From Capitulum mitella (taxonomy: Eukaryota; Arthropoda; Thecostraca; Pollicipedomorpha; Pollicipedidae): a stretch of DNA of 64,000 nt. The notes below the pieces were generated by a model, which was not told the origin of the DNA, did not search any database, and saw only the letters and a program-made list of their open reading frames with translations. The DNA is taken from the NCBI GenBank assembly GCA_030062745.1, contig CP099842.1, forward strand, positions 1,798,001 through 1,862,000. Direction: 5' to 3'. This document shows, piece by piece, positions 1-64,000 of the stretch (the stretch's first letter is position 1; each line of letters begins with the position of its first letter). The translations under genes and the position numbers were made by a program.

Positions 1-33
1 AGAGGTCACGACTGTGTGTGACTCCCTGTCCAG

Positions 34-1591
34 GTACCCGGGACGGAGAGGTGACACTCCTGCTTCACGGTCTGCTGGTGTTCGGCCGTCACGGCTGCGG
101 CGCCGAGCCGCGCGCCATGGCCTTCTCGCCGGACCTGGCCCAGCTGATGGTGCTCTGCGCCGAGCCGGCCGAGCTGCCCGCCGAGCCGCCGTCCGAGCCG
201 CAGGAGGCCGCCGGTAAGGGGACGCTGACGGCAGCACGGGCAGTACGGCGGCGGCCTGTGTTAAGCCGCCGCTGTGGACGCGCACCGCAGGACGGTCCTG
301 CGGCCGCCGTTTTGTCGGCTTACCATGCTGCGGAGATGGTTGTGCGTGTAGCTCAGTGTAATGTTAAATGTCAGCAGGGTTTGGTGATAAGCACGTTTAT
401 TTTCCTCTGCTACTTCTGTTTCTGGGATAATCATTCATCTACGTTTTTCCTGGAAAAGACGCATTGCCTGTTCTTTTTTTGACTGGCTTGGGATGTTCAG
501 CAGTTCCAGCGCTTATCTGAACGCTTTCGTTCTTTCTGTCTTCTTTTTCACTCGCTTTTACTTGTAATGATTTGCATTTTATCTCTGGTAACAAAAATGC
601 ACCACGAAATCCTTCATTTTCATGTTTGTCGAGCTGAAGAAGACTCTTAGCTGTTCACGTTTCAGACCCAGGGTGCTCGGAGTTTATCCAACTACAGTGC
701 GTGTTTTGTCTGACGTCCCTGTGCTGAGCCCGTCTGTTTCCGCTGTCATCAGCAGGTGGCTGATGTCCGTGCTGAGCCGGTCTGTTTCCGCTGTCATCAG
801 CAGGGAACCGCTGGCCGTACTGAGTCGGTCTGTTTGTCAGCAGGGGACGAGGTTCGGCTGCCGGAGCTGGACCTGGCCGTGCTGAGTTGGTCTGTTCGTT
901 ATCAGGAGACGAGGTTCGGCTGCTGGAGCTGGACCTGGCCGTGCTGAGTTGGTCCGTTCGTTATCAGGGAGACGAGGTTCGGCTGCTGGAGCTGGACCTG
1001 GCCGTGCTGAGTCGGTCGGCTGAGCAGCTCCGACAGCTGGCCACCCTGTACGGCCGGCTCAGCAGCCACTTGGTCTACCTGGACCGCACCATCCAGGCCA
1101 TCTGCGAGGCCTGGGAGACCGTGCTCGTCGAGATGGACTCCAAGATGGAGCGCTTCCAGGTCAGCATGAGCCGTCCCCCCCCCTCAACCCTACTTTCAGC
1201 GTCTTGAGACGTTGGCCGAAGTAATCTTGTAGATTGCAGGGTGTAAGGGGCTTTTATCCGGGGTTTGAACTTTGGTTTTTGTTCTTAATGTCGGAGTGTA
1301 AATTTTCGTTCAGTGTACAAGATTTTGTAAAGCATACAGTCGAAAAACGTGCGTTTGAATCGGCTTTCGTGGTCCAGATCATTGAAGACAACACAGCTGC
1401 TTTTCGCTAGATGGAAAGTCATTTGTCTGCGAGGCTTCCCATAGTGCGAATAATGTTGTTTTGTTTTATTAAAATACAAAGTACGAAGTACTTTGTTTTG
1501 AAATACGAAGTCCTTGTCGGGAACAGCTTCGTTGTTTGTGGTCAGTACCAAGGTCAGTACCTTTTCTCAACCATACTTTGTCATCTGATAG

Positions 1592-1647
<56 letters not shown>

Positions 1648-3741
1648 GTAATTATCACAGTTTTGAAGAGGTCGTTGTGCCCGAAGTGAAAACGATGATG
1701 GTTCAACCCAGTGAATCGTGATATTGACATTCTCCATATTCATTACGCCATTTTATGGTACGCGAGATCATTTAATGCGTGGAATATGCCTGGAAAACTG
1801 CACAACATCCGGCGTGTTTTTTTTCTTGAATTTCCAAATCCTGCACATGTGAATTAATGCCACATGAAGCCCATTGCATCAGTGCAAGATACCTCGTTCA
1901 AGAGGAAGCGAACTGTGCGCGCCGGCGCGCTGTATTGAGACAGCCAGTTAACAGACAGCTGTCTGACAGCCAGACAGACAGTTAGCCTGACCGCCGCCCG
2001 CAGGCGTCTCTGGGCGAGGACAGCTCGCTGTCGGTGGAGTTCCTGGAGCTGCTCATGTTCGGCGTCCCGTCGCCGGAAATGGAGCAGTTCCTGTTGAACG
2101 ACCTGACCGACACGGGCCTGAAGAAGCTGCGGCACTCGATCGAGCTCAGCTACACCAACATCCAGAGCCTGGTGCTGAAGCACCTGCAGACGGTCGGCCT
2201 GCGCATCGCCGACCTCCTGGAGCAGGTCAGGTCCTGACCGCCCAGCACGACAAAGTGGGTCTGGTGGTAGTTCTACGGAAGGCCAACACCATGGAAACCC
2301 TGCGTGTTTTGCGAACCGCTGGATGGATCGTGTGGTGCTGACGTGCAGGGCGTTTGTTACCTCTGCTGTGTTATATCGGGTTTGATTTCGGATAAGATTT
2401 ATGGCGAGGTGCGTTTCTTTTCGTTTGTTCATCGTTCGCCGTTTGTAATGCGGTCAAGTTGGAACTGATAGCACGTTGCCCTGAACATCCATTTTCCTGA
2501 ACGTCAGGTCTTGACTTTCTCAAACCAATGAAGTCTGCGGTCGGGCTTGGGTGGCCGTGTGATCCAACAAGTCCAGTAACTCCGGTACGGTCCGACAGGT
2601 GGCCGGCATGGCACGCTACACGGAGCGGTTCGGTCATCTGGGCCTGAGCGGGGAGCGCGTGGAGCAGGCGCAGCAGGCCGCCGCCCTCTTCCTAATCAAG
2701 GCCACCGAGCTGCAGCAGGTGATCGCCAGCTCGACGCGCAACTTCATGGCCTTCTTCCGCTGGCTGTACGTGGTGATCCTGCGGCTGGCCGAGGTAAGCG
2801 TGCCGCCCGACTGCGTCAAGATCTCGCAGAAGGAGCTCTCGTTCATCGCCCAGTTCATCGACACCAACCTGGGCGACAGCGCCACGGCGCGCGGCGTCCA
2901 CCTGGAGCGGGTCGGCATGTACCTGCGCGCCGCCGAGCTGGACGCGCCGCCCAGCCACGAGCGCAACACGTGGCGACGCCTGCTGGCCGACTGTCCGCAG
3001 CTGGCGGCCGCGCCCGGCCTGGTGGCGCCCACGAACGGCGCCCGCTCCCTGCTGCAGGAGCGGGACGCCCTGCGCGCCGCCATCGCGCAGCTGTTCGCCG
3101 GCCCGGGCGCGGCCGGCTCGCAGACGGTGGCGGCGCGGCCGGCGGCGCCGCTCGGTCGCGCCGCCGGCCGGCTGGCGGCCGTGTCGGCCGCGCCGCCGCC
3201 GGAGCCGGCGCCGGCCGAGCCGGGCCGGCCGCGCTTCCTGGCCGTGCAGGCGGACGAACGACGCGCGCTGCTGCGCGTGGCGGCGGCCGGCGGCGCGGCG
3301 CCGGCCCGGCCGGCCGAACTGCGGCTGAGCGAGCTGCTGTCGGCGCTGGGCCTGCCGCCGCCGGCGGGCGCGGCGCCGCGTCTCCGCCAGGTGGAGTTTT
3401 TCTCGGGCGCCGTGCTGTCGGCGCTGGTGACGGATGCCGGGGCGCCCGTCTACCTGCAGCTGGACCTGAGTCCGCTGCTGGAGCCGGCGGCCGCCGCCGC
3501 CGCCGGCGCCCGGCTGCAGGCGGACCCGGCCGCCCACTGCGCCGGCCGCCAGCTGGAGAACATCGCGCCCGTGGCGCTGGCCGTCAGCGGCGCGCGCAAC
3601 CTGGTGGCCGTGCTCTTCAAGGGCGGCCGGCGCGCGCGCGTGTACGACACGGCCGACGGCGAGCCGGAGGAGAGCACGCTGGAAACGACGCACGGCTCTT
3701 GCGCCGAGTCCATGGACGACAACAAGGAGAACCTGCTCTGA
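34..3741 (+). CDS. ANAPC4: Anaphase-promoting complex subunit 4, 3' half
   Basis: Scaffold subunit of the APC/C ubiquitin ligase, which drives mitotic exit. Four exons fit the frame: 34-213, 906-1159, 2004-2225 and 2599-3741 (TGA at 3739-3741), each bounded by AG and GT. Family signatures of the long helical domain are clear: EAWETVLVEMDSK, LLMFGVPSPEMEQFLLNDL, LKKLRHSIELSYTNIQ, FFRWLYVVILRLAE and KISQKELSFIAQFIDTNLG. The first exon looks like the end of the N-terminal WD40-like region. The gene starts outside the window. The last exon carries a long Ala/Pro/Gly-rich insert (about 3100-3540) that I do not remember in vertebrate ANAPC4. The acceptor of the second exon lies in a tandem duplication (see findings): 906 is the only acceptor matching the phase of the first exon, and it adds a repeated 21-residue segment. 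An AATAAA at 4621-4626 could end the transcript. Confidence 0.9.
720..1020 (+). repeat. 50-63-bp tandem duplication across an ANAPC4 splice acceptor
   Basis: Six degenerate copies of a unit starting GTGCTGAG(C/T)(C/T)GGTC lie between 720 and 1015. The last three also carry the coding start GACGAGGTTCGGCT, at 846, 908 and 971, each preceded by an AG acceptor. Spacing is 62 bp, then 63 bp. Confidence 0.85.
1593..1645. repeat. (TA)n microsatellite
   Basis: About 26 uninterrupted TA units within ANAPC4 intron sequence. Confidence 0.95.
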
Positions 3742-5352
3742 GCGGCGTTACCCGGAGCGGGCTTCTCTCCGTGCCCTACCAGCCGGATAGCCTGGAGGGA
3801 GTGACGTCAGCCACATGCGGTGGCTGAACGGAATGCCAGCGGATAAAGTGCGTACGGAGGAATGGTGCCGCTCTGGATGTGTCTCGCCGTCGTTAAGTGT
3901 GTTAATGTGACGATGAAACGTGATATTTTCTACTATGTGATGTGTGCAGTTCATGACGTGTACATGGAGATACAGGTATTGTAACTAGTGTGACTATTCG
4001 GGTTGTTGCGTCGAATTTGAGTTGTTGACAAAACACGCGTGCATCACGGCGGAAATCGGGCGGAGTTTTCAAATTAATTAGTTACCATCAGTTACCATCA
4101 GTTAACAGGCGACAGATATATTTACCTGCTATTTAGCAGGCTTGTTCGATTCCATCGGAATCAGAATGGACTCCGAGGTCGATTCCGCTCCTGCCAGTCA
4201 GGATGAGGATCGATTGCACTGATACGTGCTGGAATCAAGGTCGTTGATGAATGGCACGGTTATCTACGGAATCAGAACTGAAATCGATTGCGATGGGCCA
4301 TTTCAGTTCAATGGATCTTAGTAGAACCGATTCCAGAATCGACACATTTTATTTTGAATCGGAATGGATTCAGTTATGCAAAACCGCGTTGAGTCAGAAT
4401 CAGAATCGATTCAGCAAACCATGAGTCAAATTCGGAATCGATTTACCCCGAAGCGGAATCAGGCACAAGTCTGCTATCTAACACATGGTAGGATCTATGG
4501 ACATTTGGCATAAGACAGAACTCCAGAGTTGATAGTACGCACGGGCATTTAATGAAATCGTTGGGTTATCGGAGGTCGCTGATCTCAAAACGGTTATCAT
4601 AAAATCATTTATCAGTGATCAATAAATCTAGAACCGTGAGAGCCTTCCTGCGACGGAAGTTTGCAAACCAACACTACCGGCTTACTACGAATTCTGTCAC
4701 GACCATAGTTGCATGACCATAGGCAACTCCGCGGCATTTGTGGGAAAGCAAAAGTAACCGGAGCGTTGTGAAATCTTCCGGAACCCACGTCATCGTCCGC
4801 AGTCGGTGATTGTAAAACGTGCGGACCATGAGAAAGCATTCACACACTGCCCACGCTTCCGCTGCAACTGTCCCACATTTCTTCTCTGACCACGCAATGT
4901 TGAGTCACTCTGAGACATGCATGCGCCAGGTGGTGTGTACTTCTGCTATGGCGGCACTCGCCGCCATTGAGCGCGGATCTACGTGGAAACCGTTGTTGCC
5001 CTTCAGGATCCCTCTCCGTCATCGCCGAAGCCCGTCCCCGATGCTCCCTGCGCGTTGTTCCCGGTGCCGATGTGCGGGACTTCCGGTCGGTGGTGCCCGC
5101 GACGTGATATGGGCGGCCGGATCACGCGGACCGGGAACGTCTCCGGGACAGGCAGTCACGGCACGAGGCACTCCGGGGAACGACACGACCGCAGGGCGAA
5201 TTCACTGAATCCGTGTATTGGCAATCGTAAATGTTCTAATCAAACATGTCACAATAACATTATCAAAGTCACGCCATCGGCCGGCTGAGAGTCGCGTGGC
5301 CGGAGGACGTACTTCAGCTTGGCTGGACGGCCGACAGGTGTCGGGCCGGCGC
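3742..5352. other. Shared 3' flank of convergent ANAPC4 and UBA1
   Basis: This 1.6 kb separates the two stop codons and must hold both 3' UTRs. I see no convincing coding exon. An AATAAA on the + strand lies at 4621-4626. The middle (4140-4460) is a degenerate GAATCGATTC-rich repeat. Confidence 0.6.
4140..4460. repeat. Degenerate GAATC/GATTC repeat tract
   Basis: More than ten occurrences of GAATC or its complement, often paired as GAATCGATTC-like palindromes, sit in about 320 bp without a fixed period. It looks like a decayed simple or tandem repeat. Confidence 0.6.
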
Positions 5353-8300
5353 CTAGTTGCGCGGCAGGTTGTATTTCACGTAGGGGACGTCCAGGTCCTC
5401 GCCCTCGGTGTCGTTGCAGACCATCTCCAGCACGAGGGCGCGCACGTGCGGCTCGATATCCTTCTTGGACACGGTACGCACCACGTCGGACATTTTCATC
5501 GCCATCCGCTCCGCCCGCTTCGCCGGCGGCATGAAGAACGAGTACAGCATGGACACGTTCTGGCTCAGCATCGAGATCTCCAGCTTGTGCTTCTCCATGA
5601 AGTAGTCGATGAACTCCTTGAGCGTCATCTCGCCGTCCACGTCGAAGCGGTCCCAGAGCGTCCACTCGTGGTCGTAGTACTTGTTCTTGGGGCACGGGAT
5701 CGGCTCGCTGAAGGCGATGAACGGCAGCGCCAGGTTGGCGAACGCGTTCTTGTAGAGCTCCAGCTTCTTGTGGCCCTGCGCCAGCTTGATGAGCTCCAGG
5801 CAGACGAGGCCGGACACGAGCGAGGTGGTGGTGGCGATGGCCGGGATGATGCGCCCCGCCACGCGCTTCGTCTCCTGCCGGTCGGCCGGCGCGATGTCGT
5901 AGTTTTCGGCGCGCAGGTTCGAGCAGGCCACCACGAAGTCGATGTGGAAGTTGGAGTCGTCGTCCTTCTCGAACTCGGCCGGCGTGACGGTGAGCGGGCG
6001 CAGCTGGGCCGCCGGCGGCAGCTCGGCGCGCACCCGCTGCAGCAGCTCGCCGTCCAGCTGGCCGGTCATGCTCTCCGCCTCGGCCTCGGTGGTGGCGATG
6101 CGCACGCCCGACTGCGGCGTGAACGTCGGCACCTCGGCGGCGCGCGCCGCGGCCGCGATCGCCGCGCGGTCGCGCGACTGCGTCAGCCCGTACACGGCCG
6201 CCTTCAGGTTGGCCGCCGCCACCACGTAGTCGACGTGCAGCGGGTTGTCGGCGTCGAACTCGATCGCGTGCGGGCACCGCTTGGGCGGCGACCAGAACGG
6301 CGTGCCGCTGCTGGTCACCTGGTCGGCCGGGAAGTTGAACAGCAGCTGGCGGATCTGGTTGGAGAACTGCTCCTGGAAGTGGCGGCGCGCCCACACCACG
6401 CAGTCTTCGAACGTGCGCGGCCGCTCGTCCACCAGGCAGCGCTTCACGGCGTCCAGCGTCTCGACCGGCTGCGAGCCGGGCAGCTTCAGCGCCTTCTCCA
6501 CGAACTTCGGGTCGGACAGGTAGAGCGCGGCGCTCTCCGCGCACCCCCGGAACGCGCCCTCGAACATGTCGCGCGCCCACTGGATCGTGTGCTCGATCGC
6601 GTTCGGGAAGTTCTTCAGCGTGCAGATCGGGATGCTCTTCTCCTGCGGGTCCTGCGAGGACGAGTACGACTCGGTCAGGAACGGCAGCACCACCTGCACG
6701 TTGCCCTTGGTGCCCAGCGTGCCCGACTCGAGCAGCGGTTTGCGGTAGTAGACGCAGCGCCGGTCCATGTACACGCGCGCCTGCACGTTGTCCAGCGCGT
6801 TCGCCACGCCGTCCAGCGACTCGAAGAAGTCGTCGTCGAACACGGCCTCCGTCTCGGGTCCCACGCGGTCCAGCTTGTGGATCACGTTCATCTGCCGCAC
6901 AACAAGTCAACAGTCAATATGACGACCACTGGCAGGGTGCAATGTGATGTGCTGTGACGAAACGTGATCACGGATCAATGGCAAGTCGCCATTGGTAAAT
7001 CAGTGTACTTTCCGCGTCCTACAGCAAGATTCCAAACCATTTTATGACGAGATTGGCCAATTTACGAGATACGTGGGAATCCCATCGACATTGGATACGG
7101 ACATTTTTGTGTGAGCGATTACAGGTTTACAATCAGCTTCACTTTTTTTACTTCACATTCATCACAGTACAACTGCATTACTCGAAGATGTCGTCTCTGA
7201 ACAGAAACAAAACTAAGTCTGCAATGCAGCAAAGCCTTACAACATTTCACTTCCTCAATTCAAACAATTCATTAAACTGCCATTTGACGTCATAAACTAT
7301 CACGTTGTCAAGAACTGCAAAAAAAATCATCAATTAAGGGCCTCCATCGAGGTCTCACCTTGGGGTTCATCTTCTTGACGGCCTCGGCGGCGCAGGCCGA
7401 CTTGGGTTTGCCCACGTGTTCCTTGTGAAACAGGAACTGTCTGTTCAGGTTGGACTTCTCGATCAGATCCATGTCGGTCAGTATCACGTGTCCCGAGCCT
7501 GCCGGCGGCGAGGGCAGAGCGAAACGATCAGCGGCGCGACCAGGCAAGATACCAGGAGAAAAACAACCCCTGACGGCCCGACTGTTTACACCCAGCTCCG
7601 TGCCTTGGGTAGACCCAGCGAGGAAATGTCGGACCCGACCTCGGGCATATGCACATCTGACATGAAGAGCAGCTAGCGGGTTTGTTCTCACTGTTCTCTG
7701 TGCTTTTGAAAAGGATTTTGCCGCACGACAAACACATCTCAATAACGCAACTCACGCGTCCCGACCGTCCTACAGTTCATACTTTGAGCATAAGCTCCGT
7801 CTTACGCCGGCCAAACGAGCCCACAGCCAGGAAGTCCCTCACAAGACGACGCAAAGCGTTCACGCGTGCCTTTCGCGCCTCCATTCCGCCGGCGCCCGCA
7901 GCGCTCACCCGTGCCGACGCCGAGCATGGCCATGTTCTTGAGCAGCTCACAGCCGATGGCGCCGGCGCCCACCACGAAGAACTTGAGGTCGGCGAGCCGC
8001 TGCTGGAGGCGGCGCCCGAACACGGCCACCTGCCTGTCGTAGCGGGAGTCCTGCGGCGCGCACTCGGCCTCAGTCAGCTGGCTGCGGTCCTCCGGCAGGC
8101 ACTCCAGCGCGTCAAAGTACAGCCACTGGTTGATGGGCATGAACTTGCCGGAGCAGGACTTCATCACCTCCTGGGCGACGATGCTGCCGATGACGCCGTT
8201 GACGGGGCACACTTCGCCGGCGCAGATGTTGGCGAACACGGTCAGCAGCGACTCGTCCAGCTCGTCCAGCCGGTCGCTGTGCACGCCGTTCACCTCGCCG

Positions 8301-9832
8301 GCCAGCGCGACGAACGCGGCGGCGTCGGCCGCCGACCACGGCGTCGGCAGCCGGCCGTGCCGCTTCGCGAACTCGTGCAGCGTCTGGAAGGCCAGGTGGT
8401 ACTGGCCGGTCAGGTGCAGCTTGCCGAAGTCGGTCGGCACCGTCTGCGGCTGCTTCATGGCCTCGCGCAGCGGCTGGAAGGCCAGCGTCACCGGCTGCTT
8501 CACCTGCGTCACCAGGCCGCCCGACACGTACTCGGAGTAGGCCTCCGTCGAGCCGATGCTGAATGTGTACGGACCTGGCGGGACGAGCCGCGGTCAGTAC
8601 CGTGCAGCGTGACGCGCGAGCGTTAGGTCGGAGAGGTGCCGAGCGCGTTTACATTACACGTAAGGACGATTAAGCAATTGGCTACCAGTAGCGGAATCAT
8701 ACATTTCCATTTCGCCAAAACTCCCCGTAAGGTCATTTTCAGTGATCGGAACGCAAAACCAAATCAGAACAGGGCCCGCCACCATGATACAAGCGCACTG
8801 GACAAGCGTTTCGAGTTCCTCGTTCTGGGCACTCCGCCTCCCCACCGGCCGCAGACGGCGCGTGGGCCCGGCAGACAACGCGCCGACCGCGGCCGGCACG
8901 AATCGACCTGGCATTTGCCGGCGGCCACTGACGCCGCCGCACCTCGCCAAGTCGCCATGGAAACAGGTCGATAGCCGGCCGGCGCGCCATGCGGCCCGTC
9001 CGACACCGCACCCGCCGCGGCCGGCCGTACTCGGGCCGGCCGTGGCACCCAGAACGTCGCGGCCGGGTCGGAGCGGCGCGAAGGCGCCGCAACGACAGCC
9101 GGACCATTCCATCGCGGCCCGGCACCCACCTGTGACCTTGATCTTGATGGGCGCGCAGTCGTTGAGCTCGGTCATGCCCTTGACCTCGGAGAAGGTGACG
9201 TAGTCGCCGTCCTCCAGGCCGTGGCGCGTCTCGTCCAGGCAGCTGACGGTGCCGTCGCGCGTGATGCCGGCCACCATGGCCGTCTGCGCCGGCTCGCCGG
9301 TCGTGTCGCGCACCGTGAACGACGGCCCGAAGTCGCAGAACACCTGGCCGAAGAGGCCGCGCGTGTCGGCCACGATCAGCGCCGTGCCGTGGCGGCGGCA
9401 CGCGTCGCTGATGCGCAGCTGCTCGTCCAGCGAGGCGCCGGCCAGCACCACCGTGCTGAACTGGCGCAGCAGCGGCTCATCCAGCGGGCCGTCGTGCACC
9501 TCGGTGCGCACGTACGGGTTCAGCTTGGCCAGCGGCAGGAGGCTGGCCTCCGCGCGGCTGCGGCCCAGGTCGGCCTCCGAGAGGAAGAACTGCGAGCCGA
9601 GGTCGCCCACCTCCACGGCGCCCGGGTCGTGCAGCGTCACGCTGCGCACGCCCGACAGGATCACGTTCTTGGCCACCTCGACGCCGAGGCCGCGCAGGCC
9701 CGAGATCAGGATGTTGGAGGCGGCCATGCGCTGCATGGCCTCGCGGCCCAGCACGTACAGCTGGCGCGAGTAGAGGCCCTCGTCCAGCTGGGCGGCGGCG
9801 CCGTCACCGGACACGTCCCGTCCGGCCGCCAT
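5353..9832 (-). CDS. UBA1: Ubiquitin-activating enzyme E1, main coding exons
   Basis: Activates ubiquitin with ATP and passes it to E2 enzymes in cytosol and nucleus. Coding exons on the minus strand: 9832-9130, 8574-7909, 7498-7359 and 6891-5353 (TAG). Phases 1, 1 and 0 agree at every junction, giving 1015 codons from the ATG at 9832. That is close to the roughly 1018 of the human short cytoplasmic form. Landmarks in order: [12 protein letters not shown]; the first adenylation half ([18 protein letters not shown]); the active adenylation domain ([31 protein letters not shown]); the catalytic cysteine in [23 protein letters not shown] (about 6640-6590); and the C-terminal ubiquitin-fold domain ending [12 protein letters not shown]. 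No key residue looks missing. Third positions are strongly G/C. The N-terminal exon is a separate entry. Confidence 0.96.
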
Positions 9833-10039
9833 CTGGCCGTTTCCCGGAGCCGTTCTGAGCAGTCATCCCCTGCGGCAGAGCGGCGGCCAGTGTCAGAGGA
9901 GGGCGCGACGCGGAGGGGGGGGGGCGGCAGCGGGGCCAGACAGGGAGCGGAGACACACACCTGGTTCGCGCCGGGCCGTGGCGACCGGCCGGTCATGCGG
10001 TTAAGGAGCGCCGCACAGCAGGACGGGTTCGGTCGTGCC

Positions 10040-10680
10040 CTGGAGGATGCACGGGGTCACAGGTCAGGAAACACAACAAGGCAGGACGGATCATAGCAGC
10101 CCTGATAGGACACAAGGGGTCGCAGGTCAGGGAACACAACACAGCAGGGTGGATCATAGCAGCCCTGATGGGACATAAGCCGGTCACAGGTCAGGGAACA
10201 CAACACAGGAGGACGGACCATAGCAGCCCTGATGGGACGTAAGGGAGTCACAGGTCAGGGAACACAACACAGCAGGACGAAGCGCCCTTGGAGAAGGGGT
10301 CAGGGAACACAACACAGCAGGACGGACCATAGCAGCCCTGATGGGACGTAAGGGAGTCACAGGTCAGGGAACACAACACAGCAGGACGGACCATAGCAGC
10401 CCTGATGGGACGTAAGGGAGTCACAGGTCAGGGAACACAACACAGCAGGACGGACCATAGCAGCCCTGATGGGACAAAGGGTTCACAGGTCAAGGAACAC
10501 AATACAGCAGGACGGATCATAGCAGCCCTGATGGGACGTAAGGGGTCACAGGTCAGGGAACACAACACAGCAGGACGGACCATAGCAGCCCTGATGGGAC
10601 AAAGGGTTCACAGGTCAAGGAACACAATACAGCAGGACGGATCATAGCAGCCCTGAGGGGTTCCGAGCGTTACAGGTCAG
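10040..10680. repeat. 62-64-bp minisatellite, about 10 copies
   Basis: The anchor CAGGTCAGGGAACACAACAC recurs at 10123, 10187, 10251, 10360, 10424, 10486, 10549 and 10611, with spacing 62-64 bp and one truncated unit near 10290. Adjacent copies differ at only a few positions, so the array is young or homogenised. Confidence 0.95.
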
Positions 10681-11376
10681 TACGTACGGCACAAGACGGA
10701 CCAGAGGGCCCCCGCCAGGGATAATCAGCGCGGAATGGGCACGGACGGCCACAAAAACTAGCGCGCTGCACGGTGGAATCGTTAGAAGTGTCCAGCGGAA
10801 AAAGCGCGACCACGAGGTCCGCGGGTGAACGGAGGCAGGTCAATACGCCGGCCGGCAACACAGCGGCAGCAAGGCGGCGCACGCCGCGGCGCCGCGCCAC
10901 AAAGCGGCTCGGCCACACAAAGGCACGTCGATAGCATGCAAGGGCCGGCGGCACAGCGCCGACAGACGCCAGACACGGCACGCGTCGCGGAGCCGGCCGG
11001 GCGATAAGGCCGGCAAGCCACTGGACGCCGCCGTCGCCCCATCCACACACTGCCAAACCACCGTGAATAGTTCGCCGCGACACGGAAGCCAAGACCGCAG
11101 CCTAGTCAGCACTGGCGCTCATTCAAGCCGCTCTCTGACCGGGCGCAAGCGCTAGCGAAGCACACCGGCGCGCCGGTTTTCACGGGGGTTCCGCAGGCGT
11201 GACGCGAGCTCGGTGCGAACGGAGCGCGGTCCCGCCGCTGCCGGCGCCGCTCGACTCGCGGTACCGGCCGAGCCGGCCCGGCGCGGCCGCGTGACCGGGC
11301 GGCGCCGAGGTGCCGGTCGGCCGGTCGGCCGGCCAGAGACGACAATCGATCGCCGGCGGCCACTTCCCGGAACCGA

Positions 11377-11409
<33 letters not shown>

Positions 11410-12473
11410 AGCGCTTCTCGCGCCGCGGCGTATTAATACCGGCCGGCTGACGTCACCTGGCCGCGCGGCGCGGCGATCGACTGCAGCGCGGCGGGCGCCC
11501 CCGCCGCCCTCGCCAGGTCAGGTCGGCACCGGGCCGGCACGAACCGCAGCTGGCGTGGCGGACGGCACCGCCTCCAGGTCCCCCGAGCGTCGTATGTCCC
11601 GTGACGTCATCGGGCGACGGCCCGGCCCCCGAGAGAACAGTGCGTGCGGGAGAGGATGGGGCCGGTCTGCTGTTTCAAATGCAGATGCAGCCGGGCGTGC
11701 CGTGACGACGGCATGCAGCGTGTGGCGACGGCGCTCGTGCAGTTACCCAAACTGACTCTTGGAAAAAAACACGAAAATATGTACTGGAAAACCTCACACG
11801 CTTGGTACTCCAACCCAACGCAATTCCAACGCCACCAACGACGCTTGTTTTCGCGGTCTGCACTCCGGTGCGCTCTTCTCGGCAGTTCGCCAGCTGTTTT
11901 TGGAGGCAGGAAAAAGTGGCGACCGCGTGGCGCCACCACTTTTCTCCGAACGCCGCCCGCGCACCACTCGAATCGAAACAAAGAATCGCCAGCGCCGCCC
12001 GCCCAGTGCCACGTTCCGTTTTTAGCGCCGCGATGCGCTGCTGCGCGTGCATCTGCGCCGGAGCTGGCGCCGCCGGGTGGCAACCGAAGCTGTCCCTCAG
12101 GAGCCCGCAGTGTAACACGAGACGCCCAAACCCGGCGACATTTTCCCGACGTACCGCCGGCTCTCCGCGCGCCAACCGCGCTCTTACGCCGGAACCACAG
12201 CGCCGCCGGGCCAATCTAAACCGGCCAACTGCACTGCTCAAAGCCGAGAGGTAGCGGTGGGTTAGTGCGGGCGTACGCCAGCCGGGGGCTGGGGGGGGGG
12301 GGCACGGCAGTGAAGGGCGGTGAGTCGGCCGGGACGGTGCCGGGGACAGCGAGTGCAGGTGGTCGGGGCCGGCGGCTCAGGCGGCTGTGAGAGGCGGCCG
12401 GCGGTGCGGTGAGCGACGCTGCCAGCAGGCGGGGCGTGCGCGGCGCCAGCGCGCAGCCAGGCGGTGCGTTTAC

Positions 12474-12533
12474 CTCCAGGTACGTGTCGGAGCCGTCCTT
12501 GGGCACCTTCTGTCCCGAGCAGGCGCCACCCAT
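12474..12533 (-). CDS. Candidate alternative N-terminal exon inside UBA1 intron 1
   Basis: A good acceptor (CCTGTTCCCGTAG) is followed directly by ATG and an open stretch, MGGACSGQKVPKDGSDTYLE, then GAG|GTAAAC. MG-x-x-x-S at the start fits the N-myristoylation consensus, with a cysteine beside it. Two donors exist: 12474 (phase 0), and a weaker one ending the exon at 12484 (phase 2). Only the phase-2 donor can enter the UBA1 frame, through the acceptor ending at 9854. It may be an alternative UBA1 start, part of another minus-strand gene, or chance. No homologue recognised. Confidence 0.3.
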
Positions 12534-13060
12534 CTACGGGAACAGGACGCGTTAGGATGGGATTCTACAGGGGCGTGCCGCGGGTCGCCGTCCGACCGGC
12601 CCGCAGCGGCCGGCCGGACATGACGGACCCGGACGACGGACATGACGGACATGTCCGCCCTCGACCCGGTCCGGCCGGCGACCGTCCGACGACGGCGCGA
12701 CAGACCGCCGCGGTTCACCGGGTCCAGCCGGTCGGGCCTGAAGGACGCCAGGCCGCCGTGAGGTCACCGGATGGGACTCACGGCCCCGCAGCCGGCAAAC
12801 ACGCTTACCGGGGACCACTCAGTCCTGTTCATGCGAGCGATGGCTGGCGGGACAGTAGGATGAAAAAGGAAAAGAATGGCAGCTCGCCATACTGACAAAT
12901 CTTACAAAGCAGCGTTCAATGTACAACAGTATGTTTCCTCTGCCCGAGTGGGATGACGACTACGGAAGCCTTGGCCGATGCGGGAGACGGGAACGTTCTG
13001 GTACTGGTAACGTCACGACCGCGAACCTTTCCGTGCGACTAACCACCACTCCGCACGCGA

Positions 13061-13300
13061 GACGCCGTGCTGTGCCCCAACCTCCCACACTACGTCACAA
13101 GCCGAGAGACGCCGCGCTGTGCCCCAAACCCCCACAGTACGTCACAAGCCAAGAGACGCCGCGCTGTGCCCCAACCTCCCGCAGAACGTCACGAGCCGAG
13201 AGACGCCGCGCTGTGCCCCAAACTCCCACACTACGTCATAAGCCGAGAGACGCCGCGCTGTGCCAAAATCCCCACACTACGTCACAAGCCGAGGGAGCCC
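13061..13300. repeat. 47-bp minisatellite, five copies
   Basis: GACGCCG(C/T)GCTGTGCC starts at 13061, 13108, 13155, 13202 and 13249, an exact 47-bp period, each followed by a C-rich stretch and TACGTCACAAGCCGA. Confidence 0.95.
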
Positions 13301-13994
13301 TTCACCCGGTCCAACCGTCAAATTTCGGGGACAAAGACGAAGCCTGCAAAGTTCATCCAAATCGACCCACGACTTAACACGCTCCCGATAAGCGCTGACG
13401 CGAATCGCCGGGCAGGAGGATTTCTCCCGGACACAAACCAGCACTCAGCGCCGACAGCGGACGATTACCGAGCGAGCCGCCAGCAGTCGTCGCCGGGCGC
13501 CATTTGGTGCCACCTGACGGGGCCGGCACCGCGCCGCCCACTGCCCAGCCTCTGCGGCGGCCGAGGCCAGGGCCGGGCCATCACGTGCCGCCCTGCAACG
13601 TCACCGCGCCGAGGACGGCACGTCGCAGCGCGCGACCGCGCAACAAAGGTGACCTTGTCGGCGTACACAGTTTCCGCGAGCGGCGGCGGCGCGTGAGCAG
13701 AAGGCCGCGTCGCGGCCGGCGGCGGCGGCGGCGGAGCGTCGGCGGCCAACCGCCGGAGGGAGGCCAGCCGTGACGTCAGACGTTGACCCCGGCCGGCGGA
13801 AACGGTCCGATCCACGAGCGGCGTCGGCGCCGGCCGCGGCCGCCGCTCCGGCCGGCGCGCTGCGTTTTTGTGCCGGCCGCCGGCCGCCGAGGAGCCGAGC
13901 GTGGGCGAACAAAGCGGCGCCGAACAAAGCGAGCGTGTCACCTGCGGCTGGCAGCGGCGCGGCTCCTCGTCTGCGCGCCGTCCGGCCGGCTGGT

Positions 13995-14150
13995 GGTCCC
14001 AGTCCCGGCCCCGGCCTCGGCCCCGGTCCCGGCAGCCCCGGTCCCGGCGGCCTCGGCCCCGGTCCCGGCGGCCCCGGTCCCGGCCGACGGCTCCGTGCCC
14101 TGCCCCGGCCGCTGCCCCGGCCCCGTCCTGCGGTCCCCGCCCGCGCCGGC
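13995..14150. repeat. Short CCCGGTCCCGGC-type G/C minisatellite
   Basis: Imperfect 12-18-bp units based on CCCCGGTCCCGGC and CCTCGGCCCC run through this stretch of the GC-rich intron. Confidence 0.7.
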
Positions 14151-14695
14151 CGGCCGGCGGTCCGGCGGCGCCGGTCTCGCCGCAGTTCGCGCGCCGCCGC
14201 TCGGCTCGGCGCCCGGCCGCCGCCGCAGCGGGCTGACCTGCTCCCAGCTGGCAGCCGGCCATCCAGCGACGGCTTCACTCGCCGGGGAAGCGGCCGAGCG
14301 CCGGCGCCGCGCCCCGTAACGCATGGGCCGGCACGGCGGCCGTGTCGGCGCCGCCGGCGGCCGGCCATTGTCCCGGCCCGATCAGGCGACGGCCGCCCCG
14401 CCGGCCGGCTGCCGACCCGTGCCCGCGCTGCGCGCCCCGCCACTGCCGGCCGTGATGTCAGGTCTGGCCTGCAGCTGGACTGCAGCGATTCCGAAATGAC
14501 CGACTGATCCAGCGAACGGCAAGCTCTGCGTTCCGGGCAGAGCTCAAAAGGTTGGCAGTCACGATGACGAATTACACGTGCCGGACGGGTTCCAACGGAA
14601 GCATGACAAGACGCCGATCTGTTGATCCAAGGCGACCGTGCTTCAGTGCCGAGTCACGGTCTCGTATCTCATCACATACCGACGTCACGACTGAC

Positions 14696-14729
14696 CGTGA
14701 GGTTTGACACGACCGTGTCAAACCTCACG
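14696..14729. other. Perfect 16-bp inverted repeat with 2-bp loop
   Basis: The arm CGTGAGGTTTGACACG at 14696-14711 is followed by AC and then its exact reverse complement at 14714-14729. It could extrude as a cruciform or act as a dimer-binding operator; no known factor is implied. Confidence 0.85.
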
Positions 14730-16694
14730 CCGGGCGCAACACTCTGCCCCCCCCCCAGTCGTTCGTGCCCAGCCACCTGCCGGGACGGACCGCGCCGGCC
14801 GACTCGGCTCAGCGGCGCCCACCTGGCAACCCTGGCGGCCGCGCTGCCAGACGGCCGGGCCGCGCCGCTCCGCCGAGTACGAGAGCAGCGTACGCGTGGG
14901 CCGCGCCCGATCAATACGGCCGCCGTCCGGCCGGCCGCGCCGGCCCTCAATGGAGCCGCCGGCCGGCGGCGGCGGCGGCCCGGCCGCGGCGGGTCTCCGA
15001 GAAGCCAGCCCGGCCCGGCCGCCGATCGACGAGGGACGACTTCCAGGCCGGCGGAAGCTGGCTCGGGCCGAGCCAACTCAAACGGAGCCGCCGACCGAGC
15101 GCGGCCGCGGCGCCGGCGGCCCGCACCGACCGCAGGCCCCGACGGGCCCCCGTTCCGGCCCACGCGTGACGTAGTACGGCCTGGCCGGGCTCGTACGGCG
15201 GCCTGACGCTGGCGGGGACGGTCGGGGGAACGGCAGGCAGCGCCTCCGACACCAGATACCGGAGGGTCGTCCCCGTCCGCGCGCGTCCGCTCAGTCGTCA
15301 CAAAAGCGGCCGCCACCCCGCCACGCTCGGACGGACGGAACGCGCAGGGGAGCGGAAACCACTCCCCCCCGCGTTCCGAGGACAGTCCCCAAAATTACAG
15401 CCAGCGTCCGGCTGCGGCGGACGGCAAACACACATCTCTGCCTCGGCTCGCTCAAATACCCGTAGTTCTACGGAAAACGCGTGGACGTACATTCTTAACA
15501 CGCAGCGAGCATCATGCATGAAATACGTGGGCAAACATGGACTGTGTTGATAAATGTATACATGCATGCCATGACTTGATATACGTACATTCACTCATCA
15601 ATATATTCGCATGTCAAGTACGATGGCTAAACATAATTAAAGCGGGCGTGAGCCGAATTTTGTTGATGGCGTCTCCTGACACACTCATAAGACACATGAG
15701 TGCACGAGATTCATGAGTCTTGTTCGATACCGCCCATCAATTATTCCGTCACAAAATCCCAGCCTCCTCAAAACAACGCAACGCCCATGTGCAAAGCAAT
15801 ACGCCGTGTCCGTACTACCCGGACGCATCGGGCCATTCCACACCACCCGCCGAGGAAATAAACAATAACCACCCGCCGACCCCAGCGTACCACGCGCGGC
15901 GAGGACGCGTCACCAGTCGCACCACAGCGGCGCGCGGCCGCCGCCTCCGCAGGGGGTTCCCGCGGACGCCACCAGCCGCGGCGAAAGCGGCCGCCGGCCG
16001 GAAAGTTGGAGCCGGATCCGGCGCGGGCGTCAGCTGCCGTGAGTCAGCGTGACGTCACGAGGCCGCGCTCTGACATCAGCGGCGGCGGCGGCACTGCGCT
16101 CCGCCGCCCGGCGCGCGGCGCGGCGCGGCCCCGGAGCGAACGTTCGCGGCGCCGATTCACCGCTCGCCGTCACGACAGCGTCACGGCGCGACACGGCGCC
16201 GGCGGGCCGCGGTCCCGGCCCGAGCGCCGGCACGACGTCGCGCCGAGATCGCCTCGGCCGCCCACGCAACGACCGGCGAACGGGCTCGGAAGCCCGAGCG
16301 ACCGCCGACCGCGGAGCCGTCTCCGCCCGGACACGAGGCCGCTCTGCCGGAGCGGCGCAATCACGGGGCGCGCCCCGGCCGGCCGTCAATCGCGGCGCCG
16401 TCGCATCCGGGCGCGGTGCGCGCCAGCGGCAGCGCGCCCGGGCCCAGATCGAGCGCCGCGGCGGTCCGGACCGGCCCAGGCGGCGGCGGGCCGCCTCTGG
16501 AGCGGCCCGGAGTCCCGCCGCCGCCCGGCGACGGCATCAGGCGCCGGCCGGACGGCCGGACGGCCAGACGAGACACACGTCTCGCCGCCACAGCCCGGCC
16601 GGCAACAGGTTCGGCGGGCCGCCGCCGCCGCCCGCGCAGCTTGGCTACCCGCGCTCGGGCCGCTCCGCCGTCTGGGTCGTGCGACCGCGGCCGC

Positions 16695-16778
16695 GCTATC
16701 ACGTGATAGCGCGTATCACGTGACGCCGCGCCGCACCTGGCGGCGGCGTCACGTGACGGGAGGCGGCCATCTTTAAAG
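16695..16778 (-). promoter_or_regulatory. Candidate alternative promoter: three TCACGTGA boxes plus YY1-like site
   Basis: A perfect 16-bp palindrome GCTATCACGTGATAGC (16695-16710) and two more TCACGTGA boxes (16716-16723 and 16749-16756, the last within GTCACGTGAC) lie within 62 bp. Beside them, on the minus strand, is AAAGATGGCCGCC, close to the YY1 consensus that often sits just after transcription starts. bHLH-zip factors (USF, MITF/TFE) bind TCACGTGA. Orientation fits minus-strand transcription toward UBA1; promoter function is inferred. Confidence 0.35.
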
Positions 16779-16899
16779 GGCGGCGTGCGGCGACCCGGTG
16801 AGCCGGGCGCCACCTCTGGCCCGGCCGGCGGACCGGCGGCGGCCGCGTGTGAGCGGTACTCCGGGCCGACCGGCCAGCGCCGGCCGCGCAAGACTGCAA

Positions 16900-17090
16900 G
16901 CACGGTCACCCAGCACGGTCGCCGAACACGGCCGCCGAGTACGGACGCCGAGCACGGCCACGAGCACGGCCACAGAGTACGGCAACCGAAGACGGCCACC
17001 CAAGACGACCACCGAGCAGAGCACGGCCACAAAGCACGGCCAATGACAGCTCACCGGCGCGGCCACTGAGCAGGGCCAATGACAGCCCGC
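16900..17090. repeat. Degenerate 13-16-bp GAGCACGGCCAC repeat
   Basis: Imperfect units GAGCACGGCCAC, GAGTACGG(C/A)(C/A) and similar recur throughout. Open frames across it are repeat artefacts. Confidence 0.7.
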
Positions 17091-20087
17091 CAGCACGCCA
17101 CGAGCACGCCTGGCAAGAACCGTCGGCGTGATGAGCGACAAGTGCTCGGCCGGCGGGCACGCGCCGCTCGCCGCCCACCCGTTATCGACACGCCGCGTCA
17201 CGCGACGGTCGACCGGCCTCCGCCGCCTGCGAGACGTGGCGTAACCGTGCAGCGCCGCCCAGCGAGCGGCCGCCGCCCGTCCCCGAGTCCGGGGCGCCGT
17301 GAGCGCGGCCGGCCGACGCCAGAGCTTTACAGCGGATAAGTACCGGCGCTGCGGACCTTCATCAGCGACGAACTGCGGGGGATGCTCATCTTACCGCATC
17401 CAGACCTGCGCTCCGGCCGCAGTCCTTGAACTCTGCTCTACCCCACGGCTCGCCGACGCTCCAGAGCCGGTTTCGTTCGGCGTCGGCCGCAGCCTTCCGG
17501 GAAGTGCTTGGCGTCACGACACGGCACCGGCAATGTAATCGTCTGGGCCGCGTAACGTATGGGCGAGCGGGACCAAATATTTACGGCCTACTCCGCTATT
17601 TGAACCACGTCTACGCGTCCGAGTGCGTTCAACTGCTCTCCAGCCGCGGCGCCACCATGCAGAATACTCGGGAGAGGGTGGAAGTAATAGCTCATGGCTC
17701 GCCACAAGACTGGTCCACAGGAAAAAAAGAAAAGAAACCAAAAACACACGCGCAAGACACGGGTCACGAACTCTGAGACCCAACGCGAAAAGCCTTGGCA
17801 AACTAGGCTAACATAGTGTCTGCTGAGTTTTCAGACGTCCTCATGGCCACTGGGACCGGAAGCACTTCCGGTATCCGGCCTCATATGCCAAAACCTTTCG
17901 ACTCTGGCGAGTTCACCGGCCCGGGCCCCACCGTACGCCGTCCGAATGCCGCGTCCCCCTGCTGTTCGGGCATCGCCCCCCCCCCCACCTCTTCACCAGC
18001 GTACCATCTGCCTATCGGACAAAGCCCGGCCGGCCGGGCCGGGCGGGGGTGTCGCCGACCGGGCTGCCGGGCGGCAGCTGGCGGCCGCTCCTCTCACCTC
18101 AGTCGCTCCGCTCCGTTTGACGCTGGACGCCGTCACGCGCGGCGCAAGGGCATGGCACGCGGCCGCCGGCCCGGTCCGAGACGCCACCCCTGGCCGCGGA
18201 CGGGGCAGACGAGCGCCGGACGCCGCTCTGTCGCAAGGTCTCCCCGGCAGCCGCTCCGCGCAGCGCCGCTACCATCGATCGACTGTTTACGCCGGCCGGC
18301 CGGCCGGCCCGCCGGCTGGCAGCCGGCCAATCTGGCAGCGCGCTGCCAGATCTGGTCGGCCGGCCAGGGGCGGAGCCGCCGGTGACGTGGCCCGGCGCCA
18401 CGCGCGCCGCCGGCCCGCGCGGCCGACCGGGCCGCGACCGAAATATCGGCCGCGCTGGCGGCGCCGCTCACCCGAGAGACGCCGCCGTGCCGTCGGCTCA
18501 TGAGCCAGACGTACCGGTGTCCTGTCGCCGGACACGCGGCACCACCCCTGGGGAGCCGTGCCGTTTTCCGCCGGCTCGGGTGAGGGACGCACCGGCGCCG
18601 TCACCGGACACGCGACACCACTCCTTTGTCGGCTGGTCCTTGTCGGCCCTTTGTCGTCTGACCCGCGTGGTTCTGAGCCCGGCGCGGCCTGGACGCTTTC
18701 GGACGCAAAACGCGACATTCTGGCGGCGTTCGGACGCTGAATCCTTCCCAGTTCAAGAGACGGTCAGGGCCACTGCGCTCTCCAGCTCCATAAGATTTAG
18801 CAGCGTCTCCCCCCCCATACGGATGGTTCCCACTTGTACGGATTCACCTCCAACACTACGCTTAACGCAGGCACCCAAGCGCCACTGGAGTTTGCTATTC
18901 ATGTGGCGGTGCACTTGAAACTGCAATGGACGGCAACCCATAATTCCGGCGACACAAACTGACCACACGACGATTTACAGCGGGATTACCATTAGGAACG
19001 TGCTACCTCCACATCTGCGTCAAAAAATCGTAAAAAAGCATCCCCTACACATACCGAGCACCATACATCACATCTGTATGTCTCAACACCTCATCCTGCG
19101 GTCATGTTTGATAGACGAGCCGTACAAGTTGACTGTGAGGGTGAATACCAGCCTGACAACCCGGCTTCATGACATCATGCCACATCAATCAGCCGAATTT
19201 GATGTGCCCCCGCCATTCCGACGCCACTCTTCAACGCAACGGACCTCCGCACGCGGACGGAAGCGAACACGTGCCGCCAAGCAGCCATACGTGACCAGTT
19301 AGCAGCCATCGCCAAAACACGTGCGGGTCAACGTGCGCAGTCACGCGTCGCACATGAAGCGGACGTGAGCGGCGTATCGCAGCAATAACGACGGCTGGAG
19401 GCGACAAGGACGAAATGCAGCTGACGAACTGTTCAGAAATGCCCTAACGGAGATGGCTTTAGAAAACTTCCAAGAACTCGTGAGCTCTCTGCAAACACGC
19501 TTGACTAGTCAATCCGAAATTCTTCACCTCTCTCCGACTGTTTGTAACATGACTAGGTCTGACCCCATGAGCTACTAACAAAGACCTTGGAAATTATTAA
19601 CTCCGATTCCGACGATGCGCGAGACGACTGCCATTTTAAATCGATCTGCGAAGCATGTCGTTTTTTAAGAAACCCCAATGCTGACAATAACCGCCACACT
19701 ACGAGCTTCCAATGCCGACAATAATCGCAGCACAAATAAGAACTGTAACCCGGTACAACAATCGCTCTAAAAATCGACGTTATGTTCCTTCGCCAACTAC
19801 CTCGCATTTCACCATACTCGCCCGAGAATACTGCCTCTGTTTTTCGACAAAGAGAAAACTATGACATCACCATCTCAGTTCTTCGCTTTAATCGACGTAT
19901 TCACGACGTGTTCGAGATTTGCGCCGCTGTCAGCAGTCCTGTTTCCTCTCATTGAATAATTTCGCGTTCGAACGCCTGACACGAGTCCGGAGCGGGAGCA
20001 AGTGGCCTGGATGGAAGACGGACGGCCGGCAGCGGACCACCAGGCCGGAGCACGCGGCAGCGGCCGCCGCCAGGCGGCAGCACTCAC

Positions 20088-20222
20088 CGTCAGGTCGGCG
20101 CTGTGCCCGGTCTCCGTCTCCGAGTCGGCAGTGGCGTGCAGTCGTCGCTTCTTGGCCGCCGGGGGGGAGACGCTGGAGCTCGGAACGCTGCTTGTGGCCG
20201 CCTCGGAGCCCGATCCTGACAT
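20088..20222 (-). CDS. UBA1: UBA1 first coding exon (nuclear-isoform N-terminus)
   Basis: The exon runs from ATG at 20222 to a consensus donor (ACG|GTGAGT) and encodes 45 residues in phase 0: Ser-rich, then SPPAAKKRRLHATADSETET. It matches the start of vertebrate UBA1 in length and layout (a short Ser/Pro stretch, then a KKRR-type nuclear localisation signal). Joined in phase 0 to the ATG at 9832 (AG just before it), the protein is 1060 residues; human UBA1 is 1058. The intron is 10.25 kb. The acceptor before 9832 has a poor pyrimidine tract, so a small intermediate exon remains possible. Confidence 0.8.
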
Positions 20223-20304
20223 CTATGGTCGCTGTAGCCACACCGGACACGCAGCACCGGCACCCTCCAGGCGAGACGTGACCTGTCGACAGCCGCGCCC
20301 GCTC

Positions 20305-21100
20305 ACTGGCTGACCCGGGAGACACACGACGCCCGCTCACTGGCTGACCCGGGAGACACAAGGCGCCCGGTCACTGGCTGACCCGGGAGACACAAGGCGC
20401 CCGCTCACTGGCTGACCCGGGAGACACAAGGCGCCCGGTGACTGGCTGACCCGGGAAACACAAGGCGCCCGGTCACGGGCTGACCCGGGAGACACAAGGC
20501 GCCCGGTCACTGGCTGACCCGGGAGACACAAGGCGCCCGGTCACTGGCTGACTCGGGAGACACAAGGCGCCCGGTCACTGGCTGACCCGAGAGCCAGAGG
20601 GTGCCCGGTCACTGGCTGACCCGGGAGACACAAGGCGCCCGGTCACTGGCTGACCCGAGAGCCAGAGGGTGCCCGGTCACTGGCTGACACGAGAGCCAGA
20701 GGGTGCCCGGTCACTGGCTGACACGAGAGCCAGAGGGTGCCCGGTCACTGGCTGACACGAGAGCCAGAGGGTGCCCGGTCACTGGCTGACACGAGAGCCA
20801 GAGGGTGCCCGGTCACTGGCTGACACGAGAGCCAGAGGGTGCCCGGTCACTGGCTGACACGAGAGCCAGAGGGTGCCCGGTCACTGGCTGACCCGAGAGC
20901 CAGAGGGTGCCCGGTCACTGGCTGACACGAGAGCCAGAGGGTGCCCGGTCACTGGCTGACACGAGAGCCAGAGGGTGCCCGGTCACTGGCTGACACGAGA
21001 GCCAGAGGGTGCCCGGTCACGGGCTGACCCGAGAGCCAGAGGGTGCCCGGTCACTGGCTGACCCGGGAGCCAAACAGCGCCCCGTCACTGACTCACTCTG
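20305..21100. repeat. 34-bp minisatellite upstream of UBA1, about 23 copies
   Basis: CACTGGCTGA recurs every 34 bp. The first part uses the variant CCCGGGAGACACAAGGCGCC and the later part ACGAGAGCCAGAGGGTGCC, with alternating copies around 20540-20690. It begins about 80 bp upstream of the UBA1 initiator ATG, in the 5' UTR or promoter region. There are no unique spacers, so it is not a CRISPR array. Confidence 0.95.
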
Positions 21101-21349
21101 GAGCCACACAACGCCTGGTCGCAATGTCCGCAATAATAATAGTAAAATGAATTAAAATACTTAATGCATATTTTTAGGCCATTCCGCAATGACAGTAATT
21201 GCTTTTCTAGTACACTGGGGGCGCCAAAAGCACGGATTGTTCTTGGAACCAAATGGCTGAAGTACATGGTATGTTCACAAACCTATGGATGTGGGCACAC
21301 CCAGACAGGGTGATGGGGAGGGCAAAAATACAGCCACAATATGTCCCAC

Positions 21350-24300
21350 GTCATACGATGCCTCTATATTTGCATAGGCACATTTTGATTGTCACTTCTT
21401 TACACTGTGCATTTCACTGTCTGATTTACTTATTGGCCTGCACTCTAATTTAGCAATCTGATGTCCCACTTTAATCTATAAATACACACCAATGACAGGA
21501 TAACATTCATCCAACCAAAACTACCATAAAAAGTTCAGAATTATATAATGACTAGACAGGTCTACACATGCCTGTGCAGTTAAAAGAATACTTTACATAA
21601 AAAAAATGTCACTTGATATGACGAATCACATCTCTATAATTGGCCTGCAATTTTCACCATTGCTTTCTTTTTTACTTTAAAGAAACTCACATTAACACAA
21701 TTCAGTGTGAGAACCAGATACCTACAGCTCTGGCAAAAAGAACAGAATGCCCAATGATATGACATGAACCAGAACAATGAAACACAATGCAGATGATACA
21801 CATGGCCATTTGGAGCTAACTGAGCCCAATACAATTCACTTGGCCTTAACACTCATGAATATAATGAACTCCACACAATGGAACAAAGCATGGGTGCAAC
21901 CTACTCACAGGCAAGACTCCAGGCTGACTAAATCTTACTTCAGATAGCAAAAAAAATCAATTCAGTAGCTGAACTGCCCATATGGTCCATATCTGTTTCC
22001 ACATCACATCCAGAAAAATTGAGGTGTGAGTAGGTGTGAGTGACAGAAACAACAAGGCATGTAGAAATGGTGATGGATGACCTTGGTGAGGGAAATAGTA
22101 AATTTCATGGGACTGTAGCAGAATCTGGTGATGTGAAAAATTACTCCCCATAAATAACAGCAAAGCTAAATCTGGGTACTTCCTGTTCATGAATATTCAG
22201 GCTGCCAGTGCTGAGCTGCACTGTCAGGTACTCTGCCTTAATACAGTCCATTTATTCACCAAAAAGGTTCATCATCACCAGAATTACTCATTGCTAGCTT
22301 TTCAGAGCAACAGCATCACCCAAGCACAGGTTAAGCAATGCAACACATCAAGTTCTGTATATTCAGGCCATACAATGACAGAAGAACAAGAACTGAATTT
22401 TCCTGAATACATCCTGAGATGAACTGTTGTCAATGTGTCCCATGTGGCCGGTGCACCACGTATTCAGACTGCAGAGAGTAACATCATTTTGAAATCCTCC
22501 CTTTCCATGCACTGCCATTGGGATATTGTTAAACTTTCCTTTGCTAGAGGAGCAGCTGCCCTGCTGCCCCCCGCCCCATACAGCACTGTCAATTTCAGGC
22601 ATACTGCCATTCTTACAGGCAGTGGCAGCACCACCAGGAAGGAGGAGAGGCTGCAACTGCCCCTAGCACAACTGCGACTGCCCCCTAGCACGGAAAAATT
22701 TAATACTGCTCGATGGAAAAGGGCAAGAAAAGTTGGGACTCAAAAGTAGGTTCTTTTGTCAAATGGCCTGGATACATGCTGCTGCGACTGCTAGCAGTCA
22801 TCAGAACATGTCATTTAGACTCATGTAAAAAAACATAATCCAGATGTTATCAGATGACTCATGGTGCATATCACACTTTTCAGACAAATTTCCATTCCTC
22901 CACATGACTGTCTGCTAATGTTGTCACTAATGAATGTAAGAGGCACAGTAACTAGGACTGCTTGTGAAATTATTACTAAGAGTATACCATCCTTTACACA
23001 AGCAGTCAGATGGTTACTACAAATTAGCCTAAAACTGTCAGAACATGCCCCATGACATCAAAACAACTAAAATGGGTCATAAATGAACACTTCCATTGGG
23101 CTTATGACTTATGAGAGCAACAATGAGACATCAGTAGCAAAGCATGGAATGAGTAGAAAAGGTCAGACATCAGTAAAATTTGGTGACCCTATTAATAATC
23201 TTAATTATTCTGCATCAGTTGCATTAAACTGTATTCTGGCAAGGTTTAACCTGTGGCATATTTTCAACATTCTTGTACTGCCACATCTCATGTTAACAGC
23301 CTTTTGCCCCTCATGAAAACCCTGGCTATGATAATCACCAATAATGTTTGTGGTGTATGCACCATTTGCTATATTGATAACTGATTACTACTTAACCAGA
23401 CACCTCCTGGGGGTTGTCAATTAGGGCATCCCCCTTGGTTTTCCATGAATAACTTCTGAATCATAAGTGTCGGCCCAATGTCACATCACAGGTAGGTGTC
23501 AAAAAGAAATGGAATACAACTTGGTCTGTGTAAGATTGTTCAGCTACAGCAGAGCATGATTATTGTTCCTAATCAGAGAATGAAAAATGGCCATCTGTCC
23601 TGACCTTGTTTGATTTTGACCTGTTAAGCAGAACACAGTAAGATTAATTATCATGACATGTCATTTCAGTTCCGTACTTTTCCCAGTTAAGAATCCCGGT
23701 AAGTAATTATTGCTCTTGGTCAGGAAACATAATGCAATTTTATCCGACCTAACCTAGAATGGCCTTGACTGGACAAAAAGCAGGTAATGCAAAACTGATC
23801 AACAGAAGGTTTCACATCAATCTTTTTCATCACATGGACCAAAATGGCTGCAAATGAATTTTAATCTTTGACATGTAAAGTAAGACACATCTTTTGCCTG
23901 ACCTAGACAGACCTTCATCCCACATTTTTGTTATATTTCAGCATGCTTCTGCTGCAGAAAATCATGACCTTTTGACTGATATCCAGTTGAAGGTTCTATG
24001 ACCAGTATACCCAATGATATGATGGATGAACCTGCACCAGTTTTTCTGATGTCATGCTATGCATTTTGTGTATGATGTGTTGTCATCAGTCACATGACCA
24101 GTGCTTGCATAGCAGTTTCTGAGTCACAAGAATCATGGCTATCAACTGATGGTACACCAGTTCAAATCCAACAGTTAGATCCTGAAGTAACATAGGGAAG
24201 CCCTTTTTGGGGTTCTAGGCCCAGGCCTCCCATTTCTCATAACTCCAGAAATCTTAGTTACTTAGCAGAGTTACTTAGCCATAATGGTACCAAAAGATGA

Positions 24301-25870
24301 GCAATTAAAAAATAGCCCAATTGTAGGCATTTCATGCCTTGCCACCATGTCTTCAAAATAATCTTGAATCAATTCAGCTAGCCACCGCCTCAACCAACAC
24401 GAGTTTGAAACTTGGAGCATCTCCATGAGACAAACCAACACCAACTTTTAAGCACTGAAGGCTGACAGACGTGCCATGAAATTTGATGTCACTGACAGAC
24501 CTATCAAAAGGTGGCTGTCTCGAAACTCGAAATAAGCTGAGACTGGAAAGGGACAGGAAGGTGGACTGGGACTGAACAAGGACAGGCATGAGTGCTTTGG
24601 AGGAAACACGGACAGGCAAGGGAAACTGGGACAGTACAGAGATGTGGAGGACCTGGATGTGGTAAGGAAAGAGATGAGGAGTAACAGAATAAGCATGAAA
24701 AGGTATATTAGGACAGAATGGTGAAAAGGGGTTGGGCTTGGAAAAAGACAAGCAAAAGGATGGGAAAGGGACAGGGACAAGTAAAGGGATGGGGCCATCA
24801 ATTTCTGTTTCAATGAGTCAAATTATGCAGTTGGTTCTCAAGATAAATAGGACTGAGGTGTTTAAGGCCCCCCAGTCTGTGGAAGGTGATGCAATACTTT
24901 AGTCAATGCCAGGTTAACAGTCCCATCAAATATACCCTCATTGCACCAGTCCCATTTCAGTAAGTATTTGCTTCTATCTCATGATCCTTGTTCCCCTTCC
25001 TGCCTCTCCCATCCCATCCCAATCTACTCCTTGTCCCTGTCCCATTACAGTCTCTCTTCCTGTCCTATTCCATATTGTTCCCCTATAGGATGGGACCACG
25101 AGGGAGGAGGCAGGAATGGGTACAATAAAGGGATAGGTTCAAATATGAACTAAAATGGGACTAGTGCAATGGTAGGATATTGGATGGGACCATTAACCCA
25201 GCACTGACTCAACACATTTCATCACTTTCCTCAAACTGGGGGGCCTTCAACACCTCAGCCCTGTTTATCTCGAGAACCAACTGCACAATTTGACTCATTC
25301 AAACAGAAATCGGTAGCCCCATCCCTTTACTTGTCCCTGTCCCGTGCCTGTTCCATTAGTGCTCATCCCCCTCCTAACCTCATCCAGGTTCTCAGCACCT
25401 CTGTACTGTCCCAAATTCCCTTGTCTGTCCCTGTTCCCTCCTATGCACTTATGTCTGCTCTTGTCCAGTCCCAGTCCACCTCCCTGTCCTGTTCCAGTAT
25501 CATCTCAACTTATAAGCTTATTTCAAATTTTGAGACAGCCACATTTTGATAGGTCTTTCAGTGACATCAAATTTCATGGCACGTTTGTCAAACCGCCATT
25601 GCTTAAAAGTTGGTGCTGATCTGTTCTGCAGAGATGCTCTGTGCTTTGAAATCATGCCAGTTGTTGAGGGGGATGGGTAGCTGAATTACTTCAAGAATTA
25701 TTTTGAGCAAGCTGTGATGGTGCCAAGGCACTAAATGTCTGCAATTGGGCTATCCATTAATGGTGTATCTTTTGGTACCAATATGGCTTAGTAGCTATGA
25801 AAGCCCCAGAGTTATGAGAAGTGGGAGGCCTGTGCCTAGAATACCCCTTTTCTGACACCCCAGGCCATCG
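21350..25870. other. AT-rich, CpG-depleted block between UBA1 and the next gene
   Basis: Long runs (for example 21670-22440 and 22800-23460) contain no CpG at all, while TG and CA are abundant. The flanks on both sides have ordinary or high CpG. I find no convincing exon. The right edge coincides with the end of the foldback element at about 25862. Confidence 0.75.
24205..25862. mobile_element. Foldback (long inverted-repeat) element
   Basis: The stretch from about 24205 to 25020 is matched in reverse complement by about 25088 to 25862. Paired landmarks: TTCTAGGCCCAGGCCTCCCA against TGGGAGGCCTGTGCCTAGAA, ATGGTACCAAAAGAT against ATCTTTTGGTACCAAT, and ACCAACTTTTAAGCA against TGCTTAAAAGTTGGT. 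By eye the arms are roughly 80% alike, with a pyrimidine-rich loop. The arms give mirrored open frames sharing VLVQSQST-type residues. No transposase is seen. It may be a foldback/MITE-like DNA element or two opposed copies of one repeat. Confidence 0.75.
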
Positions 25871-27074
25871 TGGGAATAAAAACAAGCCAGGCAGTGCCGG
25901 GCTAATCTAACACAGGCGCATGAGGGCCGTTTTTCACTAATTCCCCACATGCGCATAAATTCTACACTTACTTGACAATTCGGGCTGCCAATAGGATTTC
26001 ACTCGGATGAAAGACACCCAATAGACGGGGATTCAACCTGAAATCACAAGCTACTTTCAGAACAATGGACGACTGTATTCATGTCCACACATGCTTCCAA
26101 ATCAGCTCGACAAAACCATTACTCATTTCGATCCGAGACGATTGCCATATAACGATTATTCTTTACCAATTCACTGCCCTTTCACAAGCGTCTCACCCCT
26201 CTTCGGCTCCAAAATGGTTCGGGACGCGGACGGATGGAGACGAATCCTGTTCATCGCATGCTTCGAGCCCTAGACACGCTCAACTTTTAGATTTGAATGA
26301 AATTGTTTAATGACGTCATCATTTTTATAATGTTTTCTTGTTCAATGATATGTCAGTAAAATATATTTAAAATATGTTTTTCCTTGAAATATAAATCATT
26401 TCTATATCAAAACAGCAGTGGAACAATCTAATTAACTTTAACGCTCCGCAACAAGATCCGGCCGTCAATTGCAATCTCCAGCCCGATATGTTTTCGGAAG
26501 CGACTGACCCGCGGTATCTTTTATGCTACTCGGCAAGGCATCTACAGGGGTACGGTAACTCCTCTTCACTAGGGGGACCGAGAAGCATTTTGGGCCAGTT
26601 CTTTCCAGTCAACGTCCATCGGGTCGATGCCAGATTTCAGAAAAGTTGGTGTGAGGCTGAAGCTCCCCCGGCCCCATGGTTTCCGCACCTATGAGTACAT
26701 AGCACGCACCATGGAGTAGTATGTTCAAGATTAACATGAACTGTCATGGAATCGGTGTAAAAATAAAAAAATAGTGGCTAATAGTAACTTATGCTATTAT
26801 GCCCGAAAGACCAGTCACTCATGAGTCAATGAAGTCTCCTGATGATTTAATTATGTCACAGAGAAATGTGCTGTTCATGCTCATAGAACTTAAAAATTAC
26901 AGATGGTGACTGTTTCAATTAGTTTCGTGGTATTAGATTCTCATTTGAGTATAGGCTCTTGAAGGCACTGAATACGAAAACTGCAAAACTACTATATGGC
27001 TCATTTCCGTGTACTTTCCTGAATGTTGTAGTTATTAGAACTGCTTGCCATATATTTGAAGGTGAAATAAGTTA

Positions 27075-27425
27075 CACTGGCACAGCTGGGAGGGGGGGCT
27101 AGAACACTGGCACAGCTGGCCAGGGGCCTGCGACACACACACACTCGTGTGTATTTTGTAGTGAAATCCATAGCACATCATTTCCCCATCAGGTAGTTTT
27201 TGTACAATTTCAGTTCTCACCAAGCTCTGACCCCTTCAAGAAAATCCTGGCTGTGTACTTGGTAAGTAATCATACCATTGGGAGTTTTGCAAGGGTAATC
27301 ACAGGGTATGGCCAATTGATAGCTGAATGTCATTGGCTTAGGAACATGCCATTTTTGCTAGGGTAATCATGGTATGGCCAAATGATAGCTGAATATCATT
27401 GGCTTAGGAACATGCCATTTTCACA
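27075..27425. repeat. Two short tandem duplications upstream of the unrecognised gene
   Basis: CACTGGCACAGCTGG occurs twice near 27076-27110. A unit of about 65 bp, starting GGGTAATCA and ending AGGAACATGCCATTTT, is duplicated in 27290-27420. Both lie in CpG-poor DNA. Confidence 0.8.
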
Positions 27426-27507
27426 TGTGTACTATCATGATTTAATGAATTGACCAGTTCTGGACACCTTACCCAAAATTTTTAAGAAACTTTGTGTTGT
27501 TGCAGTG

Positions 27508-30500
27508 ATGTCACCAACAGAAGATACCTGTCAGATGGAAAATAATCCCAGTATTCCCATTCTGGGGTGCCGCTGGGGACTCGGGGAAGGTGTCAGCCTG
27601 GAAGTCTTCAAGCCAATTCCAATTCCTCCTCATCTGCTGCGGCAAAAGGTTTGTCTGGAAAATATGTTATCCTGGCATGACATAAAGGCTCATTTTTGCC
27701 ATGGCAGACACATGGCTGCCTAAAAATGGAAACAAATGTGCTGCATCATTATGTAGGCAGTGGGCCAGTGTGATTTCCATTGTTCTCCATGCATCACAGT
27801 GTGTGAATCAGTCTTAGTTTAGCATAATGTGTTATGTTGACATTGATTTGTGTGGCATGTTTGGCCAGAGTGGAGGAGGCTAGGTGATATGTAGTTTCAC
27901 TGGTTGGGAGTGTGGCAGTCCCCAGATACCAGTGGGAGAAAATGTGGGTCAGCAGTTTGAAAGTTTGTTGACCATGGTGAATGATAATGACTACTTGCTC
28001 GTAAAATAAGCTTAGCCTTGAAATTAATTGTTGATTGCCATCTGCTACCTGGTATCATTTCCCACTAAACAGCTTCATATTGAACAGAACATGTGATATC
28101 TTTTCATATTAAACAGATTTAACTTTGCTCAAAGCAGAACTAATTTTCTGCCTTAGAAATACATGTTGGAGTTGAAGCTGCAATACCAGGATTTTCCTGT
28201 TGCTGGGTGCAAGAGTATTGTTTTTACTTTCTGTCTCTCCTCACTGCTGCTGTCTCCATCTTCCTGCCATCTCTCCTGAGCGGTTCTGCACGTCTGCTGC
28301 CCCCCGTAGGGCCGGCGGTGGCCGGACTCGTCGCGCCGCCTGCAGGGCCGCGGCCGGGCCAGCGTCCTCGGGCCGCACGAGGACCTGCTGCAAACGCCCG
28401 GCGAGTTCCCCATCACCGGCGTCACCGGACTGTCCATCAGCGAGCAGATCAGCCGGGTGAGGCGCCCATTGTCGTGCCCGGTCGGACCGCTCGATACACG
28501 GGAAGGTCGGGCCGTGGGAAAAGACTGGGCGCTGACTGACATGGGCTGACAGCTGGGCCGAGTTTGAAATTATGCTGGACTGGTGTCCAGCCCTGGCCTG
28601 ACTGCTGTAAGACGACCAGGCCTGTTTTTTGGCGTCACAAACCCTGAAAAGTGGCTTCACTCGGCACGTTTCTGAGGCGTGCATGGTTGCTGGAGTTTGC
28701 TGGTAGATGGTCCGTCAACAGAGTGACACATGCGGGCAGCCCAGCTGCGCCACCCGCTCGGTGTGACTCCCGTGCCGTCTGCCGTGGCCCGTTGCCGCCG
28801 GATCTGCGGCGAGTTGTCGGTCGCGATCGGTCGGTGACGACCTGTGCGTGGTTGGACGGTCGGCAGGTGGACCTGCCGATCGACACGGAGCCCTGCGACT
28901 ACAAACAGCACATCCTGCCACGCCTGTCGGACGAGGACTCGCCGCCGTCGCCGCCGGCTCCGGCGCAGCCCGAACGGTGCGTGCGGGCTGCGACGACCGG
29001 CGCCCGCTGAGCGGGCGGGCCTGGGACTGGGGCCTGGGACCACGGGGGACACGCGCACCTGGTCTCTGGCTTGGCTATGTTGTGGGCTCGCTATCCCACT
29101 GTCCATGGCTCCTCGCAAAACAGCCGGAACGCCTCTATTAAAAGAAATGCTGGCACGGTTGCTGGGAATTGTCTCGTGCTTTGCGTGATCAGAGAGTACG
29201 TCCGGTCGCAATTTTGCCTGTGTTTGCTGCATTCCTGGTTGGCCGGGAAGGCTTCTGTAGTCGGGCCGGGCCTGGAGCGCGGGCCGTCCGCGGCGCGCGG
29301 CTGACCGGCGGCGGCGCCTCGGCAGGATCGGCCGCAGCGCCGAGCCGGACTGGCGCCGCCAGAACGACTGGGCCGGCGTGCTGGAGCCCTGGGGCGACGT
29401 GGCCGCCGTGGAGTCGGCCCAGCTCACCAGCAGCATGAGGACCGCCGCCGACACCGGTGAGCGGCACCCTCGGGCGCAGGGAACCCGGAGGGCCGGCGGC
29501 CGGGTTGTGGGTCGGTGAGCGGCACTGTCGAACGCAGAGGGACCGGAGAGCCAGCGGCCGGGGGTGTGCTTTGGTGAACGGCGCCCTCGGACGCTGGAAG
29601 ACCGGAGGGCTGGCGGCCGGGCTGTAGTTGGGTCGCTGGTGAGTTTGCGGACTGAGACGTGCTTGGTGCAGACGCCATTTTGTCTAGGCTCTGGCTGTAA
29701 GACGCTATGAACAGTCTTACGCGCAGTCGCAGTCCGTTGTGTCATACTGCGTATCTCGTGAGACACTACGAGAGCAAATGGTAGATTATTTCGAATAAAG
29801 CTGTGTGCGTGAGTTTATTCATTCTGGCCTGAATTCATGAATGTAGTGAGCCGGCCTGAGGACGAAACGCACGCCGTGCCGTCCCGTGAGCCGGGCCCCG
29901 GGTCGTCACCTTGCGCCGCCGTCCGGCCCTCAGGCGCCGGCGACGCTGGCCTGAAGGCGCTGCAGCGACTGAACGCGGTCTCCGACTCTGACCCGGACGT
30001 GCTGGAGGAGTGCACCAACTCGTCGGATTCGTCCTACGGTGAGCCCTGCGCGTCGGGGCGACCCTCCACATCGGAGACTGCCCTTGGTTCGTCCAGATTA
30101 CCGCGGTGCACCTTCATAGCTGTAGGTTCTGTCCCGTTTCGTAATTCTGCTCTCCACAAACGGCAGCCGTGCGACAGGTCTTCTGTTTTGCTGTATGTGC
30201 ACTGCGTGGGCACGTGTTGTTGCTGGAGATCGGCTCGAACGCGGGGCGGATTCTGGAAGCCGTATAGCGACGCCCGTTGGCGCTGTTTTCCGTCGCCTTT
30301 CCAGCCCGTCGCCAGGACTGGTCCCTGTTCCAGCCCGGCGCGTTCTTGTGTCTTCAGAGTGGCGGCCTCGCCGCCGCTGGCGTCCTCGGCCGCCGCCGCT
30401 CGGCGAGGACAGCTTCCCGCCGCTGCCGGGCGCGGCCGCCGCCCCCTCCTCCTGCTCCGGGGCTCAGGCGGCGGCCGGTGGGTCCCAGCCGGCGCCTGCC

Positions 30501-31263
30501 GGGACCCGGACGGCCCCGGCCCAGCCGTCTGCGGTCCCGCCGCCGGCTGAGGCGGGGGCGGCGCCGGCGGCCGCCGAGCCAGCCGCCACTGGGGCAGCCG
30601 GCAAGGAGGTGCGCGTGTCGGGCGTGACGGACGAGAACTGGGAGCAGGTGCGCCAGTTCGCCGAGCAATACGGCACCGTGGTGGGGCACCGCCGCGGCTG
30701 TGACGGTGACAGCAGCGTCGGTGAGTACCGCGGAGGGCGGCGCGGTACTTAAGGGTACCAAGCGCGGCGGTAAAACTTGTCCGCAGTGAGCAGTGGCACT
30801 GTGTTGGGATGTCGTGGAGGATAATACGGATGCGGTAGCGTGTTGGGCGCCTGTCTGGGCTGTCTGCGACTAACCGATGTATGTTTGGCGGCAGGACCCT
30901 GTCATTAGTTGTCGTTGCTGGCAACGGCTGAGTGGCTGCTCTACAGCGTTGCGGCCTCTGATCCTTTGGCCTTGTGAACCTATAACGTTTTTTTACTACC
31001 TTTTCTTCTGTGTTCTGTTGTGGAGAAGAAGCCGTCATCGCCATTGCTTTATGTGTTCTGCAGTTGAAGACTGCTGTGACTTCCGTTTTTGTACTCTGAC
31101 GTTGAGACACCCCGTGTGATGATGCGGCCCGCTGTCGGCAGGCTGGGTCACCCTGTCACCGCCGGACACAGCCGATTGGCTGCTCTCTCTGCAGGAGCAC
31201 ACGCCGTGCGACATTTCCGGCGTGGTCTTTTCCCTGCCGAACGGAGACGGCGCCGACTTCTGA
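27508..31263 (+). CDS. Unrecognised seven-exon gene, 401 aa, possible C-terminal RRM-like fold
   Basis: Exons: 27506-27648 (ATG at 27508), 28310-28456, 28867-28976, 29326-29456, 29847-30038, 30358-30720 and 31142-31263 (TGA). Every junction has AG/GT and matching phase (0, 0, 2, 1, 1, 1), and the sum is exactly 402 codons, which strongly supports a real gene. The N-terminus is mixed (FKPIPIPPHLLRQK, GEFPITGVTGLSISEQIS, then DWRRQNDWAGVLEPWGD). An acidic/Ser stretch follows (SDSDPDVLEECTNSSDSSY), then about 80 residues of Ala/Pro. The last 80 residues alternate strand and helix: KEVRVSGVT, DENWEQVRQFAEQYGTVVG, GWVTLSPPDTADWLLSLQ. This resembles an RRM or related alpha-beta fold, by inference only. 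I do not recognise the family. Upstream exons are possible, because exon 1 follows an acceptor. Confidence 0.7.
27649..28309 (+). other. CpG-poor intron of the unrecognised gene
   Basis: Intron from GTTTGT at 27649 to CCCCCCGTAG at 28309. CpG is rare until about 28270 and becomes common at the next exon. I see nothing else in it. Confidence 0.6.
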
Positions 31264-33140
31264 CTTCGCTCCAGCCCCGCGTGACGTCATCGTGCAGTCG
31301 AGTTGTGACGTCACTGCGCAACCGTGCCCGGCCCGGGAGCAGTCCCGGCCTAGGCGGCGAATTTTGCCGCGTTTTCTTAATGGGGCGGGACCCTCAGGGA
31401 CGGCAGTGCGCTGGCTGCCGTTGTTCGGGGACGGTTTGAGATTGAACTCGTGATTGTGGCTCAGACGGATACGGGAGCTCCCCTGCGTCCCGAGCGCCGG
31501 CCGTGTATCCCGCTGATGACATCCTCATCGTTTTGGAACGTAGCGGAGCCTGACGGTGCGTTGAGCAGCGGTTTCGACTGGAAGGTTAAAGTCATTGTCA
31601 TTCCGTTTTTGTCCGTCCAGAGCCTGATGTCAGCCTGGCCTCGTGTGGTAAATCGACAGGTGCCGTAAGACCATTCTGCTGTGGTACAGTGCAGTGTCTG
31701 CCCACCAGCATTTGGAGCACTCTGTGGTTTGCCTCTCCCCTTCCCCTCTGTGCCATGACCAATGAAATGTGTTCACTCCAACACGGGTTAGGTGGCTAGA
31801 CTTTGTCGTGTACTGAATGATTTTGCAACTATGTGGGATATGCGATGGTAGGAACTCGACCCGCTATCACCGGTATGTAAACTAGTCCTTGTAATGAATG
31901 AAAATCAGGTGCAAACTCTATGCGCTGTTCAGTGGTTTGTTAACTGCTCGTCTTTATAATGAATGGAAATCGATGTACACCGCGCATGTCGTCCTCGTGC
32001 GCACTTACGCCGTGATTATGGACGTCGCCTGTACGGCACGTTAGCATTCCTGAAGTCCCGTGAGTCCGTGAGAGCCAGTTGCCTGTGAAAGCCTCTGCAC
32101 TTACAACGACATCGTAAGTCTTTTCCGCCGTGCCATTGTGTCCGCTGACTATCCGCCGCTGGCTGCCGTATGCTGGCGGCGGCCGGCCGCAGCGCTGGGC
32201 CGGGGCAGCAGCGGCGATGCGCTGCTCCCAGCGGCCGGCGGCAGCGCTGGGCCCGAGCAGTGGCAGTATTCCTCTGGTCCCGCTGGGTCCGGCCCTCGCG
32301 CGCCTCGGCTCTTCAGTGCAGCTGGCGGTCGCCGGCGCCAGCCGGAGCCGTGGCGCCAGCACGCCGCTGCTGGACGGCTGTTGGTGCAGTGCCCACTGCC
32401 AGGTGTTCACGTGCTGTTTGCCGTGGCACCGTCCGTCCGCTGGCGCAGTGTCTGCGGCCGTGTGTTCACGTGCCATGCGAAATGTCTGTCCGCCACCTGC
32501 CGGAAATCGCGGCCCCGACCGAGCGGGCGCGGAAGTGCCTTCCCCTGGGAACGTGGTTTGGGCCTGTCCACCGCACGGTGTTGTCAACCCAACAGTTTTA
32601 CCGAAGATGTTTTTTGTCAATACAATGCAGTTGAGGTATGTCATATTGTTTCGAGGCGGCTCCTCGCTTCGGCAGTCGTGAAAAAATGTACAGGAGCGAC
32701 GTCTATGGATTTTCTCGGAAATGTAACCGGGCTTCAACTTTCATTCGCATAAGGTTTACGAAATAGCTTTTTTCGCATAGAGAAAAAACCCATTCGCTTG
32801 CAACGAGAGACAACCGGCTTCACCGATGCGTGGATGGAAATGCGCAGAATACACATGGATGTTACGAATGGCTCCTACCCGGAGAAAGTCTACCTAAAAA
32901 CCATTACAGCATGTCCTGTAGAAGACTTATAAACCGGCGATTGCAATGCACATAATTTTTAGAAGCGTCTAAAACAAAACAACCAAAAACTGCTGGATAT
33001 GCTGCCCCACCCCTCTCTTGCTACTGTGCAGTCACGGCATAGGCGGACCTATCTGCCTAAACTTGCAACAGGCTCGAGGCGTACATACACGCCGTCCGGT
33101 CATCCAACCCCTGCCTTCGGCTACAGCAGTTTGTGATCCC
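31264..33140. other. 3' flank of the unrecognised gene; no recognised gene
   Basis: Two TGACGTCA sites lie at 31282 and 31306. The stretch 32140-32600 is GC-rich with open frames in all three forward frames, which argues for composition rather than coding. No polyadenylation signal stands out. Confidence 0.4.
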
Positions 33141-33144
33141 TTAA

Positions 33145-34360
33145 CCCTATTCCCGGCAGGGGGGGGGCGGATTCCGCCCCCCTCGGGTTTTTTGCTTGCC
33201 AATTCCAGGCTTTTTAACGCAGCCTCACGAAACTTGCTGACTTTTCCTAGCTATTCTTTCTACGTGCTGTGACAAAATTTCAAAATTCTATTTTGCCCAG
33301 GGGCGGAGCCAGGCAACGTTTTTGGGAGGCACCTCATGCCATTTTTGGCCATGTTGAGGGTAAAAGGAAAATGTCTGCCAAAAACAGAGTTTTAAAGCCA
33401 GAACTTAAAACTTTATATGGGTGCATAGCGAAATAGTTGGGCAATGTGCAGATGTAATTTTGTTTATCTGAGGTCACTTTACAAGGTCAGGTCAAGGTCA
33501 AAAGTCAAAATTTGTTTTTTTGTTATAATTTCGGCGCCATTTTTTGAAATGCCAAACCCGGAACATATATCACGTAGAAGGGTGCCCTCTACTTGTGTGC
33601 CAAGTGTCAGCTTGATATCTGGTCGGGTCACGGAGATATGACCTAAAATGTCAATGCGCGTACACTATATCGCAATAGCCATGAAATGAAATTTTTGAAA
33701 TAGAGTGAATTCAAACGATTGAAAACGTTAACAGACAATATTAATGCACACGAGATCATTCCAAGTGACCCCAAGGTCACTGGAGGTCATTTAAGGTCAA
33801 AGGTCACAAGTTGATCTGAGAAACGTGTGACCGTGACAGCTCCCCCTTTTTCATGTCCCTGGCACCGCTTATGCTAACATTATACAAACATTGTAATGCG
33901 ATTTGTACTTCTTTAGTATAACATGACTAGCAGAAGCCAAAAAAGGGTGTTTGCCTCTTTTGTTCATTCAGTTGTTAAAAAACTAATCCTCCTATTTTTG
34001 AAACCCTGTGAACGCCCATGAATTTTCTCCAAATTTCAGATTTGTTTACCCATGGTAAAAGCCCTATCCATAATCTCTCGATTGATGCCAGTTTCATTGA
34101 AATCGGTCGATAAACAACGGAGTTATAAGAAGTCCAAAAGTATCCCCCATTTTGACCCTTTTGCCCCCCTGTATCCACAAATTTCAAAATTTAAAAAATT
34201 TCTTTTTATAAAAGTGTAGTTCACGTCACGGCGAATCGATTGCCATTTGTTGCAATGAAATCGGACAAGTAGTTCTCGAGATCTCAGGGGGGGCCGAATC
34301 CGCCCCCCCCCCCCTGCCGGGAATCGACCATACCGTCTAGCCTTCCGGGAATTAATAGGG
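33145..34360. mobile_element. piggyBac-type non-autonomous DNA transposon (MITE)
   Basis: A 1216-bp element flanked by TTAA (33141-33144 and 34361-34364), the hallmark target duplication of piggyBac elements. Ends are CCCTATT...AATAGGG. A longer subterminal inverted repeat, CCCGGCAGGGGGG followed by CGGATTC and a C-run, lies at about 33152-33190 on the left and 34285-34325 on the right. The inside carries AGGTCA-type half-sites and no transposase frame, so it must be moved in trans. Confidence 0.8.
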
Positions 34361-34364
34361 TTAA

Positions 34365-37300
34365 GGTTATGCAAAATGTATGAAGAAGCTGACAGCTTTT
34401 CATCGCACTTCTCTCCTCTTTTCACTCACCCGGGACTTTCTTTGCCGCTGTTGTGCTCGGTCTATACCGCCTTTTATGCATGAATATGTAAAGAAAATGG
34501 AAATGTCAGGAGGTTTTTATTTAGTAGCCCAGAACTGGTTCCTTATATTTTCATCACTAAGCCTGATCACGAATCTTTTTGGGGGATTCATGATCATCTC
34601 TATGATGCAGACGCGCAGAGTGTAGACGTTAGTGGCTTGTTCATTGTTCGTAAGTATGGCGATATTCAATGACATAATGTGTTTTCCAGCTGCTTTGATG
34701 AACTGACTCCGTGAAGCCGGACGAGCTTTATCACATGTAGGAGTAGTACTAATCAGATAAGCCGGTGCTCTGAGATAAACCGGCTTGAGCATTTTAGGAG
34801 ACAGAAACGGCGCTGTCATCTTCAGAGGCGATGATATCGTGATTGATGATGGTAAATGCAAAGAAGTATGCTTCAGAAGTTCTTCAGAAAGAAATGGAAA
34901 TAAATGGTTCTGCAGGGTATCTGTGGTTTCCATATGTATTTTGTGTTAGTGAACCAATGTATGTACTCTCAAGCTTTACAGTTCATGTTAAATGAATTTG
35001 GTGCCCAAATTTTGATATGCAGGAATTTCTTCCTTGTGAATATTCTCTTGTCACAAGCCTTTTGATAATGGCTCTGGTTATGTCCATGCTCAAGCGGCTT
35101 CCCATGCATGTGTTTGAAATGGACAGGTGCCTGAAAGAAGATTTTGGTTCCTGAAGCAGGTGCAAGGTATTTGTTTGAGAAAATGTTGCTTTGAATTTTA
35201 TCCAGACTTGAATGAAATTCTTATATTGTTAATGTTTTTATGGATTTGTTGGTGTAATAGCAGTGATGCTATATAGAGTAGTGCACAGGTAAGTGTCTAA
35301 TCCTGTTTCAGATACAGTCAACATTGTCCAAAACAAATATTTTGCTACTGTGAAAGGATTAAACACAGGATTGGAAAAATGTCTTGTTGCCTGCTCCAGA
35401 GTACATAGTTTTGGGGTGACTGCAGCAGGAAAAAATAAAAAATTGTCATACTACATAACAAATGCATTTTTATCAACATAGCATGCCCAGGAAATGCACA
35501 TAGCCTCATGTCTGTGTATTTGTTATTGGAATCTAGAGGCCAGTTTACTTTTCATGCCATTCTGCATAGTGCCTGATTTTGTAATTTTTGTTTCATGGTC
35601 ATGTCATTTTGGAGAAGAGTACATAAAATATCATTTTTATAGTGCAATTTTGGGAGTTTGTAATTGCCCATTTTCCATTAAGAAATACTAAAATTTCCAC
35701 ACAGAATAAATGTGGTCATTATGCCCTCAAACACTATTGAAGGAAAATCCAAAAGTTAACCATATGAAGGACTATGACTCTGATATTTAAAAATTATTCT
35801 ATCAATTTGATTTTATATATTTCTCCCCTCTGCATTGGAAAAGGCATACACTAAATGCATTATATGTCTGAGATTACATTTTATCAGAAAGCTCTGAAGT
35901 ACAACACCCCTGACTGGACTTGAGTCATACTCAGTAGCTTGGTCCTAAACCTAAACCAAATAACCAAATGGGATGTGTCAGCAAGTCATTATTGTATGTG
36001 GCATGCCATGATCTTGTGGGCCTGATGGCTTGATTTGTTGACTTGCTGATGTGATTTTATTTGATTATGTGTGTCTTCATCCCATATATAATGCCATATT
36101 TCCCTCAGCTCCAAGCTTAGGTATACATATACAGTGAATGTTTGCAATTCTTTAGCACTTATCATTGTTCAAAAGAATGGTTCAGAGAATTTCAGGGGTC
36201 TGTTTGTTTCTGGTGTTAACAAGTAAAAGATCTTTTGTGAAGCAAATTGCATATATGCAGCAGAGGCATTGCTGCATGGTAGCATAGCTGTTTTGGCTCA
36301 ATGCATATACATAGTAAATGAGATGAGATTGGGTGGGAATTCTGCAAGTATTTCTTTCAATCTTTGGGGCTAGTTAATTTGATTAATATGGTTTGATTGA
36401 GGTGCAGAAAAGTTTTTCTTCTTCGGAAACCTTCAGATAGAATTCCAGTTGATGCCCACTGTCTATCATTTAAGACATTTTGTGGTTTTCATTTTTGTGG
36501 TAGCCAACAGTTTTTCTTTGGAGTTTTCATTGGCAAGAAAAGTGGTGACTGCCATGTTCTTGCCTCATTTAGCTTGAATATATGGTTCAGATTTGATGTA
36601 CTATTTTGACCACCAATAGTGTTGTTGAAGTACATTGGAGTGAAGAAAAAAATCAGAAGATATAGATTTGTTTTGGCATTTTATCAATTGATTCTCATGT
36701 TAAGTATCATTTGTCTTATATGAGATAAATGAGAACTTCATGCAAATACCCTTGCACCTTGTACCTTGGGGTTATCAACATATTGTCAGGCTTCAAGGTC
36801 TACAGGACCTGGTCTCATCATGCTTGTGGCATGTGTGCAAGTACATCAGTTGTACACTGGTGTATATTTATACATGCATTGGTACCAAACTAAACGTTTT
36901 TACTCTATTAAGACTGTACTTCATAGTATGTTATTACATTTGTTAAGGCATGATAGTCTTCATATGTTACATGAGTCCATTATGAGTTCTGGAGGTCATT
37001 TATATTTAGGTGAGTGTTGTAGGTAAGGCTATTTGTCATTTGGTATCACCCCTCTGTGGTAAATATTCATCATGCCCTGTAGTGTGTTATCTGTGTGTCA
37101 GAGCATTTGGGTTTTTAGAACCTCAGACCTGTTTTTGATCTGTGTGCTACAAAAGGTGATCATCAACAGGCAGGGTGTTTTCTCTCAGGCTGTACTTTTC
37201 ATGTGGACTTGCTCCCCCTCCCCCCCCATATTCACTTTTATTTGGAATTGCACGTAGAGATCTGATCCTTCCAGTGATAGAGCAGCTTGTAGATGTTTTG

Positions 37301-37440
37301 ATGCTTGCTGTGGGAAGGGGACATAGTTTCCAGAGTTTCCAACCCTGATCTCACTGTTTTGTTCATGTGAGGTGTACACATAAGCTGTCATTGTTTGAGA
37401 GAGCTGTTGGCCGTCCAGTTTCAGGGATGCGGCGGTCGTG
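34365..37440. other. AT-rich, CpG-depleted intergenic DNA upstream of mastermind
   Basis: CpG is nearly absent from about 35170 to 37430 and returns abruptly at the mastermind first exon. No coding exon or RNA gene recognised. Confidence 0.6.
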
Positions 37441-37492
37441 AATGCGGGACGTCCCTCGCGATGGCGCCGAGACGTCCGTGAGTCCCGCAGCC

Positions 37493-40127
37493 ATGTCGGG
37501 CGCCGAGGTGATGTCGCAGCAGCCGGCGGCCAGCAGCCAGCTGGCCCGGCTGCAGCGCCGCATGGGACTGCTAAGGTGGGTGCCCGGCCCGCGCCGCCGC
37601 CGCGGCCGCCGCCCTCGGACGGGCCCTGGCGCGGCCGCCACGGCTGTAGCGACCAGTAAGCTGTGGTGGTCCTGCTTTTTTGTGAAATAGAAATGTTAAA
37701 CTCTGCTAAACTTTTGAAGTCTGAAATAGCCTGGCTTCCCATTTTTCTGACTTTGGAGTGCAGTACCATTTGCACGTGTAAATTTGAACAAGATACAAGA
37801 AAATTGGCCCAGAAATGGGTTTTGATGCATATTTGAAGGAAAAATGCTACAGAACTCATTTTTCTCTTGTTTCTATGTCCCGAGTTGTCAGTTATAGAAA
37901 CCACTTCAATACAACTGATGAGAAACATTGAAATTCATAGTACACTGATGATTGCCAAGCAGCAACGACTGCGGACCAAACGTGTGATAACATCTCGCGG
38001 ACCACCAGCGCAACACTCATTTGCCATGTAGAAAGATAAATTGTAGCAGCACAGGAGTTTGAAACATTACACAAAAGAGCAACGTCAGTCCATAGCAGGT
38101 ATCGCACTGAACGGTAATCTCGTGTCATACAAGTTCCGGTGGCCGAACTCGTCACGCGATGTGCGCCTTGTGCCGCCGGCGACGCGCGGTGCTGACGGCT
38201 GTACCCGGGGCGCCAGGCGACACCACGACGTCCACCTGTCGCGGTACGAGGAGGTGGAGATGTCGCTCACCGAGCAGTCGCTCCAGGAGAGCAGCAAACT
38301 CAGGGAGAAAATCGCCAACGCCAAGGGCAAGAAGAAGCGGCCCGAACAGCGGAAGGAGAATGGCTTCCTTCACATGCAGGTGATTCAGGGACGCGGATTT
38401 AACTCGGAGCCGTGTGGTCGGAGGAAGGATATCGGGTGGACGTCGTTGGATTCCTGTAAGTTGGCCCGATTATTTAACGTGCGTGCTTTTCACGGATGCT
38501 TCTTGTTCGTCGAGTACTAGTGGTCGTTTGATGCGTACAGACTCTCCTCTCGATTAGAGTTTTCACTTTCAGATTAATCCGCTGAGACCGGTTTCCGCTT
38601 TCATGACGCAAAAAACTGGAGCGAACCCATATCCACATAGTAAACGTCATCGAGCGACGCTTGCTGGTGTATCCCTTTGTTTCCGAGAGGCGTGACGTTT
38701 GACTGCCGTCGTTCCAGTCGGCCAAGCGTTCAGCGGAGCCGGACGGCGAGGCCCTGAAGCGGCCGAAGCTGGAGCCGGTCGGCTCGTCCGCCGGCGGCGC
38801 CGAGTCGGAGGGTGCCGGCCCGGCGTCCGGCAACGGCGGCGCCGCACCGAGCGCCGCCGGCGGCGGCAGCGGCGGCGGTGGCGGCGGCGGCGTGCAGAAG
38901 GCGACCTTCATGGACGACCTGTTCGGCGAGACGAACGACATCGACTACGAGAACATGCTGGAGAACGGCTACGACATGTTCAAGAGCGACGAGAACGGCG
39001 AGATCCCGGACATCGGCGACCTGAGCCGCTTCATCGAGGGCACCGAGGAGGAGGCCGGCCTCGAGCTGGACACGTCGGCGGCCGAGCGGCCCGCCGGCGC
39101 CGCCGCCGCGGCCGCCGCCGCGGCCGCTGCCGCCTCTGCCGCCGCCGACCCCGGCGGGCCCGCCTCCACCATCCTGCGCACCATGGCCGAGCGGCTGGGC
39201 GGTCCGGCGGACGCGGCCGCCTCGGCCGCCGCCGGCCCGGCCTCCTCCTCCGCTGGCGTGTACGTGAACACGGCGCTAACGGCGGCGGCCGGGCCGGGTG
39301 GTGCGGTGCGCCCGTTCCCGGCGCGGCTGCCGCCCGGCGCGCAGCCATTCGACGGCGCCGGCCCGCCGCGGCCGGCGGCGTTCGGCGAGGGCGGGCCGAG
39401 GCCGCGCGGCTTTGCCGAGCGGTCTGCCGGCGGCCGGCAGTGCGGCCCGCTGGCCGGGCCCGGGCCCGGTGCCGGCGGCGGCGGCAGTCCTCACGGCGCC
39501 CCGCCCGCCGCCGCCGCGCCGCCCGCGCCGATGCAGGTGGCGCCGGCCGGCATGAACATGAACATGACCATGCAGCAGCGGCAGAAGCTGAAAAGACAGG
39601 TGAGAAGCCCCAGCGCCGGGCCAGAGAAGCCCTACCCCGGCCAACCCAGGCCGGGGTTATGCTGCTCTTGGGTGTGAGGAAGGCGTCCTGCAGTCTGCGC
39701 AGCGTCGATCACGTGGCTCTGATGGCCATGGATTGCTTTCATTCGCAAGTTCATCGGAATTCGTGTATTGCTTTCGGCTAGCGGTCTGCAGTTGTGTTTC
39801 GTTTTTCCGTATCGTGTGAATGTGATGGTTCACGGGCCCTTGTGTGTGTCGACCGGACCCTCTGGCTGTTTGGTTTAAATGGTGCGTTTCCGTTCCATCT
39901 CCAATGCCCGAAGTGAGTCAGAAGAGCGTGTTTGTTTGCAGATGATGGCGGAGCAGTTCCTACACAGCCAGCGACAGGGTCAGGGCATGCTGGTCTCCCC
40001 AGGGACGCCTAGTCCCCAGTACCCGGCGGCCAACTCACCTATGACCATTAAGGACGAACCTTCGCCTAGCCCCATGACGCAACCACTGCCACCCTCCCAA
40101 CAACAACATCAGCAGCAGCAGCAGCAA

Positions 40128-40162
<35 letters not shown>

Positions 40163-41826
40163 ACAGCAACAACAGCAGCATCAGCAGCAGCAACAACAGC
40201 AGCAACAGCAACAGCAAATGCAGCAGCAGCAGATGCAGCAGATGCAGCAGCATCACCAGATGCAGCAGCAACGACAACAAATGCAACAGATGCAAGAGAT
40301 GCAGCATCAAAGGATGCTTCAGCAACGATATGCCGCTCAGCAGCAACAGCAACAACACCAACAACAGCAGCAGCAACAACAACAACAGCAGCAGCATCAG
40401 CAACAGCAGCAGCAATATCAGCAGCAGCAGATGATTCGGACTCCTCAGGTGGTGGCCATGCAGAGGCCTCAGCAGGCTGCTCTGATGCGGCAGCAACAGC
40501 CGCAGCCGGGCATGATGACGCAGCAACAGCAGATGATGATGCAGCACATGCAGCAGCAGCAACAACAGCAGCAGCAACAGCAGCAGCAGGCAGGTCCGCA
40601 GCCAATGCAGCGGATGCAGATGCCGATGGGGGTGCAGCGGATGGCTGGCATTCCGGCCAACTTGTACACAGGACCGGCAGCTGGCCAGAGGTACGTGTGC
40701 GTTCCGCCGGCGCCCGCGGTTTCGCGCGCACCTTGCCATGCGCTCGTGGCCCTCTGTCGATAGACACAGAGAACACGGGGACGGGACCGGGCGAGGAACC
40801 AGCGTCGCGATTTGGACGCCAGCTATGATGACAGCAGCATGGCAGTATTCTCTTACCTTGTGAAGTGGTGCCTGATCCGTGCCTCACTCATCCACACGTT
40901 GCCCCTGCAGCGTGTGGAAACATTTCTCCCTGGTTATATAGCCCGGATTCCATTCCTGATTCTGTGCGATATGACTGGTAACCAACGGATTTCTTCCCAC
41001 GGGCCTTGCTCTTCACGCCGTTCGTTCCCAGCGCCATCATCCCGACAATCCCGCTACTCCTTCTCACGGCCTTTGTTGACTCCCTGCTCCTGTTAGACAA
41101 CCCTCCTGGCCTTGTAGCACCGCCAGCCGTCATCCTCTGAGGTCGCCAGGTCAGTAAACGTGCCACTCCCGTGTTGTTGTGTGCCCGTGCCTTCGGGCGG
41201 AGTGTCACTGAGGGAGCGACCTATCAGGTGTGGCAGTTTCTCGCCGCCTGTGCCCCGTCCCTGTCGTGTCACTGACACTGCCTTCATGTCCTGTGATGTT
41301 TTGTGCCGTGTCGCTGACGCCTGGTCCCCGTCCTGTTGTGCCGTGTCACAGGGCGGCGTCACAGTTCGCCGCCGCCCCGTGTTGCCCACCCCGCGTCCTC
41401 GTGCCGTGTTGTTTAGCTGACGCCGCGTCTCCGCTGGGCGGCAGGTTCGCGGGCTCGGCCGGGAGCGGGCCGCTGCCGGCCGCCGGAGTGCAGCAGGTGC
41501 CGCCGCAGGGCATGATGCTGGCCGGGCCGCGGCTCATGCGACCCATGCTGCGGCCCCAGATGCAGCCCATGATGATGCTGCAGCAGCGCATGCCGGCCAT
41601 GCTGCCGCCCCAGCAGCAGCAGCAGCAGCAGGCGATGATGGCCGCCCAGCAGCGCGGCCCGATGCAGCCGATGGGCGGCGGATTCGGCGGCTACGGCGGC
41701 CCGGCGCCGGGCGCGGCGGAGGCCGGGGACGCGGGCGCGCCGCACGCCGACGCCTTCAAACTGAGTCAGGACGAGCTGCAGGCCATGATGGCGATGAACA
41801 GAAACAGCTCTATGCAGTATCAGTAG
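37493..41826 (+). CDS. mam: Mastermind, Notch transcriptional co-activator
   Basis: Bridges the Notch intracellular domain and the CSL DNA-binding protein and recruits p300-type acetyltransferases in the nucleus. Exons 37493-37575, 38217-38379, 38718-39599, 39942-40690 and 41445-41826 (TAG) join in phases 2, 0, 0 and 2, giving 752 aa. Residues 17-82 form the conserved basic helix: QLARLQRRMGLLRRHHDV, RYEEVEMS, then SKLREKIANAKGKKKRPEQR. Next come an NLS-like KRPKLEP, a Gly/Ala stretch, an acidic block (FMDDLFGETNDIDYENMLEN), poly-Ala, an Ala/Pro/Gly region, the IKDEPSPSP motif, long poly-Gln and a Met/Gln-rich end. Drosophila Mam is about twice as long, so this is compact. Several short upstream ATG frames precede the start (for example the ATG at 37461, closing at TGA 37479-37481), which may damp translation. 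The start was chosen because it opens the frame that splices into the helix. Confidence 0.93.
40100..40640 (+). repeat. mam: CAG/CAA triplet repeat (poly-Gln) in mastermind exon 4
   Basis: Four glutamine-rich runs are built from mixed CAG and CAA codons, broken by His and Met. The codon mix lowers slippage compared with pure CAG. The antisense poly-Leu frame is a shadow. Confidence 0.95.
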
Positions 41827-43574
41827 TCGACGCGCGCGAGTAGCCTTGTTAATTCGTGACGTGGCGCGTGACGGCTCGGTCGCGAGCGCTGGAGTTGCGC
41901 GCGCGGCGCGCTGCGGGTCGTTGTGAATCAATATGCAATGCGGGCAGCCAGGCGATCTGAACAAACCGAGGTTCTTTTTTATTAGTCTTCCATTTTTGTC
42001 GGTGCGGGCGCCGCGGCGACGGCCGCGCCGTCCGTTTGTTTTTATCGGTTGCCATGCGAGTGTTGGCGGACGGCCGGCGGCGACATAGACAAGTACAAAG
42101 CGCGGCCAGCTGGCCGGCCGGCCGCGTGTCGCGCCGCCGCCCGGCGCCGGCCGGCGACGCCGCCGTACTTAACCGTGCCAAAACGCGCACGCCCCTTTTT
42201 TGATAGAGGATATTTTTAGCGGCGGCCCGGCGGCGCGCTCGGCGCTGCACAGGGCGCCTGCGCGGCCGGTCGGCGCCGCCGCTCCGCCTTGGCGCGACGC
42301 CGCGCCGGGGAGCGGCGTTTACATGACACGTGCCTGTGTTCGGGTCACGGGGCGGGTGGGCCGCGGCTCGGGCGCTGCTCCGGCGCAGCTCGGCCGGCCG
42401 ACTCGGCGTACTATGACGGCGATGATCTCAGTGGAAGGTAAGGCGTGCCGCTCCTGCCAGAGAACGATGACGCGGCGACGACGCGCGTCAGCTTCATTTC
42501 AGATACTTTGTTCCTATGCCCATGCGTTTGTTTGTCATGCGTTCCGTCTTCCATCGCACGCCTGTGTTCTCCTTCGCTCGGCGCACGTTCAGCTGCGGAC
42601 AGTCCGTTTCTTCCCGCTGTTCTCGTTTCCTCGCACGAGTCTCGTGTAAACAGTACGGCTCCGAGTCGCACGATTCGCGGCAGACGCGAACGCGTGCCTT
42701 CGTCAGTGTGTGCCTGCGAGCCCGTGCCATGGCCTGAGGTGCCATGCCGAGTGTGTGACGGTGATGTTCTGTTAAATCATATCGCAATACATTCTCGATC
42801 GCAGTGCTCAGTCTTGACGTGCACCGCATTTTGCGGAGGTTCTTGGAACATGAACTGCGCTGCTGTTATCTTCACAAGATGCAACGGTGACTTGTCTGCA
42901 TGAAAAATATGACCCGTCTTTAAAAACGTAAATAAGAAAAGGGCTGCAAATGGCTTTGCAAAGAAACATATGACCAGTGCGAACAGCGAAAATCCAATGC
43001 TCTTCATTTACAGTTTCTTCATCCGCGCGATTTCAGTCCCAGTTAATAAACGACGATTACAAAACAAACCTGGAATCGCACGCCGCAGAATCACCGGGAC
43101 AGTCTGCATGCAAGGTTGACTCGAAACTTCTGCTGATTTCATTTCCGCCGCATTCAGCGACGACTGACGAGACCAGGACGCGAAGTCGTAAATGAGGGGT
43201 AGGAAGCGAGCACAAACCTCCCGGCAGAGAAAACCAACGATCAGGGAAAATTGTTCCAGTTTCAAGAACGTTAAATTGTCATTCTGTGGCGCGGAGCAAG
43301 CACGTTCACGCGAGGACGAGGTACACATTCGCTCCGTCGCAAGACGGAAGACGAGACGAACAAACGGCGACCTCTTGCAGGATTTCGAAGGACGCCCATT
43401 ACAGCAAACGCAGCAACGAACAGTTACATGGGTGGGCAGAAAAGCGCCTCAGTGCTGTTCCCAGTCGTCCAGTGCGTGCCGTAGTGCCACTCAGCCCTCC
43501 AATGAACGTGTCAGTGCAACTCCCAGCCTTCCAGTGAGTGCCATAGTGCCACTCGCAGCCGTCCAGTGGGCGCC
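41827..43574. other. Convergent 3' region of mastermind and the serine protease
   Basis: A GC-rich start (to about 42440) is followed by ordinary sequence. An AATAAA at 43045-43050 could serve mastermind. Near 43450-43600 are imperfect repeats of CAGTGCCACTC and CAGCCGTCCAGTG, likely in the protease 3' UTR. A possible first coding exon at 42413 is listed separately. Confidence 0.5.
42413..42437 (+). CDS. Candidate first coding exon of a downstream + gene
   Basis: ATG opens eight codons (MTAMISVE) and ends at a strong donor G|GTAAGG after a GC-rich leader like a CpG-island 5' UTR. No continuing exon was found in the window, and the opposite-strand protease lies downstream. Could be chance. 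Confidence 0.2.
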
Positions 43575-46052
43575 TCAGTGCCACTCCCAGCGGGGCAGCG
43601 CGCGGCGGCGCCGTCTTCGTCTCTGGTACCCGGGCGGCCGGCCGCCCTGGGTCCGTCGGCCGTACCAGGGCGGTCGGTGGCTGCGGCCCCGTCTTCCGTA
43701 CCCCGGCGGCCGGCCGCCCCTGCCTCGTCGGCCGTACCAGGACGGTCGGCCGCCCCGGGTCCGTGTGCCGTACCCGGGCGGCCGGCCGCCCCTGTTCCGT
43801 CGGCCGTACCAGGGCGGTCTGTGGCTCCGGCCCCGTCGCCGATGCCAGGGTAGCCGGCCGCCCCGTCTTCGTCGACCATACCCCGGCGGCCTGCGGCCCC
43901 GGCTCCGTCGCTGCGGCGAGGGCGGCTGCTGGTGGGTGCCGCGCGTCGGCCGCCGGCGCGGCGCCAGCCCGTACGGCACGCCCATCTTCCGCCGGATCCA
44001 GCCGACGTACGGAGCCACAGCGATGTTAACCGCCGGGAAGCTGGAGCCGCAGCCGATGCCGACCGAGATGACGCCGACCAGCACGTGACGCCGCTGCGCG
44101 TCCAGCATCACCACCGGACCGCCAGAGTCGCCCTGCAGCCGCAGACGGGGGGGGGGGGCAGGTCATGCACTGCAGGGGCAGGGATGAGATGTCCAGGGTA
44201 GACGGACGGCAGTGAAGCACGTTTGGCCCGTAGATAAAACGTAATCATCGTCGACAATGAGCACAGGTCTCGAGTGTTAGAGGGGGTAGCGGAACACAGT
44301 GTACAGTGCTATATACTCCTACATATTCCAAAACGTCACTCACGAGTCGTCTCAGACAACTGGCGACGACACTCAGGAGAAGGCGCATGCCAATTCGAGA
44401 CGGGCAATCGTCATCGGGGGCACACCTTGCAGATAGGCGTTCCCGACTGGCTGGAGGCCACGCACAGCTTGTTGGCGCCCAGCCCGCCCGGGAAAAAGCG
44501 ACTCAGGATCCACGGCGGGTAGGCCTCTTCACAGTGCGAGAAGGCCAGCACGCGCCGGGACGGGTTCTTCAGTCGCGTCGCCACCGTCGCTAGAGCGGGG
44601 CATGACATGTCAATCTCGCATTTGTACCTCCCGAGCACATGCCAATGATAGATCCTTTGGAACGATTACTTTATAGTTCCGATAGCGATGAACAGTTTGC
44701 GTTATAAATTACATCGGGCGAAAAAAGCAAATAAAAATGCCCTCGGGGCACGCAAAAAACCTACAGATCGTTTCTTTGCCAATCAAGGGGAAAATTGCAT
44801 GTCCTGTGGACATTCGTTCTGTACTTTCGAACAGGTGCCATTCGTAAAAACAAATTCCCAGGGCCGCATCACGTGACAGTGGGGTGAAATTATCTTTGAT
44901 CTCAAGTCTTGAACCATACAGTAATGCTACATGGTCATGCAAAACAATGCGTTCGCCTGCTTACTTTCCCCAAACTCCATTTGTCCCCACCCGGCCATGC
45001 GGACGGAGGCATTCGGTGGCACTTGTAGTTGCGGTCCCGGCAGACAGATGGTGTTGACGTTCGGGCCGAGTCGGGCCGGCTGGTTCAGCTTCAGCAGCGC
45101 TATGTCGTTGTGGTGCGACTGCGAGCCGGCGCTGTACTCCGGGTGGAGAATGATCCGCGAGACGGCCAGGTCCTGCTCGGAGCCGCTCCAGCGAGTCGTG
45201 TCGTGCTCGCCGAGCCGCGCCAGCAGGCGGCGTCTGCGGCGCGAATCGAGGGGCGCAGCCCGGCCCGGTCAGAGCCCGCCCGGGGGAATCGTCCGGCGAC
45301 AGGATCAGAGCCGGGCCGGGACGGTAACAGTCATCTACTCCTGCAGATCAGTTGACACCCCAACAGAGCTCATGGTCGTCGTCGCACCCGCCGGAAATCT
45401 GTGGTGACGCGTTTGTGCGGTGGGAGCAACGGCGCAATCCGCTGTGTACGGGAACGATGGAATTTCTGTGGAATCTGGGGGGAAGCAAACGCGATATTTC
45501 CCTTTGTTTCTTCTCATGCAACACCATAGGGCTAATGTTAAAATTTTCCCAAAGTTGGGGAGGCAGCTACTCTCCCCCCCCCCCCGTCTCCCCTTTCCCG
45601 GTTCCAACGTCCCTTGCTGTGTAGCGCACGACAGACACCCACACTCCTAAGCACAGTGAAACCATAGCTGTGAATCACTACCAAAGCATCCTCCTAGGCT
45701 TCACTCCAATCGTATAGGCGTATGTACCTACATCCAGGGCAAATATTCTATGCATACGACTACCAACTCTGACAACGTCAGCGCCTCCGATTTGGCCGGA
45801 TTCCGTCAGAGAAGCCTGCTTAAGATCGGCCGCTCCAGGCGGACGGAACGGCGACCGGAGACCGTCCGGTCGCCGATCGCCGTTAGGGGGGACGGACGCC
45901 CACCTGGTCTTGAGGGCGCCGGCCACGCAGTGCGCGGCCGTCACCACGTACCGCCGGCCGACCAGACTGCCGCCGCACAGCCACTTGATCCGGGCCCGGC
46001 GCCGGCCGGGCCCGGAGCCGCCGCTGTCGCGCACCCAGTAGCCGAGCCGGGC
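43575..46052 (-). CDS. Clip-type serine protease with Arg/Gly/Pro/Tyr repeat tail (3' exons)
   Basis: Secreted S1 protease of the kind used in arthropod clotting and melanisation cascades. Minus-strand exons 46052-45904, 45233-44965, 44589-44426 and 44132-43575 join in phases 2, 1 and 0, giving 379 codons plus stop. Catalytic triad: His in WLCGGSLVGRRYVVTAAHC, Asp in HHNDIALLKL, Ser in CKGDSGGPVV. RLGEHD and MAGWGQMEFGE are typical of clip proteases. The residue at S1 position 189 appears to be Pro (GTPICKGDSGG), not the trypsin Asp, so specificity is uncertain. After the protease domain (ending YVGWIRRKM) comes a tail of about 130 residues with some eight 12-residue repeats of the type RRNRGGRPPGYG or RRGRSHRPPWYG. 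The propeptide, any clip domain and the IVGG cleavage site lie in exons I could not find. Confidence 0.85.
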
Positions 46053-49000
46053 CTGCGGCAGCCGAGACCGGCCTCAGTCTCACGCCCGCCGGCGGCGGTG
46101 TTCCCGACACGCCGGAGCGCCGCGGCAGCCCCGGAGAGCGGCGGCGTGAGGTCCGCCGTACTCGCGACGCGTTTTGACGCGCTGTGTTGCTGGTGATGGC
46201 GCAGGCCACGGAATGCAAGCGATCACAGGCGCAAAAAGGGGAAACGGACATGTCTCCCCTTTTTCAGTCGTGTTGGAGATCTACGAATGATCTACGTCAC
46301 GAGCGCAGTGACGCAGTACGGAAGAGTCACAAGTAGATCAATGCTGAAAATGTTCTTGTTTTACTTTTTCACATAGAATCTTCAATATACGCCGTGATGT
46401 TCGACCATATTTCCCAGCTGAAATGGTGGCAACCTATGGCTATGCGGTGTTCCGAAAGCAGCAATGTATCATCCTGTAAAACTGCTTTGAAATGACGTTA
46501 CCACGGACTTCGAACTCGAGTGAGGTTACATTTCCGTCGGTTGGTTGATTATTGGGGCTTAGGGGCGTACCGACTACAAGGTCATTCGGCGCCCAGTTAC
46601 ATTTCCGTCGTCAAACACGGACTATATCTTTTCAGGAAGCCAGTCTCTGACATATTTGACAAAGTAGAAAAATATTTTGATATTGCGTTGCACATTGCTC
46701 CATTTACTCCTTTTTGCAACGCTGATTACATGAGCTTCACAATATCCCAACGAACTCAGTCCGCTGCACATTTGTCCCGCAACTCAACGTGCAAACGCAT
46801 AAAGTTATACAAAATGTCAATAATTCATACACTTTCATGTGCACGCCTTCAAGGAGGCCTATCGAGTTCTTTTACCGCCAATCTAAGCTCATACTCATTG
46901 ACTTACCATCCAGGGGTGGGGATGACTGCCTCCGACCGTGCCGCATGCGGCACGTCTCGTTAGCCCCGAGCGCTGTCCGGAACTGAAATCCACGTCTGAC
47001 AAAACACGTGCCGATCAGAAGTCAACGTCATGGCTCTGCAGCGGATCAGACCATGGAGGAAGACAAGGGGTCATCATTTTCCGCAACGACGATGATGGAA
47101 ACGGAGCCCGTGCTAAGCAGAGCTTGCTGGCTCTGCGCGGACTCCGACCTTGCACTCGACTGAGCAGTCTCATGCAACGGCCGATTTTGTGGCGCCAAGT
47201 TTACCGTGCAGTCGAGGGTAAAACAAAACCATTCTGTCGATGCATGAGAAGTAGCAGTGACGGACACCCTTGGAAGACCGTATGATACAGCACTTTGGTT
47301 CTGGTTGAAATCCATCTAACAGACAACACAAAGTCATCAGTCATCTAGTCCTGGAAGAGAGTCCGATGTTCGTTTCTGGACGCATCACAACACAACATAA
47401 GACACGCAACACAGAGACCAGGACACACATCCCCTTAGTCTCAGACGTCCAGTCTTGGCTCTTGAATCAAGATTTGCGTCTCGTCGGGCATCGATCAGTT
47501 GTCACGACTGGAAGTACGGGTGACCTGGTTAAACTCGCCAGGGAACAGACAAGTCCAGACTCGTTAACTCAGGTCCGGGTGATGTCGAGATATTTCGGGA
47601 ACTGAAATGATTGGCACGCCTTTATCCAGAAGCACCGATTGCTGATATTCTTAAGATAACGACCTTACTGCCGGATCAAGAACCTATCCCACGGACTGGT
47701 GTTAGCCGTCTGGGACAAACACAGGTCACCTAATCACCACGCCGGCGCGAACCCAGCAATTTACAAAACTGTGTCTTGTCATGGGGCGGACTGGAGACGA
47801 AAGAATGGGCCATCTACCACATGTCCTTTGAGCATTCTGTCCGTGTCGCAATACATTTTTCAGCCGATACGGGAACTTCCACTAGAAGGTTTCAACCCGG
47901 TAAAGCAGGGCCTATTTTCACATGTCAGTTGGGGGGGGAGGAAATCTTCACCAGTGACTGCCAAATCTCCCCATTACACACCGAACCCCCCCCCCCCTAA
48001 AAACCTTATTTTATCAGTTCACGCTAGTTCACGCTAGTTTTGCTAGTTCACGCCCGACCAGGTCTTTAACACGCTTCAGGCAGAGACTGTGAGCAGCACA
48101 TATCTGGATGATGAGCCAGCTATTAGTAAAAAAAACAAACGAAAGATAATCGCACAGCTTTTTTCAAGGAAAAACGTCAGACAGGTTTGAAAATCCGTCA
48201 GCCGGAATTGGATTCGCGTGGATGAGTGCAAAGCTCGGGGCAAGGATATCACCCACTAGTGCTCTTTATGCTTGTGACGACGCTGTCAAATGATTGGCTC
48301 AGTTTCATGAACTGCTGCGATCGCAAGGGAGATATAACAGATTGAGCAAAAATACGGCGAATCCGGCTGACGGACCGATAGATATAGAAACGGGAGCCGA
48401 CGGCCTTTGGCCGGCTTGACCCCTCCCATGTAACCCCCAAAACACGACCCCCTAGCTCCCCATGTACGAACAGAACAACGCCATAAGGCGCATGCGTTTC
48501 TCGGACGCACCGGCCGCGTTTTTGGTCGTTTGCCACGCCGTACGTTTAAAGCCCTTCTCGCGTGCAAATTTTGCATTCGAATCAAGTTTCGGCCGAAAGA
48601 GCTGATCGAATTCACGCCAGAAACATCCCAGGGTCGCATTGCACGCTTCGTTGCCAACAGACGGCTTCTGTTCGTTGAACCAAACGTCGGCAGTCTGGTC
48701 TCCGCAAAGTTCTCACGCCAGCATCCCAGCACTGTTCGACAATGACGCTACGCGCTTCAGTTAAGTTACTGTTCAACGGCTGACCAAGCTGCTCACAGTA
48801 CTGCTTTACAAACGCGCTGCGAACTTCATGGAAGCAGAAGACCTTCGGGTGTTTGTTCTGTCTGGATGTCCTCGCACTTCGCGCTCGGACGTCACGCTCG
48901 CTTTGAGCACGGTGCATCCAGCAATTTCAAATGGCATGTAAAAGAGCGCATTGCGCTTTAGTCAGAATCTTTTCCACAGTTGCTATCAACAAATTTCCCT

Positions 49001-50219
49001 CCACGCAACGCCCTGGGGTATGAAGCAGTCACTGTCACGTCCCTGCTCTGTTTTCGTTTTCCCAGATTGGACAGGTACAAAATGTTTCTTTTTTTATATT
49101 CCATCCCCGTCAGTTTTCACAGCCTCAGTCATGGGTGGAGAATGTGGTGGGGAGGGTGTGGCCTCCGCCACACCAGCTTAAAAGGTTGGTGTGGAATGCC
49201 AAATCAACTTTTAACCGTGTTTCCGAAGCTGGGTTTGGCATGGAACCATCCACACCTCCAAAATTTAAGTATTTATGGATTCAATATTGGAGAACTGTCT
49301 TTACTAGTCTTGAAAATTTTAATTTTTTCTCAAAATCATAAAACTCAAAATAAAAAAATAACCAGACAGCAGGCATATTCAGATTATGGAACAATGTCTT
49401 CATAGGGCAATCCAGTCAAGTCCAGGGCATGTGCAGTGTGTACCGTTTATTCGCTGTAATCTTCAAAGCTGGTTTACACAATGCTGCGGTGTAAATCTGT
49501 ACTGGGGGAAAAACAAAAGTTCTTCTGAGTGTTTTCGCCAAAATCGGAAATGAAGTGGTTGAAATCCGGCGAGAAAATCATGGGAGAGGGGGAGGGGAAA
49601 AAACTGAGTATGCGGGACTGACCGGACTGACCTTTGTCACACCGGCTTTGAACACAATTCTTCACCCATGGCCTCAGTCACCGTGAAGGTTGCTCGCACT
49701 CGATCCGCCCCCGTCAGTGTCAGCAAGTCTTCATCGGTGCCCCTGGATCTCCAACCGTTTCGTGAGGTTTCCTGCGATCTATCTCGATCTCAGTTAGTGT
49801 CTGTTGGTCTCATTTAGTCTCCATCTTCCATTCTTCTTTCTTTCTTTCCATCCATTCATCTAGTCTCCATTCTTCCAGTCTTTCGGTTCCTCCAAAACTC
49901 GTTTGATGCCCATCGGTCTGTCGGCCTCAACCGATCTCCGTCGGTTTATGTTGGTCTTGACCGGTCCCCACCGCTCTTAATCGGTCTCCGTCGATCTCCG
50001 TCGGTCCGTCGATCTCTGCCAATCTCTGCCGGCCTTCTCGGTGCCTCTCAGTCTCCCCCACATCCACCCACCTGTATCTGTCCATGTCAAACATTATCTT
50101 TTCGTCTCTGTGTAACCCTGTTAGTGCTTGTCTATCTGCATCTATATCTGACTGAATCTATATGCATACTGCATACACATATATATATACATACATATAC
50201 ATACATATATATATATACA

Positions 50220-50260
<41 letters not shown>

Positions 50261-51370
50261 GTATTAGTTCTTCAGCGTATCTGAAATACCGAATTTGGAA
50301 GCCGTGTCAACGCCAAACCAAGCAGGATGGTATAATACAACTTTTAGTTAAAAGCAAGAGAAATTGGTTTTCGATCGTGAGGCAACAGAAATGCAATACG
50401 CGGCATGCAGACCTTTTTTGCACGATTTCATTTGAACCGACCACGGGACACAGCAGGTAACTTGCACTAACTTGTTCACATTTGACTGGGGAACAAGTGG
50501 AAGTATTTTTAGCGGTATACTCCCAATGGCGTCGCCACAGTCTTCAACCGAACACAAATACCTCGAACTATGTCCATTTTGCGCAACATCAAGACCATCA
50601 CCGGTTTACCTGATGCATCATAGCAGAGGAGTTAGGTGAGTTGTATTTGTATCATTGCAACGTCGGAAAAAGGAAAAATCTGTTTTTTCTGTAGGTGTCA
50701 AGTTCGCCAACAATCTCACCCCCGATCGCAATTACATTGTAAAACAAAGTAAGCCAACAAGCAAACAAACAAACAAACAAATAAACAAGTGCAGAACAAA
50801 GCCATTACAATTACAGTGCAAAATAAAGGACCCGGAAACCGGAAATGCACCATTACACCACGAAAATGCACCGAAACTGCACCTTGAGCGCGTGCCGCGA
50901 CTACCCCGTCTGGCGGACGAGCTCGGCCTTATGGAATGATATGCAGTTGGTACCTTGTGACGGAGGGCTAGATAGTCACCGATTCGTTATAACTGATGGT
51001 TGAATTAAGCCGTGCCCTATTTTGTAAAGCCTGCAAAACGGCCTTTTAGTATTGCGGTGGCCAACACACGTCACGTCCTGGTTCCCGCGTGCAGTGAATT
51101 GGAGAACACTATGCTGTTCTCCAACTGATTTTCTGTTGAACGGACCAGGCTTATCTTATTAGGTCCAATCCACGGTAGGCGAAATGGGCGTCGGTAAGGA
51201 CGCCGTGACGGCGGTGGGCAATGGTCTAGAGCTCATCTGAAAACGGGCGAAATCGCCTCCTGCACCGGTTCACGTGGCAGTGCTTAAACGGAACGGCCAT
51301 GACACACCTGATAAGTGTTTGGCATCATCGGGACGGCAAAAGGACGGGCTTTCCGTTGGTACCAATTTCG
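46053..51370. other. Gene-poor stretch, no recognised gene
   Basis: Upstream protease exons were sought here and not found. Short open frames on the minus strand at 48286-48917 are Arg-rich and unrecognised, perhaps mobile-element remnants. Pyrimidine-rich and GGTC(T/G)CCGTCG-type degenerate repeats lie at 49790-50040, and an AT/TA microsatellite near 50170-50260. Confidence 0.4.
50170..50260. repeat. (AT)n/(ATAC)n microsatellite
   Basis: Alternating ATAC and AT units, with the longest pure AT run about 50222-50253. Confidence 0.9.
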
Positions 51371-51378
51371 TGTTAGAC

Positions 51379-51647
51379 CAACGACGTAGCCAAGGGGGCC
51401 ATGGGGGCCATCCCCCCCCTGAGCTAAGCGGTCTGCACTAGATACATGACGATTTCGCATGAAAACGTAATAGTGATCATATATATGCTGCAAAAACAAA
51501 CATTATATGTATTCCTGTGCATTAAATATGAGATAAATTGTCTAAAACTGCTGGCTTTTCTTGTCAATTTCGTCATATGCCTGTGGTACATGACAAAATT
51601 TGACATTTGCCCCCCCCCTCCTGAGGAAAATCTTGGCTACGTGCCTA
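51379..51647. mobile_element. hAT-like MITE, 269 bp
   Basis: Flanked by an 8-bp direct repeat TGTTAGAC (51371-51378 and 51648-51655), the duplication size of hAT elements. The ends carry the inverted repeat ACGTAGCCAAG / CTTGGCTACGT, with G- and C-runs just inside. No coding capacity. Confidence 0.75.
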
Positions 51648-52875
51648 TGTTAGACATTAGCGCCTTCGCATTTGAAATAAGTGTAAACTATTTTGAGTGC
51701 GCGCCGCGGCTACCCTGTCCGGCGGATGAGGTCGCGAAATATCCTGCCGGTACATTGTTGTGGTTGGTCATCATGTCCACCGGCGCAGCTAAGGGAGGGG
51801 GGGCGGGAGGCCCCCTAGGCCCACATATTTTTGAGAACAATTGCGCACCTTCTTCTCAACCGACGGTTTCGTATGACTTTAGTTCACACTGAACTCCCCC
51901 CTTAACCCGCGCACGACCGTCGGTCCGTCCCGAACATCGGCGACTGGGGGGGGCAGTTGACTGTCCCCCTCTCTAACTCAAGAACGGTTGGTCGCACGAT
52001 AAAAATAAACATATCGTTGGAAAGCCTGTGACGAATAGAGCTCGAAACTGGTCTCATTTTTAGTTTTAGATAATATGTAAGCAATTTACGCCCTATATAT
52101 GTTTTCTCATAGCCGACTGCATGAGACCGAGAAATGGCCTGAATCTCAAGGGCTGTGACTAATAACGCATAGGCAAAGGCACCAGCCACACGTAAATGTC
52201 CGCGGATGCCGATACACGTCTAATTTCCTCGAATTTGTTCAATATATACGCCGAAACGTTGAGTTAAAGACACCGTAATTCTCCCGTCAGCCGTCAGTGT
52301 GCGCCACTGCCGTATGCGGTACCAAATTGACGGGAACTAATTTTAGCGTTCTTTTATTTTCGCGGAAAAAAGACGATCTATGTAAATTTTATTGATCTTT
52401 GTGGTTCTTGTGATGGTTTCTCATGCTTAAATTTTGGAAAAATTGATTAGTTGCCAGTCTACAAAGTTGGCGGAGCTTTATTCGCGAGAGCCTGTTTATT
52501 TTCAAAATATGCTACTTTTTCAAACTTTTTTGAGGTTCCTGGTTTTAATTACGTCTGTGCAAGCTATTTCTGCCATTTTCTACCCATTCTGAGTAATTCA
52601 TCGTCGATTTTGACGGTGGTAAATTTTGGCCCACTACAGTTATTCGTGACCTGGCCTCAGGTCAATGACTGGAAGTCACTGATATTTTGTCCAATGACGG
52701 TAAGAAGATGTCTGCTTCACTCCACACTAAAAATGTTTTGGAATATCCCGTCAATTCGCGAAAAAACGGTGATATGTCTTAAAAATGGGCTTGACCTTAG
52801 GTCAATGACCCGGAAAATTCCGAAAAATCTAAGATAGCAGATTTGTTGCATCTATCACGATCACTAACCCCTAAA
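51648..52875. other. Non-coding stretch with AGGTCA-type repeats
   Basis: GCCGCGGCTACCCTGTCCGGCGG near 51700 resembles 50895-50925, suggesting dispersed copies of one repeat. AGGTCAATGAC occurs twice (near 52660 and 52800). No gene recognised. Confidence 0.4.
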
Positions 52876-52989
52876 AATATTTTTAAAAAAATTTTTTTTT
52901 AAAAAAAAATAAGGGGGAAAAAAAATTTTTTTTAAAAAAATTTTTAACAAACCAAAAAAAAACCGCCCCCGGACAAAAAAAAAAAAAAA

Positions 52990-53038
<49 letters not shown>

Positions 53039-53110
53039 ATTTTTTTTTTTTTTTTTTTTTTCCAAAAAAAAAAAAAAAAAAAAAGGGGGGGAAAACAAAC
53101 CCCCCCCCCT
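52875..53110. other. A/T homopolymer block, probable sequence artefact
   Basis: Over 200 bases of long pure A- and T-runs with short G- and C-runs, unlike anything else in the window. It looks like collapsed or mis-called sequence rather than a natural repeat. Confidence 0.6.
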
Positions 53111-53569
53111 TAAGAAAACACTGGATGCGCCCCTGATTGTGTCCTTGGGTCTGGATCTTTGGTTTCAGAGACCATGACCCCATTTTGAAGCCTTGCAAAA
53201 CGGGCATTTTTCGCTTTTTCTGCGGCAACCAGGCACGACGTGCCGGTCCAGGCTCGGCCTCGTCCGTGCGATGTTTTCGTTTTTTTTTGCGATGAAATTC
53301 TCCAGCCGACTCTTCGGCCGAACGCATCCGGTTTTGTGTCAGTGCGACCCGCAATTTCCGAGATCGAGCGCCCGGGAGAGGGTGCGCGTGTCAGTTTTTC
53401 GGAAATGTATCGGATTTCGCCAGAAATACTTGAGACTGACTCGAGCGCGTACCGCGCGTAGCCTCGCCGTCCCCGAAACCCGAAAATCTAATAAAATGCA
53501 TTTTGCCATCAAACCCCTGCGACCGCCAAGTTTCAGCCACCTGCGACCACTGATCTCGACACACCAGCC

Positions 53570-54470
53570 CGATACACATGAAACCATCATCAGAACTCCA
53601 TCGCATTGATATCCACACGGTCAAATCGGGACTCCAAAAATATACGTCAAAAACACATTTTTTAATGTTATTCCAAACCAGGACAAACAGTTACTCAAAA
53701 TGTTCGTCCTTGTGCCACTGAGTCCAAAATTAGTGCATCGGCAACACTTTCGGTTGGTAACTTTTTGATTTATTACGGAACAAAACCGTTTTTCTACCTT
53801 ATGCTTTATTTCCCATTGGATTTAACATGGGGCGCAATGGAACTGATTTCGGCGAGCCCCTTCGATTTCGCCAATTTTTTTGTACTGGTACCTACAACTA
53901 CAATATACATGAAACCATCACCAGAACTCCATCGCACTGATATTCACACGCATTTTTGGTCAAATCGGGATCCAAAAAAATATACGTCAAAGGCATTTTA
54001 TATTTTCCAACCGGACAAACAGGTACTCAAATCTTCGTCTTTCCGCTGAGTCACTGCGCATTGTAACATTGTTTTCATATGAAACCATCGCCAGAACTCC
54101 ATGGCAATGATATCCACACGGTCAAATCGGACTCCAAAAAATATACGTCAAAACCACATTTCTTAGTAGCATTCTAAACCGGGACAAACAGCTGCTCAAA
54201 ATGTTCGTTTTGCGCCGCTGAGTCCAAAAATCGCACATCGGCAACATTGAGGTGGTAGCTTTTTGAGTTATTGCGAAAGGAAACCGTTTTGTACCCTATG
54301 CTTTATTTCCCATTGGATTTAACATGGGACCCTATGGAACTGATTTCGGCGGACCCCTTCGATTTCGCCCGTTTCTCCTGCACTGGTACCCAGAACCGTA
54401 ATGCATATGCAACCATCATCAGAACTCCATCGCATTGATAATGACACGTTCAAATTGGGATGAGATGACA
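53570..54470 (+). repeat. 330-bp satellite, left array
   Basis: The landmark CCATC(A/G)(T/C)CAGAACTCCAT starts near 53583, 53915, 54086 and 54416, so units are about 330 bp with one truncated to about 170. Units also share ATGCTTTATTTCCCATTGGA and GACCCCTTCGATTTCGCC. Confidence 0.85.
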
Positions 54471-54599
54471 AGTGACATGGATGATGTGAAGGAGCAGTGG
54501 AAACCCAGAAAAATAAACAGAGAAGGTCCATGTACCTCCAAAAAGGTTTTTCTTCGTCATCTACTGCCTCAGTCCACTCAGCAAGGAACCAGATCACGC

Positions 54600-54775
54600 C
54601 AACCGGAACTCCAGCCGAGACCCCAGCCAAGACTCCAGCCAGGAATGCAGCCAAGACTCCATCCGAGACTTCAGCTGAGACTCTGGCCGAGACTCCAGCT
54701 GAGACTCCGGCTGAGACTCCGCCCAAGATCCCGTCTGAGACTCCAGTCAAGACTCCGGCCGAGACTCCAACGGAG
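54600..54775. repeat. GAGACTCC(A/G)GC(C/T) short tandem repeat
   Basis: 12-15-bp units in register give TPAETPAK-like residues on + and GVSAGVSA-like residues on -. It sits inside the insert between the inverted satellite arrays. Confidence 0.8.
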
Positions 54776-54970
54776 ACATGGAACCAGAGCATCACTCCAG
54801 CTAGCCACAGCTCCTCAAGACAATACTCGTCATTGTCGTATTGCCGGCACGTTATTGTTGTAGTCGTGACAATAACGTGCCGGTAACGCCGCTGTGGTCA
54901 GTTTGATATCATGATATCATGATATCAAGCAGAATCAAGCCAGGACTTTCTGGAGAATCGCCGTCTTATT

Positions 54971-55444
54971 ATGCGTTTCTTTCCAGCTGTGCGCGCGGCC
55001 CCGGCGCCGCAGCCCCATAATGGGCGGCATCGCCACCGTCTGCTTTGCTTCGGCAACCCGGTGCTGAACGTGGTGCTGAATGTGAACAGTAGCGAACTAC
55101 CGAGCAAGTGTGGCCTGTGGACCGACGACCAGACTGAGACCAACCAGCAGCAGAAGCCGCTGTTCGAGGTGTTCGGCAACGGCCAGGTGTCGTTCTGTCC
55201 GGGCGGCTCGGTGGAGAACACTCGCCGGTACTGCCGGGTTCTGGGGGAGCTCGGACGGGTAGTCTTCATCGGCGCTGTTGGCGTCGACAAGCTCCGTCAG
55301 AGACTGGAGAAGCTGTTCAGCGCGGACAGCGTCGTCACCAGATACGTAGTGCACTTGGGCCAGCCCACGGGGCGCTGTAAGAACCTTGCGTGTGGTGCCG
55401 ACCGCTCTTTAGTGAACGGCATCGACGGTACCAATTTCTGGTGA
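54971..55444 (+). pseudogene. Adenosine kinase N-terminal fragment
   Basis: The open frame (ATG 54971, TGA 55442-55444) matches the start of adenosine kinase, the PfkB-family enzyme that makes AMP from adenosine: LLCFGNPVLN, FCPGGSVEN, FIGAVGVDK, HLGQPTGRC and DRSLV. Only about the first 140 of some 345 residues are present, without introns. Similarity stops at DRSLV, just before the frame closes, and the catalytic GAGD region is absent from the following sequence. The substrate-binding Asp of the usual GNPLLD reads Asn. An AG at 54985-54986 after a pyrimidine run could be an old acceptor. It is probably a retro- or captured copy, since it lies between inverted satellite arrays. A real first exon of a gene beyond 56740 is less likely. 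Confidence 0.6.
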
Positions 55445-55699
55445 CCTGGGCGCGCCTTCGTGCCGCACAGCCTGGCTGCACTCAGTAGCGACACTCGTGT
55501 TTTTGATGGTATTTCGTGACGGGTGACCCGGAGAACCTGAGAGGCGGATAAGTTCTGCTGATTCTGTTCGTTCTGGTTCGTTGGTGACGCTGAACGGTGG
55601 TCGTGCTGCCGATCTGGTCGTCCCTGATCGCCGACAGGAATAAAATTGTCTGTTGTTAGCACGTTTTCTGTCATGGCTTGAGCCGGTTTGGAAAGAGAT

Positions 55700-56745
55700 T
55701 AGAAAGTGAGGTTTTCACCTATTTTCTTTGGAGCCCAGTTTTACCGTGTGAATTTCACTGTGATTGAGTTCTGGTGATGGTTTCATGTGTATTATAATTC
55801 TAGATACCAGTACAGAAAAAATTGGCGAAATCGAAGGGGTCCGCCGAAATCACTTTCATAGGGTCCCATGTCAAATTCAATGGGAAATAAAGCATAGGGT
55901 AGAAAAACGGTTTCGTTTCGCAATAAATCAAAACGTTACGAACCGAAAAGTTTTGCATGCAATATTTTTGGACTCAGCGGCACAAGACGAACAGTTTGAA
56001 AACCTATTTAGCCTATTTTTGGATTCTCAGTGGCACAGTGTGATGGAACTTTTGATAGTAACCTGCGATTCTAACCCAGTAAGAAGAAATTGGAATCTTA
56101 CTATTTAGGAAATGGTGGTTTCCTTTGCTACCGTATGTTACTATTTTTTAGGAGCCGGCGACTTGGACCTTTTGTGTTGGATATCAAAGCGATGAAGTTC
56201 TGGTGATGGTTTCATGTGTAATGCGGTTCTAAGTACCAGTACAGAAGAAACTGGCGAAATCAAAGGGGTCCGCCGAAATCATTTGCATAGGGTCCCATGT
56301 TAAATCTAATGGGAAATACAGCATAGGGTAGGAAAACGGTTTCGTTTTGCAATCAGTCAAAAAGTTACGAACCGAAAGTTTTGCATGCACTAATTTTGGA
56401 CTCAGCGGCACAAGACGAACATTGTGAGTACCTGTTTATCCCGGTTTGGAATAACATTTAAAAAATGTTTTTGACGCATATTTTTTGGATCCCGATTTGA
56501 CCGTGTGGATATCAATGCGATGGAGTTCTGATGAATGTTTCATGTGTATTGCGGTTCTGGGACCAGTACAGAAGAAATTGGCGAAATCGAAGGGGTCCGC
56601 CGAAATCAGTTCCGTAGGGTCCCGTGTTAACTCCAATGAGAAATATAGCATAGGGTAAAAAAGCGGTTATCTTTCGCAATAACTCAAAATGTTATTAATA
56701 AAATCTATGTTTTTGGACTCAGCGGCCCGAGACAAACATTTTGAG
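55700..56745 (-). repeat. 330-bp satellite, right array in inverted orientation
   Basis: The reverse complement of the left-array landmark, GAGTTCTGGTGATGGTTTCA and variants, lies near 55767, 56197 and 56521. GGGGTCCGCCGAAATCA and GGGAAATA(A/C)AGCATAGGGTA recur in each unit. Confidence 0.85.
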
Positions 56746-59619
56746 GACCTGTCTGTTGGAGTTTAAAGTACATTTGTGTCCGCGGCATTTTCGTGGTGTT
56801 TTGTGTTTTGTGCTCTGGAGTGGAAAGTAATAGATGCGATGGACGTCTGATGGTGTCAATGATCTCAGTTAGCCAATATCTATCTACTGACGCGTTTTGG
56901 GCGATTTTAAAGGGGTCTTGAGTTCGGGCTGACCGTGGGCTGAACGTCGGGCTGTCTTGACAGGCATGGGAGATGCCTAGATTTTGTTTTTGTTACCCAT
57001 AATTCGACTGGCCGAAATCCCCTTCCCCCAATGATTCACTCTTACAGCAGGCCCTCCGGTAAAGCCCTCGAACAAGGGATGTTCTTCTCAGTGGAGCCGC
57101 CGCAGCAGGAAAGCCACTAAACGATGCTACTGAATGGTTACAGGCATCGACTGGTGGGTAACTGGAGCATGCCCTAAAATCGCCGAACGGCGATCCTGAT
57201 CCCTTCATAGTGACGTAATCCAATCCAGTTATCAGTCCATGTACCCTTTTGAGGATTTCATGCAGCGCGGGGCTTAAAAAAGCTACAGGTACCCAACGGG
57301 ACGGTTACAACACGGTATTAGATTTGAACAAAAATGCAGAACACAAATGATCATTATTAACCTGGCGCACACGTTCTGCTGTGGAGGTGGGGTTCCGCGG
57401 CCCGCGTTCCCTGTGGGTTAGGCTGTGCCGCCTGGTTCGTGGTTCAACGATATACAGGGTTCCTGGTGCGGCTGCGGTCGGACTCAGCGCCCGACCAGGA
57501 TACCGCGATTTGGTCAGCTGAGCGGGTGCCTGTACAATGCACCCCTGTCTCCTAGAAGTACGACAACTTTGTGTACATACGAAAACATGTGGTAAAAAAT
57601 ACCGCAACCGTCACAAGAGTCTTCCGAAGTTTCCATGACTGACGATTCTGGGAGCGAACGAGGAGTGTTAGGAGTTCCTCTGTCTTGTCAGGTACTTTAG
57701 TATGGGGTTCATTTACTCACCGGAATTATTCACTGGAAAGGGATCGTTCATAGTCGAACTCAAATGAAAACACCGATCAGTTTTTTAGGACATTTTCATC
57801 CATGAATATTACGCCCTGTACAAGGAAACGATGACCAGCCTCTGACGGTTGCTCGGAGAACGCGACACGGCCAACCAGTTCGAAGCCGAACATTCGAAAA
57901 CTTGGAAAAATGGAAGGATTCAGGAACTCAGAGAGCGTGAGAGGCCATATTACTATTATGTACCAGTGTTCCGTTAGTAAGCGCGCGCTCTCTTTTTTTC
58001 CTTCGACGTGTACTCCATCCAATACGACATTCCTCCACTTAATGCGAGTATCGCACACTGTACGCAGCTCACATACTAGGTCGCACAACAACACACATTC
58101 CAGGTTATTCTGGCCTACGGGGAGAAAGACCTCTCTCTGCGAAGCAGTGGTGCCTATATAGGTGCTCTTTCCCCCTGCCCCGCTCAGTACTCCGCCCTTC
58201 CATCAGTGAACCCCGGAGGGCGGCGGCCGCGCTCGGCAACTGTTGGATACATGAATCATGGCGGATGTTCACTGTTTTTTAGAAGCTCGATCAATCGTGC
58301 CCATTCATCTTTGTAACTGGTCATCGTATCTGCGACTGAAGCTATGTACTTTTCAATTGCTATGCAACGCAATGCCATATTTACAAATCCTTGCAAAATA
58401 GGAAATTGCCCCAAAGTTTTGCAGAACCACATGTAATGTTTCCCCAGAAGAAAGCTTGGACGCTCTCTTAGTTGGGGAGATGGCCTTTTACAAAACATTG
58501 TCATGTCTCTCCCCTTAAAAAAGATGGGGCGCTTCTGAACGACCGCGTCTCATTACTATTCCACATCACCGCGCTAGGATCAAACGAAATCGTGCACAGA
58601 TCAGGCTCGGAAGTCCATGAGCCACTACCGATGGAGAGGTCATTTAAAGGTAGGCAGATTATACACCAATTTTCACACCAGTCGGCCAACTTGGGTCTCA
58701 GTGACCGAAGTGGGTCGTTAGAAATAGCTTCACGCAGTAGTCGACGGTGTTAAATTTAGATTAACTATGTGTTTTTATTAAAAGATTATAAAGAAAAAGA
58801 TATATCATAAAAAACAGAGACAAGCGGAGCCATGCGACAGCTGAGAGGAAATCATTGCACAGCATTAAGTTGTCCCTGTTTTCCTTGTGGGAATGCAAAA
58901 AAACGAGGATTAGGGTATCATGTTTTAACTCCATTAGTAAACGGCGTGATCCTAGAACTGTTCACCCGTTAGTGACGAGAACTGTTCGGTATATTTCAAC
59001 GGCACCATTTAAAATACGCAACTGACCTGGCTGCGTAATTGGAACATGCACATGTAGTTATGCTGAAGTTGTCTTGCACCGCGAAACGTGACTGCAACAT
59101 GTCTGATGTCTTTCTCGAAAGTAATTTCGACGGAACCCAGGAGGGCAGAAATAGCATGAGAAAGATATTCGGGTCACTCGCACATGAAACGCAGACGCAT
59201 AAACGTAGCGTGACATACATTTTGGGAGAACACTGTATTCATGTTGCAACTCAGCACACTAACATACGTTCGTGAGACGAAAGCCATCGACGTAGCGTTT
59301 CCATGTCCCCTTTAATTAAAGGAACAATGCAATCGGAATAACAGCACCAGAAGCCAACCATGCAAAACAAAAAATAAAAATAAGTAAATGTTTTCAAAGA
59401 AGTCATGCATTAAGTAGCATTGCCCCTCCAAATGGAAACAATTTACGTCGCGGGGCCACCTTCAGAAAAGCCTATTCCGTTGCCGCTTCGGACGCTGCTG
59501 CTCGGCGCCGCAGATGGATGTTCATGCAAATCACTTTTGGCTTCATTGCTTTGTGAGCACCAGTGTTCTCCAGTCAAAGCTCGCGTCGGTTGCGGAAGTT
59601 ATCGCGGACACTGACCCAG
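56746..59619. other. Gene-poor stretch with weak coding candidates
   Basis: The only hints of coding are on the minus strand at 57777-58760 (next entry). 57390-57560 is GC-rich and may be a repeat fragment. No tRNA or other RNA gene recognised. Confidence 0.35.
57777..58760 (-). CDS. Possible coding exons of an unrecognised minus-strand gene or relic
   Basis: A segment from 58114 to 57777 follows a good acceptor (TCTTTCTCCCCGTAG) and stays open for about 110 codons to a stop (LTEHWYIIVIWPLTLSEFLN within). Upstream, 58504-58256 (82 codons, QFPILQGFVNMALRCIAIEK within) and 58750-58501 (about 80 codons, LADWCENWCIICLPLNDLS within) are open in adjoining but different frames. Residue use looks protein-like, but I recognise no domain and cannot join the pieces with confident splice sites. 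Confidence 0.25.
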
Positions 59620-61350
59620 TTAGTCTTCCTTCTCTTCCTTGTCTTCCCGGACTTCCACCGTTTCCATTTCCTGTACGCTGAGCTTCTTCTTATGGACGTA
59701 GAACAGGCCGCCGATCACGCCTCCGATGAGGAGCAGCGCCACAACCGTGCCAGCAATGGCACCGCCGGGCACGCCGCCGACCGACCTCATGCCGGCGCCG
59801 TCGTCCTTCATGTGCTCGAACGCCTCCCGCTCGGACAGGAACACGCGCAATATCTTTGTCGGCATCGGGTGATAGGTGATGCCCAGCTTGATCTTGAAGA
59901 CGGCTGGGGTCATGTACTTGGGGTGCACGGTCCACAACCAGTTGAAGTCGATGCTGGTGTCGGAACGATTGGGCCGAATCTGAGGAGAGCCTTCTGGATA
60001 GATGCTGCTGAAGCAGAGAACTCTGCGCTTGGTCGCGTTGCTGTGCAACACTTGTGCGGTCATCATTCCGCTGCAGTCCTGCCACTGGTACACGAAATTG
60101 GACTTACTCACCACTAACGCAAACGCCGAGTGGTCCTTAAACAGGTTTGCGATGGGTTCTATGACTGGACGTTTGTCGCCGAAAGCTTGGATGACAACCG
60201 TACACCACTGGCTGTAGAAGCCGATGCCATTGCCAGTACCAAAAGACTCCAAGTCGAATTTGTTTTCGGTGTAGAACTGATAATCGCCCAGGGAAAGAAT
60301 CATTGGCTTTGATATGGATGCCGAACACATCGCCTTTATAGCACGAGGGTATGGGTCACCTGACCAAATCTCGCACAGATGCCCACTGAAACCAGGTGCA
60401 CAGGCACATTCGCAGTCCTTGTCGATGTATCCGAAATTTCTACACCGTGGTGGCTTCTTGCACTTGAAGACGCTGGGACAGTCGTAATCCTTCATGATTT
60501 TGTATACGTCGAAGTGGGAAATCATTTGCCCAGGGCCAGTGAGCTGCGAGTAACCAAGCATCCATTGGTTGCCGCGATCTCTTGCGACGTAAGCAGCTGC
60601 CGGTTCGTGGAAAGCTAACATATATCCGATATCGCCGAAAGCGCTGAACGAATTAGCGATAGAACGAAAATCAAATGGGTAATCAAACGTAAACACCGTT
60701 TTCACGCAATGACGTGCATACACCGACTGAGCCAATGCTTCTATGTCCTTGACCGTCCACTTTGGTTTCAGCACGGAAAAACCACCGAAGGATTCTGTCA
60801 GGCTTGCCATGCTTTGAATGAGCGCTTCGTCATTGCGGTGGATGAATTTGTTGAAATCGGGACGCACCTCCATTTGAGACCGCAGGCCGAGGGCTCTGCC
60901 AATTAAATTTGCAGCAAACGTATATCCAGATTCAACAGGCTCACTTTTGGCTGCAAATGTCGGAAACGAGCCAGCTGCTGTTGCACGAATCCCGGCCGAC
61001 ATGTTTCCGGTGTCGTGGTCTCCTTTTTCAATGCAAAAGTAAGGAGCATCGAAATGATTCGCGCATTTCACTCCTTTCCCACATGGCGCTCCTCCAGCCT
61101 TGCATTTCGGAGTTGCCGTTGAACCGAAGGTTATGCATTTTTCGAGGGAATTTTGAAACTGTTTTTTGGCAATTTTTAAAGCAGCGGCACTGGTTGCGTC
61201 TGGTTTATAACCAGCAGCTGTTATTGAATTAAACGTGGGTATCTTTTTAACTATCCATGGTTTGCCATCCAAATATTTTCCGATACACCAATTCACATTC
61301 CAAATGAAAATGTAAAGGAAAATCACTGGAACAAGTGGAGGCCGCTTCAT
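59620..61350 (-). CDS. Membrane-anchored astacin-like pseudoprotease
   Basis: A single exon of 576 codons. I chose the ATG at 61350 (not the in-frame one at 61440) because MKRPPLVPVIFLYIFIWNVN is a good signal peptide. Residues about 55-290 follow an astacin (M12A) domain: helix LKIAKKQFQNSLEKCITFGS, the zinc-helix position YTFAANLIGRALGLRSQMEV, the Met-turn position FDYPFDFRSIANSFSAFG and the closing QMISHFDVYKIMKDYDC. The zinc signature HExxHxxGxxH is absent (NLIGRALGLRS) and the SIMHY turn is lost, so no zinc protease activity is expected. Next come an EGF-like domain (Cys 291-326), about 190 residues of unknown fold with several Cys, a transmembrane helix (about 529-552, GGAIAGTVVALLLIGGVIGG) and a short acidic tail. 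It is probably a type I surface protein acting by binding. No introns, which suggests a retrogene. Confidence 0.8.
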   Translation of the reverse strand: MKRPPLVPVIFLYIFIWNVNWCIGKYLDGKPWIVKKIPTFNSITAAGYKPDATSAAALKIAKKQFQNSLEKCITFGSTATPKCKAGGAPCGKGVKCANHFDAPYFCIEKGDHDTGNMSAGIRATAAGSFPTFAAKSEPVESGYTFAANLIGRALGLRSQMEVRPDFNKFIHRNDEALIQSMASLTESFGGFSVLKPKWTVKDIEALAQSVYARHCVKTVFTFDYPFDFRSIANSFSAFGDIGYMLAFHEPAAAYVARDRGNQWMLGYSQLTGPGQMISHFDVYKIMKDYDCPSVFKCKKPPRCRNFGYIDKDCECACAPGFSGHLCEIWSGDPYPRAIKAMCSASISKPMILSLGDYQFYTENKFDLESFGTGNGIGFYSQWCTVVIQAFGDKRPVIEPIANLFKDHSAFALVVSKSNFVYQWQDCSGMMTAQVLHSNATKRRVLCFSSIYPEGSPQIRPNRSDTSIDFNWLWTVHPKYMTPAVFKIKLGITYHPMPTKILRVFLSEREAFEHMKDDGAGMRSVGGVPGGAIAGTVVALLLIGGVIGGLFYVHKKKLSVQEMETVEVREDKEEKED

Positions 61351-64000
61351 GTTGACTAAGTCATGGTGTCTTCGAATGAATTTTGCATGCAAGAGATGTT
61401 TCAAAGAAGCACAGAAAAGAAAAACAAACACATCTGCCACACAAGATTGTCCGTACCAGTGATTTTTAGAAGAACAACCTGCCCGTGTGAATAATTGTCA
61501 ATGCACCCACGACAAGGAGAATTTCGGCATGCAGTAATAAAGGGGAAGGAAATTATGCAAATGTCTCATATCTTCAAAGCGAATTTTTCGCTGTTAATGT
61601 TAAAAACAGCGACTGCCGGAAGCAAACAGATAACGACTACAGGCTCGTTAAGAGAAAAAGGGCAAACGGGCAAAGGCACGTCCGGGCGCGGACGTGTTCG
61701 AGAATACCCCAAAAGTGGTTTACTGACCTGAATGCGGAGCAACAGAAGGCCTCGATATAATGCAGTTGCCACACATACAAACATATGCCCAAAACAAGGT
61801 TTGAATGAACTTCATACTTGACGTGCACCAGACACAGAACGCAAGTTCATCACAGGCATGTGGACAAGTGGCACGAAGCCCACAGCGGCACCGTGCACAC
61901 TAGTGCTGTGCAAAATATCGATTTTCAGCGTCATCGGTTGTGTTTGATTGACGTCGGCACCCGAAACCGACCCCGAAATGAAATGACATTTGGGAACTTC
62001 TAATGTCCGCATCTACAACATACGCTCTAACCCTCATCACTACACGGGTTGGTGCAGCATCCCTAGGGGCATTTCCAGGTTGCCCTAAAACGTCTGCTCG
62101 TATCATTCTGAAACATCGCATAGTCAAACTGCGAACTTTTACGTCGCCACTAAAAATTTGAAGGTTACTATCTTGACAAGTGACGGACGTATGGTCTGAC
62201 CTCTTTTTCGACGGCTGTTATACAGAAATTTTGATACGGCTTCGGTCCGCCATCACACAACAAAGGTTTTAAGCCTTTTTTACGGCATTTAGTCTTACCC
62301 AGTCTTATTTATCGCTGTCATCACAATGCAAGTGATTTCCTTATTGGGGTCATTATATGAACCAATGTCATCTTAGGTCAAAGTTATGGATAAAGGTCAT
62401 CCCATTATTTGTGACCTCGTGCTGGCCTTGCTCCACTTTAATACGTGTCTTAACTGTGATAACCAATTCGTAGCTTGCAGTCTTACAACCAAATACGCAT
62501 TGATACATTGCCTTAAAACTCTACACTTGTGGAGTAAACTTACGTTACAGTTCCCAGAGGTCCAAAGTGATTTTCCGCCTTTTTCCCGTATTCGACTGTC
62601 CCTTGTTTCCAGATTTTGTGTGACGCCGCGAGTGAGCGTGAGTCAAAAACGCGCCTTCATTGGCCTGCTCAGGCTATTACTCTGTCATATCAGCTAGTTA
62701 CAACAGATCCATTAATTGCGTTTTTTTATCGTCAAAAGTTTGGAAAAATGATTATCTAAAACGCATCAGTGACGTTTTTTAGACCAACCATCCTCTTTTA
62801 ACACTGTAACAAAAAGAAGGGAATCGTGTTTTTAGAAGCAGTGTTTAAGCGGAGAACGGAACATACACAACTGAACGATAAACTAGAATAAATTTTCTGT
62901 CAAACAGTGGAGCTCCTGCCGTTTTGGATCACGAAATATCGTCATGCCCATTTCACACGCAGCATCTTCAAACACACTAACCACCTCCTAATGTCTCACA
63001 AACATTTGTTCCCTCCCGATGTTGGGATGTGTCTTCCAAAAGACAAAAAAAAACATGGGCAAGACTGCCAGAGTACATACACAGGAAACACTGCCGGACA
63101 AACAACACCCTGAGCTACAAAATTAAGTTCTACAGACTCCCGGCGCCTTCGTATATTACGTCGACAAGCAGCCAACATTGATGAAGTGCACGACTCGTCC
63201 GGGGGAACTTCTTTAAGTAAATGCGTAATCGTCCAAACCATCGAAGCTCCAACAGCCACAGATCATAAATCGGTTGGCATACGCCATGCTGTCCGCGAGC
63301 TGTGTGCGTTGGAGTTGCGGAAAATACACTGCGGCTTTTTGTGACTGGACGTCGGCCCACAGTATCACGGCCGAGCACCGAGTATCCGACCAACATGAAG
63401 GTCAGCTACAGCACCTGAGATCACCTCCACTCCAGTGAAACGCACCGGCCCAAACGCCGTCAACGGGGTGGAAGTTGGAGTCGCTGAATAGCGTGCCCTG
63501 TCTCGTAATCGGGCAGCCCAGCCATCTCGTAGCCAGCGACAACCGAAATACTAGCGAGATCAAAACGTGCAACCAACGCTGAGGACCGTCTCTGTTATAT
63601 TCGTGCGCCCTGCACTCAAGGAGCCTGCACACAAAAAGAACTTGCGAAAACTCTTTATTGCATATAAAAGTGAAAACGCCTCCATCACATCACGCCACAA
63701 GCCACAACGAGCTGCCCGCAGCAGGCACCAACGTCTAAACGCGAGCTCCTTCGCGACGGATGAGGATACAAGACTTTCTCCAGCGGAACGTCAGACAAGG
63801 CACTCGCTCAAAAACAGACGCCCGCATGACATCATCACGACAGCCAGCATCACGATGCAACAATCATTCATCCCATAGTCGCAGGCAGTCGAGTATCGGT
63901 CACAGCTGATGGCGTAGACGCCAATCGGTCACAGCGAAGCACGGGGGCGATCATGTTACAGACGTATTGTTACAGACGTGTACATCAAAACCACCAGTAG
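61351..64000. other. Upstream flank and right edge, no recognised gene
   Basis: Short open frames on both strands have no recognisable domain. AGGTCA-type sequence near 62370-62400 resembles the inside of the 33145 element. A TATATAAA-like TTGCATATAAAAG lies near 63658. Nothing else is supported. Confidence 0.4.

Follow-up and report, generated by a model that had tools for sequence, protein, structure and literature searches.

The gene considered here lies on the minus strand of a 64,000-nucleotide stretch of Capitulum mitella DNA (contig CP099842.1; this whole stretch is called the window). It raises the question of what a membrane-tethered relative of the astacin proteases does once its catalytic residues have gone. 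A first-pass annotation, made from the letters alone, described the product as a catalytically dead astacin with an EGF-like module and an unknown ectodomain. We refer to this product as P0001. We consider it, with a probability of roughly 60 %, to be a type I cell-surface pseudoprotease within a membrane-anchored astacin family, acting by binding.

The locus and its reading frame

The features of P0001 and its flank, followed by the other genes of the window, are as follows.

59620..61350, minus strand: whole coding frame of P0001, 576 aa, ATG to TAA, single exon as read
61279..61338, minus strand: signal sequence, hydrophobic residues 5–24 (hydropathy)
60478..61257, minus strand: degenerate astacin domain, about residues 32–291, without a prosegment ahead of it (alignment; part before residue 146 weakly supported)
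60868..60915, minus strand: what is left of the zinc-binding segment, roughly residues 146–161, HExxHxxGxxH in paralogues (alignment)
60646..60678, minus strand: remnant of the Met-turn, residues 225–235, Met to Ala and Tyr to Ser (alignment)
60373..60462, minus strand: EGF-like module, residues 297–326, with the six family cysteines (paralogue comparison)
59848..60360, minus strand: family-specific ectodomain, residues 331–501 as aligned (ectodomain profile)
59689..59784, minus strand: transmembrane helix, hydrophobic residues 523–554 (hydropathy)
59623..59688, minus strand: short tail, basic by the membrane and then acidic (sequence reading)
58774..58779, minus strand: AATAAA in the 3' flank, a candidate poly(A) signal about 0.84 kb beyond the P0001 stop
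2563-3738, plus strand: frame matching anaphase-promoting complex subunit 4 (PF12896, 1.7e-13)
5353-9862, minus strand: exons of a ubiquitin-activating enzyme E1 (Pfam matches to UBA_E1_SCCH, E1_UFD, ThiF, E1_4HB and E1_FCCH)
43578-46073, minus strand: exons of a trypsin-like serine protease (domain matches)
54923-55441, plus strand: partial pfkB-type kinase frame (1.5e-6)

The 576 codons of P0001 sit within a stop-to-stop frame of 625 codons. The longest such frame in 40 simulated sequences of 64 kb, generated by a first-order Markov model of local composition, was 298 codons, and a chance origin of the frame was rejected on this comparison. The other two sense frames across P0001 contain 27 and 15 stops. 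The frame is thus as long and clean as first described. The hydrophobic start, the EGF module, the membrane helix and the acidic tail were also recovered at the residues listed; the final 21 residues include nine Asp/Glu and four Lys/Arg. The protein has three N-glycosylation sequons. A second candidate poly(A) signal, ATTAAA, lies nearer the stop, about 0.3 kb beyond it. Scans of the 64-kb window for tRNA and Rfam families returned nothing. The last matched frame of the trypsin-like gene extends into a long tail rich in Arg, Pro and Gly.

AlphaFold2 run on P0001 as a single sequence gave a mean pLDDT of 36.2, too poor for the suggested comparison with crayfish astacin, and the astacin fold presumed for P0001 rests on sequence homology.

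A membrane-anchored astacin family in the same genome

The first-pass annotation could point to no described family with this architecture. A lone orphan architecture was discarded once paralogues had been found in the same genome (477 Mb, 16 contigs). At E values up to 0.001, P0001 found at least 30 further matches (31 including itself), and a search with the relative L013 found at least 27. We read the frames of 20 loci from the former search and nine from the latter, and the match counts are lower bounds. The long frames are of two kinds: astacin-EGF proteins without a membrane helix, and a membrane-type family that includes P0001.

The membrane-type family comprises at least 20 genes, scattered over 11 of the 16 contigs, and most are read as one long frame. 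The 20 listed members are P0001, L002-L014, L016, L035, L036, L038, L039 and L046. This is again a lower bound, with PF01400 matches such as those at C6:4979478, C14:17158667 and C8:20603913 left unread. A hydrophobic helix near the C-terminus is seen by hydropathy in 16 members, P0001 among them. It is not seen in L010, L038 and L046, which are short frames, or in L036, where it falls under the threshold. Identity of P0001 to 13 aligned relatives is 21–25 %.

The zinc-binding motif HExxHxxGxxH is kept in 13 of the 20 members and lost in seven. Besides P0001, the dead members are L009, which retains only the third His, L046, which retains the third His in a short frame, L013, L016 and L038, which retain none of the three, and L039. 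The sequence of L039 (553-2913, minus strand; G000:C10:18656423) reads HMMVHALGLMH; its three His residues, the Met-turn Met and the Tyr are kept and the catalytic Glu is replaced by Met, so that this protein may bind zinc without cutting. Long frames persist among the dead members (582, 561 and 601 codons in L009, L013 and L016). In these three, the frame itself shows no clear signal sequence. Upstream candidates were found at -243 for L009 and at -539 for L016, with none for L013, and an upstream exon is possible.

Several other members deserve description. The astacin, EGF and membrane parts of L046 (G000:C2:11083052) seemingly lie in different frames, as if this were a broken gene or a gene with introns. 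L003 (613-3213, minus strand) has an intact motif, a Met-turn in which Glu replaces Met, and a charged tail of 220 residues past the helix. L004 and L006 (G000:C3:24071974 and C3:24080121), both with an intact motif, are neighbours about 8 kb apart and are 73 % identical.

The proteins without a helix (L015, L017-L020, L040, L043, L044 and L047) resemble P0001 in having a similar EGF module after the astacin domain (compared by profile for five of them). They differ in that their motif is intact and that no C-terminal membrane helix was read; we read their C-terminus as CUB. In a tree that did not include L044, the other eight group in a clade of their own with a support of 100/100.

Kinship of P0001 with astacins

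Direct searches do not identify P0001. The Pfam Astacin profile (PF01400), which had been suggested as a check, gave no match to P0001 alone at E values up to 10, and the Pfam hits in that range were two chance families of transmembrane type. NCBIfam gave no useful match to P0001 alone, and phmmer against the PDB gave nothing useful (one match at E 3.7). PF01400 matches 13 of 14 family members at E values up to 0.1, the exception being P0001. It has 52 matches in the whole genome, none of them to P0001, L013 or L016.

The kinship becomes visible when a profile is made from ten intact paralogues, with P0001 left out. This profile matches P0001 over residues 146–571 with 143.5 bits (i-Evalue 9.8e-45, set of 20), spanning the end of the astacin domain, the EGF module, the ectodomain and the helix. 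The dead relatives L009, L013 and L016 score 270.6–341.1 bits. Five astacin-EGF proteins without a helix score 120.6–143.5 bits, matching only as far as the EGF module. They score about as high as P0001, and its placement in the membrane family therefore rests on the ectodomain, the helix and the tail. A profile of the ectodomain only, from the ten paralogues, matches P0001 over residues 331–501 (4.4e-10, 29.9 bits, set of 20). This match is modest. The same profile matches 15 of the 20 members, ten of which were used to build it, and P0001 scores lowest of the 15; L035, L036, L038, L039 and L046 are unmatched.

The first-pass annotation had followed the astacin scaffold from its first helix to its closing cysteine. 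The profile match bears this out from residue 146 onwards and does not extend to the part before it. That part aligns in order, with a TCIxF-like block and Cys 72, 83, 96 and 106, and in scoring it ranked second of 1950 sequences, the other 1949 being its own shuffles, one of which scored higher. It is plausible rather than proven that the scaffold can be traced from the first helix.

When a profile of the family (14 rows including P0001) was compared with the PDB, the best match was 3lqb (1.7e-22), with meprin beta 4gwn at 2.3e-18 and crayfish astacin 1ast at 8e-16; these matches are carried by the rows other than P0001. Membership of the M12B reprolysins was rejected, as the best family E value is 4.7e-34 for Pfam Astacin vs 0.0013 for Reprolysin_5. 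The only other collection scanned, of viral contigs, contained no relatives of P0001; three stretches there fit a pattern. P0001 is homologous to astacins by these comparisons, a relationship visible only through its paralogues. The reading of a dead, membrane-tethered astacin relative is upheld by the 143.5-bit match together with the replaced active site described below.

Loss of the active site and retention of the scaffold

In alignment with the 13 intact-motif paralogues, each of the residues reported as missing at first reading is indeed replaced. At the positions H, E, H, G and H of HExxHxxGxxH, P0001 has N, L, R, G and S: the first His is Asn148, the catalytic Glu is Leu149, the second His is Arg152 and the third His is Ser158. 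The motif Gly (Gly155) is kept, as it is in all 20 listed members. The SIMHY-type Met-turn with its switch Tyr is also absent, Met being replaced by Ala232 and Tyr by Ser234. The 13 paralogues have the zinc motif by definition. Met is kept in 12 of them (Glu in L003), as is Tyr (Gln in L035).

The prosegment of astacins carries an FxGD-like motif. P0001 is missing the prosegment, including xxGD. Eight of ten full-length intact-motif members compared have xxGD (absent from L003 and L005; the truncated L010 was left out of the count).

All zinc ligands and the Glu are replaced, yet all six EGF cysteines and both conserved ectodomain cysteines (426 and 446) are kept. The EGF-type cysteines are residues 297, 303, 313, 315, 317 and 326; five of these positions are conserved in 15 of 15 members compared and the sixth in 14. 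The astacin domain of P0001 runs from the first aligned Trp (residue 32) to the closing Cys (residue 291). Within it, Cys 72 (15/15 members) and Cys 291 (14/15) are kept. A figure legend in a 2023 review of astacins (PMC9848320) gives a Cys pair C42-C198 in crayfish astacin, to which, in our reading of the alignment, Cys 72 and Cys 291 would be equivalent. At residue 141 P0001 has Ser where the family has an aligned Cys, and one family disulphide may have been lost for this reason. Another family Cys is aligned with His 214, next to Cys 215; this offset may be an alignment slip, so we do not count a Cys as lost there.

The ectodomain of the family (about 170 residues, alignment of nine members) had no match in the PDB at E values up to 1. 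Pfam gave nothing convincing for nine paralogues, only two single-member matches (0.16 and 0.17). It remains, as first noted, an ectodomain that matches no known family in these collections.

Evolutionary history and constraint

The protein branch of P0001 is among the longest in two trees, at 3.37 changes per column in the first (20 rows) and 2.7 in the second (27 rows, without L046 because of its broken frame). In the first tree, four dead rows lie on one side of a branch with a support of 50/82. In the second, which also has L038 and L039, two changes are required to account for the dead rows, and these form a single clade in 25 % of bootstrap trees. A constrained dead clade is not rejected with six rows (p-AU 0.45) or with four (p-AU 0.19). 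The second analysis also flags possible attraction between long branches, of L035 to L039 and of P0001 to L038. One loss of catalysis and a few losses both appear to fit the trees, a test that the long branches limit.

Six pairs entered a codon test. L013/L016, the one pair of dead members, has a dN/dS of 0.28, a weak value as its dS of 2.8 is close to saturation. The pair L004/L006 has a dN/dS of 0.30. P0001 has no near relative and is therefore absent from this test; its long branch could also reflect relaxed constraint.

Comparison with meprins and ADAMs

Meprins alpha and beta (M12A, vertebrates) resemble P0001 in having an astacin domain, an EGF-like module and a membrane anchor. In the 2023 review it is the meprins that stand for membrane-bound astacins, and their orthologues have been detected in vertebrates only. 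Meprins differ from P0001 in being active and in having MAM and TRAF domains (same review), for which there were no matches among 14 family members.

ADAMs carry an EGF module. The dead ADAMs (ADAM2, 7, 11, 18, 22, 23, 29 and 32; M12B) are membrane-tethered metzincins of which active and dead forms coexist, as they do here. ADAMs are a different peptidase family: among the 14 members there was no disintegrin match, and reprolysin was a weak match, second to Astacin. We regard P0001 as a possible parallel to the dead ADAMs and claim no membership among them. L039 resembles ADAM29 (HHLGHNLGMNHD in a table of PMC11266112) in that the His residues are kept and the Glu is lost. ADAM22 and ADAM23 bind LGI proteins (LGI1) through the metalloprotease-like domain, according to this 2024 review on dead metallopeptidases. 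The review also indicates that the metalloprotease domain of sperm ADAMs seems dispensable and that other domains are apparently used. The dead domain of P0001 thus need not be its binding part.

In the 2024 review the word astacin occurs once, in passing. For astacins termed membrane-anchored, transmembrane, inactive or pseudo-, the literature searched yielded a single editorial; few subscription papers were covered, so absence is unproven. No such family was described among the matches listed in other literature searches, as judged by titles and the openings of abstracts.

Possible roles of P0001

Comparison shows that P0001 shares ancestry with the membrane astacins of its own genome, and that their prosegment, their zinc site and their catalytic set are lacking in it. 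It retains a scaffold made of most family cysteines, the EGF module, the family ectodomain, the membrane helix and the acidic tail. On the reading that we prefer, the surfaces with which its active relatives grip their substrates or partners would have been kept or re-aimed. P0001 might bind at the cell surface via the pseudo-active cleft or the ectodomain. Its task there could be that of a receptor in adhesion or of a decoy, or it could partner active members without catalysis of its own, much as dead ADAMs do. A gamete, matrix or immune ligand would be a candidate partner.

The strongest competing explanation is that P0001 is a dominant-negative or chaperone-like partner that tunes its active paralogues and is not an independent receptor. 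In its favor, the ectodomain, helix and tail are common to intact-motif and dead members encoded in one genome. Membrane-bound meprins form dimers, and a meprin dimer is mentioned in PMC9848320. We think this role unlikely, if worth keeping in view: the ectodomain of P0001 is the lowest-scoring of those matched by the profile.

A decaying pseudogene, its function gone and a stop codon not yet met, would explain the very long protein branch. Within the same family, L010, L038 and L046 are read as short or frame-broken. Against decay, the frame is open for all of its 576 codons in a stretch where the other sense frames are interrupted 27 and 15 times. At 21–25 % identity to its relatives, an unconstrained frame should hold many stops. 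The hydrophobic start, the EGF cysteines, the ectodomain and the membrane helix are all kept as well, and we judge this account improbable. A different catalytic site in place of the old one is scarcely credible, as no metal ligand or Glu of the astacin site is left in place in P0001 and the dead paralogues vary in the residues that replace them, a pattern not expected of a single new site common to all.

The binding role that we favor for P0001 may belong to a wider picture, which we put forward tentatively and hold to be somewhat less probable than its opposite. One animal lineage would have made its own astacin-derived counterpart of the ADAMs: dispersed, mostly single-frame tethered proteases whose ectodomain is undescribed. 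Roughly one in three would have died, possibly through repeated losses, and would now be a fast-evolving surface binder.

Conclusion

P0001 is a pseudoenzyme paralogue with other dead members in its family. It represents a branch of astacin pseudoenzymes that are tethered to the membrane and carry an ectodomain without a convincing match. The case illustrates how a gene that has no name in Pfam can be identified through the paralogues in its own genome. With 13 members that keep the motif and seven without it, mostly on one architecture, the family would allow one to ask how binding outlives catalysis, in parallel to the ADAMs.
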